The notes beneath the pieces were generated by a model. That model ran no database searches. It had not been told where the DNA came from and was given only the letters and a program-made list of their open reading frames with translations. From contig NZ_JAKSYD010000188.1 in the NCBI RefSeq assembly GCF_022829605.1, positions 62,001 through 126,000 on the forward strand: a stretch of DNA of 64,000 nt, given 5' to 3'. The first letter of the stretch is position 1. Each line of letters starts with the position of its first letter. A program made the translations under genes and the position numbers. The stretch is from Methylobacterium sp. E-065 (lineage in GTDB: Bacteria > Pseudomonadota > Alphaproteobacteria > Rhizobiales > Beijerinckiaceae). Below are positions 1 through 64,000 of this stretch, piece after piece.

Positions 1-2
1 AC

Positions 3-221
3 GCGGCGTTGAGCGGGGAGGGGGCGGCTTTCGCCGAATCCGCCCGGGTCCTGCGCGACCTCGGTGGTCTGAAGCGGCTGCTCGACGAGGTCGATGCCGA
101 GGGCGCCCACGGCGCGACGGGGGAGGGCGGCGATGACAATCTCGAACGCGACCTGCCCGGGCTCCGCGCGGAGATCGCGCGACGCTATGATGGCTTTGTC
201 GGCGGCGGGGCGCCTGCCTGA
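3..221 (+). CDS. C-terminal fragment of a GTA gp1/small-terminase-like protein (cut by window edge)
   Basis: The frame is open from the left edge of the window to a TGA at 219-221, so this is the 3' end of a gene that starts outside. About 72 residues are visible: charged, probably helical, with a stretch reading VLRDLGGLKRLLDEVDAEGA and a C-terminal helix ending in ARRYDGFV. It overlaps the next gene (large terminase) by about 35 bases, the usual spacing of a small-terminase/gp1 gene before gp2 in GTA clusters. I do not recognise a domain. The assignment rests on position and size, so it is inference. Confidence 0.5.
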   Translation, partial: AALSGEGAAFAESARVLRDLGGLKRLLDEVDAEGAHGATGEGGDDNLERDLPGLRAEIARRYDGFVGGGAPA

Positions 222-1494
222 TTTTCTTGCCACACTGCCATCCGAACTGATCCGGGCGCTCGACGCCGATTGGCTGCACCGGGCACGCGCCGATCAGCTG
301 CCGCCGGCCGATACCGGTCTCTGGACGACCTGGGCTGTGATCGGCGGCCGCGGCAGCGGCAAGACCCGCACGGGGGCCGAGTGGGTCGATGCCCTGGCGC
401 GGGGCGATCCGGCCTTCACGCCCGAGCCGGTCGGGCGCATCGCGCTGGTGGGGGAGACGCATCTCGACGTGCGCGAGGTGATGATCGAGGGCCCGTCGGG
501 AATCCTCGGCCTGCCCCGGCACGGCCGGACCCGGCCGGTCTGGTCGCCGAGCCGGCGGCGCCTGGAATGGGCGAACGGCGCCGTCGCCCAGGCGTTCTCG
601 GCCGAGGAGCCGGACGCCCTGCGCGGCCCCCAATTCGGGGCCGCATGGTGCGACGAGGCCGCCAAGTGGCGCCGGCCGGACGCCGCCTTCGACATGCTGC
701 AATTCGGCCTGCGCCTCGGCGCCCGGCCGCGCAACCTCGTCACCACCACGCCGCGGCCGGTGCCGCTGATCCGGCGCCTGCTCGACGACCCGCGCACCGT
801 GGTCAGCCGGGCCCGGACCCGCGACAACGCCGAGCACCTCGCGCCGGATTTCCTCGAGCGCGTGGTCGGCCGCTACGCCGGCACACGCCTCGGCCGCCAG
901 GAACTCGATGGCGAGTTGATCGAGGACCGGGACGACGCCCTGTGGGACCGCGCCGGCCTCGAAGCTGGCCGGGTCGCTGCCGCGCCGGATCTCGGGCGGA
1001 TCGTCGTGGCGGTCGATCCGCCCGCGAGTTCGGGGGCCCGTTCGGATGCCTGCGGGATCGTGGCGGCGGGCCGCGCGAATGGGCAGGCCTACGTGCTGGC
1101 CGATGCGAGCCTGCCCCGCGCCACGCCGCAGGCCTGGGCCGGGGCGGCGCTGGCCCTCTACCACCGGTTCGCCGCGGACGCCCTCGTGGTCGAGGTCAAC
1201 CAGGGCGGCGAGATGGCGGCTTCCGTGCTGGCGCAGTGCGATCCCGCCGTGCCGGTCACCCGGGTCCACGCCACGCGGGGTAAGTACCTGCGGGCCGAGC
1301 CGGTCTCGCTGCTCTATGCCCGCGGCCTCGTCCACCATGTCGGGGCGTTTCCGGCGCTGGAGGACGAACTGTGCGATTTCGGGCCGGACGGCCTGTCCGG
1401 CGGGGGCTCGCCCGACCGGCTCGACGCCCTGGTCTGGGCGCTGACGCATCTGATGCTGGAGGTGCGGGCGGAACCCCGCATCCGGCGGCTCTAG
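187..1494 (+). CDS. Phage/GTA terminase large subunit (RcGTA gp2-like)
   Basis: The DNA-packaging motor: an ATPase that translocates DNA into the capsid plus a nuclease that cuts it. About 435 residues. Walker A is GGRGSGKT near residues 53-60, a Walker B-like CDEAAKW lies near 150, and a C-terminal nuclease domain opens with VVAVDPPA near 273. The start is placed at the ATG at 187 (ATGATG), because the upstream in-frame extension to 94 is Arg/Pro-rich antisense-like sequence and would overlap the previous gene deeply. The protein looks complete. It is the first full gene of the head-morphogenesis block and is followed by a 348-base gap. The family is certain. Its GTA rather than phage origin follows from the gene order downstream. 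Confidence 0.93.
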   Translation: MMALSAAGRLPDFLATLPSELIRALDADWLHRARADQLPPADTGLWTTWAVIGGRGSGKTRTGAEWVDALARGDPAFTPEPVGRIALVGETHLDVREVMIEGPSGILGLPRHGRTRPVWSPSRRRLEWANGAVAQAFSAEEPDALRGPQFGAAWCDEAAKWRRPDAAFDMLQFGLRLGARPRNLVTTTPRPVPLIRRLLDDPRTVVSRARTRDNAEHLAPDFLERVVGRYAGTRLGRQELDGELIEDRDDALWDRAGLEAGRVAAAPDLGRIVVAVDPPASSGARSDACGIVAAGRANGQAYVLADASLPRATPQAWAGAALALYHRFAADALVVEVNQGGEMAASVLAQCDPAVPVTRVHATRGKYLRAEPVSLLYARGLVHHVGAFPALEDELCDFGPDGLSGGGSPDRLDALVWALTHLMLEVRAEPRIRRL

Positions 1495-1842
1495 ATGTCA
1501 TTGCCGGAGTAGCCACCGGTTCGGCGCGAGAGCGCGCGTCACAACAACGGCTCAAGGCCGGCCGGAAAACAATACGGCGCGCCTCCATGGGAAGCGCGCC
1601 GAGAGGCGGTTCGTGGTCTCAGGAACGAACTGCATCCTGTATACACGATTGTGTGTGGTCCACTGTGGCGTCCGCACCACTGTTGCGCGCGGAGCGCAGT
1701 CTAAACCCCGCTTTTTTCCCTGTCCCTGGGATTATCCGGGCCCGTGAGGGTCCGCGGGACATCCCGCGCGATCCAGGCGCGGCCGGATCGCGCGGGGCCG
1801 CGGCCCGTGCATCGCGCGACCCTAACGCAGGACCAGACCGGC
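1495..1842 (+). other. Intergenic gap between terminase and portal genes
   Basis: About 350 bases without a convincing gene. Open frames across it are extensions of neighbouring frames with no family features. A T-rich patch (about 1700-1722) and an imperfect TGTATACACGATTGTGTG stretch near 1636-1655 are the only visible irregularities. GTA backbones usually have terminase and portal close together, so this spacer is longer than expected. I see no promoter or RNA I would defend. Confidence 0.4.
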
Positions 1843-3030
1843 ATGGCGAACCTTCTCGAACGGTTGGCGCGGGTCACCCGACGCGATGCCCGCGACATGG
1901 CCCCCGCCACCAAGGCCGCCCCGGCTTTCGCGCTCTATGCCGACAGTCGGGCCTCTTGGACGCCCCGCGACCCGGCGGCGCTCGCGCAAGCCGGCTATGC
2001 GCGCAACCCCGTGGTCCACCGGGCGGTCCGGCTGGTCGCCGAGAGCGCCGCGAGCCTCCCGATGATCGCCACCGGACCCGGGGCGGAACGGGGCGGCGAC
2101 CTGCTGGCGCTGCTCGCCCGGCCGAACCCGCGGGAAAGCGGCACGCAACTGCTGGAGACCGTCTACGCAGACCTTCTCCTGACCGGGACCGCCTATCTGG
2201 AGGCGGTCGCCCTCGACGGCCGGGTCGCGGCGCTCCAGGCCCTCCGGCCGGGCCGGATGCGGATGCTGCCGGGGCCAGATGGCTGGCCCGCTTCCTACGT
2301 CTACACCGCGGGCGGGCGCAGCCGCCGGTTCGACCTGCCGGCGCCCGGGATCGCCGAGATCGCCCCGATCCTGGCCCTCAGCCTGTTCAATCCGGACGAC
2401 GAGACCGGCGGCCTCGCGCCCATCACGGCGGCGGCGGCCGCCCTCGACATCCACAACGCGGCGAGCGCCTGGAACAAGGCGCTCCTCGACAACGCCGCCC
2501 GGCCTTCCGGGGCGCTGGTCTTCGCGGGCGCGACACTGTCCGAGCCGCAATTCGACCGGCTGAAGGCGGAGCTGGAGGCGAATTACCAGGGCGCCGCCAA
2601 TGCCGGCCGGCCGCTGCTGCTGGAGGGCGGGCTCGATTGGAAGCCGCTCGCTTTGTCGCCCCGGGACATGGATTTCGTGGAGGCGAAGAATGCGGCTGCC
2701 CGGGAGATCGCCCTGGCGTTCGGGGTTCCGCCCCTGCTGCTCGGCCTGCCCGGGGACAACACCCACGCCAACTACGCCGAGGCCAACCGGGCGCTCTACC
2801 GCCAGACCCTGATCCCGCTGGCAAGCCGCACCGCGCAGGCCCTCGCGGTCTGGCTCGAGCCCGCCTTCGGGCCGGTGGACCTGGAACCCGACCTCGACCG
2901 GATCGAGGCGCTCGCCGCCGAGCGGGAATCCCTGTGGCGCCGCGTCCAGGCCGCGGAGTTCTTGTCGGTCGCTGAGAAGCGCGAGGCGGTGGGTTATCCG
3001 CCGGAGATGCCCGGAGCGGCGGCGGGCTGA
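1843..3030 (+). CDS. Phage/GTA portal protein (gp3-like, HK97 type)
   Basis: Forms the dodecameric portal at the capsid vertex through which DNA enters and to which the tail attaches. About 395 residues beginning MANLLERLARVTRR. The ATG at 1843 follows an AGGA-type ribosome-binding sequence (CAGGACC); the longer frame upstream lacks family resemblance. Features typical of HK97 portals include NPVVHRAVRLVAE near the N-terminus, the GTAYLEAV strand, and a C-terminal half with FGVPPLLLGLPGDNTHANYAEANRALY. Length fits the family. Followed by a palindromic repeat and then the protease gene. Confidence 0.93.
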   Translation: MANLLERLARVTRRDARDMAPATKAAPAFALYADSRASWTPRDPAALAQAGYARNPVVHRAVRLVAESAASLPMIATGPGAERGGDLLALLARPNPRESGTQLLETVYADLLLTGTAYLEAVALDGRVAALQALRPGRMRMLPGPDGWPASYVYTAGGRSRRFDLPAPGIAEIAPILALSLFNPDDETGGLAPITAAAAALDIHNAASAWNKALLDNAARPSGALVFAGATLSEPQFDRLKAELEANYQGAANAGRPLLLEGGLDWKPLALSPRDMDFVEAKNAAAREIALAFGVPPLLLGLPGDNTHANYAEANRALYRQTLIPLASRTAQALAVWLEPAFGPVDLEPDLDRIEALAAERESLWRRVQAAEFLSVAEKREAVGYPPEMPGAAAG

Positions 3031-3123
3031 CGATACGCGCCGCCTCTCTCTCTCTCCACAGCAAAAGCTCCGACGTTCACATATCTCAGGCCGACATCGA
3101 CGCTTGCGGCCAAGCGCGACAGG

Positions 3124-3264
3124 CCCCCTCTCCCGTGCGGGAGAGGGTTGGGGTGAGGGATGAGAACTCTCAGGATCGAGCACGTGATCGATGTGCCGAC
3201 GGGGCGCGCCTCGGTCTGAAAGTTCTCGACCCTCACCCTGTCCCTCTCCCGCTCGGGAGAGGGG
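3124..3264 (+). repeat. Palindromic intergenic repeat, type A copy 1
   Basis: The left half is CCCTCTCCCGTGCGGGAGAGGG followed by TTGGGGTGAGGG. About 100 bases on, the mirror half CCTCACCCTGTCCCTCTCCC precedes GCTCGGGAGAGGGG. Each end is itself a hairpin and the two ends are inverted copies, as in a BIME/REP-like or MITE-like element. Similar arms recur at 7973-8112 and, split, at 11608-11984. The flanks (about 3073-3123) also match the flank of the second copy, so the full element may be near 190 bases. Confidence 0.85.
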
Positions 3265-3390
3265 ACCCGCCCTCGACCCTGAACCGATATGGCCAGACCC
3301 GATGCGCGAATCCGCAAGCCCTCAAAGGGGGGCGGGAGGGCGCGTCGCAAAACGGACTGCCCCTCCCGGAACCCACCCCCGAGGACTCCC

Positions 3391-3891
3391 ATGGACGGCC
3401 ATTTCACCGGCTATGCCAGCGTGTTCGGCGTGCCCGATCTCGGCCGCGACGTGGTCGTGCCGGGCGCTTTCGCGGCGAGCCTCGCGCGCCAGGGGCCGGC
3501 CGGCGTGCGGCTGCTGTTCCAGCACGATCCCGCCGAGCCGATCGGCCGGTGGCTGTCCTTACGCGAGGATGCCCACGGCCTGTTTGCGGAAGGGCAGCTC
3601 AACCTCGCGGTGCAGCGCGCCCGGGAGGTCGACGCGCTGCTGCGCGGCGGCGGCCTCGACGGCCTGTCGATCGGCTTCCGCACGCTGCTGGCCCGGCGGG
3701 GCGCGGGCGGCGAGCGCCGGCTGCACCGTGTCGATCTCTGGGAGATCTCCCTGGTGACCTTCCCGCTCCAGCCGCAGGCCCGGGCGAGTTCCGGTGCGGA
3801 TGCCCTTGCGGATGCCCTGGCCACGGAGATCCGCGGCCTGGCCCGCCGCATCGCCCCGAAGCCCGCACCGGCATCCACCCTGCGGCCCTGA
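3391..3891 (+). CDS. HK97-family prohead protease (gp4-like)
   Basis: Serine protease that cleaves the scaffolding N-terminus of the major capsid protein during head maturation. About 166 residues. Conserved elements are GYASVFGVPDLGRDVVVPGAF at the start, LLFQHDPAEPIGRW (the His region), LSIGFRT and LWEISLVTFP. The start ATG at 3391 follows GAGGA at 3381-3385. A longer frame from 3289 overlaps the repeat flank and adds only an Arg-rich tail, so it is not used. The gene lies 26 bases before the capsid gene and is probably cotranscribed with it. Confidence 0.92.
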   Translation: MDGHFTGYASVFGVPDLGRDVVVPGAFAASLARQGPAGVRLLFQHDPAEPIGRWLSLREDAHGLFAEGQLNLAVQRAREVDALLRGGGLDGLSIGFRTLLARRGAGGERRLHRVDLWEISLVTFPLQPQARASSGADALADALATEIRGLARRIAPKPAPASTLRP

Positions 3892-3917
3892 CTTCACCCC
3901 CTTCCCAGAGGTTCCCG

Positions 3918-5207
3918 ATGCACGCCGATACCCCGCTCGCGCCCGCCTTCGAGACCAAGGCCGCTCTCCCCGATCTGGAGAACAAGGCCGTCCGGCCCGA
4001 GGCGGCCCCGGTCCGCTCCGCCCTCGACGAGCTGTCGGCCGCCTTCGCGGCCTTCAAGGAGACCAACGACACCCGCATCGGACAGATCGAGGGCCGCCTC
4101 GGGCCCGATGGGCTCACCGAGGAGAAGCTCGCCCGGATCGACGCCGCCCTCGACGCAGCCCGCACCCGTCTCGACCGGATCCATCTGGAGCAGGCCCGGC
4201 CGCCGCTCGGCCAGCCGGGGCCGCGCCAGGATGCCGGCGCGCAGGAGCACAAGGCGGCCTTCGACCTCTACGTCCGGGCCGGGGAGAGCGCGGGTCTCAA
4301 GCGCCTGGAATCCAAGGCCCTCTCGACCGGCTCGGGGCCGGATGGCGGCTACCTCGTGCCCGGCACGATCGAGCGCACAGTGCTGACGCGCCTCGGTGAG
4401 ATCTCGCCAATCCGCGCCATCGCCAGCGTGCAGCAGATCTCGGGAGCGCAGTACAAGCGTGCGGTGTCGGTGGGCGCCCCCGTGACCGGCTGGGCGGCCG
4501 AGACCGCCCCGCGCCCGCAGACCGACGCGCCGGTGCTCTCCGAGATCGCGTTCCCCGCCATGGAACTCTACGCGATGCCGGCCGCCACCCAGACCCTGCT
4601 GGACGACGCCGTGGTCGATCTCGACGCGTGGCTCTCGGCCGAGATCGAGACCGCCTTCGCCGAGCAGGAGGGCGTCGCCTTCGTGACCGGCAACGGCGTG
4701 AGCCGCCCGCAGGGTTTTCTGAGCTACAACACGGTCGCCAATGCCGCCTGGGTTCCGGGCAAGCTCGGGTTCGTGGCGACGGGCGCGGCCGGGGCCTTCC
4801 CGTCGGGCAACCCGGGGGACGCCCTGTTCGACCTGATCTACGGGTTGCGGGCGGGCTATCGCCAGAATGCCGGCTTCGTGATGAACCGGCGCACCCAGAG
4901 CGCGATCCGGAAGTTCAAGGATTCCGAAGGCAACTACCTCTGGCAGCCGCCGCTCGCCGCCGGCCGGCCCGCGACCCTGGTCGGCTTCCCGGTGACGGAG
5001 GCCGAGGCGATGCCCGACCTCGCCAAGGACAGCCTGTCGGTCGCCTTCGGCGATTTCCGCCGGGGCTATCTCGTGGTGGACCGCACCGGGATGCGCGTGC
5101 TGCGCGACCCGTATTCCGCCAAGCCCTACGTGCTGTTCTACACGACCAAGCGCGTCGGCGGCGGGGTGCAGGATTTCGCCGCGATCAAGCTGCTGAAGTT
5201 CGCTTGA
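3918..5207 (+). CDS. Major capsid protein, HK97 fold (gp5-like)
   Basis: The main shell protein. About 429 residues. The N-terminal part to about residue 110 is charged and coiled-coil-like (LDELSAAFAAFKETND and following), matching a delta/scaffold domain normally removed by the prohead protease. The mature domain begins around STGSGPDGGYLVPGTIE and contains WAAETAPRP, FVTGNGVSRPQGFL and the closing FGDFRRGYLVVDRTGMRVLRDPY, all classic for phage_capsid family members. The start ATG at 3918 is preceded by CAGAGG. Immediately downstream comes a type B repeat and then minus-strand cargo, so the usual gp5-gp6 neighbourhood is broken here. Confidence 0.95.
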   Translation: MHADTPLAPAFETKAALPDLENKAVRPEAAPVRSALDELSAAFAAFKETNDTRIGQIEGRLGPDGLTEEKLARIDAALDAARTRLDRIHLEQARPPLGQPGPRQDAGAQEHKAAFDLYVRAGESAGLKRLESKALSTGSGPDGGYLVPGTIERTVLTRLGEISPIRAIASVQQISGAQYKRAVSVGAPVTGWAAETAPRPQTDAPVLSEIAFPAMELYAMPAATQTLLDDAVVDLDAWLSAEIETAFAEQEGVAFVTGNGVSRPQGFLSYNTVANAAWVPGKLGFVATGAAGAFPSGNPGDALFDLIYGLRAGYRQNAGFVMNRRTQSAIRKFKDSEGNYLWQPPLAAGRPATLVGFPVTEAEAMPDLAKDSLSVAFGDFRRGYLVVDRTGMRVLRDPYSAKPYVLFYTTKRVGGGVQDFAAIKLLKFA

Positions 5208-5216
5208 GCAGTCTTT

Positions 5217-5312
5217 CCCCTCCCCCTTGCGGGGAGGGGCCAGGGGTGGGGGTGGTGCAGGCTTGAGCGACGCGGTGTCTCCTGCACCTCCTCCCCGCAA
5301 GGGGGAGGAGAG
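5217..5312 (+). repeat. Palindromic intergenic repeat, type B copy 1
   Basis: Left arm CCCCTCCCCCTTGCGGGGAG with GGGCCAGGGGTGGGGGTGG; right arm TCCTCCCCGCAAGGGGGAGGAG. The arms are inverted copies around a centre of about 40 bases. The element sits directly after the capsid gene and before the convergent dps gene, at the left border of the cargo block. The same arm type is found inside the nested array at 11626-11852. Confidence 0.82.
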
Positions 5313-5381
5313 AAAGCGTCCGCCAGCGATGCGTGAGCATCGTGGCGTCGGCGAGAGATAGAGAGCGTGCTGGATGTGCTC

Positions 5382-5927
5382 TCAGCGGCCCGCATTGCCG
5401 TCGCGCAGGGCGCCGGTCGGCTCCTGCACGTGGGCCTCGAGGAACCAGAGCTGCTTGTCGACCGCCCGGGAAATCTCCGTGAAGAGATCGGCCGTGTCGG
5501 GATCACCGGCCTCGTCGGTCTCGTCGATGTTCTCGCGGACCGCGTTGGCGTAGGCGGCGTAGCTGTCGATCAGCGCGGCGATGTGATCGGCGATCGCGTA
5601 GATGCCGGTCGGGTAGGCCGGCAGCTTGGTGCGCTCGGCGACGGCCTGGGTCGAGCCGAAGGCCGTGGCGCCGAGCTGGACCGCGCGCTCGGCGACGCTG
5701 TCGTTGAACTCGTCGATCTCGGTGCGGAACCCATCAAGCATCTCGTGGACGCCGATGAACTGCGGGCCCTTCAGGTTCCAGTGCGCCTGCTTGATCGCCA
5801 GCGCCAGATCGATGCCGTCCGCCAGCCGGGCGTTGAGGGCCTCGATCGAGACCTTCTTGGCGTTCGAGTCGGTGTTGTTGCGGGTCTTGTGCGACCGGGG
5901 GGTGTTGCTGGTGCCGGTGTCGGCCAT
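5382..5927 (-). CDS. dps: Dps-family ferritin-like DNA-protection protein
   Basis: Dodecameric mini-ferritin that oxidises and stores iron with peroxide and can bind DNA. About 181 residues. The family signature is AIKQAHWNLKGPQFIGVHEMLDGF followed by EIDEFNDSVAERAVQLG, which carries the inter-subunit ferroxidase His, Asp and Glu residues. The N-terminal 25 residues are Lys/Arg/Asn-rich (SHKTRNNTDSNAKK), as in Dps proteins that bind DNA. The start ATG (complement of 5925-5927) follows CGGAGC. It lies on the strand opposite to the GTA genes, between capsid and gp6, so it looks like cargo rather than backbone. Confidence 0.93.
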   Translation of the reverse strand: MADTGTSNTPRSHKTRNNTDSNAKKVSIEALNARLADGIDLALAIKQAHWNLKGPQFIGVHEMLDGFRTEIDEFNDSVAERAVQLGATAFGSTQAVAERTKLPAYPTGIYAIADHIAALIDSYAAYANAVRENIDETDEAGDPDTADLFTEISRAVDKQLWFLEAHVQEPTGALRDGNAGR

Positions 5928-6102
5928 GGTTTCGCTCCGTGAGCTTAAGAGGTTCGGATTCGAAAGTGTCGATGCGGCCACAGGTTCCCCGGGCGCGACC
6001 GATCCGGGGAACGCCGCGTGTCTGCCAGCACATGGCACGCCTAGCTGTCGCGGTGCGATCAGGGCTTGCGCTAAGTCCTTGTTCCGACGCGCTTACCGGC
6101 GG

Positions 6103-7011
6103 CTAGTTGCGGCGGGTGCGCGCCGTCCAGACGGGCCGGTTGCCGCGCGGCAGCGCATCGCTCACCTGCATCTGAGACAGTTCGGCCGCGCGCGCCGAGA
6201 TCCACCCGGCATGCTCGGCTACCGGGGTCACCGCGGTGAAGCCGCCGCAGGCGGTCCGGCGGGTTCCCTGCTGCAGCGCACCGCTCGACCAGCTCACCAC
6301 GCCGACGATCCGGTAGCCGCCCGGGCCCCCGGTGAGGATCGGGCCGCCGGAATCGCCCAGGCACGCGCCGGCCCCCGAGGTCTCGGCCATGCGGCGCCGG
6401 TCGGTCACCACGGTCACCCGGTTGGCGACCTGCAGCGAGCCGATCGAGACGAGATGCGCCAGCCGCAGGGTGCGGGCCGAGCCCCGCCGGTTTTCGGCGA
6501 CCACGCCGAAGCCCGCGATGTCGACCGGTTCGCCCGTGGTGATCGAGCCGGCGCCGCGCGGATCGAGGGGGGCGTAATCGGGGCCGAGGGGGCGTTCGAG
6601 CTTGAGCAGCGCCAGATCGACGCCGGGCTGCTCCTCCGGTGTCGTGCCGGGCACGAAATCGGGATGCATCGTCGTGGCTATCACCGCCGTCCGGCGCTGG
6701 CGGAAGCCCCGGTCGACGCCGATCACCGTGTAGCCTGCCGGACGCATCACGCAATGGGCGGCGCTGAGGACGAGATCCGGGGCGATCAGCGTGCCGGAGC
6801 AGATTTCGCCCTCCGTGCTCTCGATGCGCACGACGAAGCTGCGCGCCCCGTTCGGATCGCGGGTGGTCACGCCGTTGATCACCGCGGAGGCGGGCGCGGG
6901 GAGGAGCCCGGCCAGCGCCCCGAGCAACGCCGCACCCAGCAGGCCGCCCCCGAAACGCCCGCGTGCACAATGCCCGCGGAAGCCGGTCTTGCGGATCGGG
7001 CGAGGGAACAT
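6103..7011 (-). CDS. Secreted trypsin-like (S1) serine protease
   Basis: 302 residues. A signal peptide (about residues 1-43: basic start, hydrophobic LLGAALLGALAGLLP, then ASA) implies export. The catalytic triad is visible: His in LSAAHC, Asp in GVDLALLKL and Ser in GDSGGP. A propeptide-like VINGV after the signal resembles the trypsin activation site. Substrate unknown. Encoded opposite to the GTA genes, in the cargo block after dps. A second S1 protease (8626-9363) stands in the same block. Bacterial S1 proteases next to phage-like structural genes are unusual. Confidence 0.88.
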   Translation of the reverse strand: MFPRPIRKTGFRGHCARGRFGGGLLGAALLGALAGLLPAPASAVINGVTTRDPNGARSFVVRIESTEGEICSGTLIAPDLVLSAAHCVMRPAGYTVIGVDRGFRQRRTAVIATTMHPDFVPGTTPEEQPGVDLALLKLERPLGPDYAPLDPRGAGSITTGEPVDIAGFGVVAENRRGSARTLRLAHLVSIGSLQVANRVTVVTDRRRMAETSGAGACLGDSGGPILTGGPGGYRIVGVVSWSSGALQQGTRRTACGGFTAVTPVAEHAGWISARAAELSQMQVSDALPRGNRPVWTARTRRN

Positions 7012-7518
7012 CGGGCACTCCGGGGCGCGGTCGGCGCGGGTGGCACGCCCCAGACAGGCGGGCGACGTGGGGGAGCCTAGTGCAATGGAATGTCCTGGCC
7101 AAGCTGATGTTCCCTGCGGATCCGTTCCATCCAGGCCGGCGTCGCGAAGGTTTTTCAGGGGCTTCGCGCGGGGCGGCGTGCCGACGGGCCCGCGTCACAC
7201 GGTGTGTCCGCGACCGTCGTGACCCCCGCCTCGGGTCGCGGTCGGCACACGGAGCCGAGGCGATCCTTCGATTTCCCGGACAGAGGGGGCGTTTTTGGCA
7301 AATGCCATCCGCTTGCGAAACGATACGGTAGCCCTACCGTGCTATGAACGAGGACACGCGCAACCCGCCTCGGTAAGGGCTGGTGCCATGTTTGACCGAA
7401 GGGCACGGGACGCTGCATGCACGTCGAGTATCTGCCACACGGGTCTCCCGGGAAGAATATTAGGATGTCTCAGCCATGAGCGACCTGATTGCAGCAGTAG
7501 GCCTGGGGATCCGAAACA
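7012..7518 (+). other. Gap upstream of the first S1 protease
   Basis: About 500 bases with no defensible gene. It holds the divergent upstream regions of the minus-strand protease and the plus-strand small membrane gene at 7519. A short reading frame beginning ATGAGCGACCTGATT at 7476 overlaps the next gene and has no supporting features. From about 7270 on, base composition is less GC-rich than the surroundings, which suggests recent acquisition or regulatory sequence. Confidence 0.35.
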
Positions 7519-7746
7519 ATGATCGGCTTGCTGGTGATTGCCTTGGCTGGCGCGGTGATGGGGTGGTACTTCCGCGTCGGCTTTGTCATTATTGCCTGTT
7601 TGGTATTCCTCGTCGCTGATATTATCCGCATCATTCTGAAGTCGAGTTTCCAGTTTGCCGATATTTTGATCCTGCTGGCCTACATGTCGGCTCTGCAGGG
7701 TGGATTCATGCTCGGTGCTTATCTCAAGCATCGGCGCCGTGATTAG
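7519..7746 (+). CDS. Small hypothetical membrane protein (75 aa)
   Basis: Predicted as a nearly all-hydrophobic protein with about three membrane segments: roughly residues 2-15, 19-40 and 46-66. It ends in a basic LKHRRRD tail. No family recognised. The upstream sequence has only a weak GGGGAT ribosome-binding candidate. Codon use is noticeably less GC-biased at third positions (ATT, TTT, GTA) than in neighbouring genes, a sign of different origin. It lies alone inside the cargo block. The coherent hydrophobic pattern supports a real gene, but function is unknown. Confidence 0.5.
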   Translation: MIGLLVIALAGAVMGWYFRVGFVIIACLVFLVADIIRIILKSSFQFADILILLAYMSALQGGFMLGAYLKHRRRD

Positions 7747-7972
7747 AATGCGCTTTGCCGAAGGGGATGCGGGTCCGACCTGAGAGCGCGTATCGGAGCA
7801 AAGCCTCGGGCCGCTCCCGATCGCCACGCGACGATCCTGCGCCGACAGGCACGTCGCGTTCTGCCATCCACGCCGGTGCCAACCGGAGATTGGTGAACAC
7901 CGCGGGCCGCGGGGGCTACGCGTTTAACGCATTTGGGTTCGACATTGACGTTCGTGACGGAGCGCGACCGGC

Positions 7973-8112
7973 CCCCTCTCCCGAGCGGGAGAGGGTTGGG
8001 GTGAGGGACGAGAACGTTCAGGATCGAGCGCGCCATTACGATGCGTGCCGGTCGGGCCTCATTCGGACAAGTCTCATCCCTCACCCTGTCCCTCTCCCGC
8101 CCGAGAGAGGCG
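7973..8112 (+). repeat. Palindromic intergenic repeat, type A copy 2
   Basis: Left arm CCCCCTCTCCCGAGCGGGAG then AGGGTTGGGGTGAGGG; right arm CCTCACCCTGTCCCTCTCCC then GCCCGAGAGAGG. It matches the first copy in arms, in the internal GAACGTTCAGGATCGAGCGC segment and in the GCGCGACCGG flank. With the type B copy at 5217 it brackets the dps/protease/small-gene segment. The remaining stretch 7747-7972 holds the left flank of the element and no gene. Confidence 0.84.
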
Positions 8113-8259
8113 GCCTGCGCACCATCCTGCGGCCGAGTTGCCACGCACGAGGCGTGAATCCGCAAGCGCGCGGAGGAGTGAGCCGGTGCCGCATTCGGCC
8201 AAGTTGGCGTCACGGCCGCGAGGGGCTCGCAACGCAGCCGGGCGCGGCCGTGAGATGGC

Positions 8260-8370
8260 TCAGAGCCACCAGATCACAGTGCCGCGCAGATAAGAGGCCG
8301 CAGCCCAGAGGATAATCGCCGTCATCGAGAGCGTCAGGCCCCAGCCCAGGCGTTGTCGGTGGTTCAACAT
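8260..8370 (-). CDS. Possible 36-residue single-span membrane protein
   Basis: Reads MLNHRQRLGWGLTLSMTAII and then a short hydrophobic tail ending VIWWL: a basic N-terminus followed by one membrane span. There is no strong Shine-Dalgarno sequence before the ATG (complement of 8368-8370), and a longer in-frame extension exists to 8469. Small proteins of this form are common in Rhizobiales but rarely named. It sits within the cargo block between the repeat and the second protease. Reported with low confidence because of its size. Confidence 0.38.
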   Translation of the reverse strand: MLNHRQRLGWGLTLSMTAIILWAAASYLRGTVIWWL

Positions 8371-8625
8371 GCGTCGCGGATACCCCGGGGCCGGCTCGTC
8401 TTCGCGTGCGCAACCGCCCTTGTCGGGCCGTGCGACGAATCCCGCTTGGGATGGCCGCCCGGTCGGCAAAAGATCTCGGCATCGCGCCGACCCGTTATTC
8501 CCGAGACCTGTCGCGAGACGGAGTCGGGCATTAACGCGTTCGGTTCAGTAACCGATCCGTATTCGGTCCAGCGGGGCCGTGGGCGATGCAGACTGCGCAG
8601 CGGGCGGGTCGTCCCGAGCGGCGTA

Positions 8626-9363
8626 CTACTCGGTCCAGCGGGCGCTCCGACCCCATCCGCCGAGCACCTGATCAATCCAGCCGCGTTGCGGTCCGACCAG
8701 GACGCCCTGGGTGAGGCCGCCGCAGGTACCGCCGATCCAGGCGGCGAGCGCCCGCACGGTGCCGTCCGGCCCGATGATCGGGCCGCCGGAATCGCCCTGG
8801 CAGGCCCCGCCGGCGCTGCCCTGGAGCCAGACCAGGATGCGGCTCGGCCCGTAGGGCTCGATCACCGGTAGATTCAGGCTGCGATAGGTGCCGGTGGAGC
8901 GTGGATCCCCGGGCTTGGCGGCGCCGTAGCCGCCGAGGGTCAGGTCTTCGCCCGCCCGTGGCAGCGCGGCGCTCAAGGCCACCGGCGCGAAGCGCGCCGG
9001 CAGCGGCGTCGCGGTGCGCAGGAGCGCGAGGTCGATGGACCGCCGCCGGGCCTTCGCGGCGCCCGCGTCGTAGCCCGGATGCAGCGCCCGCGCCGCCACC
9101 TCGACCAGCACCGGCGCGCCGGACGCGTCGCGGAAATGCACGCGGTGCTGCGAGGCGTCGGCGAGGCAATGGCCGGCGGTGAGCACCGTGTCGGGAGCGA
9201 GCACCACGCCGGTGCAGACGCCGCCCTTCGAGGACAGGACCATCACGGCCCCGCCGGGCGTCGTCTCGGCCCCGCCCACGATGGCGCACGCGGAGCCGCC
9301 TGCCAGCGACAGGGCGACCGCGAGGGCGGCGAGAGCCGCCGGGCGGCGCTTCGAGACCCGCAT
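8626..9363 (-). CDS. Second secreted trypsin-like (S1) serine protease
   Basis: About 245 residues from the ATG at 9363; a TTG five codons upstream is also possible. A basic start plus hydrophobic LAALAVALSLAGGSACA gives a clear signal peptide, followed at once by IVGGAE, the classic trypsin N-terminus after activation. Triad: His in LTAGHC, Asp in SIDLALLR, Ser in CQGDSGGP. Shorter than the first protease and only moderately similar to it, so more likely an independent acquisition or old duplicate than a recent one. Its 5' end lies 27 bases from the gp6 start, so it abuts the resumption of the GTA backbone. Confidence 0.87.
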   Translation of the reverse strand: MRVSKRRPAALAALAVALSLAGGSACAIVGGAETTPGGAVMVLSSKGGVCTGVVLAPDTVLTAGHCLADASQHRVHFRDASGAPVLVEVAARALHPGYDAGAAKARRRSIDLALLRTATPLPARFAPVALSAALPRAGEDLTLGGYGAAKPGDPRSTGTYRSLNLPVIEPYGPSRILVWLQGSAGGACQGDSGGPIIGPDGTVRALAAWIGGTCGGLTQGVLVGPQRGWIDQVLGGWGRSARWTE

Positions 9364-9390
9364 CGGATTACCGCTCAAGAGGGACGCACC

Positions 9391-9951
9391 ATGATCCCGT
9401 TACGCATCGATGCCGCCGCCGTCGAGCCGGTGAGCGTTGCGGAGCTGCGCGCCTACCTGCGCTTCGACTCCGACGACGCGGGGGCCGAGGACGCGTTGCT
9501 CCAGGCCCTGATCGTGGCGGTGCGCGCCAGTCTGGAGATCGAGACGCGCCGGATCCTGGTGCCGGGCCGCTACCGGATCGCACTCGCCGCCTGGCCGCCG
9601 GACGGGCAGGTGCCGCTGCCGCTGAGCCCGCTGGTGTCCGTCCTCCGCGCCGGGCTCGCGGGGGTAGGGGGCGTGACCGACCTCGCCGAAGGGCTGGTGC
9701 GTCCGGGCCCCGACCCGATCGAGGCGCCGGGCCTGCTGATCGATCCGGCGGTGCCGGACCCCGCCGGGCGCACGATCCTGATCGAGGTGGCGGCCGGGTT
9801 CGGCGGCGACGGGCCGCCCCTGCCGGCGCCCCTGCGGCTCGCGATCCTCCGGTTGGCCGCCGCCCGCTACGAGCACCGGGGCGACGAGGCGGACGGCATC
9901 CGCACCGACGCCGCCGACCTCGCCGCGCCCTTCCGCCGGATGCGCCTGTGA
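9391..9951 (+). CDS. Head-tail connector protein (gp6-like)
   Basis: 186 residues. Begins MIPLRIDAAAVEPVSVAELRAYLRFDSDDAGAEDALL, the N-terminal pattern of phage connector proteins of the phiE125 gp8/HK97 gp6 type that attach to the portal ring. Conserved middle LEIETRRILVPGRYRIAL and C-terminal LRLAILRLAAARYEHRG helix are visible. Start ATG at 9391 after AAGAGGGACGC. Its stop overlaps the next start (TGATG at 9949-9953), so gp6 and gp7 are translationally coupled. The gene restarts the backbone after the 4.2-kb cargo interruption. Confidence 0.88.
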   Translation: MIPLRIDAAAVEPVSVAELRAYLRFDSDDAGAEDALLQALIVAVRASLEIETRRILVPGRYRIALAAWPPDGQVPLPLSPLVSVLRAGLAGVGGVTDLAEGLVRPGPDPIEAPGLLIDPAVPDPAGRTILIEVAAGFGGDGPPLPAPLRLAILRLAAARYEHRGDEADGIRTDAADLAAPFRRMRL

Positions 9952-10328
9952 TGGCCGGCACCGGAGACCGCGCGATGGCGAGCCTGCCCCGACACCCGCC
10001 GCTCGGCACCCGTCGGCGGCGCTTCGTGCTGGAACGTCCGTTGGAGGTGCCGGACGGGTTCGGCGGCGTGCTGCGCCGCTACGTGGCCGGCCCGGTCCTG
10101 TGGGGCGCCCTGGCGCCGTCCGGTTTGGTCGACCGGCCCGAGGGCGGCCGGACCGACACGCTCCCCGCCTACCGCATCGCCCTGCGGGGCCGGGCCGACC
10201 TCGATCCGACCATGCGGCTCGCCGCCGGCCCCCGCCGCTTCGCGATCCGCGCGGTGACCGAACCCGACGGGCGGGGCCGCGACTGCATCTGCCACGTCGA
10301 GGAGCTGCCGCGGGAGAACCTGTCGTGA
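9951..10328 (+). CDS. Head-tail adaptor/head closure protein (gp7-like)
   Basis: About 125 residues. Contains LGTRRRRFVLERPLEVPDGFGGVLRRYVAGPVLWGALAP, the standard opening of head-closure proteins of the SPP1 gp16/HK97 gp7 type, and a C-terminal RFAIRAVTEPDGRGRDCICHVEE. Position between gp6 and gp8 supports the role of sealing the head after packaging. A GTG at 9948 could also start it. The end overlaps the following GTG start by four bases (GTGA), again suggesting coupling. Confidence 0.84.
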   Translation: MAGTGDRAMASLPRHPPLGTRRRRFVLERPLEVPDGFGGVLRRYVAGPVLWGALAPSGLVDRPEGGRTDTLPAYRIALRGRADLDPTMRLAAGPRRFAIRAVTEPDGRGRDCICHVEELPRENLS

Positions 10329-10741
10329 CCGATCCGAGCCCGCTCCTGGCCTTGCGCGCCGGCCTGATCGCACGCCTCACCCCGGATGCCGCCCTCGCGG
10401 CTCTGCTGGGTGGCCGTGTCCGGCTCTACGACGAGCCGCCCCGGGGCGTGCTCCCGGTCTACGCCCTGTTCGGCGATTCCGGAATCCAGGACGATTCCGT
10501 CGATGGCGCCGAGCGTCACCGCCATACCCACGAGATCGTGGTGATCGCCCGACCCGGTTCGGTGCGCACCGCGCTGGACGCCGCCGAGCGTATCGCGGCG
10601 CTCCTCGCCGATACGGCCATGCCGCTCGCCGGCTGCCGGCTCGTCACCCTGCGGGTGCGCGCCATCAAGGCCCACCGCGACACCCGGACCGGCGAGGCGC
10701 GGGCGAGCCTCACCGTCGAGGCCGTCACCGAGACCCTTTGA
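10325..10741 (+). CDS. DUF3168 tail-completion protein (gp8-like)
   Basis: 138 residues, starting with GTG at 10325 inside the previous stop. Reads SPLLALRAGLIARLTPDAALAALLGGRVRLYDEPP, typical of the DUF3168 family of tail terminator/completion proteins found after head-closure genes. A conserved HRHTHEIVVIARPGS strand follows, with a C-terminal repeated helix. Length fits the family. It ends about 100 bases before the major tail gene. Confidence 0.85.
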   Translation: MTDPSPLLALRAGLIARLTPDAALAALLGGRVRLYDEPPRGVLPVYALFGDSGIQDDSVDGAERHRHTHEIVVIARPGSVRTALDAAERIAALLADTAMPLAGCRLVTLRVRAIKAHRDTRTGEARASLTVEAVTETL

Positions 10742-10845
10742 TCCCGACGGCCGTCGGCAAGCGCGAATGCGCGTCGCCGCCAATGCGGCGGTTCGTCCAG
10801 GAGGCGTCAGCCTCATGAGCCACTGTGATGACGAGGAGGCAACCG

Positions 10846-11256
10846 ATGGGCGCGCAGAAGGGCAAGGACCTGCTGATCCGGGCCGGCGATGGCGCGGGCG
10901 GCTTCGTGGCGGTGGCGGGCCTGCGCAGCCGCCAGATCACCCTGAACGCCGAGACCGTGGACGTCACCAACGCCGACTCCGCCGGGCGCTGGCGCGAATT
11001 GCTCGCCGGGGCCGGTGTGCGCCGGGCCGCGATCGCAGGCTCGGGCGTGTTCCGCGACCAGGCCTCGGACGCGCGGCTGCGCCTGATCTTCTTCGAGGGG
11101 GTGATCGAGACCTTCCAGGTCGTGGTGCCGGGCTTCGGGATCCTGGAGGGCCCGTTCCAGATCGCGAGCCTGGAATACCGCGGCGACCACGCCGGCGAGG
11201 TGACCTTCGACATGAGCCTCGATTCGGCGGGCGCGCTCGCCTTCGCGGCGGCGTGA
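10846..11256 (+). CDS. Major tail tube protein (gp9-like, TP901-1 type)
   Basis: 136 residues. Start ATG at 10846 follows a strong GAGGAGGC ribosome-binding site five bases upstream; the longer start at 10825 lacks one. The sequence carries KGKDLLIRAGDG, then TLNAETVDVTNADSAGRWRELL and a C-terminal FQIASLEYRGDHAGEVTFDMSL, the hallmark of the TP901-1-like tail tube family, which polymerises into the tail tube around the tape measure. Confidence 0.9.
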   Translation: MGAQKGKDLLIRAGDGAGGFVAVAGLRSRQITLNAETVDVTNADSAGRWRELLAGAGVRRAAIAGSGVFRDQASDARLRLIFFEGVIETFQVVVPGFGILEGPFQIASLEYRGDHAGEVTFDMSLDSAGALAFAAA

Positions 11257-11272
11257 GCCCGTGGGGCGTTCC

Positions 11273-12259
11273 ATGGCGAACCGGATCCGCGGCGCGGTGC
11301 CGCTCGACCTCGGCGGCCGGCGCTACACCCTCTGCCTCACCCTCGGGGCGCTGGCCGAGCTGGAGGATCTGCTCGGGGCCGGCGATCTCACGGGCCTCGC
11401 CGCCCGCTTCACGGCTGGCCGCCTCTCGGCGCGCGACCTGATCGCCCTGCTGGGGGTCGCCCTGCGGGGCGGCGGCCACGACCTCGACGACGCGGCGGTC
11501 GCCCAGCTGCCCCTGGCCGGCGGGCTCGAGGCCGTCACGACGGCCCTCGAAGCCGTCCTCGCCGCGGCGTTCGGGGAGGCGCCGGGGCCTGCAAACCCGC
11601 CTCAGGGCCCCCTCTCCCGTGCGGGCTGTGAAGTTCACACATCGCTGGCCGAGACGCGCTCTCCTCCCCCTTGTGGGGAGGAGGTGGGGGTGGGGCAGGA
11701 GGCACCGTCACGCTCGATCCTGAACCACCCCCACCCCTGGTCCCTCCCCGCAGGCTCGAGCGATCCCGGGCAGGCCCGGGATCGCCAGGGGAGGGGAAAC
11801 GCGCTTGGTTCTCAAGCCTTTGGCATCCAGCCGAGAAGTGTGAACGCACAAGCCCGTGCGGGAGAGGGTCGGGGCGAGGGACGAGAACCCGTAGATTTGA
11901 TCGATCCGTCGACGCGTGACGCGTGCACGCCGCCTTCGGAATCCGCGTATCCCTCACCCTGTCCCTCTCCCGCACGGGAGAGGGGACCCGCGCCGGGTTC
12001 GAGGCGGTTGGCACCCCCTTCGGCGGAGAGCGCTCAAGGATCGGAGCCGGATGCGTCGGTTCCGACCCGCCTGCCAAACGCCTTCCCCTGGGAGGACGCC
12101 CTGGCCGTCGGCCTCGGCGTGCTGGGTTGGCGTCCCGGTGACTTCTGGTCGGCGACCCCACGGGAGTTCGCCGCCGCCCTCGGCCCGCGCGCCCGGCCGG
12201 AGGCGCTCACCCGGGCGGGCTTCGAGGATCTGCTCGCCGCCTACCCCGACCGGACCTGA
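11273..12259 (+). CDS. GTA gp10 fused in frame to tail-chaperone (gp10.1-like) domain through inserted repeats
   Basis: Normally two short tail-assembly proteins. Residues 1 to about 110 form a GTA gp10-type domain (PLDLGGRRYTLCLTLGALAELEDLLG and LSARDLIALLGVALRGGG). The last 65 or so residues (FPWEDALAVGLGVLGWRPGDFW and ATPREFAAALG) form the small tail-assembly-chaperone-like domain. Between them lie about 150 residues encoded entirely by palindromic repeat DNA (11608-11984 and flank), low in structure and rich in Pro, Gly, Ser and Arg. The frame stays open across it, so a fusion protein of 328 residues is predicted. The start is the ATG at 11273; a GTG at 11261 is less likely. Whether the two domains are made as one chain is unknown. 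Confidence 0.72.
   Translation: MANRIRGAVPLDLGGRRYTLCLTLGALAELEDLLGAGDLTGLAARFTAGRLSARDLIALLGVALRGGGHDLDDAAVAQLPLAGGLEAVTTALEAVLAAAFGEAPGPANPPQGPLSRAGCEVHTSLAETRSPPPCGEEVGVGQEAPSRSILNHPHPWSLPAGSSDPGQARDRQGRGNALGSQAFGIQPRSVNAQARAGEGRGEGREPVDLIDPSTRDACTPPSESAYPSPCPSPARERGPAPGSRRLAPPSAESAQGSEPDASVPTRLPNAFPWEDALAVGLGVLGWRPGDFWSATPREFAAALGPRARPEALTRAGFEDLLAAYPDRT
11626..11852 (+). mobile_element. Nested MITE-like palindromic element (type B copy 2)
   Basis: 227 bases inserted in the type A arm. A 10-base CCCGTGCGGG flanks it on both sides (11616-11625 and 11853-11862), as expected for a target-site duplication. Its termini are imperfect inverted repeats: left CTGTGAAGTTCACACATC, right (complement) CTTGTGCGTTCACACTTC. 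Inside are the type B arms (CTCCTCCCCCTTGTGGGGAG at about 11661-11680, and CCACCCCCACCCCTGGTCCC with its partner). It encodes no protein of its own, so any movement would need a transposase supplied in trans. Confidence 0.65.
11760..11785 (+). repeat. Perfect palindrome nested inside the type B element
   Basis: GCGATCCCGGG at 11760-11770 and CCCGGGATCGC at 11775-11785 pair perfectly over 11 bases with a four-base CAGG loop. It splits what would otherwise be the right type B arm (TCCCTCCCCGC before it, GGGGAGGGG after it), which makes a third level of nesting. Confidence 0.7.
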
Positions 12260-12273
12260 GACGAGGCTGACCG

Positions 12274-12847
12274 ATGGCCGACACCGACGCCGACACGCAG
12301 GATTCCGCCCGGGCCGAGCGGCTGCAAAACCTCGACCGACTGGCCCAGAATTTCGGCCGCAGCCTCGACACGGCGCTGACCCGGGGGGGCCGCCTCCGGG
12401 CGCAGCCTCGACGGCGTGCTCGGCATGATCGGCACCCGGCTCGCCGGCGCGGCGACCCGGGCGGCGGGGGGCGCGATCCAGTCCGGGGTCACCGGGCTCA
12501 TCAATTCCGTGCTGGGCGCCGGCTCAGAGCCCGGCTTCGCCCGGGGCGGTGTGTTCCGGGCTGGGCGGGTCCAGCCCTTCGCGGCCGGCGGGGTGGTGGC
12601 GGCGCCGACCTATTTCCCCATGGCGGGCGGCACCGGCCTCATGGGCGAGGCCGGGCCGGAGGCGATCCTGCCGCTGGCCCGCGGCGCGGACGGGCGCCTG
12701 GGCGTCGCAGGGGGCGGGGCCTCGGCGCGGCCGGTCTCGGTGACGGTCAACATCGCCACGCCCGACCCGGGGGCGTTCCGCCGGTCCGAGGCGCAGGTCA
12801 CGGCGAGCCTCGCCCGCGCGGTGGCGCGCGGCCAGCGGGCGACGTGA
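12274..12847 (+). pseudogene. Short tape-measure protein (gp11-like) with a frameshift at a G7 run
   Basis: The tape measure sets tail length. The gene opens with ATG at 12274 (MADTDADTQDSARAERLQNL, then FGRSLDTALTRG). The frame then goes wrong at seven consecutive G (12383-12389). The expected continuation (AASGRSLDGVLGMIGTRLAG and onward, with PMAGGTGLMGEAGPEAILPLARG, a strong family motif) runs in the next frame to the stop at 12847. Removing one G restores a continuous protein of about 190 residues, the usual length for GTA gp11. Either a sequencing error, a true inactivating slip, or slippage at the homopolymer. The downstream part alone could start at ATG 12425. Confidence 0.75.
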
Positions 12848-12901
12848 GACGCCGAAGAGCCGTCCATCGCCAACCCTCCCTCGCCAACCCTCGGGACCGC
12901 C

Positions 12902-13543
12902 ATGGCCGACGATTTCCACGAGGTGCTGTTTCCCCTCGACGTGTCGCTGCGCGCGAGCGGCGGCCCGCAGCGGCTGACCGAGATCGTCACCCTGGCCTCC
13001 GGACGGGAGCACCGGAACGGCCGCTGGGCGGATTCCCGCCGCCGCTACGATGCCGGCTTCGGGCTGCGCGGGCTCGACGCGCTCCACGCCGTCCTCGCCT
13101 TCTTCGAGGAGCGGCGCGGCCGCCTCTACGGCTTCCGTTTCCGCGACCGGGTCGATGGTCGCTCCGGGCCGCCGGGCCGGGCGATCGGCCCCCTCGACCA
13201 GCCGATCGGCACCGGCGACGGCACCACCGCGACCTTCCCGCTGGTGAAGACCTACGGGACCGGCTTCGCCCCCTATCGCCGCCGGATCGCCAAGCCGGTG
13301 GCCGGAAGCGTCCGGGTCGCGGTTTCCGGCCAGGAGGTCGGGCCCGAGGGCTTCGCGTGCGACGCGACGACCGGCCGCGTCACCTTCACGCCCGGCCATG
13401 TCCCGGCGCCCGGAGCCGCCGTCACCGCGGGCTTCGCCTTCGACGTGCCGGTCCGCTTCGACACCGACGAACTCACCATTGATCTCGCGGCCTTCACGGC
13501 CGGGGAGATCCCGCGGGTGCCGCTCGTCGAGATCGTGCCCTGA
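12902..13543 (+). CDS. DUF2460 distal tail protein (gp12-like)
   Basis: 213 residues. The family pattern is clear: FHEVLFPLDVSLRASGGPQRLTEIV, GREHRNGRWADSRRRYDAGFGLRG, FFEERRGRLYGFRFRDRVD and a late GHVPAPGAAVTAGFAFDVPVRFDTDEL. In RcGTA this protein forms the distal tail ring joining tube and baseplate. Start ATG at 12902. The spacer before it contains a short direct repeat (CGCCAACCCTC twice). Only ten bases separate it from gp13. Confidence 0.93.
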   Translation: MADDFHEVLFPLDVSLRASGGPQRLTEIVTLASGREHRNGRWADSRRRYDAGFGLRGLDALHAVLAFFEERRGRLYGFRFRDRVDGRSGPPGRAIGPLDQPIGTGDGTTATFPLVKTYGTGFAPYRRRIAKPVAGSVRVAVSGQEVGPEGFACDATTGRVTFTPGHVPAPGAAVTAGFAFDVPVRFDTDELTIDLAAFTAGEIPRVPLVEIVP

Positions 13544-13553
13544 GGGAGGATCC

Positions 13554-14429
13554 ATGCGCGACATCCCGGAGGCCTTCGCGGCCCATCTCGCGGGGGGCGT
13601 GACCACCCTGTGCCGCTGCTGGTCCCTGCTGCGGCGGGACGGCCTCGCCCTCGGCTTCACCGACCACGACCGCGACCTGACCTTTGCCGGCCTCGTCCAC
13701 CTCGCCCGGACCGGCCTCGACGCCGCCGAGGCCAGCGCGGAATCTGGTTTCGCGGTCTCGGGGGGCGACGTGGCCGGGGCGCTCAGCAGCCTCGGCCTGA
13801 CCGAGGCCGACATCGCCGGCGGCCTCTACGACGGCGCCGCGGTCGAGACCTGGCTGGTGGACTGGGCCAATCCCGAGACCCGCCTGCTCCTCGACCTCGC
13901 CACGATCGGCGAGGTGCGCCGGGAGGGCGATGCCTTCGTGGCGGAACTGCGCGGCCTCGCACACCGGCTGGATGCGGAGCGTGGCCGGACCTATCGCGCC
14001 ACCTGCGGGGCCGATCTCGGGGACGGGCGCTGCAGGGTCGATCTGGCGGCGTGGCGGACCACCGGCAACGTCGTCGGCGTCCCCGAACCCGCGACCCTCA
14101 CGGCGACTCTGGCGGGGGACTTTTCCGATAGCCTGTTCACCGGCGGCCGTCTCGCCTGGACCGAAGGCGCCAATGCCGGGCTCGCCGCGGATGTGCGCCT
14201 GCAGCTCGGCGGCCTGATCGAGCTCTGGACCGCGCCGGCCCGGCCAGTCGCCGCCGGGGACCGGTTCACGCTGACCGCAGGCTGCGACAAGCGCCTCGCC
14301 ACCTGCCGGGACCGCTTCGCCAACGCGATCAACTTCCAGGGCTTTCCGCACATGCCCGGCAACGACGCGGTGATGCGCGCGGTGCCGGGCTCGGATCCCA
14401 TCCTCGACGGCGGGAGCCTGTACCGATGA
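13554..14429 (+). CDS. DUF2163 baseplate hub protein (gp13-like)
   Basis: 291 residues. Start ATG at 13554 after GGGAGGATCC. Typical opening HLAGGVTTLCRCWSLLRRDGLALGFTDHDRDLTF and a C-terminal Cys-rich section (CGADLGDGRCRVD, AGCDKRLATCRDRFANAINFQGFPHMPGND), in which four conserved cysteines bind an Fe-S cluster in RcGTA gp13. Overlaps gp14 by four bases (ATGA). The protein looks complete. Confidence 0.93.
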   Translation: MRDIPEAFAAHLAGGVTTLCRCWSLLRRDGLALGFTDHDRDLTFAGLVHLARTGLDAAEASAESGFAVSGGDVAGALSSLGLTEADIAGGLYDGAAVETWLVDWANPETRLLLDLATIGEVRREGDAFVAELRGLAHRLDAERGRTYRATCGADLGDGRCRVDLAAWRTTGNVVGVPEPATLTATLAGDFSDSLFTGGRLAWTEGANAGLAADVRLQLGGLIELWTAPARPVAAGDRFTLTAGCDKRLATCRDRFANAINFQGFPHMPGNDAVMRAVPGSDPILDGGSLYR

Positions 14430-14962
14430 GCGCGATGCGGCGGGAGATCGGTGCGGCTGCTTTGGGCGAGGCGCGGCTGTGGCTCGGCACGCCCTACCGT
14501 CATCAGGCCTCGCTGCGCGGAATCGGCTGCGACTGCCTCGGGCTGCTGCGCGGGGTCTGGCGCGGGCTCTACGGCGCCGAGCCCGAGGCGGTGCCGCCCT
14601 ATTCGGGCACCTGGGCGGTATCGGCTGCCCCCGGCACCGATCCGCTGACCGAGGCGGCCCTCCGCCACCTCGTGCCGGTGCCGGCGGCAGAGGCTGCGCC
14701 GCGGGCGGGCGACGTGTTGCTCTTCGCCTTCCGCCGCCACCTCCCGGCCTGCCACTGCGCCATCGCCACCGGTGACGGCGCCATGATCCACGCCCATGAC
14801 GGCGCGGTCGTCACCGAGGTGGCGCTTACAGGATGGTGGCGGCGGCACATGACCGGGGCGTTCCGATTTCCGGACGGCAGGTCAGACCCGCTTCACGAAG
14901 ATCCGGTTGCGACGGTGAGCTTGACGCCTAAGACGTCCATGACCTTGCGGACGGTCTCGTAG
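14426..14962 (+). CDS. NlpC/P60-type peptidoglycan endopeptidase (gp14-like), C-terminus altered
   Basis: A tail-tip cell-wall peptidase that helps DNA entry. 178 residues. Catalytic Cys lies in GCDCLGLLRGVWR and His in CHCAIATGDGAMIHAHDG. The family normally ends soon after GAFRFP. Here about 25 further residues (SDPLHEDPVATVSLTPKT and on) are read from DNA antisense to the 3' end of the neighbouring antitoxin gene, which overlaps by 70 bases. This suggests that insertion of the toxin-antitoxin segment removed the native stop and supplied a new one. Confidence 0.9.
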   Translation: MSAMRREIGAAALGEARLWLGTPYRHQASLRGIGCDCLGLLRGVWRGLYGAEPEAVPPYSGTWAVSAAPGTDPLTEAALRHLVPVPAAEAAPRAGDVLLFAFRRHLPACHCAIATGDGAMIHAHDGAVVTEVALTGWWRRHMTGAFRFPDGRSDPLHEDPVATVSLTPKTSMTLRTVS

Positions 14963-15177
14963 CGAAGCTTCGAGCCGGGCGTCAGGGCCTTGTAGAGGCT
15001 TTCCCGGCCCAGACCCGCCTCCCGGGCGATCTGCGACATGCCGCGGGCTTTGGCGACATCGCCGAGGGCGGCGATGAACAGTTCGGGATCGGGATCATCG
15101 AGGGCGGCGGCGAGGTACTCGGCGATGGCCGCCTCGCTGTCGAGGAACTCCGAGGCGTCAAAGGCACTGAAACGCAT
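14893..15177 (-). CDS. Antitoxin of a HigB/HigA-like addiction module (HTH)
   Basis: 94 residues. Contains FLDSEAAIAEYLAAALDDPDPELFIAALGDVAKARGMSQIAREAGLGRESLYKAL, the pattern of the short helix-turn-helix antidote family paired with HigB/Gp49-like toxins. It probably neutralises the toxin and represses the operon. Its start overlaps the toxin stop (ATGA at 15174-15177 on the reverse strand), the toxin-first order typical of this class. Convergent with gp14. Confidence 0.88.
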   Translation of the reverse strand: MRFSAFDASEFLDSEAAIAEYLAAALDDPDPELFIAALGDVAKARGMSQIAREAGLGRESLYKALTPGSKLRYETVRKVMDVLGVKLTVATGSS

Positions 15178-15479
15178 CAGGCGCTCCCATCAAGCTTGGC
15201 GGCCATGTCTCTGGCCCGCTGAATGTCCCGGATTTGACTCGACTTGTCTCCGCCGCAGAGCAGCAGATACGTCACCTCGCCGCGGCGGACATAATAGACA
15301 CGGTATCCGGGGCCATACGAAATCCGCATCTCGAAAATGCCCGCGCCCACCGGTTTCACATCACCGAGGCGACCCAGCCCGGCGGCACGGATCCGCGCCG
15401 CGACGCGAGCCTTGACGCGATGATCCCGCAGGCCGGCGAGCCAGGCCCGGAACGTGTCGGACAGCAGGATCGTCGTCAC
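15177..15479 (-). CDS. Toxin of the addiction module (RelE/HigB fold)
   Basis: About 100 residues from the GTG at 15479 (complement): TTILLSDTFRAWLAGLRDHRVKARVAARI, then GDVKPVGAGIFEMRISYGPGYRVYYV and LLLCGGDKSSQIRDIQRARDMA. This is the RelE-superfamily killer protein pattern, with the conserved basic GPGYRVYY strand. Such toxins usually cut mRNA at the ribosome. A longer frame to 15626 adds only an Arg/Cys-rich run with no family match, so the GTG is chosen. Cargo between gp14 and gp15. Confidence 0.87.
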   Translation of the reverse strand: MTTILLSDTFRAWLAGLRDHRVKARVAARIRAAGLGRLGDVKPVGAGIFEMRISYGPGYRVYYVRRGEVTYLLLCGGDKSSQIRDIQRARDMAAKLDGSA

Positions 15480-15552
15480 GCAGAGAACGTATCTGCTCGG
15501 ATACGTCGCGGCAAGGCGATGTTGGCGGCGGTGCGGTCTCGAACCGGCACCG

Positions 15553-17250
15553 TCACGCCGCCCGCACCGTCGCCAGGAAACGCACGACCTCGCCGCGCAA
15601 CGCCGCGAACTGCCGGGCGAGTTCATCCGCCGAACCGAGCACCTGGCCGGACGCGGTCTCGGTCTCCCCGGCGGCCGCGGCGACGCCCGTGATGGTCCGG
15701 GTCACGGCGTCGGTGCCCGCGGCGGCCTGCGCCACGCTCTGGACGATCTCCCGGCTCGCCGCACCCTGCTGGGTGATCGCCGCGGCCATCGCGGCGGTGA
15801 CGGCCCCGACCGCGCGGATCCGCTCGCCGATCGTGGTGATCGACAGCACCGCCGCCTCGGTCGAGCTCCGGAGCAATCCGATGCGCTGGCCGATCGTCTC
15901 GGTCGCCCGGGCGGTCTGGGCGGCGAGATCCTTGACCTCGCCCGCCACGACGGCGAAGCCGCGGCCGGCCTCGCCGGCGCGGGCCGCCTCGATCGTGGCG
16001 TTCAGCGCCAGCAGGTTGGTCTGACCGGCGATCTGCGCGATCAGATGCACGACGTCCGCGATCTCCGTCACCGCCGCGCTGAGGGCGCCGACCTGGCCGG
16101 TGCTCTGCTCGGCCTCGGTCACGGCTGCCTGGGTCAAGCGCGCCGATTCGTCCGCCCGGCGGCCGATCTCGGCGGCCGAGACCCCGAGCTGCTCGGCCGC
16201 GACCGCTGCGGTGTTCACGGTCCGGGCGGTTTCCTCGGCTGCGCCCGCCACCGTCGTGGACTGCTCGGCCGTGCCGCGGGCGGTGACGCTCATCGCCGAC
16301 GCGGTCGCCCGCAGCGCGGCTGCGGCGTCGGAGACCGTCCCGACGATCCCGCCGACCGTCGCCTCGAACGTGTCCGCCAGGTCCGTCATGGCGCGCTGCC
16401 GTTCCCTCGCAACCGTCGCGTCCGCCACGCGTCGGCTCTCGGCCTCTGCGGCAGTGCGCTGGGCCACGAGGGCGCGGATGCGATCGACGGCGTGCGCGAC
16501 GGCGCCAATCTCGTCGCGCCGCCGATCTCCGGCGATCCGTGCCTCGGCATCCCCCGCGGCCATCCGCTCCAGGCTCGCGACGAGACGGCCGAGCGGGCGC
16601 CCGATGCCGAAGATGCCGACTGCGACGGCGGTAACGAGCCCGGCGAGCAGGCCGAGCCCGGTATACGTCCAGAGGTCGCGGCGCATCCTCTCGATCTGCC
16701 CGGCAAGATCCTGCGCGCCGGCCGCCATGCGGTCGCTGATGCCCTCGCTGAGCGCACCGGTGCTTCGACCCAGGTCGGCGACGATCGGATCGATCTTCTG
16801 GTGCATCAGGGCGAGGGCGTCGACGTTGAGATTGGCTTCGCCGAGGATGCGCGCCTCCGACACGTCCGAGATGTAGCTTTCCACGCGGCCCCGCAGTGTG
16901 TCGACCTGATCCCTGAATTCGGGCGCCTCCGCGATCAAGGCCGCGAAGGTCTCCCGGAGCCCGATCACCGCGGTGTCGAATTCCTGGCTCGCCTGCTGGA
17001 TCCGTTCGGCCTCGGTCTCGGCGATGACGCGGTAGATCGCGTAATTCGTCTGATGGAACAGGCGGATGATCTGCCGCGCGCCCTCGGCCATCTTCGCGTC
17101 GTGGTCGATGAAGCGTGTGTACTGCTGGCCGATCGCCTCCAAGCGCCCGGTCTCGTGCCAGATGCAGCCGCCGATGATCGCCCCGATAACGAGGACGATC
17201 AGGACGATCTTGTGAATTATCTTCGGCTTGATCCCGAACTTTTTGATCAT
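15553..17250 (-). CDS. Methyl-accepting chemotaxis protein
   Basis: 565-residue inner-membrane receptor that signals to CheA. TM1 about 12-32, a helical periplasmic sensor of about 155 residues (four-helix-bundle type, no recognised ligand), TM2 about 190-212, HAMP, then a long cytoplasmic signalling domain with the conserved tip [20 protein letters not shown] and [15 protein letters not shown]. It lies on the minus strand between gp14 and gp15, beside the toxin-antitoxin pair, and is the second cargo segment in the GTA backbone. Complete by length and motifs. Confidence 0.94.
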
Positions 17251-17404
17251 CGTTCTGCGGCTTTCAGTATCTTTGCGGTTGAGGCGTTGTCGTTCGGGGC
17301 AGCGTTGCGACCCATCATCGGTTAAATCGGCTCGTCTGACCTTTGAGTCGGTTGCGAACCTCTTCGCTTATCGACGCAAAGTCTATTCCGTTCGGAGTCC
17401 TGCC

Positions 17405-20400
17405 ATGGCCACCCTGATCCTGTCCTCGGCCGGGGCGGCGGTGGGCACGGCCCTCGGCGGTCCGATCGGCGCCGTCGTCGGGCGCACCCTGGGCGCCGTC
17501 GCGGGCGCCGGGCTGGACGGCGCGTTGTCCGGCTCGGGGCCGCACACCCGCTTCGTCGCGGGGCCGCGGCTTGCCGATGTCGCCGGGCTCACCTCCACGG
17601 AGGGCGATCCGATCCCGCGGGTCTATGGACGCGCCCGGATCGGCGGCAGCCTGATCTGGGCGACGCGCCCGCTCGAAGTCGCCAACACCACGGTGCAGCG
17701 CGCCGCCACGCCCGCCAAAGGCATGAGCGGGCAGAAGACCGTCACCACGCGCTACAGCTATTTCGCCAACCTCGCGGTCGGGCTGTGCGAGGGGGAGATC
17801 GCCTGCATCCGCCGGATCTGGGCGGACGGCCGGGAGATCGATCAGGTCGGCCTCACCATCCGGGTCCACACCGGCGGGCCGGACCAGGAGCCCGATCCGC
17901 TGATCGTCGCCAAGGAGGGTGCGGAAACCACGCCCGCCTATCGTGGCCTCGCCTACGTCGTGTTCGAGGGTCTGCCGCTCGCCGATTTCGGCAACCGCAT
18001 CCCGCAATTCGCCTTCGAGGTGATCCGCCCCATCAACGGGCTTTATGGCCGGATCCGCGCCGTCGAGATGATCCCCGGCGCCAGCGAGTTCGGGCTCGAC
18101 CCGGACCTCGTCACCGTGGATCTTGGCCTCGGCCGGACCGAGGCCGCCAACCGGCACCAGCTCCAGCGCGCCACCGACGTCCTCGCCTCGCTCGACGCAC
18201 TCCAGGCGCTCTGCCCCAACCTGCGGCGGGTCGCCGTGGTGGCGACGTGGTTCGGCACCGATATGCGGGCCGGTTCCTGCCGGGTGGTGCCGAAGGTCGA
18301 GGCGCGGCACAAGCAGGCCCTGCCGGCCGATTGGCGCGTCGCCGGGATCACCCGCGCGGACGCCGAGGTGGTCTCGATCCTGCCGGACGGCAATCCGGCC
18401 TATGGCGGGACCCCGAGCGATGACGGCCTGACCCGGCTGGTCGCCGAGCTGGTCCGCCGCGGGCTGGAGGTGCTGCTCTATCCCTTCGTGATGATGGACG
18501 TGCCGGCCGGCAACGGGCTGCCCGATCCGCGTGTGCCCGGAGCGACGCAGCCGCCCTTTCCCTGGCGGGGCCGCATCACCTGCGATCCGGCCCCCGGCCT
18601 CCCGGGGAGTCCGGACGGGACGTCGGTTGCCGACGCGCAGGTCGCGGCCTTCTTCGCCAACGGCTACGACGCGGAGATCCTGCACTACGCCGATCTCGCG
18701 GCCCGCTGGGCCCAAGCCGGCGTGCCGATCGCGGGCTTCGTGATCGGCAGCGAGTATGTCGGGCTGACCCGGGTGCGGGGCGCCGCCGGCTACCCGGCCG
18801 TGCAGGCCTTCCGGGCGATCGCGGCTGCCGTGCGGGCACGCCTGGGCCCCGGCGTTGCCCTGGTCTACGGCGCGGACTGGACCGAGTACGGCGCCCATGT
18901 CCTCGACGGGGGCGCAACGATCCGCTTCCCCCTCGACGACCTGTTCGCCGACCCGAACATCGCGGCGGTGGGGATCGACTGGTACGCCCCGGTCTCCGAC
19001 TGGCGGGACAAGCCGGACCACGCCGACCTCGCAGCTGCGGGCGACATCTACGACCGCGCCTACCTCAAGGAGCGCGGCGGCTCCGGCGAAGCCTTCGACT
19101 GGTACTACCCCGACGGAGCGGCCCGCGCCGCCCAGGACCGCGTTCCGATCACCGACGGCGCTATCGGCAAGGCCTGGATCTACCGGGTCAAGGACCTCGT
19201 GGCGTGGTGGTCGAACCCGCATGTCGAGCGCGACGGCGGCGTCGAGACCCGGGCGACCGCCTTGGTGCCGATGGGAAAGCCGATCTGGCTTACCGAACTC
19301 GGCGTCCCGGCGGTCGACAAGGGCACGAACGGGCCCAACGTCTTCCCCGATCCGAAATCGGTCGAGAATGCTTTCCCGCCGCAATCCCGGGCGCTTCGCG
19401 ACGAGCTGATCCAGCTCCGCGGCCTGGAGGCGGCGATCGCCCGGTTCGACCCGGCGGTGCCGGGCTTCCGGGAGGCCGACAACCCGGTCTCGCCGGTCTA
19501 TGGCGGGCGGATGGTCGATCCGGCCGGGATCTTCATCTGGGCCTGGGACGCGCGGCCCTATCCGGCCTTCCCGACCGTGCGCGGGGTCTGGGCCGATATC
19601 GGCAATTGGCGGGTCGGCCACTGGATCACCGGGCGGATCGAGGGCTGCGACCTCGACCTGCTTGTCCTGAGAATCCTGGCCGATTTCGGCTTCGACGCCC
19701 CGGTCGCAATCGAGGCGGCGGCCTATCTCGACGGCTACGTGCTCGACCGGCCGCTCTCGGCGCGGGGCGCCCTGGAAACCTTGGCACAAGTCTACGGGCT
19801 CGACGTCTCGGCGGTGGCGGGCCGGTTGCACCTGCGCGGGCCGCGCCGGGACCGGCCATTGGTGCTGGACGAGGCCGACCTGGTCCGGCTCTCCGAGGAG
19901 AAGCCGGTGCTCCGTCAGGTCCGGGCCGAGGAGAGCGCCCTGCCGCGCTCGGTCGCGCTCGGCCTCACCGAATCCGAGAGCCCGGATTACCGCCGCGCCA
20001 CGGCGTCGGCCGTCCGGCCCGTGGGCGAGCGGCGACACGAGACCCGGATCGAGGCCGCGATCGTCACCCGGCGCGAGACCGGCGACGGCCTCGCCGAGGC
20101 TATGCTCGACCGGATCATCGCGGCCCGCGACAGCGCGGTCTTCACACTGAGCCCGCGCCGGGTCGAGCTGGAGCCCGGCGACCTCCTGGCGGTTCCAGCG
20201 GACGTGCCGGGCGGCACGGTGCTGCGCAAGATCGACCGGATCGACGACGCCCCCACCGGACGACGGATCGAGGCGAGCGGCGTCCCGCCCCGGGCGGGGC
20301 CGGGGCGCGGCCTGCCGCGCAGCATGGCGCTGACCGGAGTGGCGCCCCCGTCCTTCCCGGGGCCGCCGTTGGCTCTGGCCCTCGACCTGCCGGCGGATCG

Positions 20401-21301
20401 GGGCAGCCCCACGATCCTGCAATACCTCGCGGTGGCGGCCGAGCCCTGGCTCGGGGCGGCCGCGATCTGGCGGGCGGAGGGAGCCGGGCCGCTCGCGCTC
20501 CAGGGGCTCGTCGATTACCCCGCCTGCCTGGGCCGGACCCTGTCGGCGCTGCCCGCCGGACCGCTCTGGCGGATCGACCGGCACCGGCACCTCGACGTCA
20601 CCCTGCGGCGGGGCGGGGCGCTCGCGTCGATCGGCGAGCAGGCGATGCTGGCCGGCGGCAACCTGTTCGCGCTGATCGGACCGGACGGCGCCGTGGAACT
20701 GCTCGGCGCGGCGCAGGCCGTGCTGACCGGGACCGATACATACCGGCTCTCGGGGCTCCTGCGCGGGCTCGCCGGCAGCGAGGACGCCGCCGGCCGGACG
20801 TCGCCTGCCGGCAGCCTGATCGTGCGCCTCGACGACGGCGCGGTGGTGCCGCTGGTCGACCGGCTCGACGCGGTCGGCCGCGGGTTCCGCTACCGGATCG
20901 GGCCGGCGGGGCGCGATCCGGGCGACCCGGCCTTCACGGAGCTGACTGCGACCGCCGGGCTCGGCGCCCTGCGGCCTTTGCGGCCGGTCCACCTGCGGGC
21001 ACGCCGCACGCCGCAGGGCGTGCTGCTCTCGTGGATCCGGCGGGGACGCCGCGACGGCGATGCCTGGGAGCCCGCCGAGATCCCCCTGGACGATCCGGAG
21101 GCCTACGCGGTGACGCTGTTCGCGGGCAGCGGTGCGGCCCTGCGCACGCTCCGGACCGACGCTCAGCAGCTCCTCTACGCCGACGAGACGGCCGATCTTG
21201 GCGGCCCGCAGCGGAGCCTCGACATGGCCGTCGTGCAGATCGGTGCCGTCGCCGGTCCCGGTCCCGCCTGCCGGGCCCGCATCCCCGTCCGTTCGGCCTG
21301 A
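17405..21301 (+). CDS. GTA gp15-like host-specificity/baseplate megatron protein
   Basis: About 1298 residues, start ATG at 17405. N-terminal glycine-rich hydrophobic stretch (VGTALGGPIGAVVGRTLGAV), then the tail-hub region (IPRVYGRARIGGSLIWAT and following). A TIM-barrel-like GTA domain spans roughly 380-800 (DWTEYGAHVLDGG, IGIDWYAPVSDWRD-type and PIWLTELGVPAVDKGTN segments), and phage-tail hub modules follow to the end (LSGLLRGLAGSED, RPVHLRARRTPQGVLLSWIRRGRRDGD). It forms the central baseplate protein contacting the host surface. Follows the cargo insertion with a 154-base divergent spacer from the chemotaxis gene. Confidence 0.94.
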   Translation: MATLILSSAGAAVGTALGGPIGAVVGRTLGAVAGAGLDGALSGSGPHTRFVAGPRLADVAGLTSTEGDPIPRVYGRARIGGSLIWATRPLEVANTTVQRAATPAKGMSGQKTVTTRYSYFANLAVGLCEGEIACIRRIWADGREIDQVGLTIRVHTGGPDQEPDPLIVAKEGAETTPAYRGLAYVVFEGLPLADFGNRIPQFAFEVIRPINGLYGRIRAVEMIPGASEFGLDPDLVTVDLGLGRTEAANRHQLQRATDVLASLDALQALCPNLRRVAVVATWFGTDMRAGSCRVVPKVEARHKQALPADWRVAGITRADAEVVSILPDGNPAYGGTPSDDGLTRLVAELVRRGLEVLLYPFVMMDVPAGNGLPDPRVPGATQPPFPWRGRITCDPAPGLPGSPDGTSVADAQVAAFFANGYDAEILHYADLAARWAQAGVPIAGFVIGSEYVGLTRVRGAAGYPAVQAFRAIAAAVRARLGPGVALVYGADWTEYGAHVLDGGATIRFPLDDLFADPNIAAVGIDWYAPVSDWRDKPDHADLAAAGDIYDRAYLKERGGSGEAFDWYYPDGAARAAQDRVPITDGAIGKAWIYRVKDLVAWWSNPHVERDGGVETRATALVPMGKPIWLTELGVPAVDKGTNGPNVFPDPKSVENAFPPQSRALRDELIQLRGLEAAIARFDPAVPGFREADNPVSPVYGGRMVDPAGIFIWAWDARPYPAFPTVRGVWADIGNWRVGHWITGRIEGCDLDLLVLRILADFGFDAPVAIEAAAYLDGYVLDRPLSARGALETLAQVYGLDVSAVAGRLHLRGPRRDRPLVLDEADLVRLSEEKPVLRQVRAEESALPRSVALGLTESESPDYRRATASAVRPVGERRHETRIEAAIVTRRETGDGLAEAMLDRIIAARDSAVFTLSPRRVELEPGDLLAVPADVPGGTVLRKIDRIDDAPTGRRIEASGVPPRAGPGRGLPRSMALTGVAPPSFPGPPLALALDLPADRGSPTILQYLAVAAEPWLGAAAIWRAEGAGPLALQGLVDYPACLGRTLSALPAGPLWRIDRHRHLDVTLRRGGALASIGEQAMLAGGNLFALIGPDGAVELLGAAQAVLTGTDTYRLSGLLRGLAGSEDAAGRTSPAGSLIVRLDDGAVVPLVDRLDAVGRGFRYRIGPAGRDPGDPAFTELTATAGLGALRPLRPVHLRARRTPQGVLLSWIRRGRRDGDAWEPAEIPLDDPEAYAVTLFAGSGAALRTLRTDAQQLLYADETADLGGPQRSLDMAVVQIGAVAGPGPACRARIPVRSA

Positions 21302-21316
21302 CCCCAGGGAGCCCCC

Positions 21317-22774
21317 ATGTCCGATGTGACGCCCCATCTCGGCCTGCCGCTGATCGCGGCGAGCCAAGCGCAGAAGCATGTCACCCACAACGAGGCGCTC
21401 GGCCTCCTCGACGCCGTGATCCAGCTGGCCTGCCTGGACAAGGATCTCTCGGCACCGCCGCCGAGCCCCACCGAGGGCGACCGCTACCTCGTGGTGACGT
21501 CGAACCCCGGGGGCGCCTGGGCCGGGCTCGCGGGCCAGGTGGTGCACTACGCCGATGGCGTCTGGGCCGGCTTGGTCCCGCGGGCTGGCTGGCTCGCCTA
21601 CGTGGTGGACGAGGCCGACCTCTACATCTTCGACGGCACCGCCTGGACGAGCGTCCGACGCACCCTCACGATGGTCCAGAGCCTGAGCCGTCTTGGGATC
21701 AACACGGAGGCGGACAGCGTCAACCGCCTCGCCGTGAAGGCGGATGCGGCGCTGCTGAGCTGGGACGACGTCACCCCCGGCTCCGGCGACATGCGGGTGA
21801 GCGTCAACAAGAAGGCGGCGGCGCGAGACGCGGGCTTCGTGTTCCAGACCGGCTACTCGGCCCGGGCGCTGTTCGGCACCCTCGGGGGCGACGACTTCGT
21901 CCTCAAGACCTCGCCGGACGGCGCGGCCTTCACCACCGCGCTCACCGCCTCGGCGGCCACGGGCGTCGTCGCCTTCGCGGCGAGCCCGACGGCGCCGACG
22001 CCCGCCCCAGGCGATGCCTCCACCCAGCTTGCCACCACGGCCTTCATCGCCGCCCGGGGCCTCGCCTTCCGCAACCGCCTCATCAACGGCAGCTTCGCGA
22101 TCAACCAGCGCAACGCGTCGGCATCGCAGCTCGCCTACGCGGCCGGTGCCTACAGCGTGGACCGGTGGAAGGCGGGGGCGAACGGCGCCACCCTGTCGTT
22201 CGCCACTGCCGGCAACGGCGACGTGACCGTGACGATCACCGCCGGATCGCTCGTGCAGGTGATCGAGGGCGGCCTCTCCCTGCCGGAGGGCGGTCCCTAC
22301 GCCCTGTCCTGGCGCGGTACGGCCGCCGGGCGCGTCTATCCCTCCGGCGCCTCCAGCCTACCCGCCTATGCCGGCTCCGGCACGTCCACCACCCTGACGG
22401 CTGGATCCAACACGGTGGTCGAGTTCACCGCGGGCACCGTGAGCCTCGCGCAGCTCGAACCGGGCAGGATGGCCACCGCGTTCGAGCGACGGGACGACGA
22501 GATGCGCCGCTGTCAGCGCTACTATCAAACCGGAACCCTCATCCTCTTCCGGGCGAACGCCTCCGGCGCATTCGGCGGCGGCGTCGTGCCCCTGCGTATC
22601 GCCGGGATGCGGGCCGTTCCGACCGTGGTCGCCGCCAACGACGGCAGCGGCAGCTACACCGGGTCGATCGTGTTCGGTGCGACCAGCCCGGAGGACCTGC
22701 GGGTCTGGTTCGGGGCGGCGGGAGCCGCCGGCGACTACTGCCCGGTCGCCTGGACTGCCAGCGCGGAGCTGTGA
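21317..22774 (+). CDS. DUF2793-domain tail-fibre-like protein
   Basis: 485 residues. The N-terminus TPHLGLPLIAASQAQKHVTHNEALGLLDAVIQL and WAGLAGQVVHYADGVWAGLVP are diagnostic of DUF2793, found in GTA-like clusters right after gp15. The middle (ASPTAPTPAPGDASTQLATTAFI) is a common phage tail-fibre linker. The C-terminal third (RNRLINGSFAINQRNASA and on, to FERRDDEMRRCQRYYQTG) is a receptor-binding-tip-type module seen in phage fibres. Starts 15 bases after gp15. Probably sets adsorption range. Confidence 0.88.
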   Translation: MSDVTPHLGLPLIAASQAQKHVTHNEALGLLDAVIQLACLDKDLSAPPPSPTEGDRYLVVTSNPGGAWAGLAGQVVHYADGVWAGLVPRAGWLAYVVDEADLYIFDGTAWTSVRRTLTMVQSLSRLGINTEADSVNRLAVKADAALLSWDDVTPGSGDMRVSVNKKAAARDAGFVFQTGYSARALFGTLGGDDFVLKTSPDGAAFTTALTASAATGVVAFAASPTAPTPAPGDASTQLATTAFIAARGLAFRNRLINGSFAINQRNASASQLAYAAGAYSVDRWKAGANGATLSFATAGNGDVTVTITAGSLVQVIEGGLSLPEGGPYALSWRGTAAGRVYPSGASSLPAYAGSGTSTTLTAGSNTVVEFTAGTVSLAQLEPGRMATAFERRDDEMRRCQRYYQTGTLILFRANASGAFGGGVVPLRIAGMRAVPTVVAANDGSGSYTGSIVFGATSPEDLRVWFGAAGAAGDYCPVAWTASAEL

Positions 22775-22889
22775 GCCGGTCGGCCGGCGACAACGCGCCC
22801 TTCTGAGGCCCTGCGCCTCCTCCCGCCCAGCTGGCGCGCGGCCATCCCCGACGAGCTTGCGCGGCCGCTCTTTCCATCGTGAGGATGCC

Positions 22890-23543
22890 ATGACTGCACC
22901 GCTCGTGCGGGCGACGTTCTTCGCCCGTCTCCGCGCCGCCGGACCATGCGGACCGCACCTCGCGCAGGTTGAGGTCGACGGGCTCTCCGCGCTCCTCGAC
23001 GCCTGGGAACGGCTGGGCTGGCCCGCCGACCTGCGCCCGATCGCCTACACGCTGGCGACCGCGTGGCACGAGTGCCGGCTCGACCTCTCGATCCGCGAGG
23101 AAGGCCTCGGGCGCGGCCACGCCTACGGCACGCCGGTGAACGGTCGGGTCTATTACGGCCGCGGCGCGAGCCAGCTCACGTGGCTTGCCAACTACCGGAC
23201 CTTCGGCCGGCTGCTTAGGCTCGACCTCGTGGGCGATCCGGATCTGGCGCTCGTGCCGGCGACGAGCGCGGCGATCCTGGTGCTGGGCGCCCGTGACGGC
23301 CTGTTCCGGCCCGGCCACACGCTCGGCCGTTACTTCGGGGAGCCGACCGACGATCCGGTGGGCGCGCGGGCCATCGTCAACGGCGATGGGGCGAAGAACG
23401 GTGCGCGGATCGCCGCCTACCACCGAAGCTTCCTGGCCGCCCTGGAAGCCGCGCTTCCACCCGCCGCGTCGAGCCCGCAACCGACCGCCTGGTGGCTGCG
23501 CCTGCGCGAGGCGGTCCGTCACAACATGCAGAAGGGTGCCTGA
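22890..23543 (+). CDS. GH19-like (chitinase/lysozyme-type) endolysin
   Basis: 217 residues, start ATG at 22890. LATAWHECRLDLSIREEGLG carries the His-Glu pair expected for the GH19/lysozyme-like catalytic site, followed by YYGRGASQLTWLANYRTFG and a family-typical GDPDLALVPATSAAILVLGA. It should cut peptidoglycan to release particles. Directly followed, two bases later, by the holin gene: a lysis cassette at the end of the structural cluster. No signal peptide, consistent with holin-dependent release. Confidence 0.88.
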   Translation: MTAPLVRATFFARLRAAGPCGPHLAQVEVDGLSALLDAWERLGWPADLRPIAYTLATAWHECRLDLSIREEGLGRGHAYGTPVNGRVYYGRGASQLTWLANYRTFGRLLRLDLVGDPDLALVPATSAAILVLGARDGLFRPGHTLGRYFGEPTDDPVGARAIVNGDGAKNGARIAAYHRSFLAALEAALPPAASSPQPTAWWLRLREAVRHNMQKGA

Positions 23544-23545
23544 CC

Positions 23546-23956
23546 ATGGGATTCCTCGCCATCCTCCCCGCGCTGCTCGGCGCCGTCGGCCCGATCCTGG
23601 CGCGTGTGCTGCCCGACGAGGGCCAGCGGCTGCAGGTGCAGCTCGACTTGCAAAAGGCCCTGATCGACCAGCAGGGCGACCTCAGCCGGGCCATGGCCGA
23701 GGTGATGAAGGCCGATGCCGGCTCCGAGAGCCCGCTCGCCCGCAACGCCCGGCCGATCACCGTGCTGTGGGCCCTGGCCATGATCACCTGGGTCGGCGTC
23801 GTGGCGCCGATGCTCGGGCTGCAGGTCGAGGTGGTAACGGCGCTCAAGGGCGTGCCGGCGGAGCTGTGGTCGCTGCTGACCGTGGGCATCGGCGCCTACA
23901 TGCTGGCGCGCTCGGTCGACAAGATCGTGCCGCAGGTTGTGGGACCGAAGGGGTGA
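23546..23956 (+). CDS. Three-TM holin of the gene-transfer-release family
   Basis: 136 residues. Start ATG at 23546, just after the endolysin stop. A hydrophobic N-terminal segment (FLAILPALLGAVGPILARVL), an amphipathic charged middle (LQVQLDLQKALIDQQGDLSRAMAEVMKADAGSESPLARNARPITV), and two further membrane segments (LWALAMITWVGVVAPMLG, LWSLLTVGIGAYMLARSV). This matches the GTA_holin_3TM family, which permeabilises the inner membrane for particle release. In R. capsulatus the lysis genes lie away from the structural cluster; here they are attached. Confidence 0.88.
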   Translation: MGFLAILPALLGAVGPILARVLPDEGQRLQVQLDLQKALIDQQGDLSRAMAEVMKADAGSESPLARNARPITVLWALAMITWVGVVAPMLGLQVEVVTALKGVPAELWSLLTVGIGAYMLARSVDKIVPQVVGPKG

Positions 23957-23982
23957 GCCTCGAGAGCCGCGGGAGCGCACCG

Positions 23983-24393
23983 ATGACGGACGAGACTGTA
24001 CCGCGGACGCGAGCTCCGCGGGCGGGGGGCAGCGCGCGAAGGAGCGGGGCCATGGTAGACACGCTGCCCGAATGGATCGGGCGCCTGATCGAGCGCGTCG
24101 AGGCGACCGGTCGTCAGATGGACGTGCTCGGCGGCAAGCTCGATCGGATGGACGAGAAGCTGGAGGGCGTGGCCTACCGGCGCGACATCGAGCTTTTCGT
24201 GGCGCGCGACGAGATCGAGCGGCGGATCGACAAGGCGGTGGACGGGGCGAAGTCCGACGCGGCGAAGGGGCTGGCCGAGGTGAACGGGCAGGTGCGGACG
24301 CTGTACCGGATCGGCTGGGGGCTGGCCTCGGCGGCGCTGCTGGCGTTCGGGGGGATCGTGCTGGCCAAGGTCGGGCTGACGACGGGGCACTGA
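23983..24393 (+). CDS. Coiled-coil, C-terminally membrane-anchored protein (XhlA-like lysis accessory)
   Basis: 136 residues from ATG 23983 (preceded by GGGAG); ATG 24052 has the better AAGGAG site and would give 113 residues. The body is heptad-like (IGRLIERVEATGRQMDVLGG, KLDRMDEKLEGVAYRRDIEL), then one C-terminal membrane span (IGWGLASAALLAFGGIVLAKV). This layout resembles haemolysin XhlA-type holin partners. It is the last gene of the phage-like cluster, with a terminator about 125 bases on. Function by analogy only. Confidence 0.7.
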   Translation: MTDETVPRTRAPRAGGSARRSGAMVDTLPEWIGRLIERVEATGRQMDVLGGKLDRMDEKLEGVAYRRDIELFVARDEIERRIDKAVDGAKSDAAKGLAEVNGQVRTLYRIGWGLASAALLAFGGIVLAKVGLTTGH

Positions 24394-24518
24394 ACGGATT
24401 TGGGATGGGCGCGTATCGCGCGGGAGGCTGCCGGCCTCCGGTGCCGCCCATCAGGGGTCGGGCCACGGATTAAAGCGGTCGCCGGGGCGTCTAATCTCCG
24501 TGAACGCAACCTTCCCAG

Positions 24519-24550
24519 CCCCGCCGGCGGCCCCCGCGCGGGGTTTTTTT
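24519..24550 (+). terminator. Rho-independent terminator after the lysis genes
   Basis: CCCCGC at 24519-24524 pairs with GCGGGG at 24538-24543, followed directly by seven T (24544-24550). It closes the phage-like transcription unit. Confidence 0.75.
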
Positions 24551-24684
24551 CTTCGCCCTCCGGCACCGACCCCTCAGCGCGCCGCCGGGAGTTGGATTAA
24601 GTCGGATGCGCCAACGTCTAACCCCTCACTATGCCAAGCTTTGGAATCGTTCGGCATAGGAAGCTGAGTTTCGGGAGGCGTTCT

Positions 24685-25050
24685 GTGCGTTCAGTTGTTT
24701 TTGGCGTCGTCATCGCTGCCCTGCTTCCGATTGCGGTGCAGGCTCAGGAGGCCGGGGATGCGGCCGCGGGCGAGAAGGCGTTCGCCCCCTGCAAGGCGTG
24801 CCACAATTTCCAGAAGAACGGCGTGGGTCCCGACCTGAAAGGCGTCGTCGGGCGCAAAGCGGGCACCTATGAGGGTTACAACTACTCAGCGGCTTTGAAG
24901 AACTCGGGCATCACCTGGGATGAGGCCAACCTGCACGAGTGGTTGAAGAACCCGAAGGCCAAGGTGCCGGGCAACAAGATGATCTTCCAAGGTTATACGG
25001 ACGATAAGAAGATCAACGACGTGATCGCCTACCTCAAGACGCAGTCCTGA
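24685..25050 (+). CDS. Periplasmic class I cytochrome c (c2/cH-like)
   Basis: 121 residues. The GTG at 24685 is chosen because GGGAGG stands six bases before it and a signal peptide (VVFGVVIAALLPIAVQAQ) begins right after. The upstream ATG at 24631 has no ribosome-binding site and adds a basic tail. Haem attachment is CKACH near residue 35; the distal Met is in NKMIF; YNYSAALKNSGITWDE and YLKTQS are typical of cytochrome c2/c550. It carries electrons between periplasmic dehydrogenases and oxidases. It would need the Ccm system, encoded later in this window. Confidence 0.9.
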   Translation: MRSVVFGVVIAALLPIAVQAQEAGDAAAGEKAFAPCKACHNFQKNGVGPDLKGVVGRKAGTYEGYNYSAALKNSGITWDEANLHEWLKNPKAKVPGNKMIFQGYTDDKKINDVIAYLKTQS

Positions 25051-25096
25051 CGCTGAAGTCGCCGAGCCGTTTCGTTTCACGGCTCGGCCCTTTCCG

Positions 25097-25183
25097 CTAT
25101 CGGCCTCGCAGGAAGAAAAACCAGATCAACAGGAGGACCGGGATCGGCACTCCCAAAAGCCACAGTAGGCTACCTGTCAGCAT
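25097..25183 (-). CDS. 28-residue single-span membrane peptide
   Basis: MLTGSLLWLLGVPIPVLLLI followed by WFFFLRGR: one membrane span with a basic C-terminal end. The ATG (complement of 25181-25183) follows a perfect AAGGAG six bases upstream, strong support for translation at this size. Convergent with the cytochrome gene. No family recognised. Confidence 0.55.
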   Translation of the reverse strand: MLTGSLLWLLGVPIPVLLLIWFFFLRGR

Positions 25184-25338
25184 GTTCGACTCCTTGGACT
25201 GAAGGAGCAACCCTCCGGCTTCGTCCCCTGTTCCGGGGCGCTAGACCCCCGCGGCCTGGCTCGCTCCGTCGCGCCGAAACGCGAGGCGACGGAACGCCTG
25301 GGCCATTTGGACGGGCGCCCTGACGCGGAACGCCCCCG

Positions 25339-26052
25339 TCACCGCTGCGGCATACGCCGGATCGAGCCGATATTGTCCGGCGAGAGATCCGCTTCGAGAC
25401 TGGCGTGCGGGCGCGGTGCTGCGGCTTTGGCATCAGGGCGCGCGGCAACCGACACCGTCTTGTTGGCGATCGACCCGGTGGTGGCGGGTCCATAACGGCT
25501 CGGCCAATCCCCCACCGAGAGGGCCCTGGTGGGCTTCTGGTCGCCGCAGCCCTCGCAAACGGAGACCAACCAGGATTGCCAGAGTCCGGCGGTCTTTTCT
25601 CGGACAGAGTCCGCGCGCTCGCGATGCGCGGACGCCAGGGCGACGGTATCGAGATCCGATTGCTGCTGAGGCGCGACCGAGGTCAGGCCCGCATCGCGCT
25701 GGCCGCCGCGCTCGTCGAACGGACGATCGCGCCGTTCCGGCGTGACGGACGGACGGATCCGCAAGGACAGCGGATCTGGCGGCGCGGGCTCGGTAGAGCA
25801 CCCGACGCAGATCTTGGTGGAGATCGCGTCGTCTAAGACCTGCCTCGGCGTCGGGCGCTCGATCGGCGTGACAGATGTTGGGCTGGCATCGCGGCTCGGT
25901 GGTTTGGTCTGTCCAACTGCGGTGGTGTTGGCTACTTTCTCTGCCGACAATGCGCCGCCGCCAGTACTCGTTTGATCGGTCTGCGCCAATGCCGCGCCGA
26001 TTGGCAGGGTGCTGACCAAGGAAGCGGCGATCACGGTTCGGATTGCTGTCAT
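25339..26052 (-). CDS. Exported hypothetical protein with two CxxC motifs
   Basis: 237 residues from the ATG at 26052, which has GGAGGA four bases before it. Signal peptide TAIRTVIAASLVSTLPIGAALA with cleavage near AQT. The mature part is hydrophilic and Pro/Arg/Asp-rich, low in predicted structure, and has two four-cysteine-type motifs, KICVGC near residue 82 and VCEGCG near 175. Neither is followed by His, so these are not haem sites. They could form disulphides or bind a metal. No family recognised. Confidence 0.65.
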   Translation of the reverse strand: MTAIRTVIAASLVSTLPIGAALAQTDQTSTGGGALSAEKVANTTAVGQTKPPSRDASPTSVTPIERPTPRQVLDDAISTKICVGCSTEPAPPDPLSLRIRPSVTPERRDRPFDERGGQRDAGLTSVAPQQQSDLDTVALASAHRERADSVREKTAGLWQSWLVSVCEGCGDQKPTRALSVGDWPSRYGPATTGSIANKTVSVAARPDAKAAAPRPHASLEADLSPDNIGSIRRMPQR

Positions 26053-26360
26053 GGCATCCTCCATGACAATACAATCGCTCACATCGCGCTGGGTTCAATG
26101 CCTTGCCTCAACTCAATAGCCAGCAGAGGCAATGCGGAGCTGTCCCGAACGCGGATTGCTGCCGCGGGACCTGTTGGCGCAGAGCTTTGAGGTTCGGACG
26201 CGTGCGGGCGTGAGGCGATCGCTCGCGAAGCACCAACCGTCAGCGTGCCGTTCGGGATGCTCTCGGCAATACGGCGCGATGCGCGCCGGATCCGTCACGG
26301 CGCAGGCAGCCATGCACGGCCGGGTGCATCGACCGAGTGTCCTCGGACATTTTCGGAGAG
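26053..26360 (-). other. Gap between exported protein gene and ssrA terminator
   Basis: About 300 bases holding the upstream region of the exported-protein gene. Short frames on both strands overlap each other and show no family features or ribosome-binding sites. I see no gene here. Confidence 0.35.
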
Positions 26361-26392
26361 GAAAAAGCGGGCCCCGGGGCCGAAGCCCCGGG
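26361..26392 (-). terminator. ssrA: Rho-independent terminator of ssrA
   Basis: On the minus strand CCCGGGGC-TTCG-GCCCCGGG is a perfect eight-base stem with a stable tetraloop (plus coordinates 26373-26392), followed by GCCCGC and five T (26362-26366). Confidence 0.8.
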
Positions 26393-26394
26393 TT

Positions 26395-26770
26395 CTGTTG
26401 CTAGGCGTGCCCACGCCCCGGAAGATTACGCCGCGAGGCGCATCTCCATGCCGACGTTGTCGTTGGCATTTAGAGTTTTGGTCAGGTGCCTGGAACGGGG
26501 GTTGCCCGCGCCAAACCGGTCGAGTCCTTACCGAAAGTCGCATCTTACCCTGCCGAAGCAGGACAGAACTCGCGATCCCTTTACCGCCCAGTCGAACCTG
26601 TTTCACCCCCACGAGAAGCATCCTGGCAGCGCGCTGTCCGCAATGCCGGACGCTCGCTCTGACCCCGTGTGGTATCGAGGGCAGGATGCTTCTGGTGGAG
26701 GCGCCGGGTACCGCCCCCGGGTCCTGAAGCGTTATTATGAACCGGTCATCAACTTCGCGAGGACCTTACT
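26395..26770 (-). ncRNA. ssrA: Two-piece (permuted) alphaproteobacterial tmRNA, ssrA
   Basis: Rescues stalled ribosomes and tags the nascent chain. On the minus strand the acceptor piece comes first and ends CGCCTCCACCA, with encoded CCA at 26694-26692. A spacer of about 80 bases (26691-26611) follows, with a 12-base stem AGAAGCATCCTG/CAGGATGCTTCT. The coding piece then begins GGGGGTGAAACAGGTTCGAC at 26610. The seven-base acceptor stem GGGGGUG/CGCCUCC forms fully and places a G3-U wobble, the alanine identity element. The tag frame (resume codon GCC) reads ANDNVGMEMRLAA then TAA at 26428-26426. The 5' end of the acceptor piece and 3' end of the coding piece are approximate. Confidence 0.9.
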
Positions 26771-27025
26771 CCGGAAGCGGATCCGCGGTCCAGCAACAAA
26801 TTGCGCCCCGTGTCGGACACGGAGCCGCGGACCTTCCCCCGGACGCGGGGAATCTTCGGCGTGCGCCGCGGGGGAACCGGGCGCGACCTCAGCCGTAGTG
26901 CCGGCACGATGCCGTTTGCACCCCGATGTCCAGCCCTACGCCTACCCAACGACGCGCCCGCCGCGGGACGTCAACGGCCATGTATTCAGGGCACATTCAG
27001 TGCCCCCGGTCCACATCTCCTACCA

Positions 27026-27397
27026 ATGCGCTACGCCATCGCCCTCGTTGCTATCGGCCTGACTGCCGCGGCCCTCGCCGCGGGCGGCCTCGGCTCCATG
27101 GCCGATGATGGGCCGGCCCCGCAGACGGGCGCAGTTTCCGGCCAGGCGCCGCTTCGGATCGAGACCTGCCTTTCGCCGGCCGACATGCGCGAGGAGGTCG
27201 GCGAGCGCCGGGTGATCCCCCCCGTGGCGGCGATCCGGGCGGCCCGGTCGGTGATTCCACGGGCCGAGATCCAGCGGGCGAGCCTCTGCCGTCATGAGGA
27301 CACCCTCGTCTACATGCTGACTGCCTTGCGCCGAGACGGTCATTTCGTGCACGTCATCGTGGACGCGCGCACCGGCAGTGTGGCTGGGCAATATTAA
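27026..27397 (+). CDS. Periplasmic PepSY-domain-like protein
   Basis: 123 residues. Signal peptide YAIALVAIGLTAAALAAGG. The C-terminal RRDGHFVHVIVDARTGSVAG and the preceding helix fit a PepSY fold. It lies 35 bases upstream of a response-regulator gene. PepSY proteins in front of PhoP/PhoQ-type genes often act as periplasmic modulators of the sensor (family knowledge; here inference). No good ribosome-binding site is visible before the ATG at 27026, but the signal peptide starts there. Confidence 0.75.
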   Translation: MRYAIALVAIGLTAAALAAGGLGSMADDGPAPQTGAVSGQAPLRIETCLSPADMREEVGERRVIPPVAAIRAARSVIPRAEIQRASLCRHEDTLVYMLTALRRDGHFVHVIVDARTGSVAGQY

Positions 27398-27432
27398 GCG
27401 GGCGCCGAGATCGTTTCGGAGGGGAGTGAACC

Positions 27433-28110
27433 GTGCGTCTGCTCGTCGTGGAGGATGACAAGGACATCAACCGGCAGGTGGTCGCCGCCCTGGAGGAGGC
27501 CGGCTACGTCGCCGACAAGGCCTATGACGGCGAGGAGGGCGGCTATCTCGGCGAGAGCGAGCCTTACGACGCCATCATCCTCGACATGGGCCTGCCCAAG
27601 GCGGACGGCGTCACGGTGCTGCAGAAATGGCGCCGGGCCGGGGTGAAGACGCCGGTGATCATCCTCACCGCCCGGGACCGCTGGTCCGACAAGGTCGACG
27701 GCTTCGATGCCGGCGCCGACGATTACGTCACCAAGCCCTTCCACATGGAGGAGCTGATGGCCCGGGTCCGCGCGCTCCTGCGCCGCGCCGCCGGCCACGC
27801 TTCCAGCCAGATCGCCTGCGGACCGGTCACCCTGGATACGCGCTCCGGCAAGGTCTTCGTCGACGGCGCGCAGGTGAAGCTGACGAGCCACGAATACCGG
27901 CTGCTCTCGTACCTGATGCACCATACCGGTCGGGTCGTGTCCCGGGCCGAGCTCACCGAGCACCTCTACGACCAGGATTTCGACCGGGATTCCAACACCA
28001 TCGAGGTGTTCGTCGGGCGCCTGCGCAAGAAGCTCGCCGTGGACCTGATCCAGACGGTGCGTGGCCTCGGCTACCTCGTGGATCCCAACCAGCCGCCGGC
28101 GCGGGTTTGA
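27433..28110 (+). CDS. OmpR/PhoP-family response regulator (FeuP-like)
   Basis: 225 residues, starting GTG at 27433 after GGAGGGGAG. Receiver domain: acidic VVEDDKDI, phospho-acceptor Asp in IILDMGLP, Thr/Ala in ILTARD, Lys in VTKPF. C-terminal winged-helix DNA-binding domain (LTSHEYRLLSYLMHHTGRVV, then DSNTIEVFVGRLRKKL and VRGLGYLV). In rhizobial genomes this regulator is followed by its histidine kinase and then the ccm genes. Here the likely kinase begins 10 kb later at 38076, with a sugar-use island in between. Confidence 0.93.
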   Translation: MRLLVVEDDKDINRQVVAALEEAGYVADKAYDGEEGGYLGESEPYDAIILDMGLPKADGVTVLQKWRRAGVKTPVIILTARDRWSDKVDGFDAGADDYVTKPFHMEELMARVRALLRRAAGHASSQIACGPVTLDTRSGKVFVDGAQVKLTSHEYRLLSYLMHHTGRVVSRAELTEHLYDQDFDRDSNTIEVFVGRLRKKLAVDLIQTVRGLGYLVDPNQPPARV

Positions 28111-28195
28111 GCGGGGCGCCGGACCCCGGCACGATGCCGGCGGTCTTCATGCGCGCAGGCGTCGGCGGCCGGTCCAAAGCCCGGAGCCGGACTGA

Positions 28196-29128
28196 TCACA
28201 GAGGCGTCTGCCCGTCTTCGCGGCCGGGGACCGCGTACATCCCGGTGCTCCGGAACTCGGTCGGGCTGATCCCGTAGACGCGCCGAAAGACCTTGGCGAA
28301 ATAGTTGGGATCGGGATACCCGCACCCGCTGGAGACCGCCTTGATGCTGAGCTGACCGTTGGCCAGCAGGCGGGCTGCCAGATCCATCCGTTGCCGAACC
28401 ACGAACTCGGCCGGTGCGACACCCTTGGTGCGGGTGAACAGGCGGCTGAAATGGGACCGGCTCACGCCGGCAACCGCCGCCAGCGTGTCGATATCGAGTG
28501 CACTGCCCAGATTCGCGCGGATAAACGCGATGGTGCGATCGACGGACTCGTTGCCCGTCGCGGCGTCGTTCCGCGCCTCGCGGGCCATCACATCGTCGTA
28601 GACCAGCATGATCGCCTGATAGGCCAAGCTGGACGCTTGTCCCGCACCGGACAGGGGCACCCGCAGCGACGAGCAGACGGCCGCGAGGGCATCCACCGTC
28701 TCGGTTCGCAGGCGGAAGACCGGCCCGGCGACGCGTAGGATCGCCCGGTTGAGCCGCAGGGCTTCCCGGCCGGTGATCGCGATCCAGAAGAACGACCACT
28801 CCTCGCCCGGCTCGATCCAGTAGCGGTGGGTATGCGGGATCGAGACCAGCATGGTCTGCCCGGCTTCGGGCCGCCACAGGCGCCGCTCGTATTGCAGGCG
28901 CCCCCGGCCCGCCACGGTGTGCTGCAGGACGGAGAATGGCGTCTGCCCGCGCTTCAGCCCGTCCCAATCGTAGGCGCCCGGCTGCGCCCGCTCGTGCCCG
29001 GCGCTCGTCGGCATGACGTGGAAGCCGCCATGCCGGTGCGGGAACGAGATGGTTCTGCGGAAGGGCCCCGCCTGCTCCAGCGCTTCGAGCATAAAATTAC
29101 CCGCGAAGGTTCCAATTTCCTCTTCCAC
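28196..29128 (-). CDS. AraC-family transcriptional regulator
   Basis: 310 residues. N-terminal cupin-like sensing domain (LQHTVAGRGRLQYERRLWRPEAGQTMLVSIPHTHRYWIEPG, with the Trp/Phe-rich WSFFWI strand), then the two HTH motifs of AraC/XylS in the last 100 residues (ALDIDTLAAVAGVSRSHFSRLFTRTKGVAPAEFV and SSGCGYPDPNYFAKVFRRVYGISPTEFR). Divergent from the alpha-galactosidase gene across an 87-base spacer, so it probably controls the sugar operon from there in response to a sugar bound by the cupin. It reads toward the response-regulator gene. Confidence 0.92.
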   Translation of the reverse strand: MEEEIGTFAGNFMLEALEQAGPFRRTISFPHRHGGFHVMPTSAGHERAQPGAYDWDGLKRGQTPFSVLQHTVAGRGRLQYERRLWRPEAGQTMLVSIPHTHRYWIEPGEEWSFFWIAITGREALRLNRAILRVAGPVFRLRTETVDALAAVCSSLRVPLSGAGQASSLAYQAIMLVYDDVMAREARNDAATGNESVDRTIAFIRANLGSALDIDTLAAVAGVSRSHFSRLFTRTKGVAPAEFVVRQRMDLAARLLANGQLSIKAVSSGCGYPDPNYFAKVFRRVYGISPTEFRSTGMYAVPGREDGQTPL

Positions 29129-29156
29129 GGCCCGAGCCCCGGGCGTAGCGTTATCT

Positions 29157-29180
29157 CACAGCAACAAGAATATTTCTGTG
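29157..29180 (+). promoter_or_regulatory. Candidate operator between the araC-type regulator and the GH4 gene
   Basis: CACAG at 29157-29161 and CTGTG at 29176-29180 form an inverted repeat with a 14-base A/T-rich centre. It is the most AT-rich patch in the 87-base divergent spacer. A plausible regulator or promoter site; no experimental support. Confidence 0.35.
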
Positions 29181-29215
29181 CACGGTCCAGGTGTTGCGGG
29201 CCGTGGGAGGGCACG

Positions 29216-30709
29216 ATGGCCAGCTTCAAGATTGCGATCATTGGCGCGGGGAGCGTCGGTTTTACGCGAACATTGGTGCGGGATATTCTGTGCGTTCCTG
29301 AATTGCACGATATCGAGGTCGCTCTTACTGATATCAACGCGCGTAATCTCGGCATGATCTCGGAGATCCTGAACAGGATGATCTCCGCCAACGGGCTGCC
29401 AACCAAAGTCTCGGCCACGACGGACCGGCGGGGGGCGCTGGCCGGTGCCCGGTACGTGATCAACTGCACCCGGATCGGCGGTCTGGAGGCTTTCGCGGAC
29501 GATATCCGGATCCCGCTCCGCTACGGCATCGACCAATGCGTCGGGGACACGATCTGTGCCGGCGGCATCCTGTACGGGCAGCGGTCGATCGCGGCACTCC
29601 TCGATTTCTGCAAGGACATCCGCGAGGTCGCCGAGCCGGGGGCGCGCATGCTGAACTACGCCAACCCGATGGCGATGAACACCTGGGCGGCGATCGATCA
29701 CGGCGGGGTCGATACGATCGGCCTGTGCCACGGCATCCAGCACGGCTGGAAGCAGATCGCCGAGGTTCTCGGCGCCGAAGATCCGAACGCGATCGAATAC
29801 GTCTGCACCGGGATCAACCATCAGACCTGGTACGTCGACATCCGCTGGAACGGCCGGCGCGTGTCGGCCGAGGAACTGCTGGCCGCCTATGAGCGCCATC
29901 CGGTCATCTCCAAGCAGGAGAAGGTCCGGATCGACGTCCTGCGCCGCTTCGGCGTCTACTCGACCGAGTCCAACGGCCACCTGTCCGAGTATCTGCCCTG
30001 GTACCGCAAGCGCCCCGACGAGATCGAGCGCTGGATCGACCTATCGGACTGGATCCACGGCGAGACCGGGGGCTACCTGCGGGTCTGCACCGAGGGCCGG
30101 AACTGGTTCGAGCAGGAGTTTCCGCAATATCTCGCCAGTTCCAGCCGGCTCATCGACCCGGCCCGCAGGACCGTCGAGCACGCGAGCTACATCATCGAGG
30201 CACTGGAGACCGGGCGGGTCTATCGCGGCCACTTCAACGTCAAGAACAATGGCCTGATCACGAATCTACCCGCTGACGCGATCGTCGAGAGCACCGGCTT
30301 CGTCGATCGGTTCGGCCTCAACATGGTCGCCGGCCTCACCCTGTCGGATGCCTGCGCGGCGCCCTGCATCGCGTCGATCAACGTCCAGCGGATGTCGGTC
30401 AAAGCCGCGGTGACCGGGGATCTCGATCTGCTGAAGCAGGCCGTGCTGAACGATCCGCTGGTGGGCGCGGTCTGCACGCCGGACGAGGTCTGGCAGATGG
30501 TCGACGAGATGGTCGTCGCCCAGGCCGCGTGGCTGCCGCAATACGCCGGGGCGATCGAGGGCGCGAAGAGGCGGCTCGCGAACGCGACGGTGCGGCGCCG
30601 GGACTGGGCCGGGGCCGCGCGGCTCCCGGTCCGGTCGGTCGAGGAGATCCGGACGGCGCAGCGCACCGGCAACGAGACCGTCGCGCCGGACGAGCAGATC
30701 GTCGCCTGA
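29216..30709 (+). CDS. melA: GH4 alpha-galactosidase (MelA-like, NAD- and Mn-dependent)
   Basis: About 497 residues. GH4 enzymes cleave glycosides by an oxidation-elimination route with NAD+ and a divalent metal. NAD-binding GAGSVGFTRTLVRDIL at the N-terminus, metal/substrate residues in CHGIQHGWKQIAE and GINHQTWYVDI, and MLNYANPMAMNTW, all as in MelA. Start ATG at 29216 after GGGAGG. Cytoplasmic (no signal), so it acts on imported galactosides. First gene of an operon with an ABC sugar importer. Confidence 0.92.
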   Translation: MASFKIAIIGAGSVGFTRTLVRDILCVPELHDIEVALTDINARNLGMISEILNRMISANGLPTKVSATTDRRGALAGARYVINCTRIGGLEAFADDIRIPLRYGIDQCVGDTICAGGILYGQRSIAALLDFCKDIREVAEPGARMLNYANPMAMNTWAAIDHGGVDTIGLCHGIQHGWKQIAEVLGAEDPNAIEYVCTGINHQTWYVDIRWNGRRVSAEELLAAYERHPVISKQEKVRIDVLRRFGVYSTESNGHLSEYLPWYRKRPDEIERWIDLSDWIHGETGGYLRVCTEGRNWFEQEFPQYLASSSRLIDPARRTVEHASYIIEALETGRVYRGHFNVKNNGLITNLPADAIVESTGFVDRFGLNMVAGLTLSDACAAPCIASINVQRMSVKAAVTGDLDLLKQAVLNDPLVGAVCTPDEVWQMVDEMVVAQAAWLPQYAGAIEGAKRRLANATVRRRDWAGAARLPVRSVEEIRTAQRTGNETVAPDEQIVA

Positions 30710-30713
30710 GACA

Positions 30714-30742
30714 ACGGCCGGGCGGAGCATCCACCCGGCCGT
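30714..30742 (+). promoter_or_regulatory. Stem-loop between GH4 and sugar-binding-protein genes
   Basis: ACGGCCGGG and CCCGGCCGT form a perfect nine-base stem around an 11-base loop, with no T run after it. Such intra-operon hairpins often stabilise the upstream RNA end or allow higher expression of the binding protein. That role is inferred. Confidence 0.5.
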
Positions 30743-30775
30743 CAACGACAAGAAACACATCGAGGGAGGAAGACC

Positions 30776-32032
30776 GTGGGGATCTTCAGGCGCCAGATGC
30801 TGGCGATGGCAGCCCTGTTCCCGCTGCTCGCCGCGGGACCCGCATGCGCGGAGCCGACGACGCTCACCTATTGGGTCGCGTGGGACCCGCTCCAGGCCGA
30901 GGCCAAGGCGGCGCAGGCAGCCATCGTGGATTTCGAGGCCGCCAACCCCGACATCAAGGTCAAGACGCAGGTCATCGCCTACGACGCCCTGCACGATAAG
31001 CTGGTGACGGCGCTCGCGGGCGGCGATGCCCCCGACATCGCCTGGGGCCTGAGCGAGTGGTTCGGCGAGTTCAACAAGATGGGCGTGCTGGCCGACCTCA
31101 GCGCCCACGCCAAGACCTGGCCCGACCTCGGCGCGCTGTATCCCAACGTCGTCCGGAATCTGACGATCGACGGCAAGCTGCGGGCGCTGCCCAACTATCT
31201 TGGGCTGCGCGCGCTGCTCTATCATGCCGATACGCTGAAGGCGGCAGGCATCGCGGCGCCGCCCAAGACCTGGGACGAGCTGGTTCAGACCTCCGCCGCC
31301 ATTCAGGCCAAGACCGGAAAGCCGGGCTTCGGCATCGTCGGCAAGGGGGCCCGCGCACCGCAGGAGCTGCTCACCTACCTCGGCCAGAACGGCGTCGAGA
31401 TCGCCAAGCGGATGCCGGACGGGAAATACCGCAACACCTGGGCCGAGGCGCCCGAGGACCTCGAACGGGCGACCGGGGTGCTGGCGCTGTACGGGCGGCT
31501 GCTCTCCGAGAAGGCGATCCCGCCGCAATCGGCCAATTGGGGTTGGGAGGAGGAGGACACCAACTTCGCCCTCGGCCAGTACGCGATGGTGATGAACGGC
31601 TCCTGGATGAAGGGCCGCATCGACCAGAATCCACAGACGATGCGGGATGTCGCCGTGGCGCCGCCGCCGGCCGGACGAACGGCCGCGACCTTCTTCGAGA
31701 TCGCCCCGCTCTACATCTTCACCGGCAAGCACCTCGATGCCACTTGGAAGTTCGCCACCTTCCTGCTGAGCCGGGACGTGCAGACCAAGGTGTTCCCGGA
31801 TCGCTCGCCGCGCTCCGACGTGACCGGTGATCCGGTCTGGGGCAAGCCGTTCACGGATCTGGTGCCGATCGGCATCGCCTTCCCGCCGATCGTCCTGGGG
31901 TCGATCCCGCGCGACATGGAGACCGCCCTCGGGCGCGTGCTCCTCAAGGGCGAGAAGCCACCCGCCGTCGCGGCCTGGCTTGCGCAAGCCATCAACAAGA
32001 GCCTGAAACGCTCCGGACAACTCTCGGAATAA
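30776..32032 (+). CDS. ABC sugar transporter, periplasmic binding protein
   Basis: 418 residues, GTG start at 30776 after GAGGGAGGAAG. Signal peptide FRRQMLAMAALFPLLAAGPACA. Extracellular-solute-binding family 1 pattern: ADLSAHAKTWPDLG, YLGLRALLYHADTLKAAGIAAPPKTWDEL, and FALGQYAMVMNGSWM. Probably binds an alpha-galactoside or related oligosaccharide, judged by the GH4 neighbour. No lipobox Cys at the cleavage site, so soluble in the periplasm. Confidence 0.92.
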   Translation: MGIFRRQMLAMAALFPLLAAGPACAEPTTLTYWVAWDPLQAEAKAAQAAIVDFEAANPDIKVKTQVIAYDALHDKLVTALAGGDAPDIAWGLSEWFGEFNKMGVLADLSAHAKTWPDLGALYPNVVRNLTIDGKLRALPNYLGLRALLYHADTLKAAGIAAPPKTWDELVQTSAAIQAKTGKPGFGIVGKGARAPQELLTYLGQNGVEIAKRMPDGKYRNTWAEAPEDLERATGVLALYGRLLSEKAIPPQSANWGWEEEDTNFALGQYAMVMNGSWMKGRIDQNPQTMRDVAVAPPPAGRTAATFFEIAPLYIFTGKHLDATWKFATFLLSRDVQTKVFPDRSPRSDVTGDPVWGKPFTDLVPIGIAFPPIVLGSIPRDMETALGRVLLKGEKPPAVAAWLAQAINKSLKRSGQLSE

Positions 32033-32077
32033 CCGCCGAACTCGGCTCTCGGGATCCAGGCGCGGGGAGGCGCGGGC

Positions 32078-33037
32078 GTGACAACCATGGATATGGCAAC
32101 CGGATCGATCGCGTCCCGGCCGCAGGCCGGCATCGGACGCGCTGCCCGACGCGTCTTCTGGCCGTCGGCGCGGGTCCGGGCCGCCTGCGCTTTCCTCGCC
32201 CCGGTCGCGGTCTTGGTCGCGGCCCTCATCGCCGCCCCACTGGCCGGCGTGGTGTGGAACAGCCTGCACCATGCCAGCCTGATCGATGCCACGGTCGGCG
32301 GCTTCGCGGGTCTCGACAACTTCCGGATGGTGCTGGACGACGAGCACTTCCTCCCGGCGCTGACGCATACGCTGGTCTGGACCATCCTGTCGGTCGCCGG
32401 AGAATATGCCTGCGGGCTCGCCACCGCCCTGGCGCTGGCCCAACCGTTCCGGGGGCGTGCCCTGGTGCGCGGCCTCATCATCCTGCCCTGGGTCATCCCG
32501 ATCGCCATCGCGGGCGTGAACTGGGCGTGGCTGCTCAATCCCGATTACGGGGTCCTGAATGCCTGGCTGGTCCGTATGGGCGTCCTGGCCGAACCCCATG
32601 ACTGGCTCGGACGCAGCGAGACCGCTCTGCTCACGGTGACCCTGGTCAATGTCTGGCGCAGCTTTCCCTTCTACACGATCAGCCTGCTGGCGGCGCTGAC
32701 GTCGATCCCGGACGACCTGTACGAAGCCGCGGCGCTGGATGGCGCCGGAATCGTCCGGCGCTTCTTCGTCATCACGCTGCCGCACCTGCGGCCGGTATCG
32801 CTGACCCTGATCGTCATCCACGTGATCTGGACCGCGATCAACTTCGACTTCATCTGGGTGATGACCCAGGGCGGTCCGCTCGACGCGACGGAAACGCTGC
32901 CGATCCTGATCTACCGCTACGCCATGCAGGAGTTCGACGTCGGCCTCGCCTGCGCCCTGGCCACCCTGTCGATGGCCGCGATGGCGACGCTCTTCCTCGT
33001 CCAGGCCCTCGTCGTCCGGGCGCGGGAGGCCCGCTGA
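32078..33037 (+). CDS. ABC sugar transporter permease (MalF type)
   Basis: 319 residues with about six membrane spans. A hydrophobic N-terminal span (ACAFLAPVAVLVAALIAAPLAGVVW) and the EAA-loop consensus in LYEAAALDGAGIVRRFFVITLPHLRP, which docks the ATPase. Start GTG 32078; ATG 32087 is possible. Three bases separate it from the second permease. CUT1 family of carbohydrate importers. Confidence 0.92.
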   Translation: MTTMDMATGSIASRPQAGIGRAARRVFWPSARVRAACAFLAPVAVLVAALIAAPLAGVVWNSLHHASLIDATVGGFAGLDNFRMVLDDEHFLPALTHTLVWTILSVAGEYACGLATALALAQPFRGRALVRGLIILPWVIPIAIAGVNWAWLLNPDYGVLNAWLVRMGVLAEPHDWLGRSETALLTVTLVNVWRSFPFYTISLLAALTSIPDDLYEAAALDGAGIVRRFFVITLPHLRPVSLTLIVIHVIWTAINFDFIWVMTQGGPLDATETLPILIYRYAMQEFDVGLACALATLSMAAMATLFLVQALVVRAREAR

Positions 33038-33039
33038 TC

Positions 33040-33885
33040 ATGGTGGTCTCCGCACGTCACCGGACCCTGTCCGGGCTCGCCACCGGCTTCGTGCTCGTGT
33101 TCTTCGTGGCGTTCTGCGTCTTCCCGTTCCTCTGGATGCTCGACACGGCGTTCAAGCCGGCCGCCGAGGTCTTCAGCACGGCACCGACACTGTGGATCGC
33201 GAGCCCGACCCTGAGCAACTTCCGCGCGGTCGTGCTGGAGAGCCCGTTCCTCATCTACTTCGGCAACAGCCTGATCGTTGCCGGAGCCTCGACGATCCTG
33301 ACCGTCAGCCTCTCGGTCTTCGCCAGCTACGCGATGAGCCGCTGGTCGTATCTGTCGGTGACGCAGATCGTCACCGGGGGGCTGATCGTCTCGCAGATGA
33401 TCCCCGGCGTCCTGCTGCTGATCCCGCTCTACGTCCTGATCCGCGACATGGGATTGCTCAGCACCTACGCGGCGCTGGTGATCGTCTACTCCACCTTCAT
33501 GGTGCCGCTCGCCAGCTTCATGCTGAAGGGCTTCTTCGATGCCGTCCCGCGCGAGCTGGAGGAGGCGGCGGCGATGGACGGGTGCTCGCGCCTGGGCTTC
33601 ATCCGGCGCATCCTCCTGCCGGTGACGCTCCCGGGCCTGATGGCGATCGCCGTCTTCGCCTTCATCGCCGCCTGGAACGAGTTCATGTTCGGCTACGTGC
33701 TGATCAACGACGATGCCCGCCGGACGCTGACGCCGGGCATCATGCTCTTCAAGGGATCGCACCAGACGGATTGGGGCTCGCTGACCGCCGCCTCCGTGCT
33801 GGCCGCGGTGCCGGTGGCGCTCGGCTTCGTCTACGTGCAGCGGTTCCTGATCACCGGCCTCACCGCGGGTGCGGTGAAGGGCTGA
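33040..33885 (+). CDS. ABC sugar transporter permease (MalG type)
   Basis: 281 residues, six membrane spans. Opening span [25 protein letters not shown] and EAA loop [27 protein letters not shown] are typical of the second CUT1 permease. The end [13 protein letters not shown] is the standard MalG-like terminus. Forms a heterodimer with the preceding permease. Confidence 0.93.
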
Positions 33886-33928
33886 TCCGGCGCGGATCGT
33901 TGAACAACGTCAAAGGGTTCGGTGTGCG

Positions 33929-34948
<1,020 letters not shown>

Positions 34949-34967
34949 TCATCAAAGCCTCTCATGG

Positions 34968-34991
34968 AGCGCCCGCGACCGGGCGCTTTCC
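34968..34991 (+). terminator. Terminator-like hairpin after the ABC ATPase gene
   Basis: AGCGCCCG at 34968-34975 and CGGGCGCT at 34980-34987 form an eight-base stem with a CGAC loop, followed by TTTCCCCC. A short U tract makes it a weak terminator or processing site. Confidence 0.5.
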
Positions 34992-35171
34992 CCCGGCACG
35001 CGACGGTGCTGCGGGCGTCCCTCAAGCGGCTCCCAGTTCTGATCGACGACACGCGTTCCTGACAACCGGCCCACCGCAAGGTGCGGCCGGCAAAGCCGTT
35101 TGTCGTCGGCAGAAGAGCCAGGCCCGTGAAGCGGTATGGCAGGGGCGACCCCCCATCACCCGGAGGTCCAC

Positions 35172-37826
35172 ATGTCGGATAGCACCACGCACGCTCAGAC
35201 GAGCGACGGGTCAGACAATACCGTGAAGGCCGATTTTTGGAACAAAGCAAGAACCGGAGCCTTCCGTGGCGGCGCGAGCGGCTTCCTCTACGGTCTCGGC
35301 GACGACGGCGTCCCGACGCAGGCCCTGATCAACGGGGCGCACATCACCAACGCCTCGCAGAAGGCCCCGTACGGAACCCAGCACCCGTCGGGCGATGTCC
35401 TGGAAGTCGAGAAGAGCTTCTTCGCCGGTTACGGCAAGGACATGTGCATCTACATTCAGGACTATTACCCGGACTGGGCCTACAACGGCGGCGTGCGCCC
35501 CGGCGATACCCGGACCTACAACCTGAAGGACGGGACATTCGCGGAGACTGCGAACGGAGTCTGGGACTATCTCGAAGTCATCGAGTTCGTGACCGAAGCG
35601 GTCGCCACCCAGTCGGCTCGTCCCGAGCGCTACGTCTTCGTTCCGTTCAACGAGCCCGATGGCGGGAACTGGTACGCGAACTGGTCCAAGATGAAGCAGC
35701 AGTTCCTGGACGACTGGAAGGCGGCCTACGACAAGATCCAGGCCGTCTGGGCTCGCCACGGACTCGGCCATGCGCGGATCGGCGGCCCCGCCCACACGCA
35801 GTGGCGCAAGGACCAGTCGACCGACCTGCTGACCTTCGCGCGCGACAACAAGTGTCTTCCAGATGTCTTCATCTGGCACGAGCTGGGGGTCGACAATCTG
35901 AAGACTTATCCGATTCACTATCAGGAGTATCGCGCTGTCGAGACTTCGCTCGGCATTTCGCCGATCGCGATCAACATCACCGAATACGGCATGCTGCGGG
36001 ACATGAGCGTTCCGGGCCAGCTCATCCAGTGGATGTCCCTGTTCGAGCAGACGAAGATCGATGCTCAGGCCGCCTACTGGAACTATGCCGGCAATCTGTC
36101 CGACAACACCGCGCGGCCGGCGGGAGCCAACGGCGGTTGGTGGATGTTCAAGTGGTATGGCGATCTCGACGGGAGCGAGACCGTTCAGATGACGACGCCG
36201 TCCGCCAAGACGGCCGACATGCTTCGGGCGATCGGTGCCATCGATACGGACAACCGGCGAGCCACGATCCTGTGGGGCGGCCAGGATGGCGATGTCGCGC
36301 TGGCTGTCACGGGGCTGGATACGGCCCTGTTCGGAACCAGCGTGGACATCGAGGTCAGGCAGGTCGTGCATTGCGGCACGGAAGGACTCTCGGAAACCCC
36401 GCGGGTCATCCAGGCCGCGCGGAAGATCGACCTCACGAATGGCGGTTTCAGCCTCACCGTTCCGGGCTGCGACCGGTATTCCGGCTATCAGATCCTGATC
36501 ACGCCGGCCCAACTGCGTGATGTGGTCCAGTCGTTCTCCTCACAGACGTGGCTGATCTCGGCCGAGGCGGAAAACCTCTCCATCACGAACGCCAAGGTCT
36601 TCTCGCATAGCCCCACCGCGTCCAATGGCTGGCAGTTCCTGGCGTCCGGCGGCCGCGATGTCGGCCAGTTCAACGATCCCGGATCGCGGCTCGATTGGAA
36701 GGTCACCGTTCCGAAGGACGGATTGTATCGCCTTCAGGTGATCGGATCGACACCCGGAACGCCCGGGCGGCATGCCCTGTTCGTGGATGGAGAAGATCAG
36801 GGGCTCATTCAATACGCGGCGGATCTTTCTTTGACGACCACGGATCGGTGGAATTACCGGGGCAGCGCCGAGCGGTCCGTCGTGCTGACAGCCGGTGAGC
36901 ATACGCTGTCCATCCGGGCGAGTTCCGACGGGGTCTCGAAGCTGCCCGGGTCCGACATAACCCTGGACAAGTTGTTCCTCAAATACCTCGGCGATGGCGA
37001 GGTCACCGAATACCCGTCGACCACCTTCCGCTTGAGTGGCGGATCGAAACTGGACTGGGGGATCGATGACGCGGGCTACGCGGTGCTTCCGGATCAAGGG
37101 GCGGCCCATCTCTACGTGACGGCGATCGAGCGCGGCTATTACGATGTGGTGCTCGCGTGGTCCTCGTCCGGGCCGGCGGCAATCACGCTGTCCCTGAACG
37201 GGCGTGATCTGCCGATTCCCTCTGCCGACCAGGCCGGCCGCTGGCAGAGCGGGCTGACCGTTCATCTCACGGAGGGGATCAACGAGATCGTTCTCACGTC
37301 ATCTGCCGAGCTGCGCGTTCAAACGCTCACGACCAAGAGAAACTCCGGGGCGGATGCGAACGCCTATCGGGTCTCCGCCGAGAAGGCGCAGGTGCTGGGC
37401 TCCGCGAAGTTCGTGACCGTCAAGCAGTCCGACGGCTCCAACGTGTCCGGCAGCGGCTACGTGACCGGTCTCGGTGGCGGGGCGGCCAACGCGCTTCAGA
37501 TCAGCCGGCCCGCTTCGGTCGGATCGGGCGATTACGATGTCACGATCGTGTATTCGAATGCACAGGTTGCCGGCAAGCATGAGTACAATCCGCAGGTCGT
37601 GGATCTGAAGATCTCCATCTCGGAAGCCGATGATCTCGTCGGATCGACGCGCTTGAGGTACACGTATAGCTGGGTGAGCTTCTGGCAGAAGACCCTGCCG
37701 GTCACGCTGAAGACGAACGACACGCCCTTGACGATTTTCAGCCCTGGCGATGTCGGGCCGTACATCGATGCGGTCGTGCTTGCCCCCGTGCAGCCAACGC
37801 GGTCTTTCACGTCTCCGATTGTGTGA
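35172..37826 (+). CDS. Large modular glycoside hydrolase (clan A/GH39-like) with C-terminal CBM-like regions
   Basis: 884 residues; ATG at 35172 follows GGAGG. The first 380 or so residues look like a (beta/alpha)8 clan-A hydrolase: acid/base Glu in VPFNEPDGGNWY near residue 160 and nucleophile Glu in NITEYGM near 271. About 460-620 is a beta-rich carbohydrate-binding-like module (AEAENLSITNAKVF, LDWKVTVPKDGLYRLQVIGS, ITLDKLFLKYLGDG); 730-884 is a second, CBM35/6-like module. No Sec signal peptide is visible: the start MSDSTTHAQTSDGSDN is hydrophilic. Substrate unknown. The nearby GH4 and ABC importer suggest it trims a galactose- or xylose-containing polymer. Confidence 0.72.
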   Translation: MSDSTTHAQTSDGSDNTVKADFWNKARTGAFRGGASGFLYGLGDDGVPTQALINGAHITNASQKAPYGTQHPSGDVLEVEKSFFAGYGKDMCIYIQDYYPDWAYNGGVRPGDTRTYNLKDGTFAETANGVWDYLEVIEFVTEAVATQSARPERYVFVPFNEPDGGNWYANWSKMKQQFLDDWKAAYDKIQAVWARHGLGHARIGGPAHTQWRKDQSTDLLTFARDNKCLPDVFIWHELGVDNLKTYPIHYQEYRAVETSLGISPIAINITEYGMLRDMSVPGQLIQWMSLFEQTKIDAQAAYWNYAGNLSDNTARPAGANGGWWMFKWYGDLDGSETVQMTTPSAKTADMLRAIGAIDTDNRRATILWGGQDGDVALAVTGLDTALFGTSVDIEVRQVVHCGTEGLSETPRVIQAARKIDLTNGGFSLTVPGCDRYSGYQILITPAQLRDVVQSFSSQTWLISAEAENLSITNAKVFSHSPTASNGWQFLASGGRDVGQFNDPGSRLDWKVTVPKDGLYRLQVIGSTPGTPGRHALFVDGEDQGLIQYAADLSLTTTDRWNYRGSAERSVVLTAGEHTLSIRASSDGVSKLPGSDITLDKLFLKYLGDGEVTEYPSTTFRLSGGSKLDWGIDDAGYAVLPDQGAAHLYVTAIERGYYDVVLAWSSSGPAAITLSLNGRDLPIPSADQAGRWQSGLTVHLTEGINEIVLTSSAELRVQTLTTKRNSGADANAYRVSAEKAQVLGSAKFVTVKQSDGSNVSGSGYVTGLGGGAANALQISRPASVGSGDYDVTIVYSNAQVAGKHEYNPQVVDLKISISEADDLVGSTRLRYTYSWVSFWQKTLPVTLKTNDTPLTIFSPGDVGPYIDAVVLAPVQPTRSFTSPIV

Positions 37827-37831
37827 GGTGA

Positions 37832-37857
37832 GGGCGCCGTCACTCTGCACGGCGCCC
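37832..37857 (+). terminator. Hairpin at the end of the sugar-use island
   Basis: GGGCGCCG at 37832-37839 and CGGCGCCC at 37850-37857 form a perfect eight-base stem with a ten-base loop six bases after the hydrolase stop. No U tract follows. Confidence 0.5.
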
Positions 37858-38075
37858 ATGGGGCGTCGGCCTTTCTGAAGGAGGTTTCGACGCGCCGCCT
37901 TCCGTGACGAAGGCTCATCGCGTGGGCCGGCCCTCTCCGAATGGGGGAACCGGCTCGCCCCGAGCAGCCGGCATGCATTCTTGACCCGGACGAAGCGGCG
38001 CTGCAGATCGGGGCGGCGGCAGGCCGGGCCGCCAGGGGCCGTACTTGAGGGACCGGGTCGCGTGGTGACCGCGTC

Positions 38076-39494
38076 GTGATTGACCTGATCGGCCTCTTCT
38101 CCCTGCGCCGCCGCTCCATCGCGGTGCGGCTCGCCGTCTCGGCCTTCCTGTCGAGCTCCGCGATCCTGCTGATCGCTGCCTGGATCCTCACGACCCTCTA
38201 CCGCGAGAACACCGAGCGCGCCTTCGACAGCCGTCTGCTCGTCTTCACCAACAACCTCGCCACCGATCTCGTCTCGCCGAACGATCCCGAGAGCCGGACC
38301 TTCTCGCTGGGCGATCCGCGCTTCGATCTGCCCCTGTCGGGCTGGTACTGGCAGGTCGGCAAGCCCGATGCGAAGCCCCGGGACGTGCGCACCTCCCGCT
38401 CGCTGGTCGGCGTGCCGCTGCCGCCCGCCACCGATTCCGAGGGCAAGATCGGGGTCGGGCAGATCCGCCAGGGCTACGGCCGGGCGCAGGACGGGCGCCT
38501 CCTGCGCATCATGGAGCGGGACGTCGATCTCGGCGAGGAGGGCCGCTACACGGTCCGGGTCGCCGGGCCGGCGGACGAGATCGTCAACGATGTCGACCGC
38601 TTCCGCAATTCGCTGACCATCACGTTCGGCCTGCTCGGCCTGTCGCTGGCGCTCACCACCCTGCTGCAGATCCGGTTCGGCCTTGCACCCTTGAAGAAGA
38701 TGCGCGCGGCTTTGGGCGCCGTCCGCCGTGGCGAGGCCGACCGGATCACCGGCACCTATCCGCGCGACATCGCCCCGCTCACCGGCGAGGTGAACCTGCT
38801 GATCGAGACCAACCGCGAAATCCTGGAGCGCGCCCGCACGCAGGTCGGCAACCTTGCCCACGCCCTCAAGACGCCGCTCTCGATCATCGTCAACGAGGTC
38901 GGCGCCTCGGACGCACCGGAGGAACTGGCCCAGAAGATCCGCGAGCAGGCGGCGGTGATGCGCGATCAGGTGAACTACCACCTCGACCGGGCGCGGGCCG
39001 CCGCGCTCGCCGGCACGCTCGGTACCTCGACGGAGGTCGAGCCGGCGCTGGCCGGCCTCGTGCGCACCTTCGGCAAGATCTATCGCGACAAGGACATCGC
39101 CTACGACGTCCACGTCCCGCCAGGCCTGCGCTTCCGAGGGGAGCGCCAGGACTTCGAGGAGATGGTCGGCAACCTTGTCGATAACGCCTCGAAATGGGCC
39201 CATGCCCGTGTGGCGATCCGGGCGGAGGCTGTGACCAAAGCCGATTATCCCCACTTGGTCGTCGCCATCGAGGATGACGGTCCCGGTCTTCCGCCGGAGG
39301 CGCGCCAGGCCGTGCTCGGCCGGGGGCGGCGGCTCGACGAATCGAAGCCCGGTTCCGGTCTCGGCCTGTCCATCGTGGCGGATCTCGCCACGCTCTATCG
39401 GGGTCGCTTCACGCTGGAGGAGGCGGCGCTCGGCGGCCTGCGGGCGGTGCTGGAGGTGCCGGGCGATGCGCCCGTGGGTGCGGCGGCGCATTGA
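38076..39494 (+). CDS. Sensor histidine kinase (PhoQ/FeuQ-like)
   Basis: 472 residues, GTG start. TM1 about 20-42, a periplasmic sensor of about 135 residues, TM2 about 178-200. Then a HAMP-like linker, a phospho-accepting His in NLAHALKTPLS near 263, and an ATPase with N box NLVDNASKWA, G1 DDGPGLPPE and G2 GSGLGLSIV. The sensor region has no recognised ligand site. Probably the partner of the response regulator at 27433; the two are split by the island. Followed by the ccm genes. Confidence 0.92.
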   Translation: MIDLIGLFSLRRRSIAVRLAVSAFLSSSAILLIAAWILTTLYRENTERAFDSRLLVFTNNLATDLVSPNDPESRTFSLGDPRFDLPLSGWYWQVGKPDAKPRDVRTSRSLVGVPLPPATDSEGKIGVGQIRQGYGRAQDGRLLRIMERDVDLGEEGRYTVRVAGPADEIVNDVDRFRNSLTITFGLLGLSLALTTLLQIRFGLAPLKKMRAALGAVRRGEADRITGTYPRDIAPLTGEVNLLIETNREILERARTQVGNLAHALKTPLSIIVNEVGASDAPEELAQKIREQAAVMRDQVNYHLDRARAAALAGTLGTSTEVEPALAGLVRTFGKIYRDKDIAYDVHVPPGLRFRGERQDFEEMVGNLVDNASKWAHARVAIRAEAVTKADYPHLVVAIEDDGPGLPPEARQAVLGRGRRLDESKPGSGLGLSIVADLATLYRGRFTLEEAALGGLRAVLEVPGDAPVGAAAH

Positions 39495-39692
39495 CGCGAT
39501 CCAGGGCACCGGATCGTGTTTCGCGGTCCGGTCCAAGTCTTCGTGCCACTGTGTCCTTTGTCTTCGCTCTTGTCTTCGCGCGGCAGTTGCGTGACACCGT
39601 GCCGCCGCCGGGGGGCGTCGTGGCGTTCCGCCGCCGGCTCCACATGGTGTGGAGAGACGTACGGGCCGGTTCGGCCCGCTGGCGAAGGTTCG

Positions 39693-41189
39693 ATGACGGC
39701 GATCTGGTTCATTCTGGCGGCCATGACCGCGGCGGCCGTCCTGGGCCTGCTCTGGCCGTTGTCGCGGCGCGCCGTCGTGCCGACTGGCGAGGCGGGTGGC
39801 ACCGCGATTGCCACCGAGACCGCCTTCTACGAGGATCAGATCGCCGAAATAGCGCGTGATCAGGAGCGCGGCCTGATCGCCCCGGAGGAGGCCGAGTCCG
39901 CCAGGGCGGAGGCGGGTCGGCGCCTGCTTCGGGCAAGCCGCGAGGTCAGGCTGGAGGCCGAGGATGCCGGCATCGTCGAGGCCGCGCGCCCGGCCGAGCC
40001 GCGCCTGCGCCGGCGTCGGGCGGCCTCGGCCTTCGCGGTCTCCACCATTCCGCTGGTGGCGCTGATCGCCTACGGCCTCTACGGCTCGCCGGAACTGCCG
40101 GCGCAGACCGAAGCCGACCGGCAGGCGACCCGCGGCGGCACCGACGAGTTGATGAAGGCCGTCGGGCAGATCGAGGCGCGGCTCGCCCGCGATCCGAATG
40201 ACGCCCGTGGCTGGGCGGTGCTCGCCCCGGTCTACATGCGCACCGGCCGTTTCGACGATGCCGCCCGCGCCTACGGCAACATCGCCCGGCTGAAGGGCGA
40301 GACCGCCGAACTCCTGGCCGATCAAGCCGAAGCCCTCACGGCGGCGGGCGACGGCACCGTCACCCCCGAAGCCAAAGCGCTGTTCGAGAAGGCGCAGGCC
40401 AAGGATCCGAATGCGCCGAAACCCCGGTTCTTTCTCGCCCGTGCCGCCGAGCAGGCGGGCGATACCGACGGGGCGATCCGCCAGCTCGCCGCCCTCGAAG
40501 CTGCCAGCGCGCCGGACGCGCCGTGGCTCGGGATCGTCCGGCAGAGCCTGGCGCGCCTCAAGGGTGAGCCTGCGCCGCCGCCCTCGGTGCCGCAGGCGGC
40601 CCCGAAGGTCCCGGCCGAGCAGCAGGCCGCGATCCGCGGCATGGTCGACGGGCTCGATGCCCGGTTGAAGGCCGGCAGCGGCACACCGGACGAGTGGCTG
40701 CGACTGGTTCGGTCCCGGGCCGTGCTGGGTGAGCACGATCAGGCCACCGCGGCCCTGGCCCGTGCCCGGACGGCGCTCGCCGCCGATCCTCAGGGTTTGG
40801 CGCAGGTCGAGCAGGGCGCTCGTGCCATTGGTCTGGAGCCGGCGGGTGGGTCGTCGCGTTTGACCGAGCCGGCCCCGGCGCCAGCCGGACCGGCGGCCCG
40901 GGCCGAGACCGAAGCCGCGATGGCAGCCGTGCGCGCCATGCCGCAGGCGGAGCGCGACGCCGCCATTCGCGGCATGGTCGAGGGGCTCGACCGGCGCCTC
41001 GCCGCCCGGGGCGGTACGCCGGACGAGTGGATGCGCCTCGTGCGTTCCTACAGCGCGCTCGGCGAGCGCGAACAGGCGGTCAGGACCCTGGATCGCGCCC
41101 GGATGGCGCTCGCCGCCAACGGCGATGCGGTGACGCGGCTCGACGGACTCGCCCGGGAACTCGACCTGCCGCCGAAGCCCAATCCCTGA
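39693..41189 (+). CDS. ccmI: Cytochrome c biogenesis protein CcmI, with a duplicated C-terminal segment
   Basis: About 498 residues. Holds apocytochrome c for haem ligation. N-terminal TM (IWFILAAMTAAAVLGLLWPLS), a cytoplasmic coiled region (FYEDQIAEIARDQERGLI), a second TM (VSTIPLVALIAYGLYG), and periplasmic TPR-like repeats (ARGWAVLAPVYMRTGRFDDAARAYGN). A segment near AAIRGMVDGLDARLKAGSGTPDEWLRLVRS is followed, about 110 residues on, by a second copy AAIRGMVEGLDRRLAARGGTPDEWMRLVRS: an internal duplication. Start ATG 39693 after GCGAAGG. Confidence 0.93.
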   Translation: MTAIWFILAAMTAAAVLGLLWPLSRRAVVPTGEAGGTAIATETAFYEDQIAEIARDQERGLIAPEEAESARAEAGRRLLRASREVRLEAEDAGIVEAARPAEPRLRRRRAASAFAVSTIPLVALIAYGLYGSPELPAQTEADRQATRGGTDELMKAVGQIEARLARDPNDARGWAVLAPVYMRTGRFDDAARAYGNIARLKGETAELLADQAEALTAAGDGTVTPEAKALFEKAQAKDPNAPKPRFFLARAAEQAGDTDGAIRQLAALEAASAPDAPWLGIVRQSLARLKGEPAPPPSVPQAAPKVPAEQQAAIRGMVDGLDARLKAGSGTPDEWLRLVRSRAVLGEHDQATAALARARTALAADPQGLAQVEQGARAIGLEPAGGSSRLTEPAPAPAGPAARAETEAAMAAVRAMPQAERDAAIRGMVEGLDRRLAARGGTPDEWMRLVRSYSALGEREQAVRTLDRARMALAANGDAVTRLDGLARELDLPPKPNP

Positions 41190-41343
41190 GCGTGACCGTC
41201 ACGCGGCGACGGCCGTACGACAATCGGTCCTGATGCCCGCCCTTGACCGGCGCTCTCCTGAGGCCGACACCCTGAGGAGCTAGAATGAGAACGGTTCGGG
41301 GTTGGGCGGGCGACCGCCGACCGGACCGCGGGGTGGAAGTATC

Positions 41344-41856
41344 GTGACGCGTAAGAGCCGCCGCCTGATCCTGATTGCCGCCTGCGGCAGCGTGCTGGCG
41401 CTCGCGGTGGGGCTGATCCTGTTCGCCATGAGCGGCTCGATCGTGTTCTTCCGTTCGCCCACCGACATCGCGCTTCAGAGCATCGCACCAGGAACCCGCC
41501 TGCGACTCGGCGGCCTCGTGAAGGACGGTTCGCTCAAGCGCGGACCGGACCAGACGGTGGACTTCGCCGTAACCGACACGAACGCCACCATCGAGGTCCA
41601 GTATAAGGGGTTGCTGCCGGACCTGTTCCGCGAGGGGCAGGGCGTGGTCGCCGAGGGCGTCTTGGAGCCGGGCGGCCAGTTCCGCGCCGACACCGTGCTC
41701 GCCAAGCATGACGAATCCTACATGCCCCGCGAGGTGGCCGACGCGCTGAAGGCGCAGGGGCGTTGGCAGGAGGGCGGCCCGAACAAGGCGGCCCCCGCCG
41801 TCAAGTCATCCACCGCCGCGGCGGATTCGACCCTCGGCCCCCGCAGCGAGCGGTGA
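41344..41856 (+). CDS. ccmE: Haem chaperone CcmE
   Basis: 170 residues, GTG start at 41344. N-terminal anchor ([22 protein letters not shown]) and the OB-fold with the haem-binding [10 protein letters not shown], where the His binds haem covalently. Carries haem from CcmC to CcmF/CcmH. C-terminal tail is Lys/Ala/Ser-rich and flexible, as usual. Ten bases before ccmF. Confidence 0.96.
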
Positions 41857-41866
41857 GAGAACCTGC

Positions 41867-43867
41867 ATGATCGTCGAGACCGGCCATTTCGCGCTCGCGC
41901 TCGCCCTGGCGATCTCCCTCGTCCAGATGGTGATGCCGATCTGGGCTGCCCGCTCGGGCGACCCGGCACTCCGCCAGATCGCCTCGCAGGCGGCGCTCGG
42001 CGCCTTCGCCTGCATCCTGTTCGCCTTCGCGGCGCTTACCTACGCGCACGTCACTTCGGACTTCTCGGTCCAGAACGTCGTTGAGAACTCGCACACGCAA
42101 AAGCCGCTGATTTACAAGATCTCCGGCGTCTGGGGGAACCACGAGGGCTCGATGCTCCTGTGGGTGCTGATCCTCACCCTGTTTGGCGCCTGCGTGGCGG
42201 CGGCGAAGAACTCCGTGCCGCCGCGGTTGCGAGCCAACACGCTCGGCGTGCAGGGATTGATCACCTTCGTGTTCGTGCTGTTCATCATCACGACCTCGAA
42301 CCCGTTCAGTCGCGTCATCCCGGCGCCGCTGGAGGGCAACGATCTCAACCCGCTGCTGCAGGATGTCGGGTTGGCGATCCACCCGCCACTCCTCTACATC
42401 GGCTATGTCGGCTTCTCGATCAGCTTCGCCTTCGCGGTCGCCGCGCTGATCGACGGGCGGATCGACGCCGTCTGGGCCCGCGCCGTGCGGCCCTGGACGC
42501 TCACCGCCTGGAGCTTCCTGACGCTGGGCATCGCGATGGGCTCCTACTGGGCCTATTACGAGCTTGGCTGGGGCGGCTGGTGGTTCTGGGATCCGGTCGA
42601 GAACGCCTCTCTGATGCCGTGGATCGCCGGCACGGCGCTGCTGCACTCAACCGTGGTTATGGAGAAGCGCGACGCCCTGAAGGTCTGGACGGTGCTGCTC
42701 GCGATCCTCACCTTCTCGCTCTCGCTGATCGGCACGTTCCTTGTTCGCTCGGGCGTGATCACGTCGGTCCATTCCTTCGCCACCGACCCGACCCGCGGCG
42801 TCTTCATCCTGGCGATCCTGATACTGTTCATCGGCGGCTCGTTGACGCTGTTCGCGTGGCGGGCGCCGCTGCTGCGGCAGGGTGGGCTGTTCGCACCGAT
42901 CTCCCGCGAGGGGGCGCTCGTCCTCAACAACCTGTTCCTGGTCGCGGGCTGCGCCACGGTGCTGGTCGGCACGCTCTATCCGCTGCTCCTCGAGATGCTG
43001 ACCGGCGAGAAGATCACGGTCGGGCCGCCCTTCTTCAATTCCACCTTCGTGCCGCTGGCGATCCCGCTCCTGCTGATCGTCCCGGCCGGGCAGGCTTTGG
43101 CCTGGAAGCGCGGCGACGTGCTCGCCGCCGCGCAGCGCCTGTTCGCTGCCCTGGCGCTGGCCCTAGTGGTCGGTTTCGGGGTGCTGGCCCTGACCTGGGG
43201 CGGCCCGGTGATGGCGCCGGTGGGGATCGGCCTCGGTGTCTATCTGCTGATCGGCTCGGCGCTGGAGATCGTCTCCCGTGCCCGGGGTTATGGATCGAGC
43301 CGGGCCCGCTCGCTCGGCCAGATCGGGCGCCGCGCCATCGGTCTGCCGCGCTCGGCCTGGGGCACGGCGCTGGCTCATGCCGGCGTCGGCGTGGTGGTGT
43401 TGGGTATCGCCGCGCAGGGATGGGCCGCGGAGGGGCTGGCGACCCTTAAGCCCGGTCAGAGCCTGACGACGGGGCCCTACACGGCGACCCTGGAGCGCGT
43501 CGCGCCGCGCAAGGGGCCGAACTACGAGGAGGCCGCCGCATATCTCACGATTCGGACCCGCGCCGGCGACGAGGTCGGGCAGGTGGAGACTGGCAAGCGC
43601 TTCTATCCGAGCCGCAAGATGGCGGTGACGGAATCCGGCCTGCTGACGATTGGGGTGAGCCAAGTTTATGCGAGCCTCGGCGAGATCGGCCAGGACGGCA
43701 GCGTCGGCCTGCGGCTGTACTACAAGCCGCTGGTGCTGCTGATCTGGCTCGGCGCCGTGGTGATGGCGGCGGGCGGTGGCCTCTCGCTCACGGACCGTCG
43801 GATGCGCGTCGGCGCCCCCGCCAAGGCGAAGGCGCGGCCGCTGCCCAACGCGGTGCCGGCCGAGTGA
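41867..43867 (+). CDS. ccmF: Haem lyase subunit CcmF
   Basis: 666 residues with many membrane spans. The Trp-rich haem-handling motif WGGWWFWDPVENASLMPW is intact, and the flanking conserved histidines are in the expected regions. Transfers haem from CcmE to apocytochrome c together with CcmH and CcmI. The stop overlaps the GTG start of ccmH (GTGA at 43864-43867). Confidence 0.97.
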   Translation: MIVETGHFALALALAISLVQMVMPIWAARSGDPALRQIASQAALGAFACILFAFAALTYAHVTSDFSVQNVVENSHTQKPLIYKISGVWGNHEGSMLLWVLILTLFGACVAAAKNSVPPRLRANTLGVQGLITFVFVLFIITTSNPFSRVIPAPLEGNDLNPLLQDVGLAIHPPLLYIGYVGFSISFAFAVAALIDGRIDAVWARAVRPWTLTAWSFLTLGIAMGSYWAYYELGWGGWWFWDPVENASLMPWIAGTALLHSTVVMEKRDALKVWTVLLAILTFSLSLIGTFLVRSGVITSVHSFATDPTRGVFILAILILFIGGSLTLFAWRAPLLRQGGLFAPISREGALVLNNLFLVAGCATVLVGTLYPLLLEMLTGEKITVGPPFFNSTFVPLAIPLLLIVPAGQALAWKRGDVLAAAQRLFAALALALVVGFGVLALTWGGPVMAPVGIGLGVYLLIGSALEIVSRARGYGSSRARSLGQIGRRAIGLPRSAWGTALAHAGVGVVVLGIAAQGWAAEGLATLKPGQSLTTGPYTATLERVAPRKGPNYEEAAAYLTIRTRAGDEVGQVETGKRFYPSRKMAVTESGLLTIGVSQVYASLGEIGQDGSVGLRLYYKPLVLLIWLGAVVMAAGGGLSLTDRRMRVGAPAKAKARPLPNAVPAE

Positions 43868-44406
43868 GGATGGACATGAAGGCCTCCGCGTCTCTCCCGC
43901 TCCCGATTGACGGGGCAAGTGCCCTGCGCAGCGGCAGCGAAAGCGGCATGCGGGGTCGTTTCGGCGCTGCTGTCCTCCTGCTCTCCGTGCTCCTTACCCC
44001 CGCCTACGCCGTCCAGCCCGACGAGGTGCTGAAGGATCCTGTCCTCGAGCATCGCGCGCGCGAGATCTCGGCCGAGCTGCGCTGCCTCGTCTGCCAGAAC
44101 CAGTCGATCGACGATTCCGACGCGCCGCTCGCCAAGGACCTGCGTCTGATCGTGCGCGAGCGCTTGGAGAAGGGCGACAGCGACAAGTCGGTGCTCGACT
44201 ACGTCGTGGCGCGCTACGGCGAGTTCGTGCTGCTGCGCCCGGTCTTCGCCCCGCACACCCTGCTGTTGTGGCTGACGCCCGTGCTTGCCGTGCTGCTCGG
44301 CGGATTCGGCATCTGGCGCCTCGCGCGCCGCCGAGTGCCGGCGACCGGTCGAAGCTTGTCGGCCGCCGAGGAGGCGGAGGTCGCCGCGCTCCTGAGACGG
44401 GAGTAA
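43864..44406 (+). CDS. ccmH: Cytochrome c biogenesis protein CcmH (thiol reductant)
   Basis: 180 residues from GTG 43864; ATG 43870 is an alternative. A signal-like segment AAVLLLSVLLTPAYA, the redox LRCLVCQNQSI (CxxC), and a C-terminal anchor LLLWLTPVLAVLLGGFGIWRL. Keeps apocytochrome cysteines reduced for haem attachment. The N-terminal extension before the signal (about 28 residues) is longer than usual, so the true start may be the ATG at 43948 (SGM). Confidence 0.93.
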   Translation: MRMDMKASASLPLPIDGASALRSGSESGMRGRFGAAVLLLSVLLTPAYAVQPDEVLKDPVLEHRAREISAELRCLVCQNQSIDDSDAPLAKDLRLIVRERLEKGDSDKSVLDYVVARYGEFVLLRPVFAPHTLLLWLTPVLAVLLGGFGIWRLARRRVPATGRSLSAAEEAEVAALLRRE

Positions 44407-44502
44407 TATCCAGGCCGCCGCGATTCGCTCGTTCGGCTCGGCACGAGTCTTGGATCGGGCATCGTGGGCCGCGTGTTCGGCGGCGTGCCCGGGGGCAGGA
44501 CG

Positions 44503-45159
44503 ATGACGGCCGCTACGCTCACCATCTCAAGCCGCAACTATTCCTCGTGGTCCCTGCGGGGCTGGCTGATCTGCCGGATGTCGGGTCTCGATTTCGAGAC
44601 GGAGGTCCTGTCCGGCACCGATGCCGGCAGCCGGGCCGAGCTGCTCCATCTGTCGCCCTCGTTCCTCGTGCCGCGTCTGCGCCACGGCGACGTAGTGGTC
44701 TGGGATACGCTCGCCATCGCGGAATATCTCGCCGAGACGTTTCCGGAGGCCGGCTTTCTGCCGGGCAACATCGCGGAGCGTGCCCATTGCCGCTCGATCG
44801 CCGGTGAGATGCATTCCGGTTTCGTGAATCTGCGCTCGGCGCTGCCAATGAACCTCCGCGCTTTCCATCCCGCCTTCCGCGTATTCAACGGCGCGAAGGC
44901 CGATATCGAGCGCATCGTCACGATTTTCGACGATTGCTTGGACCGCTATGACGGGCCCTTCCTGTTCGGGGCCAAGCCCTGCCTCGCTGACGCCCTGTAC
45001 GCACCCGTCTGCACCCGCTTCCGAACCTACGATGTCGCCCTCCCACCCCGCGCCGCCCTGTATCGCGACACGATCCTGCACTGGCCGTTGATGGTGGAAT
45101 GGGCCGAGGCCGCCGCCGACGAGCCGGATGAGATCGAAGAACTCGAAATGGAGTTCTGA
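44503..45159 (+). CDS. Glutathione S-transferase family protein
   Basis: 218 residues. Thioredoxin-like N-domain: TISSRNYSSWSLRGWLICRMSG (active-site Ser region), FLVPRLRHGDVVVWDTLAIAEYLAE with the glutathione-binding region. Helical C-domain with CLADALYAPVCTRF. Conjugates or binds glutathione; substrate unknown. Start ATG 44503 after GGGGCAGGAC. Separate from the ccm operon by about 100 bases. Confidence 0.9.
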   Translation: MTAATLTISSRNYSSWSLRGWLICRMSGLDFETEVLSGTDAGSRAELLHLSPSFLVPRLRHGDVVVWDTLAIAEYLAETFPEAGFLPGNIAERAHCRSIAGEMHSGFVNLRSALPMNLRAFHPAFRVFNGAKADIERIVTIFDDCLDRYDGPFLFGAKPCLADALYAPVCTRFRTYDVALPPRAALYRDTILHWPLMVEWAEAAADEPDEIEELEMEF

Positions 45160-45325
45160 CCCGTCAGGGCGCGAATGGGCTGTTCCGGCTAGGGCGCCTC
45201 GAAGGGATTCCTCGGCGGCACAATGATCGATGGTCCGTTATCGAGCGGCTTGACCGCGCGTACAAGGTCGCCAAGGCCGCAGGCACGCGCGCTTACGCCA
45301 CGCCGGAGTTGCAATTTTTTGCATG

Positions 45326-45342
45326 GCACCAATTCATGGTGC
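45326..45342 (+). promoter_or_regulatory. Inverted repeat, candidate operator of the formate operon
   Basis: GCACCA (45326-45331), five-base spacer ATTCA, TGGTGC (45337-45342). A 17-base dyad is a common size for transcription-factor sites. A TGCAATTTTTTGCA partial dyad stands just upstream (45310-45323). Which regulator binds is unknown; the LysR gene downstream is one candidate. Confidence 0.45.
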
Positions 45343-45408
45343 GGCACACACGTGACCGGTTGATGCTTTGCCGGTTGTAAAAACCTTTTTTCTGACAGCC
45401 GCTTAACA

Positions 45409-45441
45409 TGTCACCCTGCTTTTCGCACAAAGCGGGTGACA
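45409..45441 (+). promoter_or_regulatory. Long interrupted palindrome/hairpin before fdsG
   Basis: TGTCACCC (45409-45416) pairs with GGGTGACA (45434-45441). Inside it GCTTT (45418-45422) pairs with AAAGC (45429-45433) around the loop TCGCAC, with one bulged T. Thirteen pairs in all, about 105 bases before the fdsG start. It may be a protein operator, an attenuator or part of an RNA leader. No T run follows, so it is not a simple terminator. Confidence 0.6.
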
Positions 45442-45545
45442 GCGCGACAGACATCCTTTGTCATGCGACCGGACTGCGCGATTGAAGCGAACCGGCATTT
45501 CTGTTCCTCTTCGCATTAGAACAGGAACAGACTGGGCTGGAAACC

Positions 45546-46019
45546 ATGGCGCGTCACGAGCCCTGGAGCGCCGAGCGCGCCACCGGGATCATCGCTGAGC
45601 ACACCCATCTCGAAGGGGCCACGCTGCCGATCCTGCACGCGTTGCAGGAAACATTCGGCTACGTGGATTCCGGCGCCGTGCCGCTGATCGCCGACGCGCT
45701 GAACCTGTCGCGCGCCGAAGTGCACGGCTGCATCACCTTCTACCACGACTTCCGCGCCCACCCGGCTGGCCGGCACGAGGTGAAGCTGTGCCGGGCCGAG
45801 GCCTGCCAGGCCATGGGCTCCGATACGCTCCATCGCGAGATCCTCGGCCGCCTCGGCTGCGGCTGGCACGAGACCACAGCGGATGGCAGCGCCACGGTGG
45901 AGCCGGTCTATTGCCTCGGCCTCTGCGCCAACGGCCCGGCCGCCCTCATCGACGGTGAGCCGCTCGCCCACCTGACCGCAGACGCCCTTGAAGCCGCTTT
46001 GACGGAGGTGCGCCAGTGA
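45546..46019 (+). CDS. fdsG: NAD-dependent formate dehydrogenase gamma subunit (NuoE-like)
   Basis: 157 residues. [2Fe-2S] protein: Cys pair in CRAEACQAMG and CLGLCANGPA in the thioredoxin-like fold. The N-terminal ERATGIIAEHTHLEGATLPILHALQETFGYV is typical of FdsG. Passes electrons within the cytoplasmic formate dehydrogenase. Stop overlaps the fdsB start by four bases (GTGA). In M. extorquens nomenclature the same operon is fdh2CBAD. Confidence 0.95.
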   Translation: MARHEPWSAERATGIIAEHTHLEGATLPILHALQETFGYVDSGAVPLIADALNLSRAEVHGCITFYHDFRAHPAGRHEVKLCRAEACQAMGSDTLHREILGRLGCGWHETTADGSATVEPVYCLGLCANGPAALIDGEPLAHLTADALEAALTEVRQ

Positions 46020-47575
46020 GCGTCACGCTCTACGTTCCCCGCGACGCCGTCGCCCTGGGCCTTGGTGCCAACAAGGTCGCCCGCGCGCTGTTTGCCGGCG
46101 CCGAGCGCCGAGGCCTCGACGTGACCATCGTCCGCACCGGATCCCGCGGTCTGGCGTGGCTGGAACCGATGGTCGAAGTCGGCACGCCGGAGGGGCGCAT
46201 CGCCTACGGGCCGGTCAAGCTCGCCGATGTCGAGGCGTTGCTGGATGCCGGCCTGACCCAGGGCGGCGACCATGCCCTGCGCCTTGGCGACCCGGAAAAG
46301 ATCCCGTTCCTCGCCCGGCAACAGCGCCTGACCTTCCACCGCTGCGGCGTGATCGATCCGGTCTCCGTGGACGATTACCGGGCTCATGGCGGCTATCGCG
46401 GCCTTGAGGCGGCTCTGAAGCTCGATGCCGAGGGCATCGTGGCGGCGGTGCGCGAGTCCGGCCTGCGTGGCCGGGGCGGTGCTGGCTTCCCGGCCGGCAT
46501 CAAGTGGAACACCGTGATGCTCGCCAAGGCGGACCAGAAGTATGTGGTCTGCAACGCCGACGAGGGTGATTCCGGTACCTTCGCCGACCGGATGATGATG
46601 GAGGGCGACCCCTTCAACCTCATCGAGGGCATGACCATCGCGGGCGTGGCGACGGGAGCCACTCGTGGCTACATCTATCTGCGCTCCGAGTATCCGCAGG
46701 CCTTCGCGACCCTCAAGGAAGCGATCGCCAACGGTATCCAGGCCGGGGTGCTCGGTGACGACGTTCTCGGCTCGGGCAAGAGCTTCCACCTGGAAGTGCG
46801 CCTTGGGGCGGGCGCCTATATCTGCGGCGAGGAAACCTCGCTGCTGGAGAGCCTGGAGGGCAAGCGCGGGATCGTGCGCGCCAAGCCGCCGATCCCGGCG
46901 CTGAAGGGCTTCCTCGGCAAGCCGACGCTGGTCAACAACGTCATGACCTTCACGGCCGTGCCGTGGATCCTGCACAACGGCGCCAAGGCCTACGCCGATT
47001 ACGGCATGGGCCGGTCGCTCGGCACCCTCCCGATCCAGCTCGCCGGCAACATCAAGCATGGCGGCCTGATCGAGATGGCCTTCGGCATCACCCTGCGGCA
47101 GGTCATCGAGGATTTCGGCGGCGGTACGCGCTCGGGCCGGCCGGTCCGGGCCGTGCAGGTCGGCGGGCCACTGGGCGCCTACTTCCCCGATCATCTCCTC
47201 GACACGCCGCTGGATTACGAGGCGATGGCCGCCCAGAAGGGCCTCGTCGGCCATGGCGGCATCGTGGTGTTCGACGACACCGTCGACATGGCGGCCCAAG
47301 CTCGCTTCGCCTTCGAGTTCTGCGCCACCGAGTCGTGCGGCAAGTGCACGCCCTGTCGCGTTGGCGCGACCCGCGGCGTCGAGACCATGGACAAGGTGAT
47401 CGCCGGCATCCGGCCGGAGGCGAACCTCAGCCTGATCGCGGATCTCTGCGAAGTTATGACCGATGGGTCGCTCTGCGCCATGGGTGGGCTGACGCCGATG
47501 CCCGTCATGAGCGCGATCACCCATTTCCCCGAGGATTTCACCCGCGCGGGCTCGCTGCCCGTCGCGGCCGAGTGA
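46016..47575 (+). CDS. fdsB: NAD-dependent formate dehydrogenase beta subunit (NuoF-like)
   Basis: 519 residues. An N-terminal thioredoxin-like part and then the NuoF core: GRGGAGFPAGIKW (FMN/NADH), CNADEGDSGTFADR, CGEETSLLESLEG, and the [4Fe-4S] motif ESCGKCTPCRVG. Reduces NAD+ with electrons from FdsA. GTG start 46016. Ten bases before fdsA. Confidence 0.97.
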   Translation: MSVTLYVPRDAVALGLGANKVARALFAGAERRGLDVTIVRTGSRGLAWLEPMVEVGTPEGRIAYGPVKLADVEALLDAGLTQGGDHALRLGDPEKIPFLARQQRLTFHRCGVIDPVSVDDYRAHGGYRGLEAALKLDAEGIVAAVRESGLRGRGGAGFPAGIKWNTVMLAKADQKYVVCNADEGDSGTFADRMMMEGDPFNLIEGMTIAGVATGATRGYIYLRSEYPQAFATLKEAIANGIQAGVLGDDVLGSGKSFHLEVRLGAGAYICGEETSLLESLEGKRGIVRAKPPIPALKGFLGKPTLVNNVMTFTAVPWILHNGAKAYADYGMGRSLGTLPIQLAGNIKHGGLIEMAFGITLRQVIEDFGGGTRSGRPVRAVQVGGPLGAYFPDHLLDTPLDYEAMAAQKGLVGHGGIVVFDDTVDMAAQARFAFEFCATESCGKCTPCRVGATRGVETMDKVIAGIRPEANLSLIADLCEVMTDGSLCAMGGLTPMPVMSAITHFPEDFTRAGSLPVAAE

Positions 47576-47585
47576 GGAGGCTCCC

Positions 47586-50447
47586 ATGGCCCTCATCAAA
47601 GAGATCGACTACGGCACGCCGATCCGCGTCGCCGAGCAGACGGTCACGCTGACCATCGACGGCATGTCGGTGACCGTGCCGGCCGGCACCTCGGTGATGG
47701 CGGCGGCGATGCACGCCGGCACGCAGATCCCGAAGCTCTGCGCCACCGACTCGCTGGAGCCGTTCGGTTCCTGTCGCCTCTGCCTCGTAGAGATCGAGGG
47801 GCGGCGCGGCACGCCTGCCTCCTGCACGACCCCGGCCGAGAACGGCATGGTGGTGCACACGCAGAACGAGAAGCTCGCCAAGCTTCGCAAGGGCGTGATG
47901 GAGCTCTACATCTCCGATCACCCGCTGACCTGCCTGACCTGCGCAGCCAACGGCGATTGCGAATTGCAGGACATGGCTGGCGTCGTGGGTCTGCGCGACG
48001 TGCGCTACGGCTACGACGGCGACAACCACGTCGCGCCGACCGCCGAGAAGTACCTGCCGAAGGACGAGTCGAACCCGTACTTCACCTACGACCCGTCGAA
48101 GTGCATCGTCTGCAACCGCTGCGTCCGCGCCTGCGAGGAGGTCCAGGGCACCTTCGCGCTGACCATCGCAGGGCGAGGCTTCGACAGCCGCGTGGCGGCC
48201 GGCCCGACTAACTTCTTCGAATCCGAGTGCGTGTCCTGCGGCGCCTGCGTGCAGGCCTGCCCGACCGCGACCCTCCAGGAAAAGTCGATCCACGAATTCG
48301 GTCAGCCCGAGCACGCCGAGGTGACGACCTGCGCGTATTGCGGCGTCGGTTGCTCGTTCAAGGCCGAGATGCAGGGCGAGCGGGTCGTCCGCATGGTCCC
48401 GTACAAGGGCGGCAAGGCCAACGAGGGTCATAGCTGCGTCAAGGGCCGCTTCGCCTACGGCTATGCTACCCATAAGGACCGCATCACCAAGCCGATGATC
48501 CGCGAGAAGATCACGGATCCGTGGCGTGAGGTCTCCTGGGAGGAGGCGATCGACCGGGCCGCGAGCGAGTTCAAGCGGATCCAGGCCAAGTACGGCAAGG
48601 ATTCGGTCGGCGGCATCACCTCGTCGCGCTGCACCAACGAGGAGGCCTACCTCGTCCAGAAGCTGGTGCGCGCCGCCTTCGGCAACAACAACGTCGATAC
48701 CTGCGCCCGCGTCTGCCACTCGCCGACCGGTTACGGCCTGATGTCGACGCTCGGCACCTCGGCCGGCACCCAGGACTTCAAGTCGGTCGAGAATTCCGAC
48801 GTGATTCTGGTGATCGGCGCCAACCCGACCGACGGCCACCCGGTCTTCGGCTCGCGCATGAAGAAGCGCCTGCGCGAGGGCGCCAAGCTGATCGTCGCCG
48901 ATCCGCGGAAGATCGATCTGGTGAAGTCGCCCCACATCAAGGCCGACTTCCACCTGCCGCTGAAGCCCGGCTCCAACGTCGCCTTCATCAACTCGCTGGC
49001 GCACGTGATCGTCACCGAGGGGCTGATCGACGAGGCCTATGTCCGCGAGCGCTGCGACCTGCCCGAATTCGAATCCTGGGCGCGGTTCATCGCTGAGGAG
49101 CGGCACTCCCCGGAGGCGCAGCAGCAATTCACCGGTCTCGACCCGGCGGAGGTCCGCGGTGCGGCCCGGCTCTACGCCAAGGGCGGCGCGGCCGGCATCT
49201 ACTACGGGCTGGGCGTCACCGAGCACAGCCAGGGCTCGACCATGGTGATGGGCATGGCCAACATCGCCATGGCCACCGGCAACATCGGCAAGCTCGGCGC
49301 CGGCGTGAACCCGCTGCGCGGCCAGAACAACGTCCAGGGCTCCTGCGACATGGGCTCGTTCCCGCACGAGCTCACCGGCTACCGCCACGTCTCGGACGAT
49401 GCCACCCGCGAGAGCTTCGAGGCGCTCTGGGGCGCCAAGCTCGACAGCGCGCCGGGCCTGCGCATCACCAACATGCTGGATGAAGCCGTCGATGGCAGCT
49501 TCAAGGGCCTCTACATCCAGGGCGAGGACATCGCGCAGTCGGATCCCGACACGCACCATGTGACCTCGGGCCTGATGGCGATGGAGTGCATCGTCATCCA
49601 GGACCTGTTCCTGAACGAGACCGCCAAATACGCCCACGTCTTCCTGCCGGGCGCCTCGTTCCTGGAAAAGGACGGCACCTTCACCAATGCCGAGCGCCGC
49701 ATCTCCCGCGTGCGCAAGGTCATGGCCCCGATGGGCGGCTACGGCGACTGGGAGGGCACGGTGCTGCTCTCCAACGCGCTGGGCTACCCGATGAACTACA
49801 ACCACCCGTCCGAGATCATGGACGAGATCGCAGGCCTGACGCCGAGCTTCACCGGCGTGTCCTACGCCAAGCTCGACGAGCTGGGTTCGGTGCAGTGGCC
49901 CTGCAACGAGAAGGCGCCGCTCGGCACACCGATGATGCACGTGGACCGGTTCGTCCGCGGCAAAGGCCGGTTCATGATCACCGAGTTCGTGGCCACCGAG
50001 GAGCGCACGGGGGCGAAGTTCCCGCTGATCCTGACCACGGGCCGGATCCTGTCCCAGTACAATGTCGGCGCGCAGACCCGGCGCACCGAGAACTCGCGTT
50101 GGCACGAGGAGGACGTGCTGGAGATCCACCCGTTCGACGCGGAGCTGCGTGGTATCGTCGACGGCGATCTGGTCTCACTGGAGAGCCGCTCGGGCGACAT
50201 CGCGCTCAAGGCCAAGGTCTCGGAGCGGATGCAGCCCGGTGTGGTCTACACCACCTTCCACCACGCCAAGACCGGCGCCAACGTCATCACCACCGATTTC
50301 TCGGATTGGGCGACCAACTGCCCCGAATACAAGGTGACCGCGGTGCAGATCCGGCGGACCAACCGGCCGTCCGACTGGCAGGCGAAGTTCTACGAGGAGG
50401 ATTTCTCGTTGACGCGCATTGCCCAGACGCTCGACGCGGCGGAGTGA
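47586..50447 (+). CDS. fdsA: NAD-dependent formate dehydrogenase alpha (molybdenum) subunit
   Basis: 953 residues. N-terminal [2Fe-2S] cysteines in CATDSLEPFGSCRLC, a further His/Cys cluster in HPLTCLTCAANGDC, two ferredoxin-like [4Fe-4S] sites (CIVCNRCVRACEE, CVSCGACVQACP), then the molybdopterin oxidoreductase core starting CAYCGVGCSFKAE. The Mo ligand Cys lies in CARVCHSPTGYGL (Cys, not selenocysteine), followed by the His expected at the active site. Oxidises formate to CO2. Start ATG 47586 after GAGGAGG. Confidence 0.97.
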   Translation: MALIKEIDYGTPIRVAEQTVTLTIDGMSVTVPAGTSVMAAAMHAGTQIPKLCATDSLEPFGSCRLCLVEIEGRRGTPASCTTPAENGMVVHTQNEKLAKLRKGVMELYISDHPLTCLTCAANGDCELQDMAGVVGLRDVRYGYDGDNHVAPTAEKYLPKDESNPYFTYDPSKCIVCNRCVRACEEVQGTFALTIAGRGFDSRVAAGPTNFFESECVSCGACVQACPTATLQEKSIHEFGQPEHAEVTTCAYCGVGCSFKAEMQGERVVRMVPYKGGKANEGHSCVKGRFAYGYATHKDRITKPMIREKITDPWREVSWEEAIDRAASEFKRIQAKYGKDSVGGITSSRCTNEEAYLVQKLVRAAFGNNNVDTCARVCHSPTGYGLMSTLGTSAGTQDFKSVENSDVILVIGANPTDGHPVFGSRMKKRLREGAKLIVADPRKIDLVKSPHIKADFHLPLKPGSNVAFINSLAHVIVTEGLIDEAYVRERCDLPEFESWARFIAEERHSPEAQQQFTGLDPAEVRGAARLYAKGGAAGIYYGLGVTEHSQGSTMVMGMANIAMATGNIGKLGAGVNPLRGQNNVQGSCDMGSFPHELTGYRHVSDDATRESFEALWGAKLDSAPGLRITNMLDEAVDGSFKGLYIQGEDIAQSDPDTHHVTSGLMAMECIVIQDLFLNETAKYAHVFLPGASFLEKDGTFTNAERRISRVRKVMAPMGGYGDWEGTVLLSNALGYPMNYNHPSEIMDEIAGLTPSFTGVSYAKLDELGSVQWPCNEKAPLGTPMMHVDRFVRGKGRFMITEFVATEERTGAKFPLILTTGRILSQYNVGAQTRRTENSRWHEEDVLEIHPFDAELRGIVDGDLVSLESRSGDIALKAKVSERMQPGVVYTTFHHAKTGANVITTDFSDWATNCPEYKVTAVQIRRTNRPSDWQAKFYEEDFSLTRIAQTLDAAE

Positions 50448-50451
50448 GGCG

Positions 50452-50745
50452 ATGAGCGCGCTACGCCAGGAAGACAAGCTCCTTCGTATGGCCAACCAGA
50501 TTGCCACCTTCTTCCGGTCGTACCCGGAGGAGGAGGCGGTGGCCGGCATCCACAAGCACATCGTGGCGTTCTGGACGCCCAAGATGGTCTCGAAGCTCGA
50601 AGCGGCCCTGCCCGAGATGGGCGACCGGGCCGACATCTTGGTGCAGCGGGCCCTGCGCGGCGGCGAGCCTCAGGCTGAGAGCCCGATCCGCGCGGCGACT
50701 CGCGATCCGCAGAAGCTCGGTGAGGGTGCCAGCGACGCCGGCTGA
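50452..50745 (+). CDS. fdsD: NAD-dependent formate dehydrogenase delta subunit
   Basis: 97 residues: LRQEDKLLRMANQIATFFRSYPEEEAVAGIHKHIVAFWTPKM, the FdsD family pattern. Small accessory subunit needed for assembly/stability of the complex. ATG at 50452 after GGAGTGAGGC, four bases beyond the fdsA stop. Completes a GBAD operon. Confidence 0.94.
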   Translation: MSALRQEDKLLRMANQIATFFRSYPEEEAVAGIHKHIVAFWTPKMVSKLEAALPEMGDRADILVQRALRGGEPQAESPIRAATRDPQKLGEGASDAG

Positions 50746-50783
50746 ACCGTTCGAACGAGCTCGATACGCTTCTCTCCATTGCA

Positions 50784-50824
50784 GCATCGTCAGGGCCCGG
50801 ATTTTCCGGGCCCTGATGCGTTTT
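50784..50824 (+). terminator. Terminator of the formate dehydrogenase operon
   Basis: CAGGGCCCGG (50791-50800) pairs with CCGGGCCCTG (50806-50815) around ATTTT. The stem is extended by GCAT/ATGC pairs and followed by TTTT (50821-50824). The strongest terminator in this region. Confidence 0.8.
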
Positions 50825-51063
50825 GGTGTCCCGGTGCCCGCCGGATGCATCGGGCTCATATCCTCACAGGGGTCAGAGAGCCGGATTGCGGGTTGCCTCC
50901 AACGCTAAGGCAGCGTGCTGGGACTGCGATCTCGAGAACCTTCACCTAAGATGTTTCGCCTACAGATTGCGCAGATACGGATTAAATCTGTCCACTCAGC
51001 GTGCACTACGCTAGCGCCCTGTACACAGATCGCGCATTCTGCGGCACCAAGCGGTCCACCGGG
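50825..51063 (+). other. Spacer before the MFS transporter
   Basis: About 240 bases; the whole gap from fdsD is 318 bases. No gene. A modestly AT-rich patch near 50955-51000 may hold the promoter of the transporter gene; I cannot fix -35/-10 boxes. Confidence 0.4.
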
Positions 51064-52749
51064 ATGACCGCCGTCGAGGAGTCGGTCATGGGTGCTGGAG
51101 TGGCGGGCGCGGTCGTGCCCGGCGGTACGCCGGGTCTGTTGTCCCGCGAGCGGATCGTGGCCAAGGCAGGGTTCAACCGGTGGCTGGTGCCGCCGGCGGC
51201 TTTGGCAATCCATCTCTGCATCGGCATGGCCTACGGCCTGTCGGTGTTCTGGCTGCCGCTGACGCGGGCCGTTTCGGTCGGTCAGCCGGGCCCCGCAGCC
51301 TGCCCCGACATGGGCGTGATGACGGCCCTGTTCACGACCACCTGTGATTGGCGCGTCAGCGACCTCGTGACGGTCTTCTCGATCGGCATCGTGATGCTCG
51401 GCCTTTCGGCGGCCCTGTTCGGCGGCTGGCTGGAGCGGGCGGGCCCGCGCAAGGCCGGCATCGCGGCGGCTTTGTGCTGGGGCGGCGGCTTCCTGATCGG
51501 CGCGCTCGGCGTCTACATCCACCAGCTCTGGCTGATCTGGCTCGGCCTAGGCCTGATCGGCGGCATCGGGCTCGGCCTCGGCTACATCTCGCCGGTCTCG
51601 ACGCTCATCAAGTGGTTCCCAGACCGGCGCGGCATGGCCACCGGCATGGCGATCATGGGCTTCGGCGGCGGTGCGATGATCGGTTCGCCCCTGGCCGATA
51701 CCCTGATCAAGAGCTTCCGAACCGCGGATGCGGCCGGCGTCTGGCAGACGCTGGCTGTGATGGGGATCGGCTACATCCTGTTCATGCTGGGCGGCGCCTT
51801 CGGCTACCGCGTGCCGCCGGCCGGCTGGCGCCCGGACGGCTGGACGGCGCCGGCTGCCAAGAACGCGATGATCGCCTCCGGGCACGTGCATCTCCGGGAG
51901 GCGCACAAGACCCTCCAGTTCTGGATGATCTGGCTCGTCCTGTTCCTCAACGTGTCGGCTGGTATCGGCGTGTTGGCGCTGGCCTCGCCGATGCTGCAGG
52001 AGATTTTCGGCGGCGCGCTGATCGGCCAGCCGGGCACGAGCTTCTCCGCACTCGACGGAGGCCAGAAGGCGCAGGTCGCTGCGATCGCGGCGGGCTTCGT
52101 CGGCCTGCTCTCGCTGTTCAATATCCTGGGCCGGTTCTTCTGGGCGTCGATGTCGGACCGCATCGGCCGGAAGGTCACCTACGCGATCTTCTTCGCGCTG
52201 GGCGGCGTCCTCTACGCGGCGGCCCCCTGGGCGGCCGGCATCGGGTCGCAGGCGTTGTTCGTCGCCATCTTCTGCGTGATCCTGTCCATGTATGGCGGCG
52301 GCTTCGCGACCGTGCCGGCTTACCTCGCCGACGTGTTCGGCACGCAGTTCGTGGGGGCCATCCATGGCCGCCTGCTCACCGCGTGGTCGATGGCGGGCAT
52401 CGTCGGGCCGTTCGTCATCACGAAGATCCGCGAAGCTCAGGTGGCGGCCGGCGTCCAGGGAGCCGATCTCTATGGCCGGACCATGTACGTGCTGGCAAGC
52501 TTCCTGGCGGTCGGGTTCCTGTGCAACCTGCTCGTCCGGCCGCTGGCCCAACGCTGGTTCATGTCCGAGTCGGAGCGCGCCTCCCTCGACGTCAAAGCCG
52601 GTGCCACGGCCTCCGGACCGTCGGGCTCCTTCGGCATCGGCCGCGGCGGTTTCAGCCCCGGTGCGGCCGTGGCCTGGGCGGTTGTCGGCATCCCGATCGT
52701 CTGGGGCATCGGCATCACCCTGTCGAAGGCCTTCATTCTGTTCCGGTGA
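51064..52749 (+). CDS. MFS transporter, oxalate/formate antiporter (OxlT) family
   Basis: 561 residues, about 12 membrane spans. IHLCIGMAYGLSVFWLPLTRAVSVGQ is the OxlT-family opening, with FGGWLERAGPRKAGIAAAL (MFS loop 2-3) and ISPVSTLIKWFPDRRGMATGMAIMGFGGGAMIG. A long C-terminal hydrophilic stretch precedes the last span. The position beside the formate dehydrogenase suggests oxalate, formate or another carboxylate as substrate (inference). Start ATG 51064; ATG 51088 possible. Confidence 0.88.
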   Translation: MTAVEESVMGAGVAGAVVPGGTPGLLSRERIVAKAGFNRWLVPPAALAIHLCIGMAYGLSVFWLPLTRAVSVGQPGPAACPDMGVMTALFTTTCDWRVSDLVTVFSIGIVMLGLSAALFGGWLERAGPRKAGIAAALCWGGGFLIGALGVYIHQLWLIWLGLGLIGGIGLGLGYISPVSTLIKWFPDRRGMATGMAIMGFGGGAMIGSPLADTLIKSFRTADAAGVWQTLAVMGIGYILFMLGGAFGYRVPPAGWRPDGWTAPAAKNAMIASGHVHLREAHKTLQFWMIWLVLFLNVSAGIGVLALASPMLQEIFGGALIGQPGTSFSALDGGQKAQVAAIAAGFVGLLSLFNILGRFFWASMSDRIGRKVTYAIFFALGGVLYAAAPWAAGIGSQALFVAIFCVILSMYGGGFATVPAYLADVFGTQFVGAIHGRLLTAWSMAGIVGPFVITKIREAQVAAGVQGADLYGRTMYVLASFLAVGFLCNLLVRPLAQRWFMSESERASLDVKAGATASGPSGSFGIGRGGFSPGAAVAWAVVGIPIVWGIGITLSKAFILFR

Positions 52750-52828
52750 GCGACCGCCGCGCGCGGTTGTGGGTGTCGTCCTGGGTCGCTAGGCTCCCGG
52801 TGACTTGCGGTGCCGGGATCCCTGTGTG

Positions 52829-53746
52829 GTGATCGACAAGCTGGACTTCCTGCTCGCGCTCGCCCGCGAGCAGCATTTCGGACACGCCGCCGAGGCCTGC
52901 GGGGTGACTCAGCAGACTCTCTCGGCCGGCGTGAAACAGCTGGAGAACCGCTTCGGCGTGCAGCTCGTGCTGCGCGGCTCGCGCTTCCAGGGCTTCACCC
53001 CAGAAGGGGAGCGGGTGCTGGAATGGGCGCGGCGGATCGTGGCCGATGCCCGCGCGATGCACGAGGAGGTCACCGGTCTGCGCCGGGGCCTGACCGGGCA
53101 TCTGCGCATCGCGTCGATCCCCACGGCCCTGCCGATGATCGCGCATCTCACCACGCCCTACCGGGAGCGGCACCCGGACGTGCGGCTCACGGTCGAGTCG
53201 GCGACCTCGACCGACATCTTCTCGCTGATCGAGAATCTGGAGGCGGATGCCGGCCTGACCTATCTCGACAACGAGCCCCTCGGGCGCGTGATCTCCGTCC
53301 CGCTCTACCGGGAGCGCTACCGTCTCGTCACGGCGATCGGCGGTCCCTTCGACCAGCGGGAGAGCGTCACCTGGGCCGAGACCGGCAGCCTGCCGCTCTG
53401 CCTGCTCACCCCCAACATGCAGAACCGGCGGATCATCGATCAGCAGATCCGGGAATCGGGGGCCGATCCCGCCGCGACCCTGGAATCGAACTCGATGATC
53501 GTCTTGCTGACCCATGTGCGTACCCTGCGCTGGGCCTCGATCATGCCGGAGATCCTGGTGGATGCCCTAGGACCCATCGAGGGCGTACGGGCCATCCCGA
53601 TCACCGCACCGGATCTGGTGCATACGATCGGCCTCGTCGCCCCACGCCGCGAGCCGTCCACCCCGATGGTCACCGCCCTCGTGGCCATCGCCCGGTCGCT
53701 CGCTCGTACGCTTGATCCGGGGGTATCGGACGCGTCATCCGCCTGA
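52829..53746 (+). CDS. LysR-family transcriptional regulator
   Basis: 305 residues, GTG start at 52829 so that the protein opens IDKLDFLLALAREQHFGHAAE as usual for LysR. HTH in ACGVTQQTLSAGVKQLENRFG. A substrate-binding domain of two lobes follows (HLRIASIPTALPMIAHLTTPY and onward). Close to the formate dehydrogenase and carboxylate transporter, so a regulator of one of them is likely but not shown. Ends about 100 bases before the rpmG gene, which runs the other way. Confidence 0.9.
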   Translation: MIDKLDFLLALAREQHFGHAAEACGVTQQTLSAGVKQLENRFGVQLVLRGSRFQGFTPEGERVLEWARRIVADARAMHEEVTGLRRGLTGHLRIASIPTALPMIAHLTTPYRERHPDVRLTVESATSTDIFSLIENLEADAGLTYLDNEPLGRVISVPLYRERYRLVTAIGGPFDQRESVTWAETGSLPLCLLTPNMQNRRIIDQQIRESGADPAATLESNSMIVLLTHVRTLRWASIMPEILVDALGPIEGVRAIPITAPDLVHTIGLVAPRREPSTPMVTALVAIARSLARTLDPGVSDASSA

Positions 53747-53786
53747 TCGCTGGGCGCGTCACGGGCATCGTTAGACAGCACCGACG

Positions 53787-53816
53787 AAAAAAGCCGCCCC
53801 GTCTCCGGAGCGGCTT
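53787..53816 (-). terminator. rpmG: Rho-independent terminator of rpmG
   Basis: On the minus strand AAGCCGC (53816-53810) pairs with GCGGCTT (53797-53791), followed by a T run (plus-strand AAAAAA at 53787-53792). Confidence 0.8.
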
Positions 53817-53844
53817 CGTAGCGACCGGGCTGGTGCCCGTCGGC

Positions 53845-54012
53845 TTACTTGATCTTGGTTTCCTTGAACTCGACGTGCTTGCGCGCGACCGGGTCGTACT
53901 TGCGCATCGACAGCTTCTCAGTCTGCGTCCGGGAGTTCTTCTTGGTGACGTAGAAGTAGCCCGTGTCGGCGGTGGACATGAGCTTGATCTTGACGGTGAC
54001 AGCCTTGGCCAT
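53845..54012 (-). CDS. rpmG: 50S ribosomal protein L33
   Basis: 55 residues: [48 protein letters not shown]. The standard alphaproteobacterial L33, without the zinc-binding cysteines of the other form. ATG at 54012 (complement) after AGGAGCGCC. The upstream extension to 54060 is not part of the family. Confidence 0.98.
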
Positions 54013-54118
54013 GGCTCGGCGCTCCTGAAGGGTGCGGCATTCCGCGTGAGCGAAACGCAAATGGCCGGGAGAACCCGGCCGAATACGGGCGGGTGAATGC
54101 CCGATCGAGCCGTTCAGG

Positions 54119-55303
54119 TCAAGAGTGGACGGGCCTGCGCTCTGTCACCGCGAGGGATCCCGCGAAGGCCAGGAACAGGGCGAGCAGCGCCAGCGCGAAG
54201 CCGTGCGGCGGTATGAGGTCGAGCCCACCGCCGATCACTGGTGGCCCCAGCATCAGGCCGACATTGTACAGCACCACGAAGGCCGCGTTGGCGCCGGCGA
54301 GATCGTTTGCCGGCGTGCGGTCGCCCAGCATGGCGAGCCCGACCGTGTAGAGCGTGCCGGCGATGCCGCCCCAGACCAAGAGCAGCAGGCCGAACGCTAG
54401 GGGGGTCCCGGCCGTCAACGGGATGAGCGCCGAGCCGGTGGCGCCCGCGAGACCTGCGCCGAGCAACACCGCGCCGCGGTTGAACCGGTCGGCGAGCCAA
54501 CCGAACGGAATCTGGAACAGCACATTGCCGAGTGCGATCAGGCTGACGAGCCCGGCTGCGCCCTGTGCGTCGTAGCCGAGGCGCAGGCCGTAGAGGGGCA
54601 GGATCGCGAAGATGCCGGTCTCCACCGCTCCGTACGCGAGGGCGGCCGCGAGCGCGCCGGGAGCAAGGCGCAGGTAGCTGAAGATGCTCCGGCCCGAACC
54701 CGGCTCGATCGTCGGCGACAGCCCGCGGGCGAGCAGGATGGGTAGGCCGCCGGCCAGCATGAGGGCGGCGCCGGTCGCGTAGGGGGCCAGCCCCTCGGTG
54801 CCGACGAGCGCCAGCAGGAGCGGGCCGACCGCAAAGCCCGCTGCCAGGACGGTGGCGTAGATGCCCATCACGAGGCCCCGTCGCTCCGGCGGGGCGGCGG
54901 CGTTGATCCAGTACTCGGAGAGCACGAACAGGGCACCGAGCGTCATCGAGAAGACGAAGCGCAGGGGAAACCAGAGCGCGATACCCGGCAGGATCGGGAA
55001 TAGGGTGAGGCTGGCCGCCCCGACGATCAGCGCCAGGCCGAGCAGCGGGGCGACCCCGATCCGGGCGGCCAGCCGCGGCACGAACGGCACCGTGCAGATG
55101 CTGGCGATGCCCGCCACCGCGGTGTTGATCCCGATCAGCGTGCTCGACGCGCCGCGTCGCTCCAACTCGATCGACAGGAGCGGGATCGACAGGCTCAGAC
55201 CGATGCCCACGACGGTGACGCAGGTGACTGCCGCCGCGATGGCCGCCACATCCTCCGAGCTGATTCCGCGCCGTCCCGCGTTCTCCACGTCCTTTTGGTT
55301 CAC
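54119..55303 (-). CDS. MFS transporter
   Basis: 394 residues with about 12 membrane spans. [46 protein letters not shown] shows the standard MFS start; [44 protein letters not shown] and [15 protein letters not shown] are MFS motifs. No substrate indicated. It resembles YcaD/arabinose-efflux type exporters. Overlaps the NUDIX gene by four bases. Confidence 0.88.
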
Positions 55304-56043
55304 AAGGCTACCCGTTCGCGCCGGCCGTAGCGCTCGTAATGGAACGGGATCATCCGGTACGGGGCGAAATCGGCGGCGATCTGAGCTTCGAGGTCGTCCA
55401 AGATGGCGCGGGTGATGTACGGCAGGTCGAGCTTACGGGCCGCATCGAGGCGGACCCAGGCGAGTTCGGTGAACTCGGCATCGGCCTGAACCCGGCCCGG
55501 CTCCTCGGCCGCCACCATCCGATGATCGACCGCGAAGAAGCGCGTGTCGAACCGGCGCACGCGCTTCGGCGGGGTGATCGCCCGGGCCACGAGGTGCAGC
55601 GCCTCGAGATCCGGCAGGACGCCGTGCCGGGCAAACCCCTCCCACCCCGCGGGTGTCTCCTCCGGCGCGCCGTGCTCGGTCGTGCCGAGCAGCAGGCCGG
55701 TTTCCTCGTAGGTCTCGCGGATGGCGGCGAGCGCGAGCGCCCGGCCGAGATGATGCGGCGGCCGGGAGACCTGCCGGGTCAGCGCCGCTTCGGCATAATC
55801 GGGCAGGGCGCCGGCCACCGGCATGTGACGGTCGCCGAGCTCGATCCGGCCGCCCGGGAAAACGAACTTGCCCGGCATGAAGGCGAGGTTGGGGTTGCGC
55901 CGGCCCATCAGGACCTTCAGGCCGCCCCGTCCCCGCCGGTCGATCACGATCATGGTGGCGGCGTCCCGCGGGCGCAGGCGCGCTGCGGCAGGCTTCCGCT
56001 CAGAGGCGGTGGCGATCTGGGGCTCCTGCTGCGGCAGCGGCAA
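55300..56043 (-). CDS. NUDIX hydrolase
   Basis: 247 residues. Nudix motif LALAAIRETYEETGLLLG (REXXEEXG) with GGRIELGD before it. The acidic residues bind Mg2+ for pyrophosphate cleavage of an unknown nucleotide or CoA-type substrate. The TTG at 56043 is chosen as start because GGAGGAG stands seven bases before it and the frame upstream is antisense-like. The start lies inside the end of the DUF983 gene (44-base overlap). Confidence 0.85.
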   Translation of the reverse strand: MPLPQQEPQIATASERKPAAARLRPRDAATMIVIDRRGRGGLKVLMGRRNPNLAFMPGKFVFPGGRIELGDRHMPVAGALPDYAEAALTRQVSRPPHHLGRALALAAIRETYEETGLLLGTTEHGAPEETPAGWEGFARHGVLPDLEALHLVARAITPPKRVRRFDTRFFAVDHRMVAAEEPGRVQADAEFTELAWVRLDAARKLDLPYITRAILDDLEAQIAADFAPYRMIPFHYERYGRRERVAL

Positions 56044-56464
56044 GGCGTGTCTCCTCCGACCCGTGTGTGGGGCGGCTCCGCGGTAGCGTGGCGAAGCCGT
56101 GCATGCCAAGGGCGTATTGCAGCCCGACGACGGCACCCTTGACGGGCTGGAGCAATATGAGCGCGAACAGGAGCGTGAAGGCCGGCCAGACTCCCATCTC
56201 AACCCAGAGGGGAACCTCGTAGGCGCTCTCCGTCTCCAGGATCAGGTATCCGACGATGTGGGCGACGATGAAGATCACCACGTAGGGTGGCAGATCGTCC
56301 GCCCGGTGGTGGTGCAACTCCAGACCGCAGCTATCGCATTCGGGCCGCACCTTAAGAAAACGGCCGAAGATCCGCCCCTGGCCGCAATGCGGGCAGCGGC
56401 CGATGAAGCCTCGGGCCATCGCGGGTACGAGACGGGTGCGCAGGGGAATCGCGTCGGCGGCCAT
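56000..56464 (-). CDS. DUF983 membrane protein
   Basis: 154 residues. RGFIGRCPHCGQGRIFGRFLKVRPECDSCGLELHHHRADDLPPYVVIFIVAHIVG is the full DUF983 pattern: two CxxC zinc-ribbon-like pairs, then two membrane segments. Function unknown. Lies between RNase R and the NUDIX gene on the same strand, an arrangement seen in other Rhizobiales. Confidence 0.93.
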   Translation of the reverse strand: MAADAIPLRTRLVPAMARGFIGRCPHCGQGRIFGRFLKVRPECDSCGLELHHHRADDLPPYVVIFIVAHIVGYLILETESAYEVPLWVEMGVWPAFTLLFALILLQPVKGAVVGLQYALGMHGFATLPRSRPTHGSEETRLAAAAAGAPDRHRL

Positions 56465-56487
56465 GTCCAGGGTCTACAACGGCCCGG

Positions 56488-58944
56488 TCAGCGGCGCGAC
56501 CCGCGATGGCGCGTCCCAGTGTTGCGGATGCCGGCGGGACGGCCGGACGGGGCTGCCTTGAACGGCCGGCCACCGGGCGCCTTGCCTGGTCCGGGCTTGC
56601 GGGCACCGGAACGGGACCGGCCCTCGCTGAGCAGCTCGAAGCGCAGCGCCCCGGCGACCGGCGCGGCCTCCACGAGCCGCACCTCGACCCGGTCGCCCAG
56701 GCGGAACGTCTCCCCGGTCCGCTCGCCCACCAGGGCGTGACGGCCCTCCTCGTGGCGGAAATAGTCGGCGCCGAGCTGCGAGACCGGCACGAAGCCGTCC
56801 GCCCCGGTCCCGTCGAGCTTGATGAACAGCCCGGCCCGGGTCACGCCGGCGATCTGGCCCTCGAAGCTGGCCCCGATCTGGTCGGCGAGGTGGTGGGCGA
56901 TCAGCCGGTCGATGGTTTCCCGCTCGGCCGCCATGGCGCGGCGCTCGGCCGCCGAGATCAGCTCGCCGATCTGCGCCAACTCGCCGAGGGAGACCGCGCT
57001 CCCGAGCCCATCGGTTCCGAGCCGGCAGGCAGTGATCAGCGCCCGGTGGACGATCAGGTCGGCGTAGCGCCGGATCGGCGAGGTGAAATGCGCGTAGCGC
57101 CGCAGATTCAGGCCGAAATGACCGAGATTTTCGGCGGCGTAGACGGCCTGGGCCTGGCTGCGCAGGATCACCTCGTTGAGGAAGACGCTGTGCTCGGTCT
57201 CGGCGACGGTCGCGAGGATCCGGTTGAACAAAGCGGGCCGCAGCGCCCCTTCCTTGGGCAGCTTGATGCCCACCGAGGCCAGGACCTCACCGAGCGCCCG
57301 CATCTTCTCGAGGGCCGGCTCATCGTGGACGCGGTAGATTAGCGGCTGTTTCGCCTGCTCCAGGGTCTCGGCCGCGGCGACGTTCGCCTGGATCATGAAT
57401 TCTTCGATCAGCCGATGCGCGTCGAGCCGTTCCGGCACGATCACCCGATCGACCGCGCCGTCGGGGGACAGCAGGACTTTGCGCTCGGGCAGATCGAGGG
57501 CGAGTGGGCCCCGGCGGTCGCGGGCCGCAAGCAGGGCCACGTAAGCCGCCCAAAGCGGGCGGAGCGCGGTCTCCAGCAGAGGGCCGGTCGTCGCGTCCGG
57601 CTGCCCGTCGATGGCTGCCTGCGCTTGGGCGTAGGCAAGCTTGGCGCGCGAGCGCATCATCACCCGGTGGAAGCCGTGGCGGCGCTTCTCGCCATCGGCG
57701 GAGATGACCATGCGCACGGCGAGTGCTGGCCGGTCCTCGCCCTCGCGCAGCGAGCAGAGGTCGTTCGAAATCCGCTCCGGCAGCATCGGCACGACCCGGT
57801 CGGGGAAGTAGACCGAATTGCCGCGCTCCAGCGCCTCGCGGTCGAGGCTGGAGCCCGCCCGCACATAGGCCGCCACATCCGCGATGGCGACGGTCAGGAT
57901 GAAGCCGCCCGGATTGGCCGGGTCGGGATCGGCCTCGGCCATGACGGCGTCGTCGTGGTCCTTGGCGTCCGGCGGGTCGATGGTCAGGAGCGGCCGGTCG
58001 CGCCAGTCCTCTCGGCCATTCAACGTCGCGGGTTCGGCGGCGTCCGCCTCGGCCAGTGTCGAATCCGCGAAGACGTGCGGGATGTTGTGCAGGTGGAGCG
58101 CGATCAGGCTCACCGCCTTCTCGGAGCCGAGCGAGCCCAGCCGCTCACGCACGCGTCCCTTCGGAAGGCCGAAGCGGGTCTCCCGCTCCAGCGAGACGCT
58201 GACGAGGTCGCCGTCACGGGCCTGGCCCTCTTCGCCGGGCGGGATCAGGATCTCGCGGCCCTGCGAGCGCTTCTCCACGGGGACGATCCGGCCACCCTGT
58301 GCGCCGGCCCGGTAGACGCCGATGATCTCGGCCTTGTTCTTTCCGATGACCTTGATGACCCGGCCCGTATAGCCACCCTCGGGGTCGCGCTCGACCCGGA
58401 TCAACGCGCGGTCGCCGATGCCAGATGCGGGCCGATTACCCTTGCGCGGGCCGCGGGGTTGCGCGAGCACGATGGCGGGCGGCTTGCCGGTTCCCGTCCA
58501 CTCCACGGGGACGGCCAGAAAATCGCCGTGGCGGTCCCGTGAGCGGATATCGGCCAGCACCACCGGCGGCAGGTGGCCGGCCGGAGCGAGGCCGCCGCGC
58601 CCGCGGTCGAGGGCGCCATCCTCTTCGATCTCTTTCAGGATGCGCTTCAGTTCGATCTTGGCGGACCCCTTGATGCCGAAGGCCTGGGCGATCTCGCGCT
58701 TGCCGACAGGTTCCTTCGACTCGGCCACGAAGGCGAGGATCTGCTCACGGGTGGGGATGGGCGGCGGAGCGACGGGCTCGGCCCCCGGGGCGGTGGTGCG
58801 ACGTGCCAAAAGGTGGTGCCGGCTGGTTCTCGGAAGACGAAGCCCATGTGGACTCAGGACCCACTTCGGTCCATTCCTCCTAAGATGGGTTCCCGGACCG
58901 CCCACGGCAACGCCGGGCCGTTCTTCCTCAACAGGCTGTGTCAA
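56488..58944 (-). CDS. rnr: Ribonuclease R
   Basis: Processive 3'-5' exoribonuclease; with the tmRNA system it degrades non-stop mRNA. Up to 818 residues. An N-terminal winged-helix region (TREQILAFVAESKEPVGKREIAQAFGI), cold-shock domains, RNB core with IDPPDAKDHDDAV (metal-binding Asp set) and HFTSPIRRYADLIVHRAL, an S1 domain (GQIAGVTRAGLFIKLDGTGADGFVP) and a basic tail (RSGARKPGPGKAPGG). The start is uncertain: a TTG at 58944 overlaps the previous stop (TTGA), or a TTG at 58809 (MARRTTAPG-like). Neither has a clear ribosome-binding site. Confidence 0.95.
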   Translation of the reverse strand: MTQPVEEERPGVAVGGPGTHLRRNGPKWVLSPHGLRLPRTSRHHLLARRTTAPGAEPVAPPPIPTREQILAFVAESKEPVGKREIAQAFGIKGSAKIELKRILKEIEEDGALDRGRGGLAPAGHLPPVVLADIRSRDRHGDFLAVPVEWTGTGKPPAIVLAQPRGPRKGNRPASGIGDRALIRVERDPEGGYTGRVIKVIGKNKAEIIGVYRAGAQGGRIVPVEKRSQGREILIPPGEEGQARDGDLVSVSLERETRFGLPKGRVRERLGSLGSEKAVSLIALHLHNIPHVFADSTLAEADAAEPATLNGREDWRDRPLLTIDPPDAKDHDDAVMAEADPDPANPGGFILTVAIADVAAYVRAGSSLDREALERGNSVYFPDRVVPMLPERISNDLCSLREGEDRPALAVRMVISADGEKRRHGFHRVMMRSRAKLAYAQAQAAIDGQPDATTGPLLETALRPLWAAYVALLAARDRRGPLALDLPERKVLLSPDGAVDRVIVPERLDAHRLIEEFMIQANVAAAETLEQAKQPLIYRVHDEPALEKMRALGEVLASVGIKLPKEGALRPALFNRILATVAETEHSVFLNEVILRSQAQAVYAAENLGHFGLNLRRYAHFTSPIRRYADLIVHRALITACRLGTDGLGSAVSLGELAQIGELISAAERRAMAAERETIDRLIAHHLADQIGASFEGQIAGVTRAGLFIKLDGTGADGFVPVSQLGADYFRHEEGRHALVGERTGETFRLGDRVEVRLVEAAPVAGALRFELLSEGRSRSGARKPGPGKAPGGRPFKAAPSGRPAGIRNTGTRHRGSRR

Positions 58945-59285
58945 CCGGTCGAGGCGATCTTGCGGATATGATCGACCGCTCGATCCACGTCGAAACCCGA
59001 AGACACGATCTCAGCCAGGCTGAACGGGCAGGCGCGCGGCAGGGTCAGATTCACCTGTCCCTCCAACGGGGCCAGTTCTGGCGTCTCGGCCGCTTGGATC
59101 GCCAGCGTCCAAGCGCCATCCATGCGCAGGCTCGCCGGGTCGGGCGGGTCGCCCGCAAGCGCCGCGAGCTTGGCGCGGCCTGAATCCCGGCAGGCGAGGC
59201 TCGTCGCATCGTCCGAGATCAGGGCGGCCTTGATCAGCTCGGCCAGGGCATCCCTGACCCGTTCCACGCTCGCGTTCATGGGCAT
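58941..59285 (-). CDS. Hypothetical protein (114 aa) upstream of RNase R
   Basis: Reads NASVERVRDALAELIKAALISDDATSLACRDSGRAKLAALAGD and ends in EIVSSGFDVDRAVDHIRKIAS. Mixed alpha/beta, soluble, no signal or membrane span. No family recognised. Start ATG 59285, or ATG 59279 (MNAS). Its TGA is joined to the first possible RNase R start, which suggests an operon. Confidence 0.6.
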   Translation of the reverse strand: MPMNASVERVRDALAELIKAALISDDATSLACRDSGRAKLAALAGDPPDPASLRMDGAWTLAIQAAETPELAPLEGQVNLTLPRACPFSLAEIVSSGFDVDRAVDHIRKIASTG

Positions 59286-59394
59286 CCGTTCCGAAGGGTC
59301 TGAGGGCGTGGCAAGCCGGATGCCAGCCGGAAACGGGCCGGTGTGACAGAACCGCCGATCTTTCCTGGCGATCCGCGCGGTGTAGAAGGCGGGT

Positions 59395-62300
59395 ATGATC
59401 CCGGTCCTGACTCGCCCAACCGAGGCCGTGCCGCTCTACGCCGCGGCCTGTGCGGAGCTGCGGTTGCGCGGCTTCGCGGGCGACCTATCCCTGTCGGACG
59501 CCGACCGCACCGTCTTCGCCACCGACAACTCGATCTACCAAGTGGAGCCGGGGGCCGTCGCCTTCCCGCGTTCCCGCGATGACCTGGTGCGCATCGCCAA
59601 GCTCCTCGACGACCCGCGCTTCTCCGAGATCGTGATCCGGCCCCGCGGCGGGGCGACCGGCACCAATGGCCAGTCGCTTGGCCACGGCCTCGTGGTCGAC
59701 ACCTCGCGGCACATGAACCGCATCCTGGAGATCGACGTCGCCAACCGCACCGTGCGGGTCGAGCCCGGGGTCGTGAAGGACCAGCTCAACCGGGAACTCG
59801 CCAAGCACGGCCTGTTCTTCGCGCCCGAACTCTCCACCTCGAACCGCGCCACCCTCGGCGGGATGATCTCGACGGATGCCTGCGGGCAGGGCTCGTGCCT
59901 CTACGGCAAGACCCGGGACCACGTCCTGGCGCTGACCTGCGTGCTCACCGACGGCACGGTCTGGACCGCCGAGCCCCTGGATGCGGAGGGCTTCGAGGCT
60001 GCCAAGGGGCGCAACGACCGGGTCGGTGAGATCCACCGTACCGTGGACGCCGTCGTCACCGCGTGCGCGACCTTGATCGAGGAGCGCTTCCCCAAGCTCA
60101 ACCGCTGCCTGACCGGCTACGACCTCGCGCATCTGCGCGATGCCGCGGGCCGGTTCGACCTCAAGAGCGTGCTCTGCGGTTCGGAGGGCACATTGGCGCT
60201 GATCGCCGAGGCGCGGCTCAACGTCCTGCCGATCCCGAAATCCTCCGTCCTCGTGGCGCTGTCCTACGTCGATTTCGACGCGGCCTTGCGCGACGCACAG
60301 GCGCTGCTGCCCTTTGGCGCGGCTTCGGTGGAGACCATCGATTCCACCGTGCTGGCGCTCGCCCGCAAGGACCCGATCTGGGCCGAGGTGCGGGCTTTTT
60401 TCCCCGAGGATCCGGCCGGGCGGCCGGTGGACGGCATCAACCTCGTGGAGTTCGTCGGCGACGACGAGGCCGGCGTGGAGGCCGCCCTCACGCGGCTCAC
60501 CGACATGCTTGAGGCCGAACGCGGCACCGACACCAAGCGTCTTGGCTTCACCATCGCCCGGGGCGCGGCGATCGAGCGGCTCTGGACCATGCGCAAGAAG
60601 GCCGTGGGCCTGCTGGGCGCCGCCAAGGGCGATGCCCGGCCGATCCCCTTCGTGGAGGACACCGCCGTCCCGCCGGAGCGGCTCGCCGACTACATCGTGG
60701 AGTTCCGCGCACTCCTCGACGGCAAGGGGCTGCGCTACGGCATGTTCGGCCACGTCGATGCCGGCGTGCTGCACGTCCGGCCGGCGATCGACCTGAAGGA
60801 TCCGGACCAGAACCGCCTGATCCGCGAGGTCACCGAGGGCGTCGTCGCGCTCACCGCCAAGTATGGCGGCCTGCTCTGGGGCGAGCACGGCAAGGGATTT
60901 CGCTCGGAGTTCGTGCCGGAGACGTTCGGGCCGCTGATGCCGGCGCTGGAGGCGATCAAGCGGGCCTTCGATCCGGATGACCGGATGAACCCGGGCAAGA
61001 TCGCCTCGGCGCGGGGACAGAGCCTCACGCGGATTGACGGCGTGCCGCGCCGGGGCGAGCAGGACCGCACCATCCCGGCGCCGGTCCGGCAGGATTTCGA
61101 CGAGGCGCTCCACTGCAACGGCAACGGTGCCTGCTTCTCCTTCGATGCCGACGAAGCGATGTGCCCATCTTGGAAGGCGACCCGGGAGCGCCGGCATTCG
61201 CCCAAGGGTCGCGCTTCTCTGATGCGCGAGTGGTTGCGCCGGGCGGCGGCGGACGGCCTTGATCCGAGCGCCGAGCTGGCGCGGCAGCGTTCCGGCTGGT
61301 TCCGCGACGTAGTCGCCACCCTGTTGGATGCCCTGAAGCCGTATTCCGCCCAGCAAGATTTCTCGCACGCGGTCAAGGAGGCGATGGATGGCTGCCTCGC
61401 CTGCAAATCCTGCACGGGGTCCTGTCCGATCAAGGTCGACGTGCCGACCTTCCGGGCGAAGTTCCTGGCGCTCTATCACACACGCTACGCCCGGCCCCTG
61501 AAGGACCACCTCGTGGCGGCGCTGGAATCCCTGCTGCCGCTGGCCGCTAAGGCGCCACGCCTGAGCAACGCCCTCCTGGGCAACCCGATCGCACGCCTGA
61601 TCCTGGCCAAGGCCGGGTTAGTCGCGATCCCCAACCTGTCAACGGTCGATCTCCGAACAGGGCTGGCCGGTCTCGGTGTCGCGGTCGCGAGCCCCGAAGC
61701 ATTGGCGCGGCTGAGCCCGCACGAGCGCGCGACGGCGGTGCTGGTGGTGCAGGACGCCTTCACCAGCCATTTCGACGCGGACGTCGTGGCCGACGCCTGC
61801 GCGCTGCTGATCGCCCTGGGCTTCCGCCCCTGGCTGGTGCCCTACCGACCGAACGGCAAGCCGCTGCACGTTCACGGCTTTCTGGCTCGGTTCGCCGCCG
61901 TTGCGCGTTCCAACGCCGCGATGCTGCGCGTCTTCGCCCAGCAGGGCGTGCCCCTGGTCGGCATCGATCCGTCGATGACGCTGACCTACCGGTCCGAATA
62001 CGTGCAGGTGCTGGGCGATGACCTGCCGAAGGTTCATCTCCTGCAGGAATGGCTGGCGACCCAGCTCGACCGGATCACGCCGCGTCAGGGCGCTCGAACC
62101 ATGCGGCTCCTGCCCCACTGCACCGAGCGCACCAACGCGCCGGGGGCGGTGCGCGACTGGCAGGCCGTGTTCGCGCATCTCGGGCTGCGTCTCGACGTGC
62201 CGGCGGCCGGATGCTGCGGCATGGCCGGAACCTACGGGCACGAGGCCCGCCATCGCGCCACCTCGGAGGCGATCTACGACTTGAGCTGGGCCCGCCAGGT

Positions 62301-62475
62301 CGCCGAGGCCCCCGGCTGCACGCTGCTGGCCGACGGCTATTCCTGCCGGTCCCAGGCCAAGCTGGTCGACGGCGTGCGGCTGCGCCACCCGGTCCAGGCG
62401 CTCCTCGAGCATGTCCGTTCGGAGGTCGGCGCTGCGCCGTTCCATCCGGAGCGCGCGGCGGCTGCGGCGACGTGA
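59395..62475 (+). CDS. FAD/Fe-S dehydrogenase, YdiJ-like (D-2-hydroxyglutarate/D-lactate type)
   Basis: 1026 residues. FAD-binding PCMH domain (RPRGGATGTNGQSLGHGLVVD, NRATLGGMISTDACGQGS), the FAD-oxidase C domain (FVEDTAVPPERLADYIVEF, GMFGHVDAGVLHVRP), a bridging Cys region (CNGNGACFSFDADEAMCPSW), a [4Fe-4S] motif CLACKSCTGSCPIKVD, and two CCG-type cysteine domains (CC in AGCCGMAGTYGHE). Oxidises a D-2-hydroxyacid and feeds electrons to the respiratory chain. ATG 59395; stop overlaps the next GTG (GTGA). Confidence 0.92.
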   Translation: MIPVLTRPTEAVPLYAAACAELRLRGFAGDLSLSDADRTVFATDNSIYQVEPGAVAFPRSRDDLVRIAKLLDDPRFSEIVIRPRGGATGTNGQSLGHGLVVDTSRHMNRILEIDVANRTVRVEPGVVKDQLNRELAKHGLFFAPELSTSNRATLGGMISTDACGQGSCLYGKTRDHVLALTCVLTDGTVWTAEPLDAEGFEAAKGRNDRVGEIHRTVDAVVTACATLIEERFPKLNRCLTGYDLAHLRDAAGRFDLKSVLCGSEGTLALIAEARLNVLPIPKSSVLVALSYVDFDAALRDAQALLPFGAASVETIDSTVLALARKDPIWAEVRAFFPEDPAGRPVDGINLVEFVGDDEAGVEAALTRLTDMLEAERGTDTKRLGFTIARGAAIERLWTMRKKAVGLLGAAKGDARPIPFVEDTAVPPERLADYIVEFRALLDGKGLRYGMFGHVDAGVLHVRPAIDLKDPDQNRLIREVTEGVVALTAKYGGLLWGEHGKGFRSEFVPETFGPLMPALEAIKRAFDPDDRMNPGKIASARGQSLTRIDGVPRRGEQDRTIPAPVRQDFDEALHCNGNGACFSFDADEAMCPSWKATRERRHSPKGRASLMREWLRRAAADGLDPSAELARQRSGWFRDVVATLLDALKPYSAQQDFSHAVKEAMDGCLACKSCTGSCPIKVDVPTFRAKFLALYHTRYARPLKDHLVAALESLLPLAAKAPRLSNALLGNPIARLILAKAGLVAIPNLSTVDLRTGLAGLGVAVASPEALARLSPHERATAVLVVQDAFTSHFDADVVADACALLIALGFRPWLVPYRPNGKPLHVHGFLARFAAVARSNAAMLRVFAQQGVPLVGIDPSMTLTYRSEYVQVLGDDLPKVHLLQEWLATQLDRITPRQGARTMRLLPHCTERTNAPGAVRDWQAVFAHLGLRLDVPAAGCCGMAGTYGHEARHRATSEAIYDLSWARQVAEAPGCTLLADGYSCRSQAKLVDGVRLRHPVQALLEHVRSEVGAAPFHPERAAAAAT

Positions 62476-63383
62476 GCGGCACGGGCCTGACCGTCGCCGT
62501 GTTGGGGGCCGGCGCGGTCGGCTGCTACTACGGGTTCCTCCTGGCGAAGGCGGGCCATGCGGTCACGCTGATCGGACGTCCCGCCCTGGTCGAGGCGGTC
62601 CGGGCGTCCGGGTTGATCCTCGACACCGGGGCTGGAACCGACGCCGTCCCCGTGCAGGCGACCACGGAGGGGAACGGGGTCGCCGGGGCGGACCTCGTCC
62701 TGGTCTGCGTGAAATCCGGTGATACCGAATCGGCCGGTGCGCTGATCGCCCCGCACCTCGATCCAGCGGCGGCGGTCTTGAGCCTCCAGAACGGCGTCGA
62801 CAATGCCGAGCGCTTGGCCGCCATCCTCAGGCATCCCGTCGTGCCGGTGGCGGTCTACGTCGCCACCGAAATGGCCGGGCCGGCGCGCGTCCGACACAAC
62901 GGGCGGGGCGACCTGATCATTGGCGCCTCGGCGGCGAGCGGGCGCATTGCTGCCGCCTTCACGGCAGCCGGCATCCCGACCAGCGTGTCGGACCGAGCCA
63001 TCGACGCCCTTTGGGGCAAGCTGATCCTCAATTGTGCCTACAACGCCCTCTCGGCGCTGATGCAGCTCCCCTACGGTCGACTGGTGCGGGGCGTCGGCGT
63101 GGTCGCGAGTATGACCGACGTGGTGCAGGAATGCGTCGCCGTGGCCGAAGCGGCCGGGGTGTCCATGCCGGCCGATATCCTCGACCAAGTGCTGAGCCTC
63201 AGCGCCACCATGCCCGATCAGCGCTCCTCCACTGCGCAGGACCTCGCCCGGGGGCGCCCCAGCGAGATCGATCACCTGAACGGCTATGTGATGCGCATGG
63301 GAGCCGCGCTGGGTATCCCGACGCCGGCCAATCGGATGCTGCATATGCTCGTCAAGCTCGCCGAGGCACGTGGCAGCGGCTGA
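62472..63383 (+). CDS. panE: 2-dehydropantoate 2-reductase
   Basis: 303 residues; GTG at 62472 overlaps the previous stop. NADPH-binding VLGAGAVGCYYGFLLAKAG, LVCVKSGDTE, catalytic Lys in LWGKLILNCAYNALSAL, and the C-terminal AQDLARGRPSEIDHLNGYVMRMGA. Reduces ketopantoate to pantoate for CoA synthesis; related ketoacid substrates are possible. Complete. Confidence 0.92.
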   Translation: MSGTGLTVAVLGAGAVGCYYGFLLAKAGHAVTLIGRPALVEAVRASGLILDTGAGTDAVPVQATTEGNGVAGADLVLVCVKSGDTESAGALIAPHLDPAAAVLSLQNGVDNAERLAAILRHPVVPVAVYVATEMAGPARVRHNGRGDLIIGASAASGRIAAAFTAAGIPTSVSDRAIDALWGKLILNCAYNALSALMQLPYGRLVRGVGVVASMTDVVQECVAVAEAAGVSMPADILDQVLSLSATMPDQRSSTAQDLARGRPSEIDHLNGYVMRMGAALGIPTPANRMLHMLVKLAEARGSG

Positions 63384-63422
63384 TCACGAAGCACGCCACG
63401 CGCGGTGTTGCCCGACGCGCGA

Positions 63423-63884
63423 TCAGAAGACGCCCTCTTCGGCCAGCATCCTGCCGGACCGGATCGCGGGCTCCGCCGTGAAGTATCGCCGCTGGATCTC
63501 TCCAAAATCGACGATCCACTGGTCCATCGTGTCCGCAACGACGGCGACGCCGGCGGGGGTGAGTTGGATGTGCCGCGAGCCCATCGAGTCGATGGTCGCG
63601 ATGACGCCGAGACGCTGCGCCTTCGCGACGTACTTCCGAATGGTTTCGGGTCTCAGCGACGCGATCTTGATGCTGCCGAAGGCAAGCTTCTTCTCGACCC
63701 TGAGTCCGGGCTGCAGCGCCAGGTATGACAGGATGTGCCAGAGATCCATGGCGTCCCCGGCATCCGTAGTCTGACCCGATTCACTCCGGAGGGCGGCATC
63801 CCAGCCGACGAACTGCCGGTTCGTGAGCTTTAAGAGCTCTTGGACGCCCTCGCTGCACAGGAAGTCAGTCTTGGCGCCGGTCAT
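63423..63884 (-). CDS. Winged-helix-like hypothetical protein
   Basis: 153 residues from the ATG at 63884, with AAGGGAC six bases before it. LWHILSYLALQPGLRVEKKLAFGSIKIASLRPETIRKYVAKAQRLGVIATIDSMGSRHIQLTPAGVAVVADTMDQW resembles a MarR/IclR-like winged-helix DNA-binding region with a strand-turn-strand wing and a C-terminal helix. The first 45 residues are unlike any family I know. No partner gene in the window. Possibly a transcription factor. Confidence 0.6.
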   Translation of the reverse strand: MTGAKTDFLCSEGVQELLKLTNRQFVGWDAALRSESGQTTDAGDAMDLWHILSYLALQPGLRVEKKLAFGSIKIASLRPETIRKYVAKAQRLGVIATIDSMGSRHIQLTPAGVAVVADTMDQWIVDFGEIQRRYFTAEPAIRSGRMLAEEGVF

Positions 63885-64000
63885 CGCGAAGTCCCTTTGG
63901 TCAAATTCGCCCAGCGTGGGCGCTACCCGTCGCCGGAGCACAACATAAGCGCTGTTCCGCTGCTAGCCCCCTAACATGCGATGCGACATTGAATGAATAC

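Follow-up and report, generated by a model that had tools for sequence, protein, structure and literature searches.

Probable conversion of a frameshifted tail chaperone pair into an in-frame fusion by repeat insertion in Methylobacterium

A repeat insertion has probably converted a pair of tail assembly chaperones, once linked by a ribosomal frameshift, into a constitutive in-frame fusion of gp10, a linker, and a second chaperone domain (domain 2) in five species of Methylobacterium. We describe the fusion from the window, by which we mean the whole 64,000-nt stretch of DNA that we analyzed; its genome is G000, and the other fused genomes are G088, G081, G068, and G089. With unfused alleles in close relatives, this is a natural case in which a frameshift has seemingly been removed and both domains are still under selection, and it opens the question of whether the frameshift is needed to set the ratio of the two isoforms or just to make the long one. 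It also provides an example of an interspersed repeat rewriting a recoding signal.

The fused frame runs on the plus strand from 11273 to 12259, comprising 328 codons and a TGA, and a GTG at 11261 would extend it by 4 codons. Two Pfam families match within this single frame, both above their curated cutoffs: PF11836 (GTA gp10) over residues 6 to 101 (E = 1.8e-24) and PF09550 (tail assembly chaperone) over residues 271 to 327 (E = 6.6e-18). A previous reading of this DNA from its sequence alone (here, the sequence-only reading) had proposed exactly such a union of two tail-chaperone domains in one frame of 328 residues, and the Pfam matches bear it out. Domain 2 of the window lies in frame 0 with gp10 and not in the −1 frame that typifies a lambda G/GT-type pair. 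A sequencing artefact at the junction is rejected, the frame being kept in five different genome assemblies. Structure prediction of the fusion from five sequences was of low confidence (mean pLDDT of 43) and left residues 100 to 272 devoid of secondary structure; an Rfam scan of the linker returned no known RNA family, its 12 weak matches all lying far below the gathering scores.

Table 1. Coordinates of the fused gene, its component elements, and its nearest neighbors in the window
Feature	Position	Strand	Basis
gp9, tail tube, upstream neighbor	10846..11256	+	PF06199
gp10 domain, GTA tail chaperone 1	11273..11593	+	PF11836; gp10 query matched in 96/111 genus genomes
Relic slippery heptamer A AAC CCG	11593..11599	+	A AAC CCT in close relatives without repeats
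Repeat-encoded linker, 489 nt, 163 codons, stop-free in frame 0	11594..12082	+	Genome repeat matches
TGA at which a putative −1 product would terminate	11629..11631	+	10 codons past the heptamer
Nested middle repeat element	11634..11852 (outer limits approximate)		Genomic copies, e.g., L002 and L003
Innermost element, 33-nt palindromic insert	11755..11787		Present in copy L002, absent in copy L003
Outer palindrome-flanked repeat element	11853..11994		Right palindrome 11963–11984 intact; left one interrupted by nested element
Tail assembly chaperone domain 2, frame 0 in window	12083..12256	+	PF09550, GTA g10.1/g10.5
g11, tape-measure position, frame broken at G7 run 12383–12389	12274..12847	+	One frame in 12/12 relatives compared
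gp12, downstream neighbor	12902..13543	+	DUF2460 (Pfam)

As far as its genes tell, the locus appears to be an RcGTA-like head-tail cluster, with the genes in order around g10. The Pfam order is PF05521, PF06199, PF11836, PF09550, DUF2460, and NLPC_P60, which gives a head completion protein, the tail tube protein gp9, the DUF2460 protein gp12, and the NlpC/P60 protein gp14 as neighbors. Three of the eight proteins submitted had no Pfam match; the gene numbers of these unmatched proteins we take to be those of RcGTA, and g11 and gp13 were assigned by their place and by matches in relatives. Relatives gave matches to the window proteins g6 to g14, although the stretches retrieved did not contain every gene. 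Farther downstream on the same contig (C197:80665), PF13547 identifies gp15, whose TIM-barrel domain sits in an open frame 1,303 codons or more in length in all 13 genomes compared. The cluster is interrupted by minus-strand genes at 5382 to 9378 (between g5 and g6) and at 14893 to 17325 (after g14); by eye, the interrupting genes look like those for a Dps-like protein, two trypsin-like proteases, and a chemoreceptor.

Genomic copies show that the linker was built from interspersed palindromic repeats of the REP or MITE kind, dispersed in many copies and bearing palindromic ends. The 987-nt query returned at least 75 matches in its own genome, itself included (40 of the 443 first-look candidates were scored), and a 20-base palindrome occurs there at 80 sites with up to 2 mismatches, against 2 sites for the reversed pattern; each of 13 genomes holds between 5 and 157 such sites. 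Besides the copy at the gp10 junction (11853 to 11984), members of the same palindrome-flanked family, with palindrome pairs 116 nt apart, recur in the window at 3126 to 3263 (between gp3 and gp4) and at 7974 to 8111, the latter within the stretch that interrupts the GTA cluster before g6; the copies related to the outer element span 3132 to 3270 and 7980 to 8120. Copy L003 carries the middle element between palindromic flanks without the 33-nt third element, and copy L002 has that third element at the same point; on these two copies rests the nesting of the elements.

The sequence-only reading had derived about 150 middle residues from palindromic repeats and had counted three nested insertions. 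The repeat origin and the nesting both stand, the length of the linker being nearer to 163 residues, and the history of the insertions requires revision: the founding insertion is common to five species, and among these only the middle and innermost elements are peculiar to the genome of the window.

Of 111 genomes of the genus, 89 have a match to domain 2 and 96 a match to gp10. We read all 89 domain-2 junctions, leaving aside genomes with a gp10 match only. Relative to gp10, domain 2 lies in the −1 frame in 82 of them, in frame 0 with no intervening stop in 5 (the fused genomes), and 2 junctions are apparently broken. The last two (L026 in G066 and L028 in G087) show a split or short gp10 match with domain 2 in another frame, a disturbance that possibly reflects decay or assembly error. 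In a class-level sample, PF09550 occurred in 37 of 289 genomes. Of the 30 loci listed, we excluded two that belong to the genus, namely that of the window and that of G009; among the 28 read, 23 matched gp10 with 25 bits or more, and domain 2 lies in the −1 frame in 20 of the 23, in the +1 frame in 2, and in frame 0 behind a stop in 1. A start codon is lacking in 12 of the 20 −1-frame loci outside the genus. Within it, the 75 nt upstream of domain 2 contain neither ATG nor GTG nor TTG in the domain-2 frame at 30 of the 82 unfused junctions.

The nearest unfused relatives carry what looks like a −1 frameshift signal of the lambda G/GT type, combining a −1-frame second domain with a slippery heptamer and a covarying hairpin. 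In 18 of the 82 unfused junctions, those of G092 and G034 included, TAG is the stop codon of gp10, and without exception these have AAACCCT in the phase of gp10 (A AAC CCT). The codons at the heptamer are hardly used elsewhere in gp10: proline is encoded there by CCT in all 18, whereas none of the 35 proline codons in the first 100 codons of gp10 is CCT, and the codon preceding AAC is GCA in 16 and GAA in 2, GCA accounting for 7 of 381 alanine codons. Downstream of the heptamer, these 18 junctions share a hairpin of 9 pairs, of which 7 show changes on both sides, and 90.7% of cells pair. Counting related sequences as separate, the hairpin has a covariation score of 0.476; shuffles average 0.154, none of 500 reaching the observed value, and sliding gives 0.091 at most. 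Single-sequence folds gave z scores of −0.97 (G092), −2.94 (G034), and −4.65 (G017). For 47 of the 64 junctions whose gp10 does not end in TAG, a shared fold has 12 pairs, 3 of them with changes on both sides; much of it overlaps conserved coding sequence, and it is uninformative.

Over all 82 unfused junctions, the heptamer is AAACCCT in 31, GGGCCCT in 6, another [A/G]ACCC[C/T] motif in 40, and neither in 5; AAACCCT also occurs outside the genus, in Hongsoonwoonella (L107) and G299. A second junction form among the 82 has CCCT followed directly by TGA with an overlapping TTG, and a few such junctions have TAA or run without a stop into domain 2. A start codon overlaps the gp10 stop in 44 of the 82 unfused junctions (TTG in 40, GTG in 4), and at these junctions coupled re-initiation possibly takes the place of frameshifting, a route unavailable to the 30 junctions that have no near start at all. 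Frameshifting and coupled re-initiation may have been exchanged for each other within the genus. The junction sequences point to a frameshift signal in GTAs of the Alphaproteobacteria. Because AAACCCT is present in just 31 of the 82 junctions and an overlapping TTG or GTG in 44, frameshifting is well supported in the nearest relatives only, and the limited distribution of the heptamer counts against our main reading.

All five fused alleles depart from this ancestral layout in the same manner: inserted sequence separates the heptamer from the 3′ arm of the hairpin, no TAG remains, and domain 2 stands in frame 0. The sequence-only reading had held that any frameshift relation between the two chaperones was abolished, and had suggested comparing the locus in relatives without the repeats. 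That comparison agrees with it, with domain 2 in the −1 frame in the 82 unfused junctions and in frame 0 in the window, where the heptamer is parted from the hairpin's 3′ arm; the refinement is that part of the heptamer is retained in most of the fused species. We therefore favor the following scenario. In the ancestral pair, read as in lambda G/GT, translation would mostly terminate at the TAG that follows gp10; a smaller share of ribosomes would slip to −1 at A AAC CCT, aided by the downstream hairpin, and so produce gp10 joined to domain 2. A palindrome-flanked repeat would then have inserted between the heptamer and the hairpin's 3′ arm in an ancestor of the five-species allele. Comparison of the alleles shows the loss of the TAG and a change of phase that brought domain 2 into frame 0, after which ordinary translation should yield the long gp10-linker-domain 2 protein with no need for slippage.

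The reading frame has survived considerable change in the length of the linker. The five linkers measure 489 nt (G000), 204 nt (G088), 321 nt (G081), 321 nt (G068), and 318 nt (G089), all multiples of 3, and relative to G081 the net change in length before the last domain-2 codon is +168 in the window, −117 in G088, and −9 in G089. The locus was noticed in part because of the phase of the window itself; of these three net changes in multiples of 3, one falls in the genome that prompted the finding, and hence only two are unselected. Frame 0 is free of stops in five of five linkers, and stops occur in the −1 frame of all five and in the +1 frame of two. When its letters are shuffled, the linker remains open with P = 0.03 in the window and P = 0.15 to 0.51 in the other four species; the openness of one sequence alone is weak evidence, and four further in-frame genomes are stronger. 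A rough simulation, allowing substitutions only and started from the present-day linkers, kept four lineages stop-free with P = 0.016 to 0.021 and three with P = 0.045 to 0.055. The statistics for preservation of the frame are modest, suggestive and not overwhelming.

Between G081 and G068, differences at the first, second, and third codon positions number 2, 6, and 18 of 105 in gp10, 4, 4, and 11 of 60 in domain 2, and 28, 24, and 26 of 107 in the linker; in the corresponding counts for pairs with the window, 48 out-of-phase columns within the nested inserts were left out. Among the fused species (10 pairs), dN/dS is 0.13 for gp10 and 0.22 for domain 2, and among 8 unfused species (28 pairs) it is 0.18 and 0.19. 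For the linker, dN is 0.27 to 0.35 and dS 0.21 to 0.42 (6 pairs from four species, the window left out). Selection on the amino acids of the linker is rejected, the differences being even over codon positions and dN close to dS. In the fused species, purifying selection acts on both end domains, and the linker is neutral in its amino acids; the argument of the sequence-only reading that such a frame would hardly have survived if neither half mattered is thereby supported, the linker having stayed open and in frame in five species. From this neutral drift, the preserved phase, and the conserved ends, we infer that the linker tolerates nearly any sequence and changes of length in steps of three, and that it must stay open because it is the sole evident route to domain 2. 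At the level of sequence, the earlier interpretation is supported with these refinements, and it is from the sequence that we infer a single chain.

What has become of the slippery heptamer bears on the most serious alternative, which we regard as unlikely: that the roles of the two products are reversed as in dnaX, the long fusion being the default and a slip to −1 at the retained A AAC CCG yielding a short, gp10-like chain. The heptamer is in phase in four of the five fused species, in each of which the rare GCA precedes it, and the −1 frame reaches a stop 9, 10, 36, and 36 codons on. A precedent exists in Escherichia coli dnaX, whose short form arises by −1 slippage, and in some bacteria the roles are apparently reversed, according to the accessible text of PMC5009743. 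The same source gives the ratio of lambda G to GT as 30:1 and calls it crucial, which counts against our main reading: a lineage producing the long form alone should be at a disadvantage if it has no other way of obtaining a short one. Against slippage, the heptamer is parted from the 3′ arm of the hairpin by the insert, and the window sequence from the heptamer on folds no better than its shuffles over 78 nt (z = 0.42) and only slightly better over 128 nt (z = −1.41). The heptamer's CCT has been replaced in the four species by CCG, the commonest proline codon, G089 has lost the heptamer by deletion, and the retained GCA AAC may be mere inheritance. The change of CCT to CCG, the loss in G089, and the broken hairpin together suggest that slippage is no longer selected. 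A bolder form of this idea, in which the repeat inverted the switch from a lambda-like to a dnaX-like one and reversed the isoform ratio under continued selection on the GTA genes, with tail assembly adjusting to a neutral tether, 68 to 163 residues long, between the two chaperone domains, strikes us as slightly less likely again.

It is improbable that two separate chains are made, with domain 2 started inside the linker, gp10 ended by proteolysis or slippage, and the continuous frame incidental. Each fused species does have an in-frame TTG or GTG within the 240 nt before domain 2, including a GTG at −93 common to G088 and G089 (with GGGGAG just upstream in G088) and a TTG at −186 common to G000 and G081, the others being found in single species. 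None of the five, however, has an in-frame ATG in those 240 nt, nor do they all share a start position; moreover, an internally started domain would not need the linker upstream of it to be open and in phase.

We give least credence to simple decay, in which the fused species are losing their GTA and chance in GC-rich DNA accounts for the open frame. High GC does favor open frames, as the shuffled linkers of the four relatives attest, and g11 of the window, at the tape-measure position, is broken by a 1-nt frameshift at a G7 run. Runs of this kind are scarce (2 found in the window against ~34 expected), and the break is either a recent mutation or an assembly error; barring the latter, the GTA of the window genome may not work. 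Yet gp10, domain 2, and seven neighboring genes have dN/dS values of 0.10 to 0.42 in fused species, against 0.12 to 0.31 in unfused ones, g11 is in a single frame in the four other fused species, and the gp15 TIM-barrel frame is intact in every genome compared. A constitutive fusion under selection at both ends is our preferred reading.

The history of the fused allele is less straightforward than its structure. Because parts of the inserted sequence are alike across all five species, a single founding event is likely. The gp10 of the unfused G092 is 95% identical in protein sequence to that of the window, and therefore fused and unfused alleles coexist among close relatives. Gene trees for g6 to g14 (L069 to L080 plus the window) conflict from gene to gene. 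A concatenated tree of g6 to g9, g11C, g12, and g13 rejects a clade of fused species, in an AU test flagged for too few replicates, although the tree of g10 with domain 2 allows it (p-AU = 0.34), and the rpoB tree is poorly supported. A single clean origin by tree is rejected, and the failure of the neighboring GTA gene trees to group the fused species counts against our main reading. Given this conflict and the poor support of rpoB, recombination at the GTA cluster of related Methylobacterium would be the simplest reading.

Several known systems offer instructive comparisons. Xu, Hendrix, and Duda reportedly described in 2004 a conserved −1 frameshift of phage tail assembly chaperones, and in 2022 Vladimirov, Gautam, and Davidson are said to have found that T4-like phages make their tail chaperones without frameshifting. 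Rickettsia palindromic elements and other small repeats lie inside protein genes with the frame kept. Like the linker repeats, these Rickettsia elements are palindromic repeats translated within a protein in a preserved frame; the likeness is one of description, and the repeats described here join products that were formerly linked by a frameshift.

In the accessible text of PMC5009743, the tail-chaperone −1 frameshift is widely conserved in long-tailed phages, with T4 excepted; PMC12846349 and PMC3556154, as far as they are accessible, likewise portray it as widespread, and the available portion of PMC8601537, which also treats tail-chaperone frameshifting in phages, describes one Rhodobacter phage as being without it. 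For GTAs, the accessible texts name g10 and g10.5 as tail chaperones 1 and 2 (PMC11409702) and list g10.1 as a short gene (PMC9765227); the word "frameshift" is absent from the main texts of both. The accessible part of a paper on Wolbachia phage WO names gpG and gpGT, and the frameshift it discusses concerns a hydrolase gene and not an RcGTA-like chaperone (PMC10299305). Our search of a literature made up mostly of papers outside subscription found no description of a GTA chaperone frameshift signal or of a fused form.

The nearest unfused relatives of the window resemble lambda G/GT in having a −1-frame second domain, a heptamer, and a hairpin just before the tape-measure gene, whereas in the window and its four fused relatives domain 2 is in frame 0, repeats separate the heptamer from the 3′ arm of the hairpin, and no slip would be needed. 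T4-like phages provide a precedent for tail chaperones made without frameshifting. With RcGTA g10 and g10.1/g10.5 the fused gene shares its place in the cluster and its gp10 domain (pfam11836), but these are two genes there, as the accessible portions of PMC11409702 and PMC9765227 present them. With E. coli dnaX, as set out in the accessible text of PMC5009743, it shares a long product in one frame, an internal slippery heptamer, and a −1 stop soon after; dnaX, in contrast, has stimulators and both products, while in the fused alleles the hairpin is broken and the heptamer changed or deleted. The tail-chaperone frameshift pair is a known kind of system, and what appears to be new is its probable conversion, by the insertion of a repeat, into an in-frame fusion.
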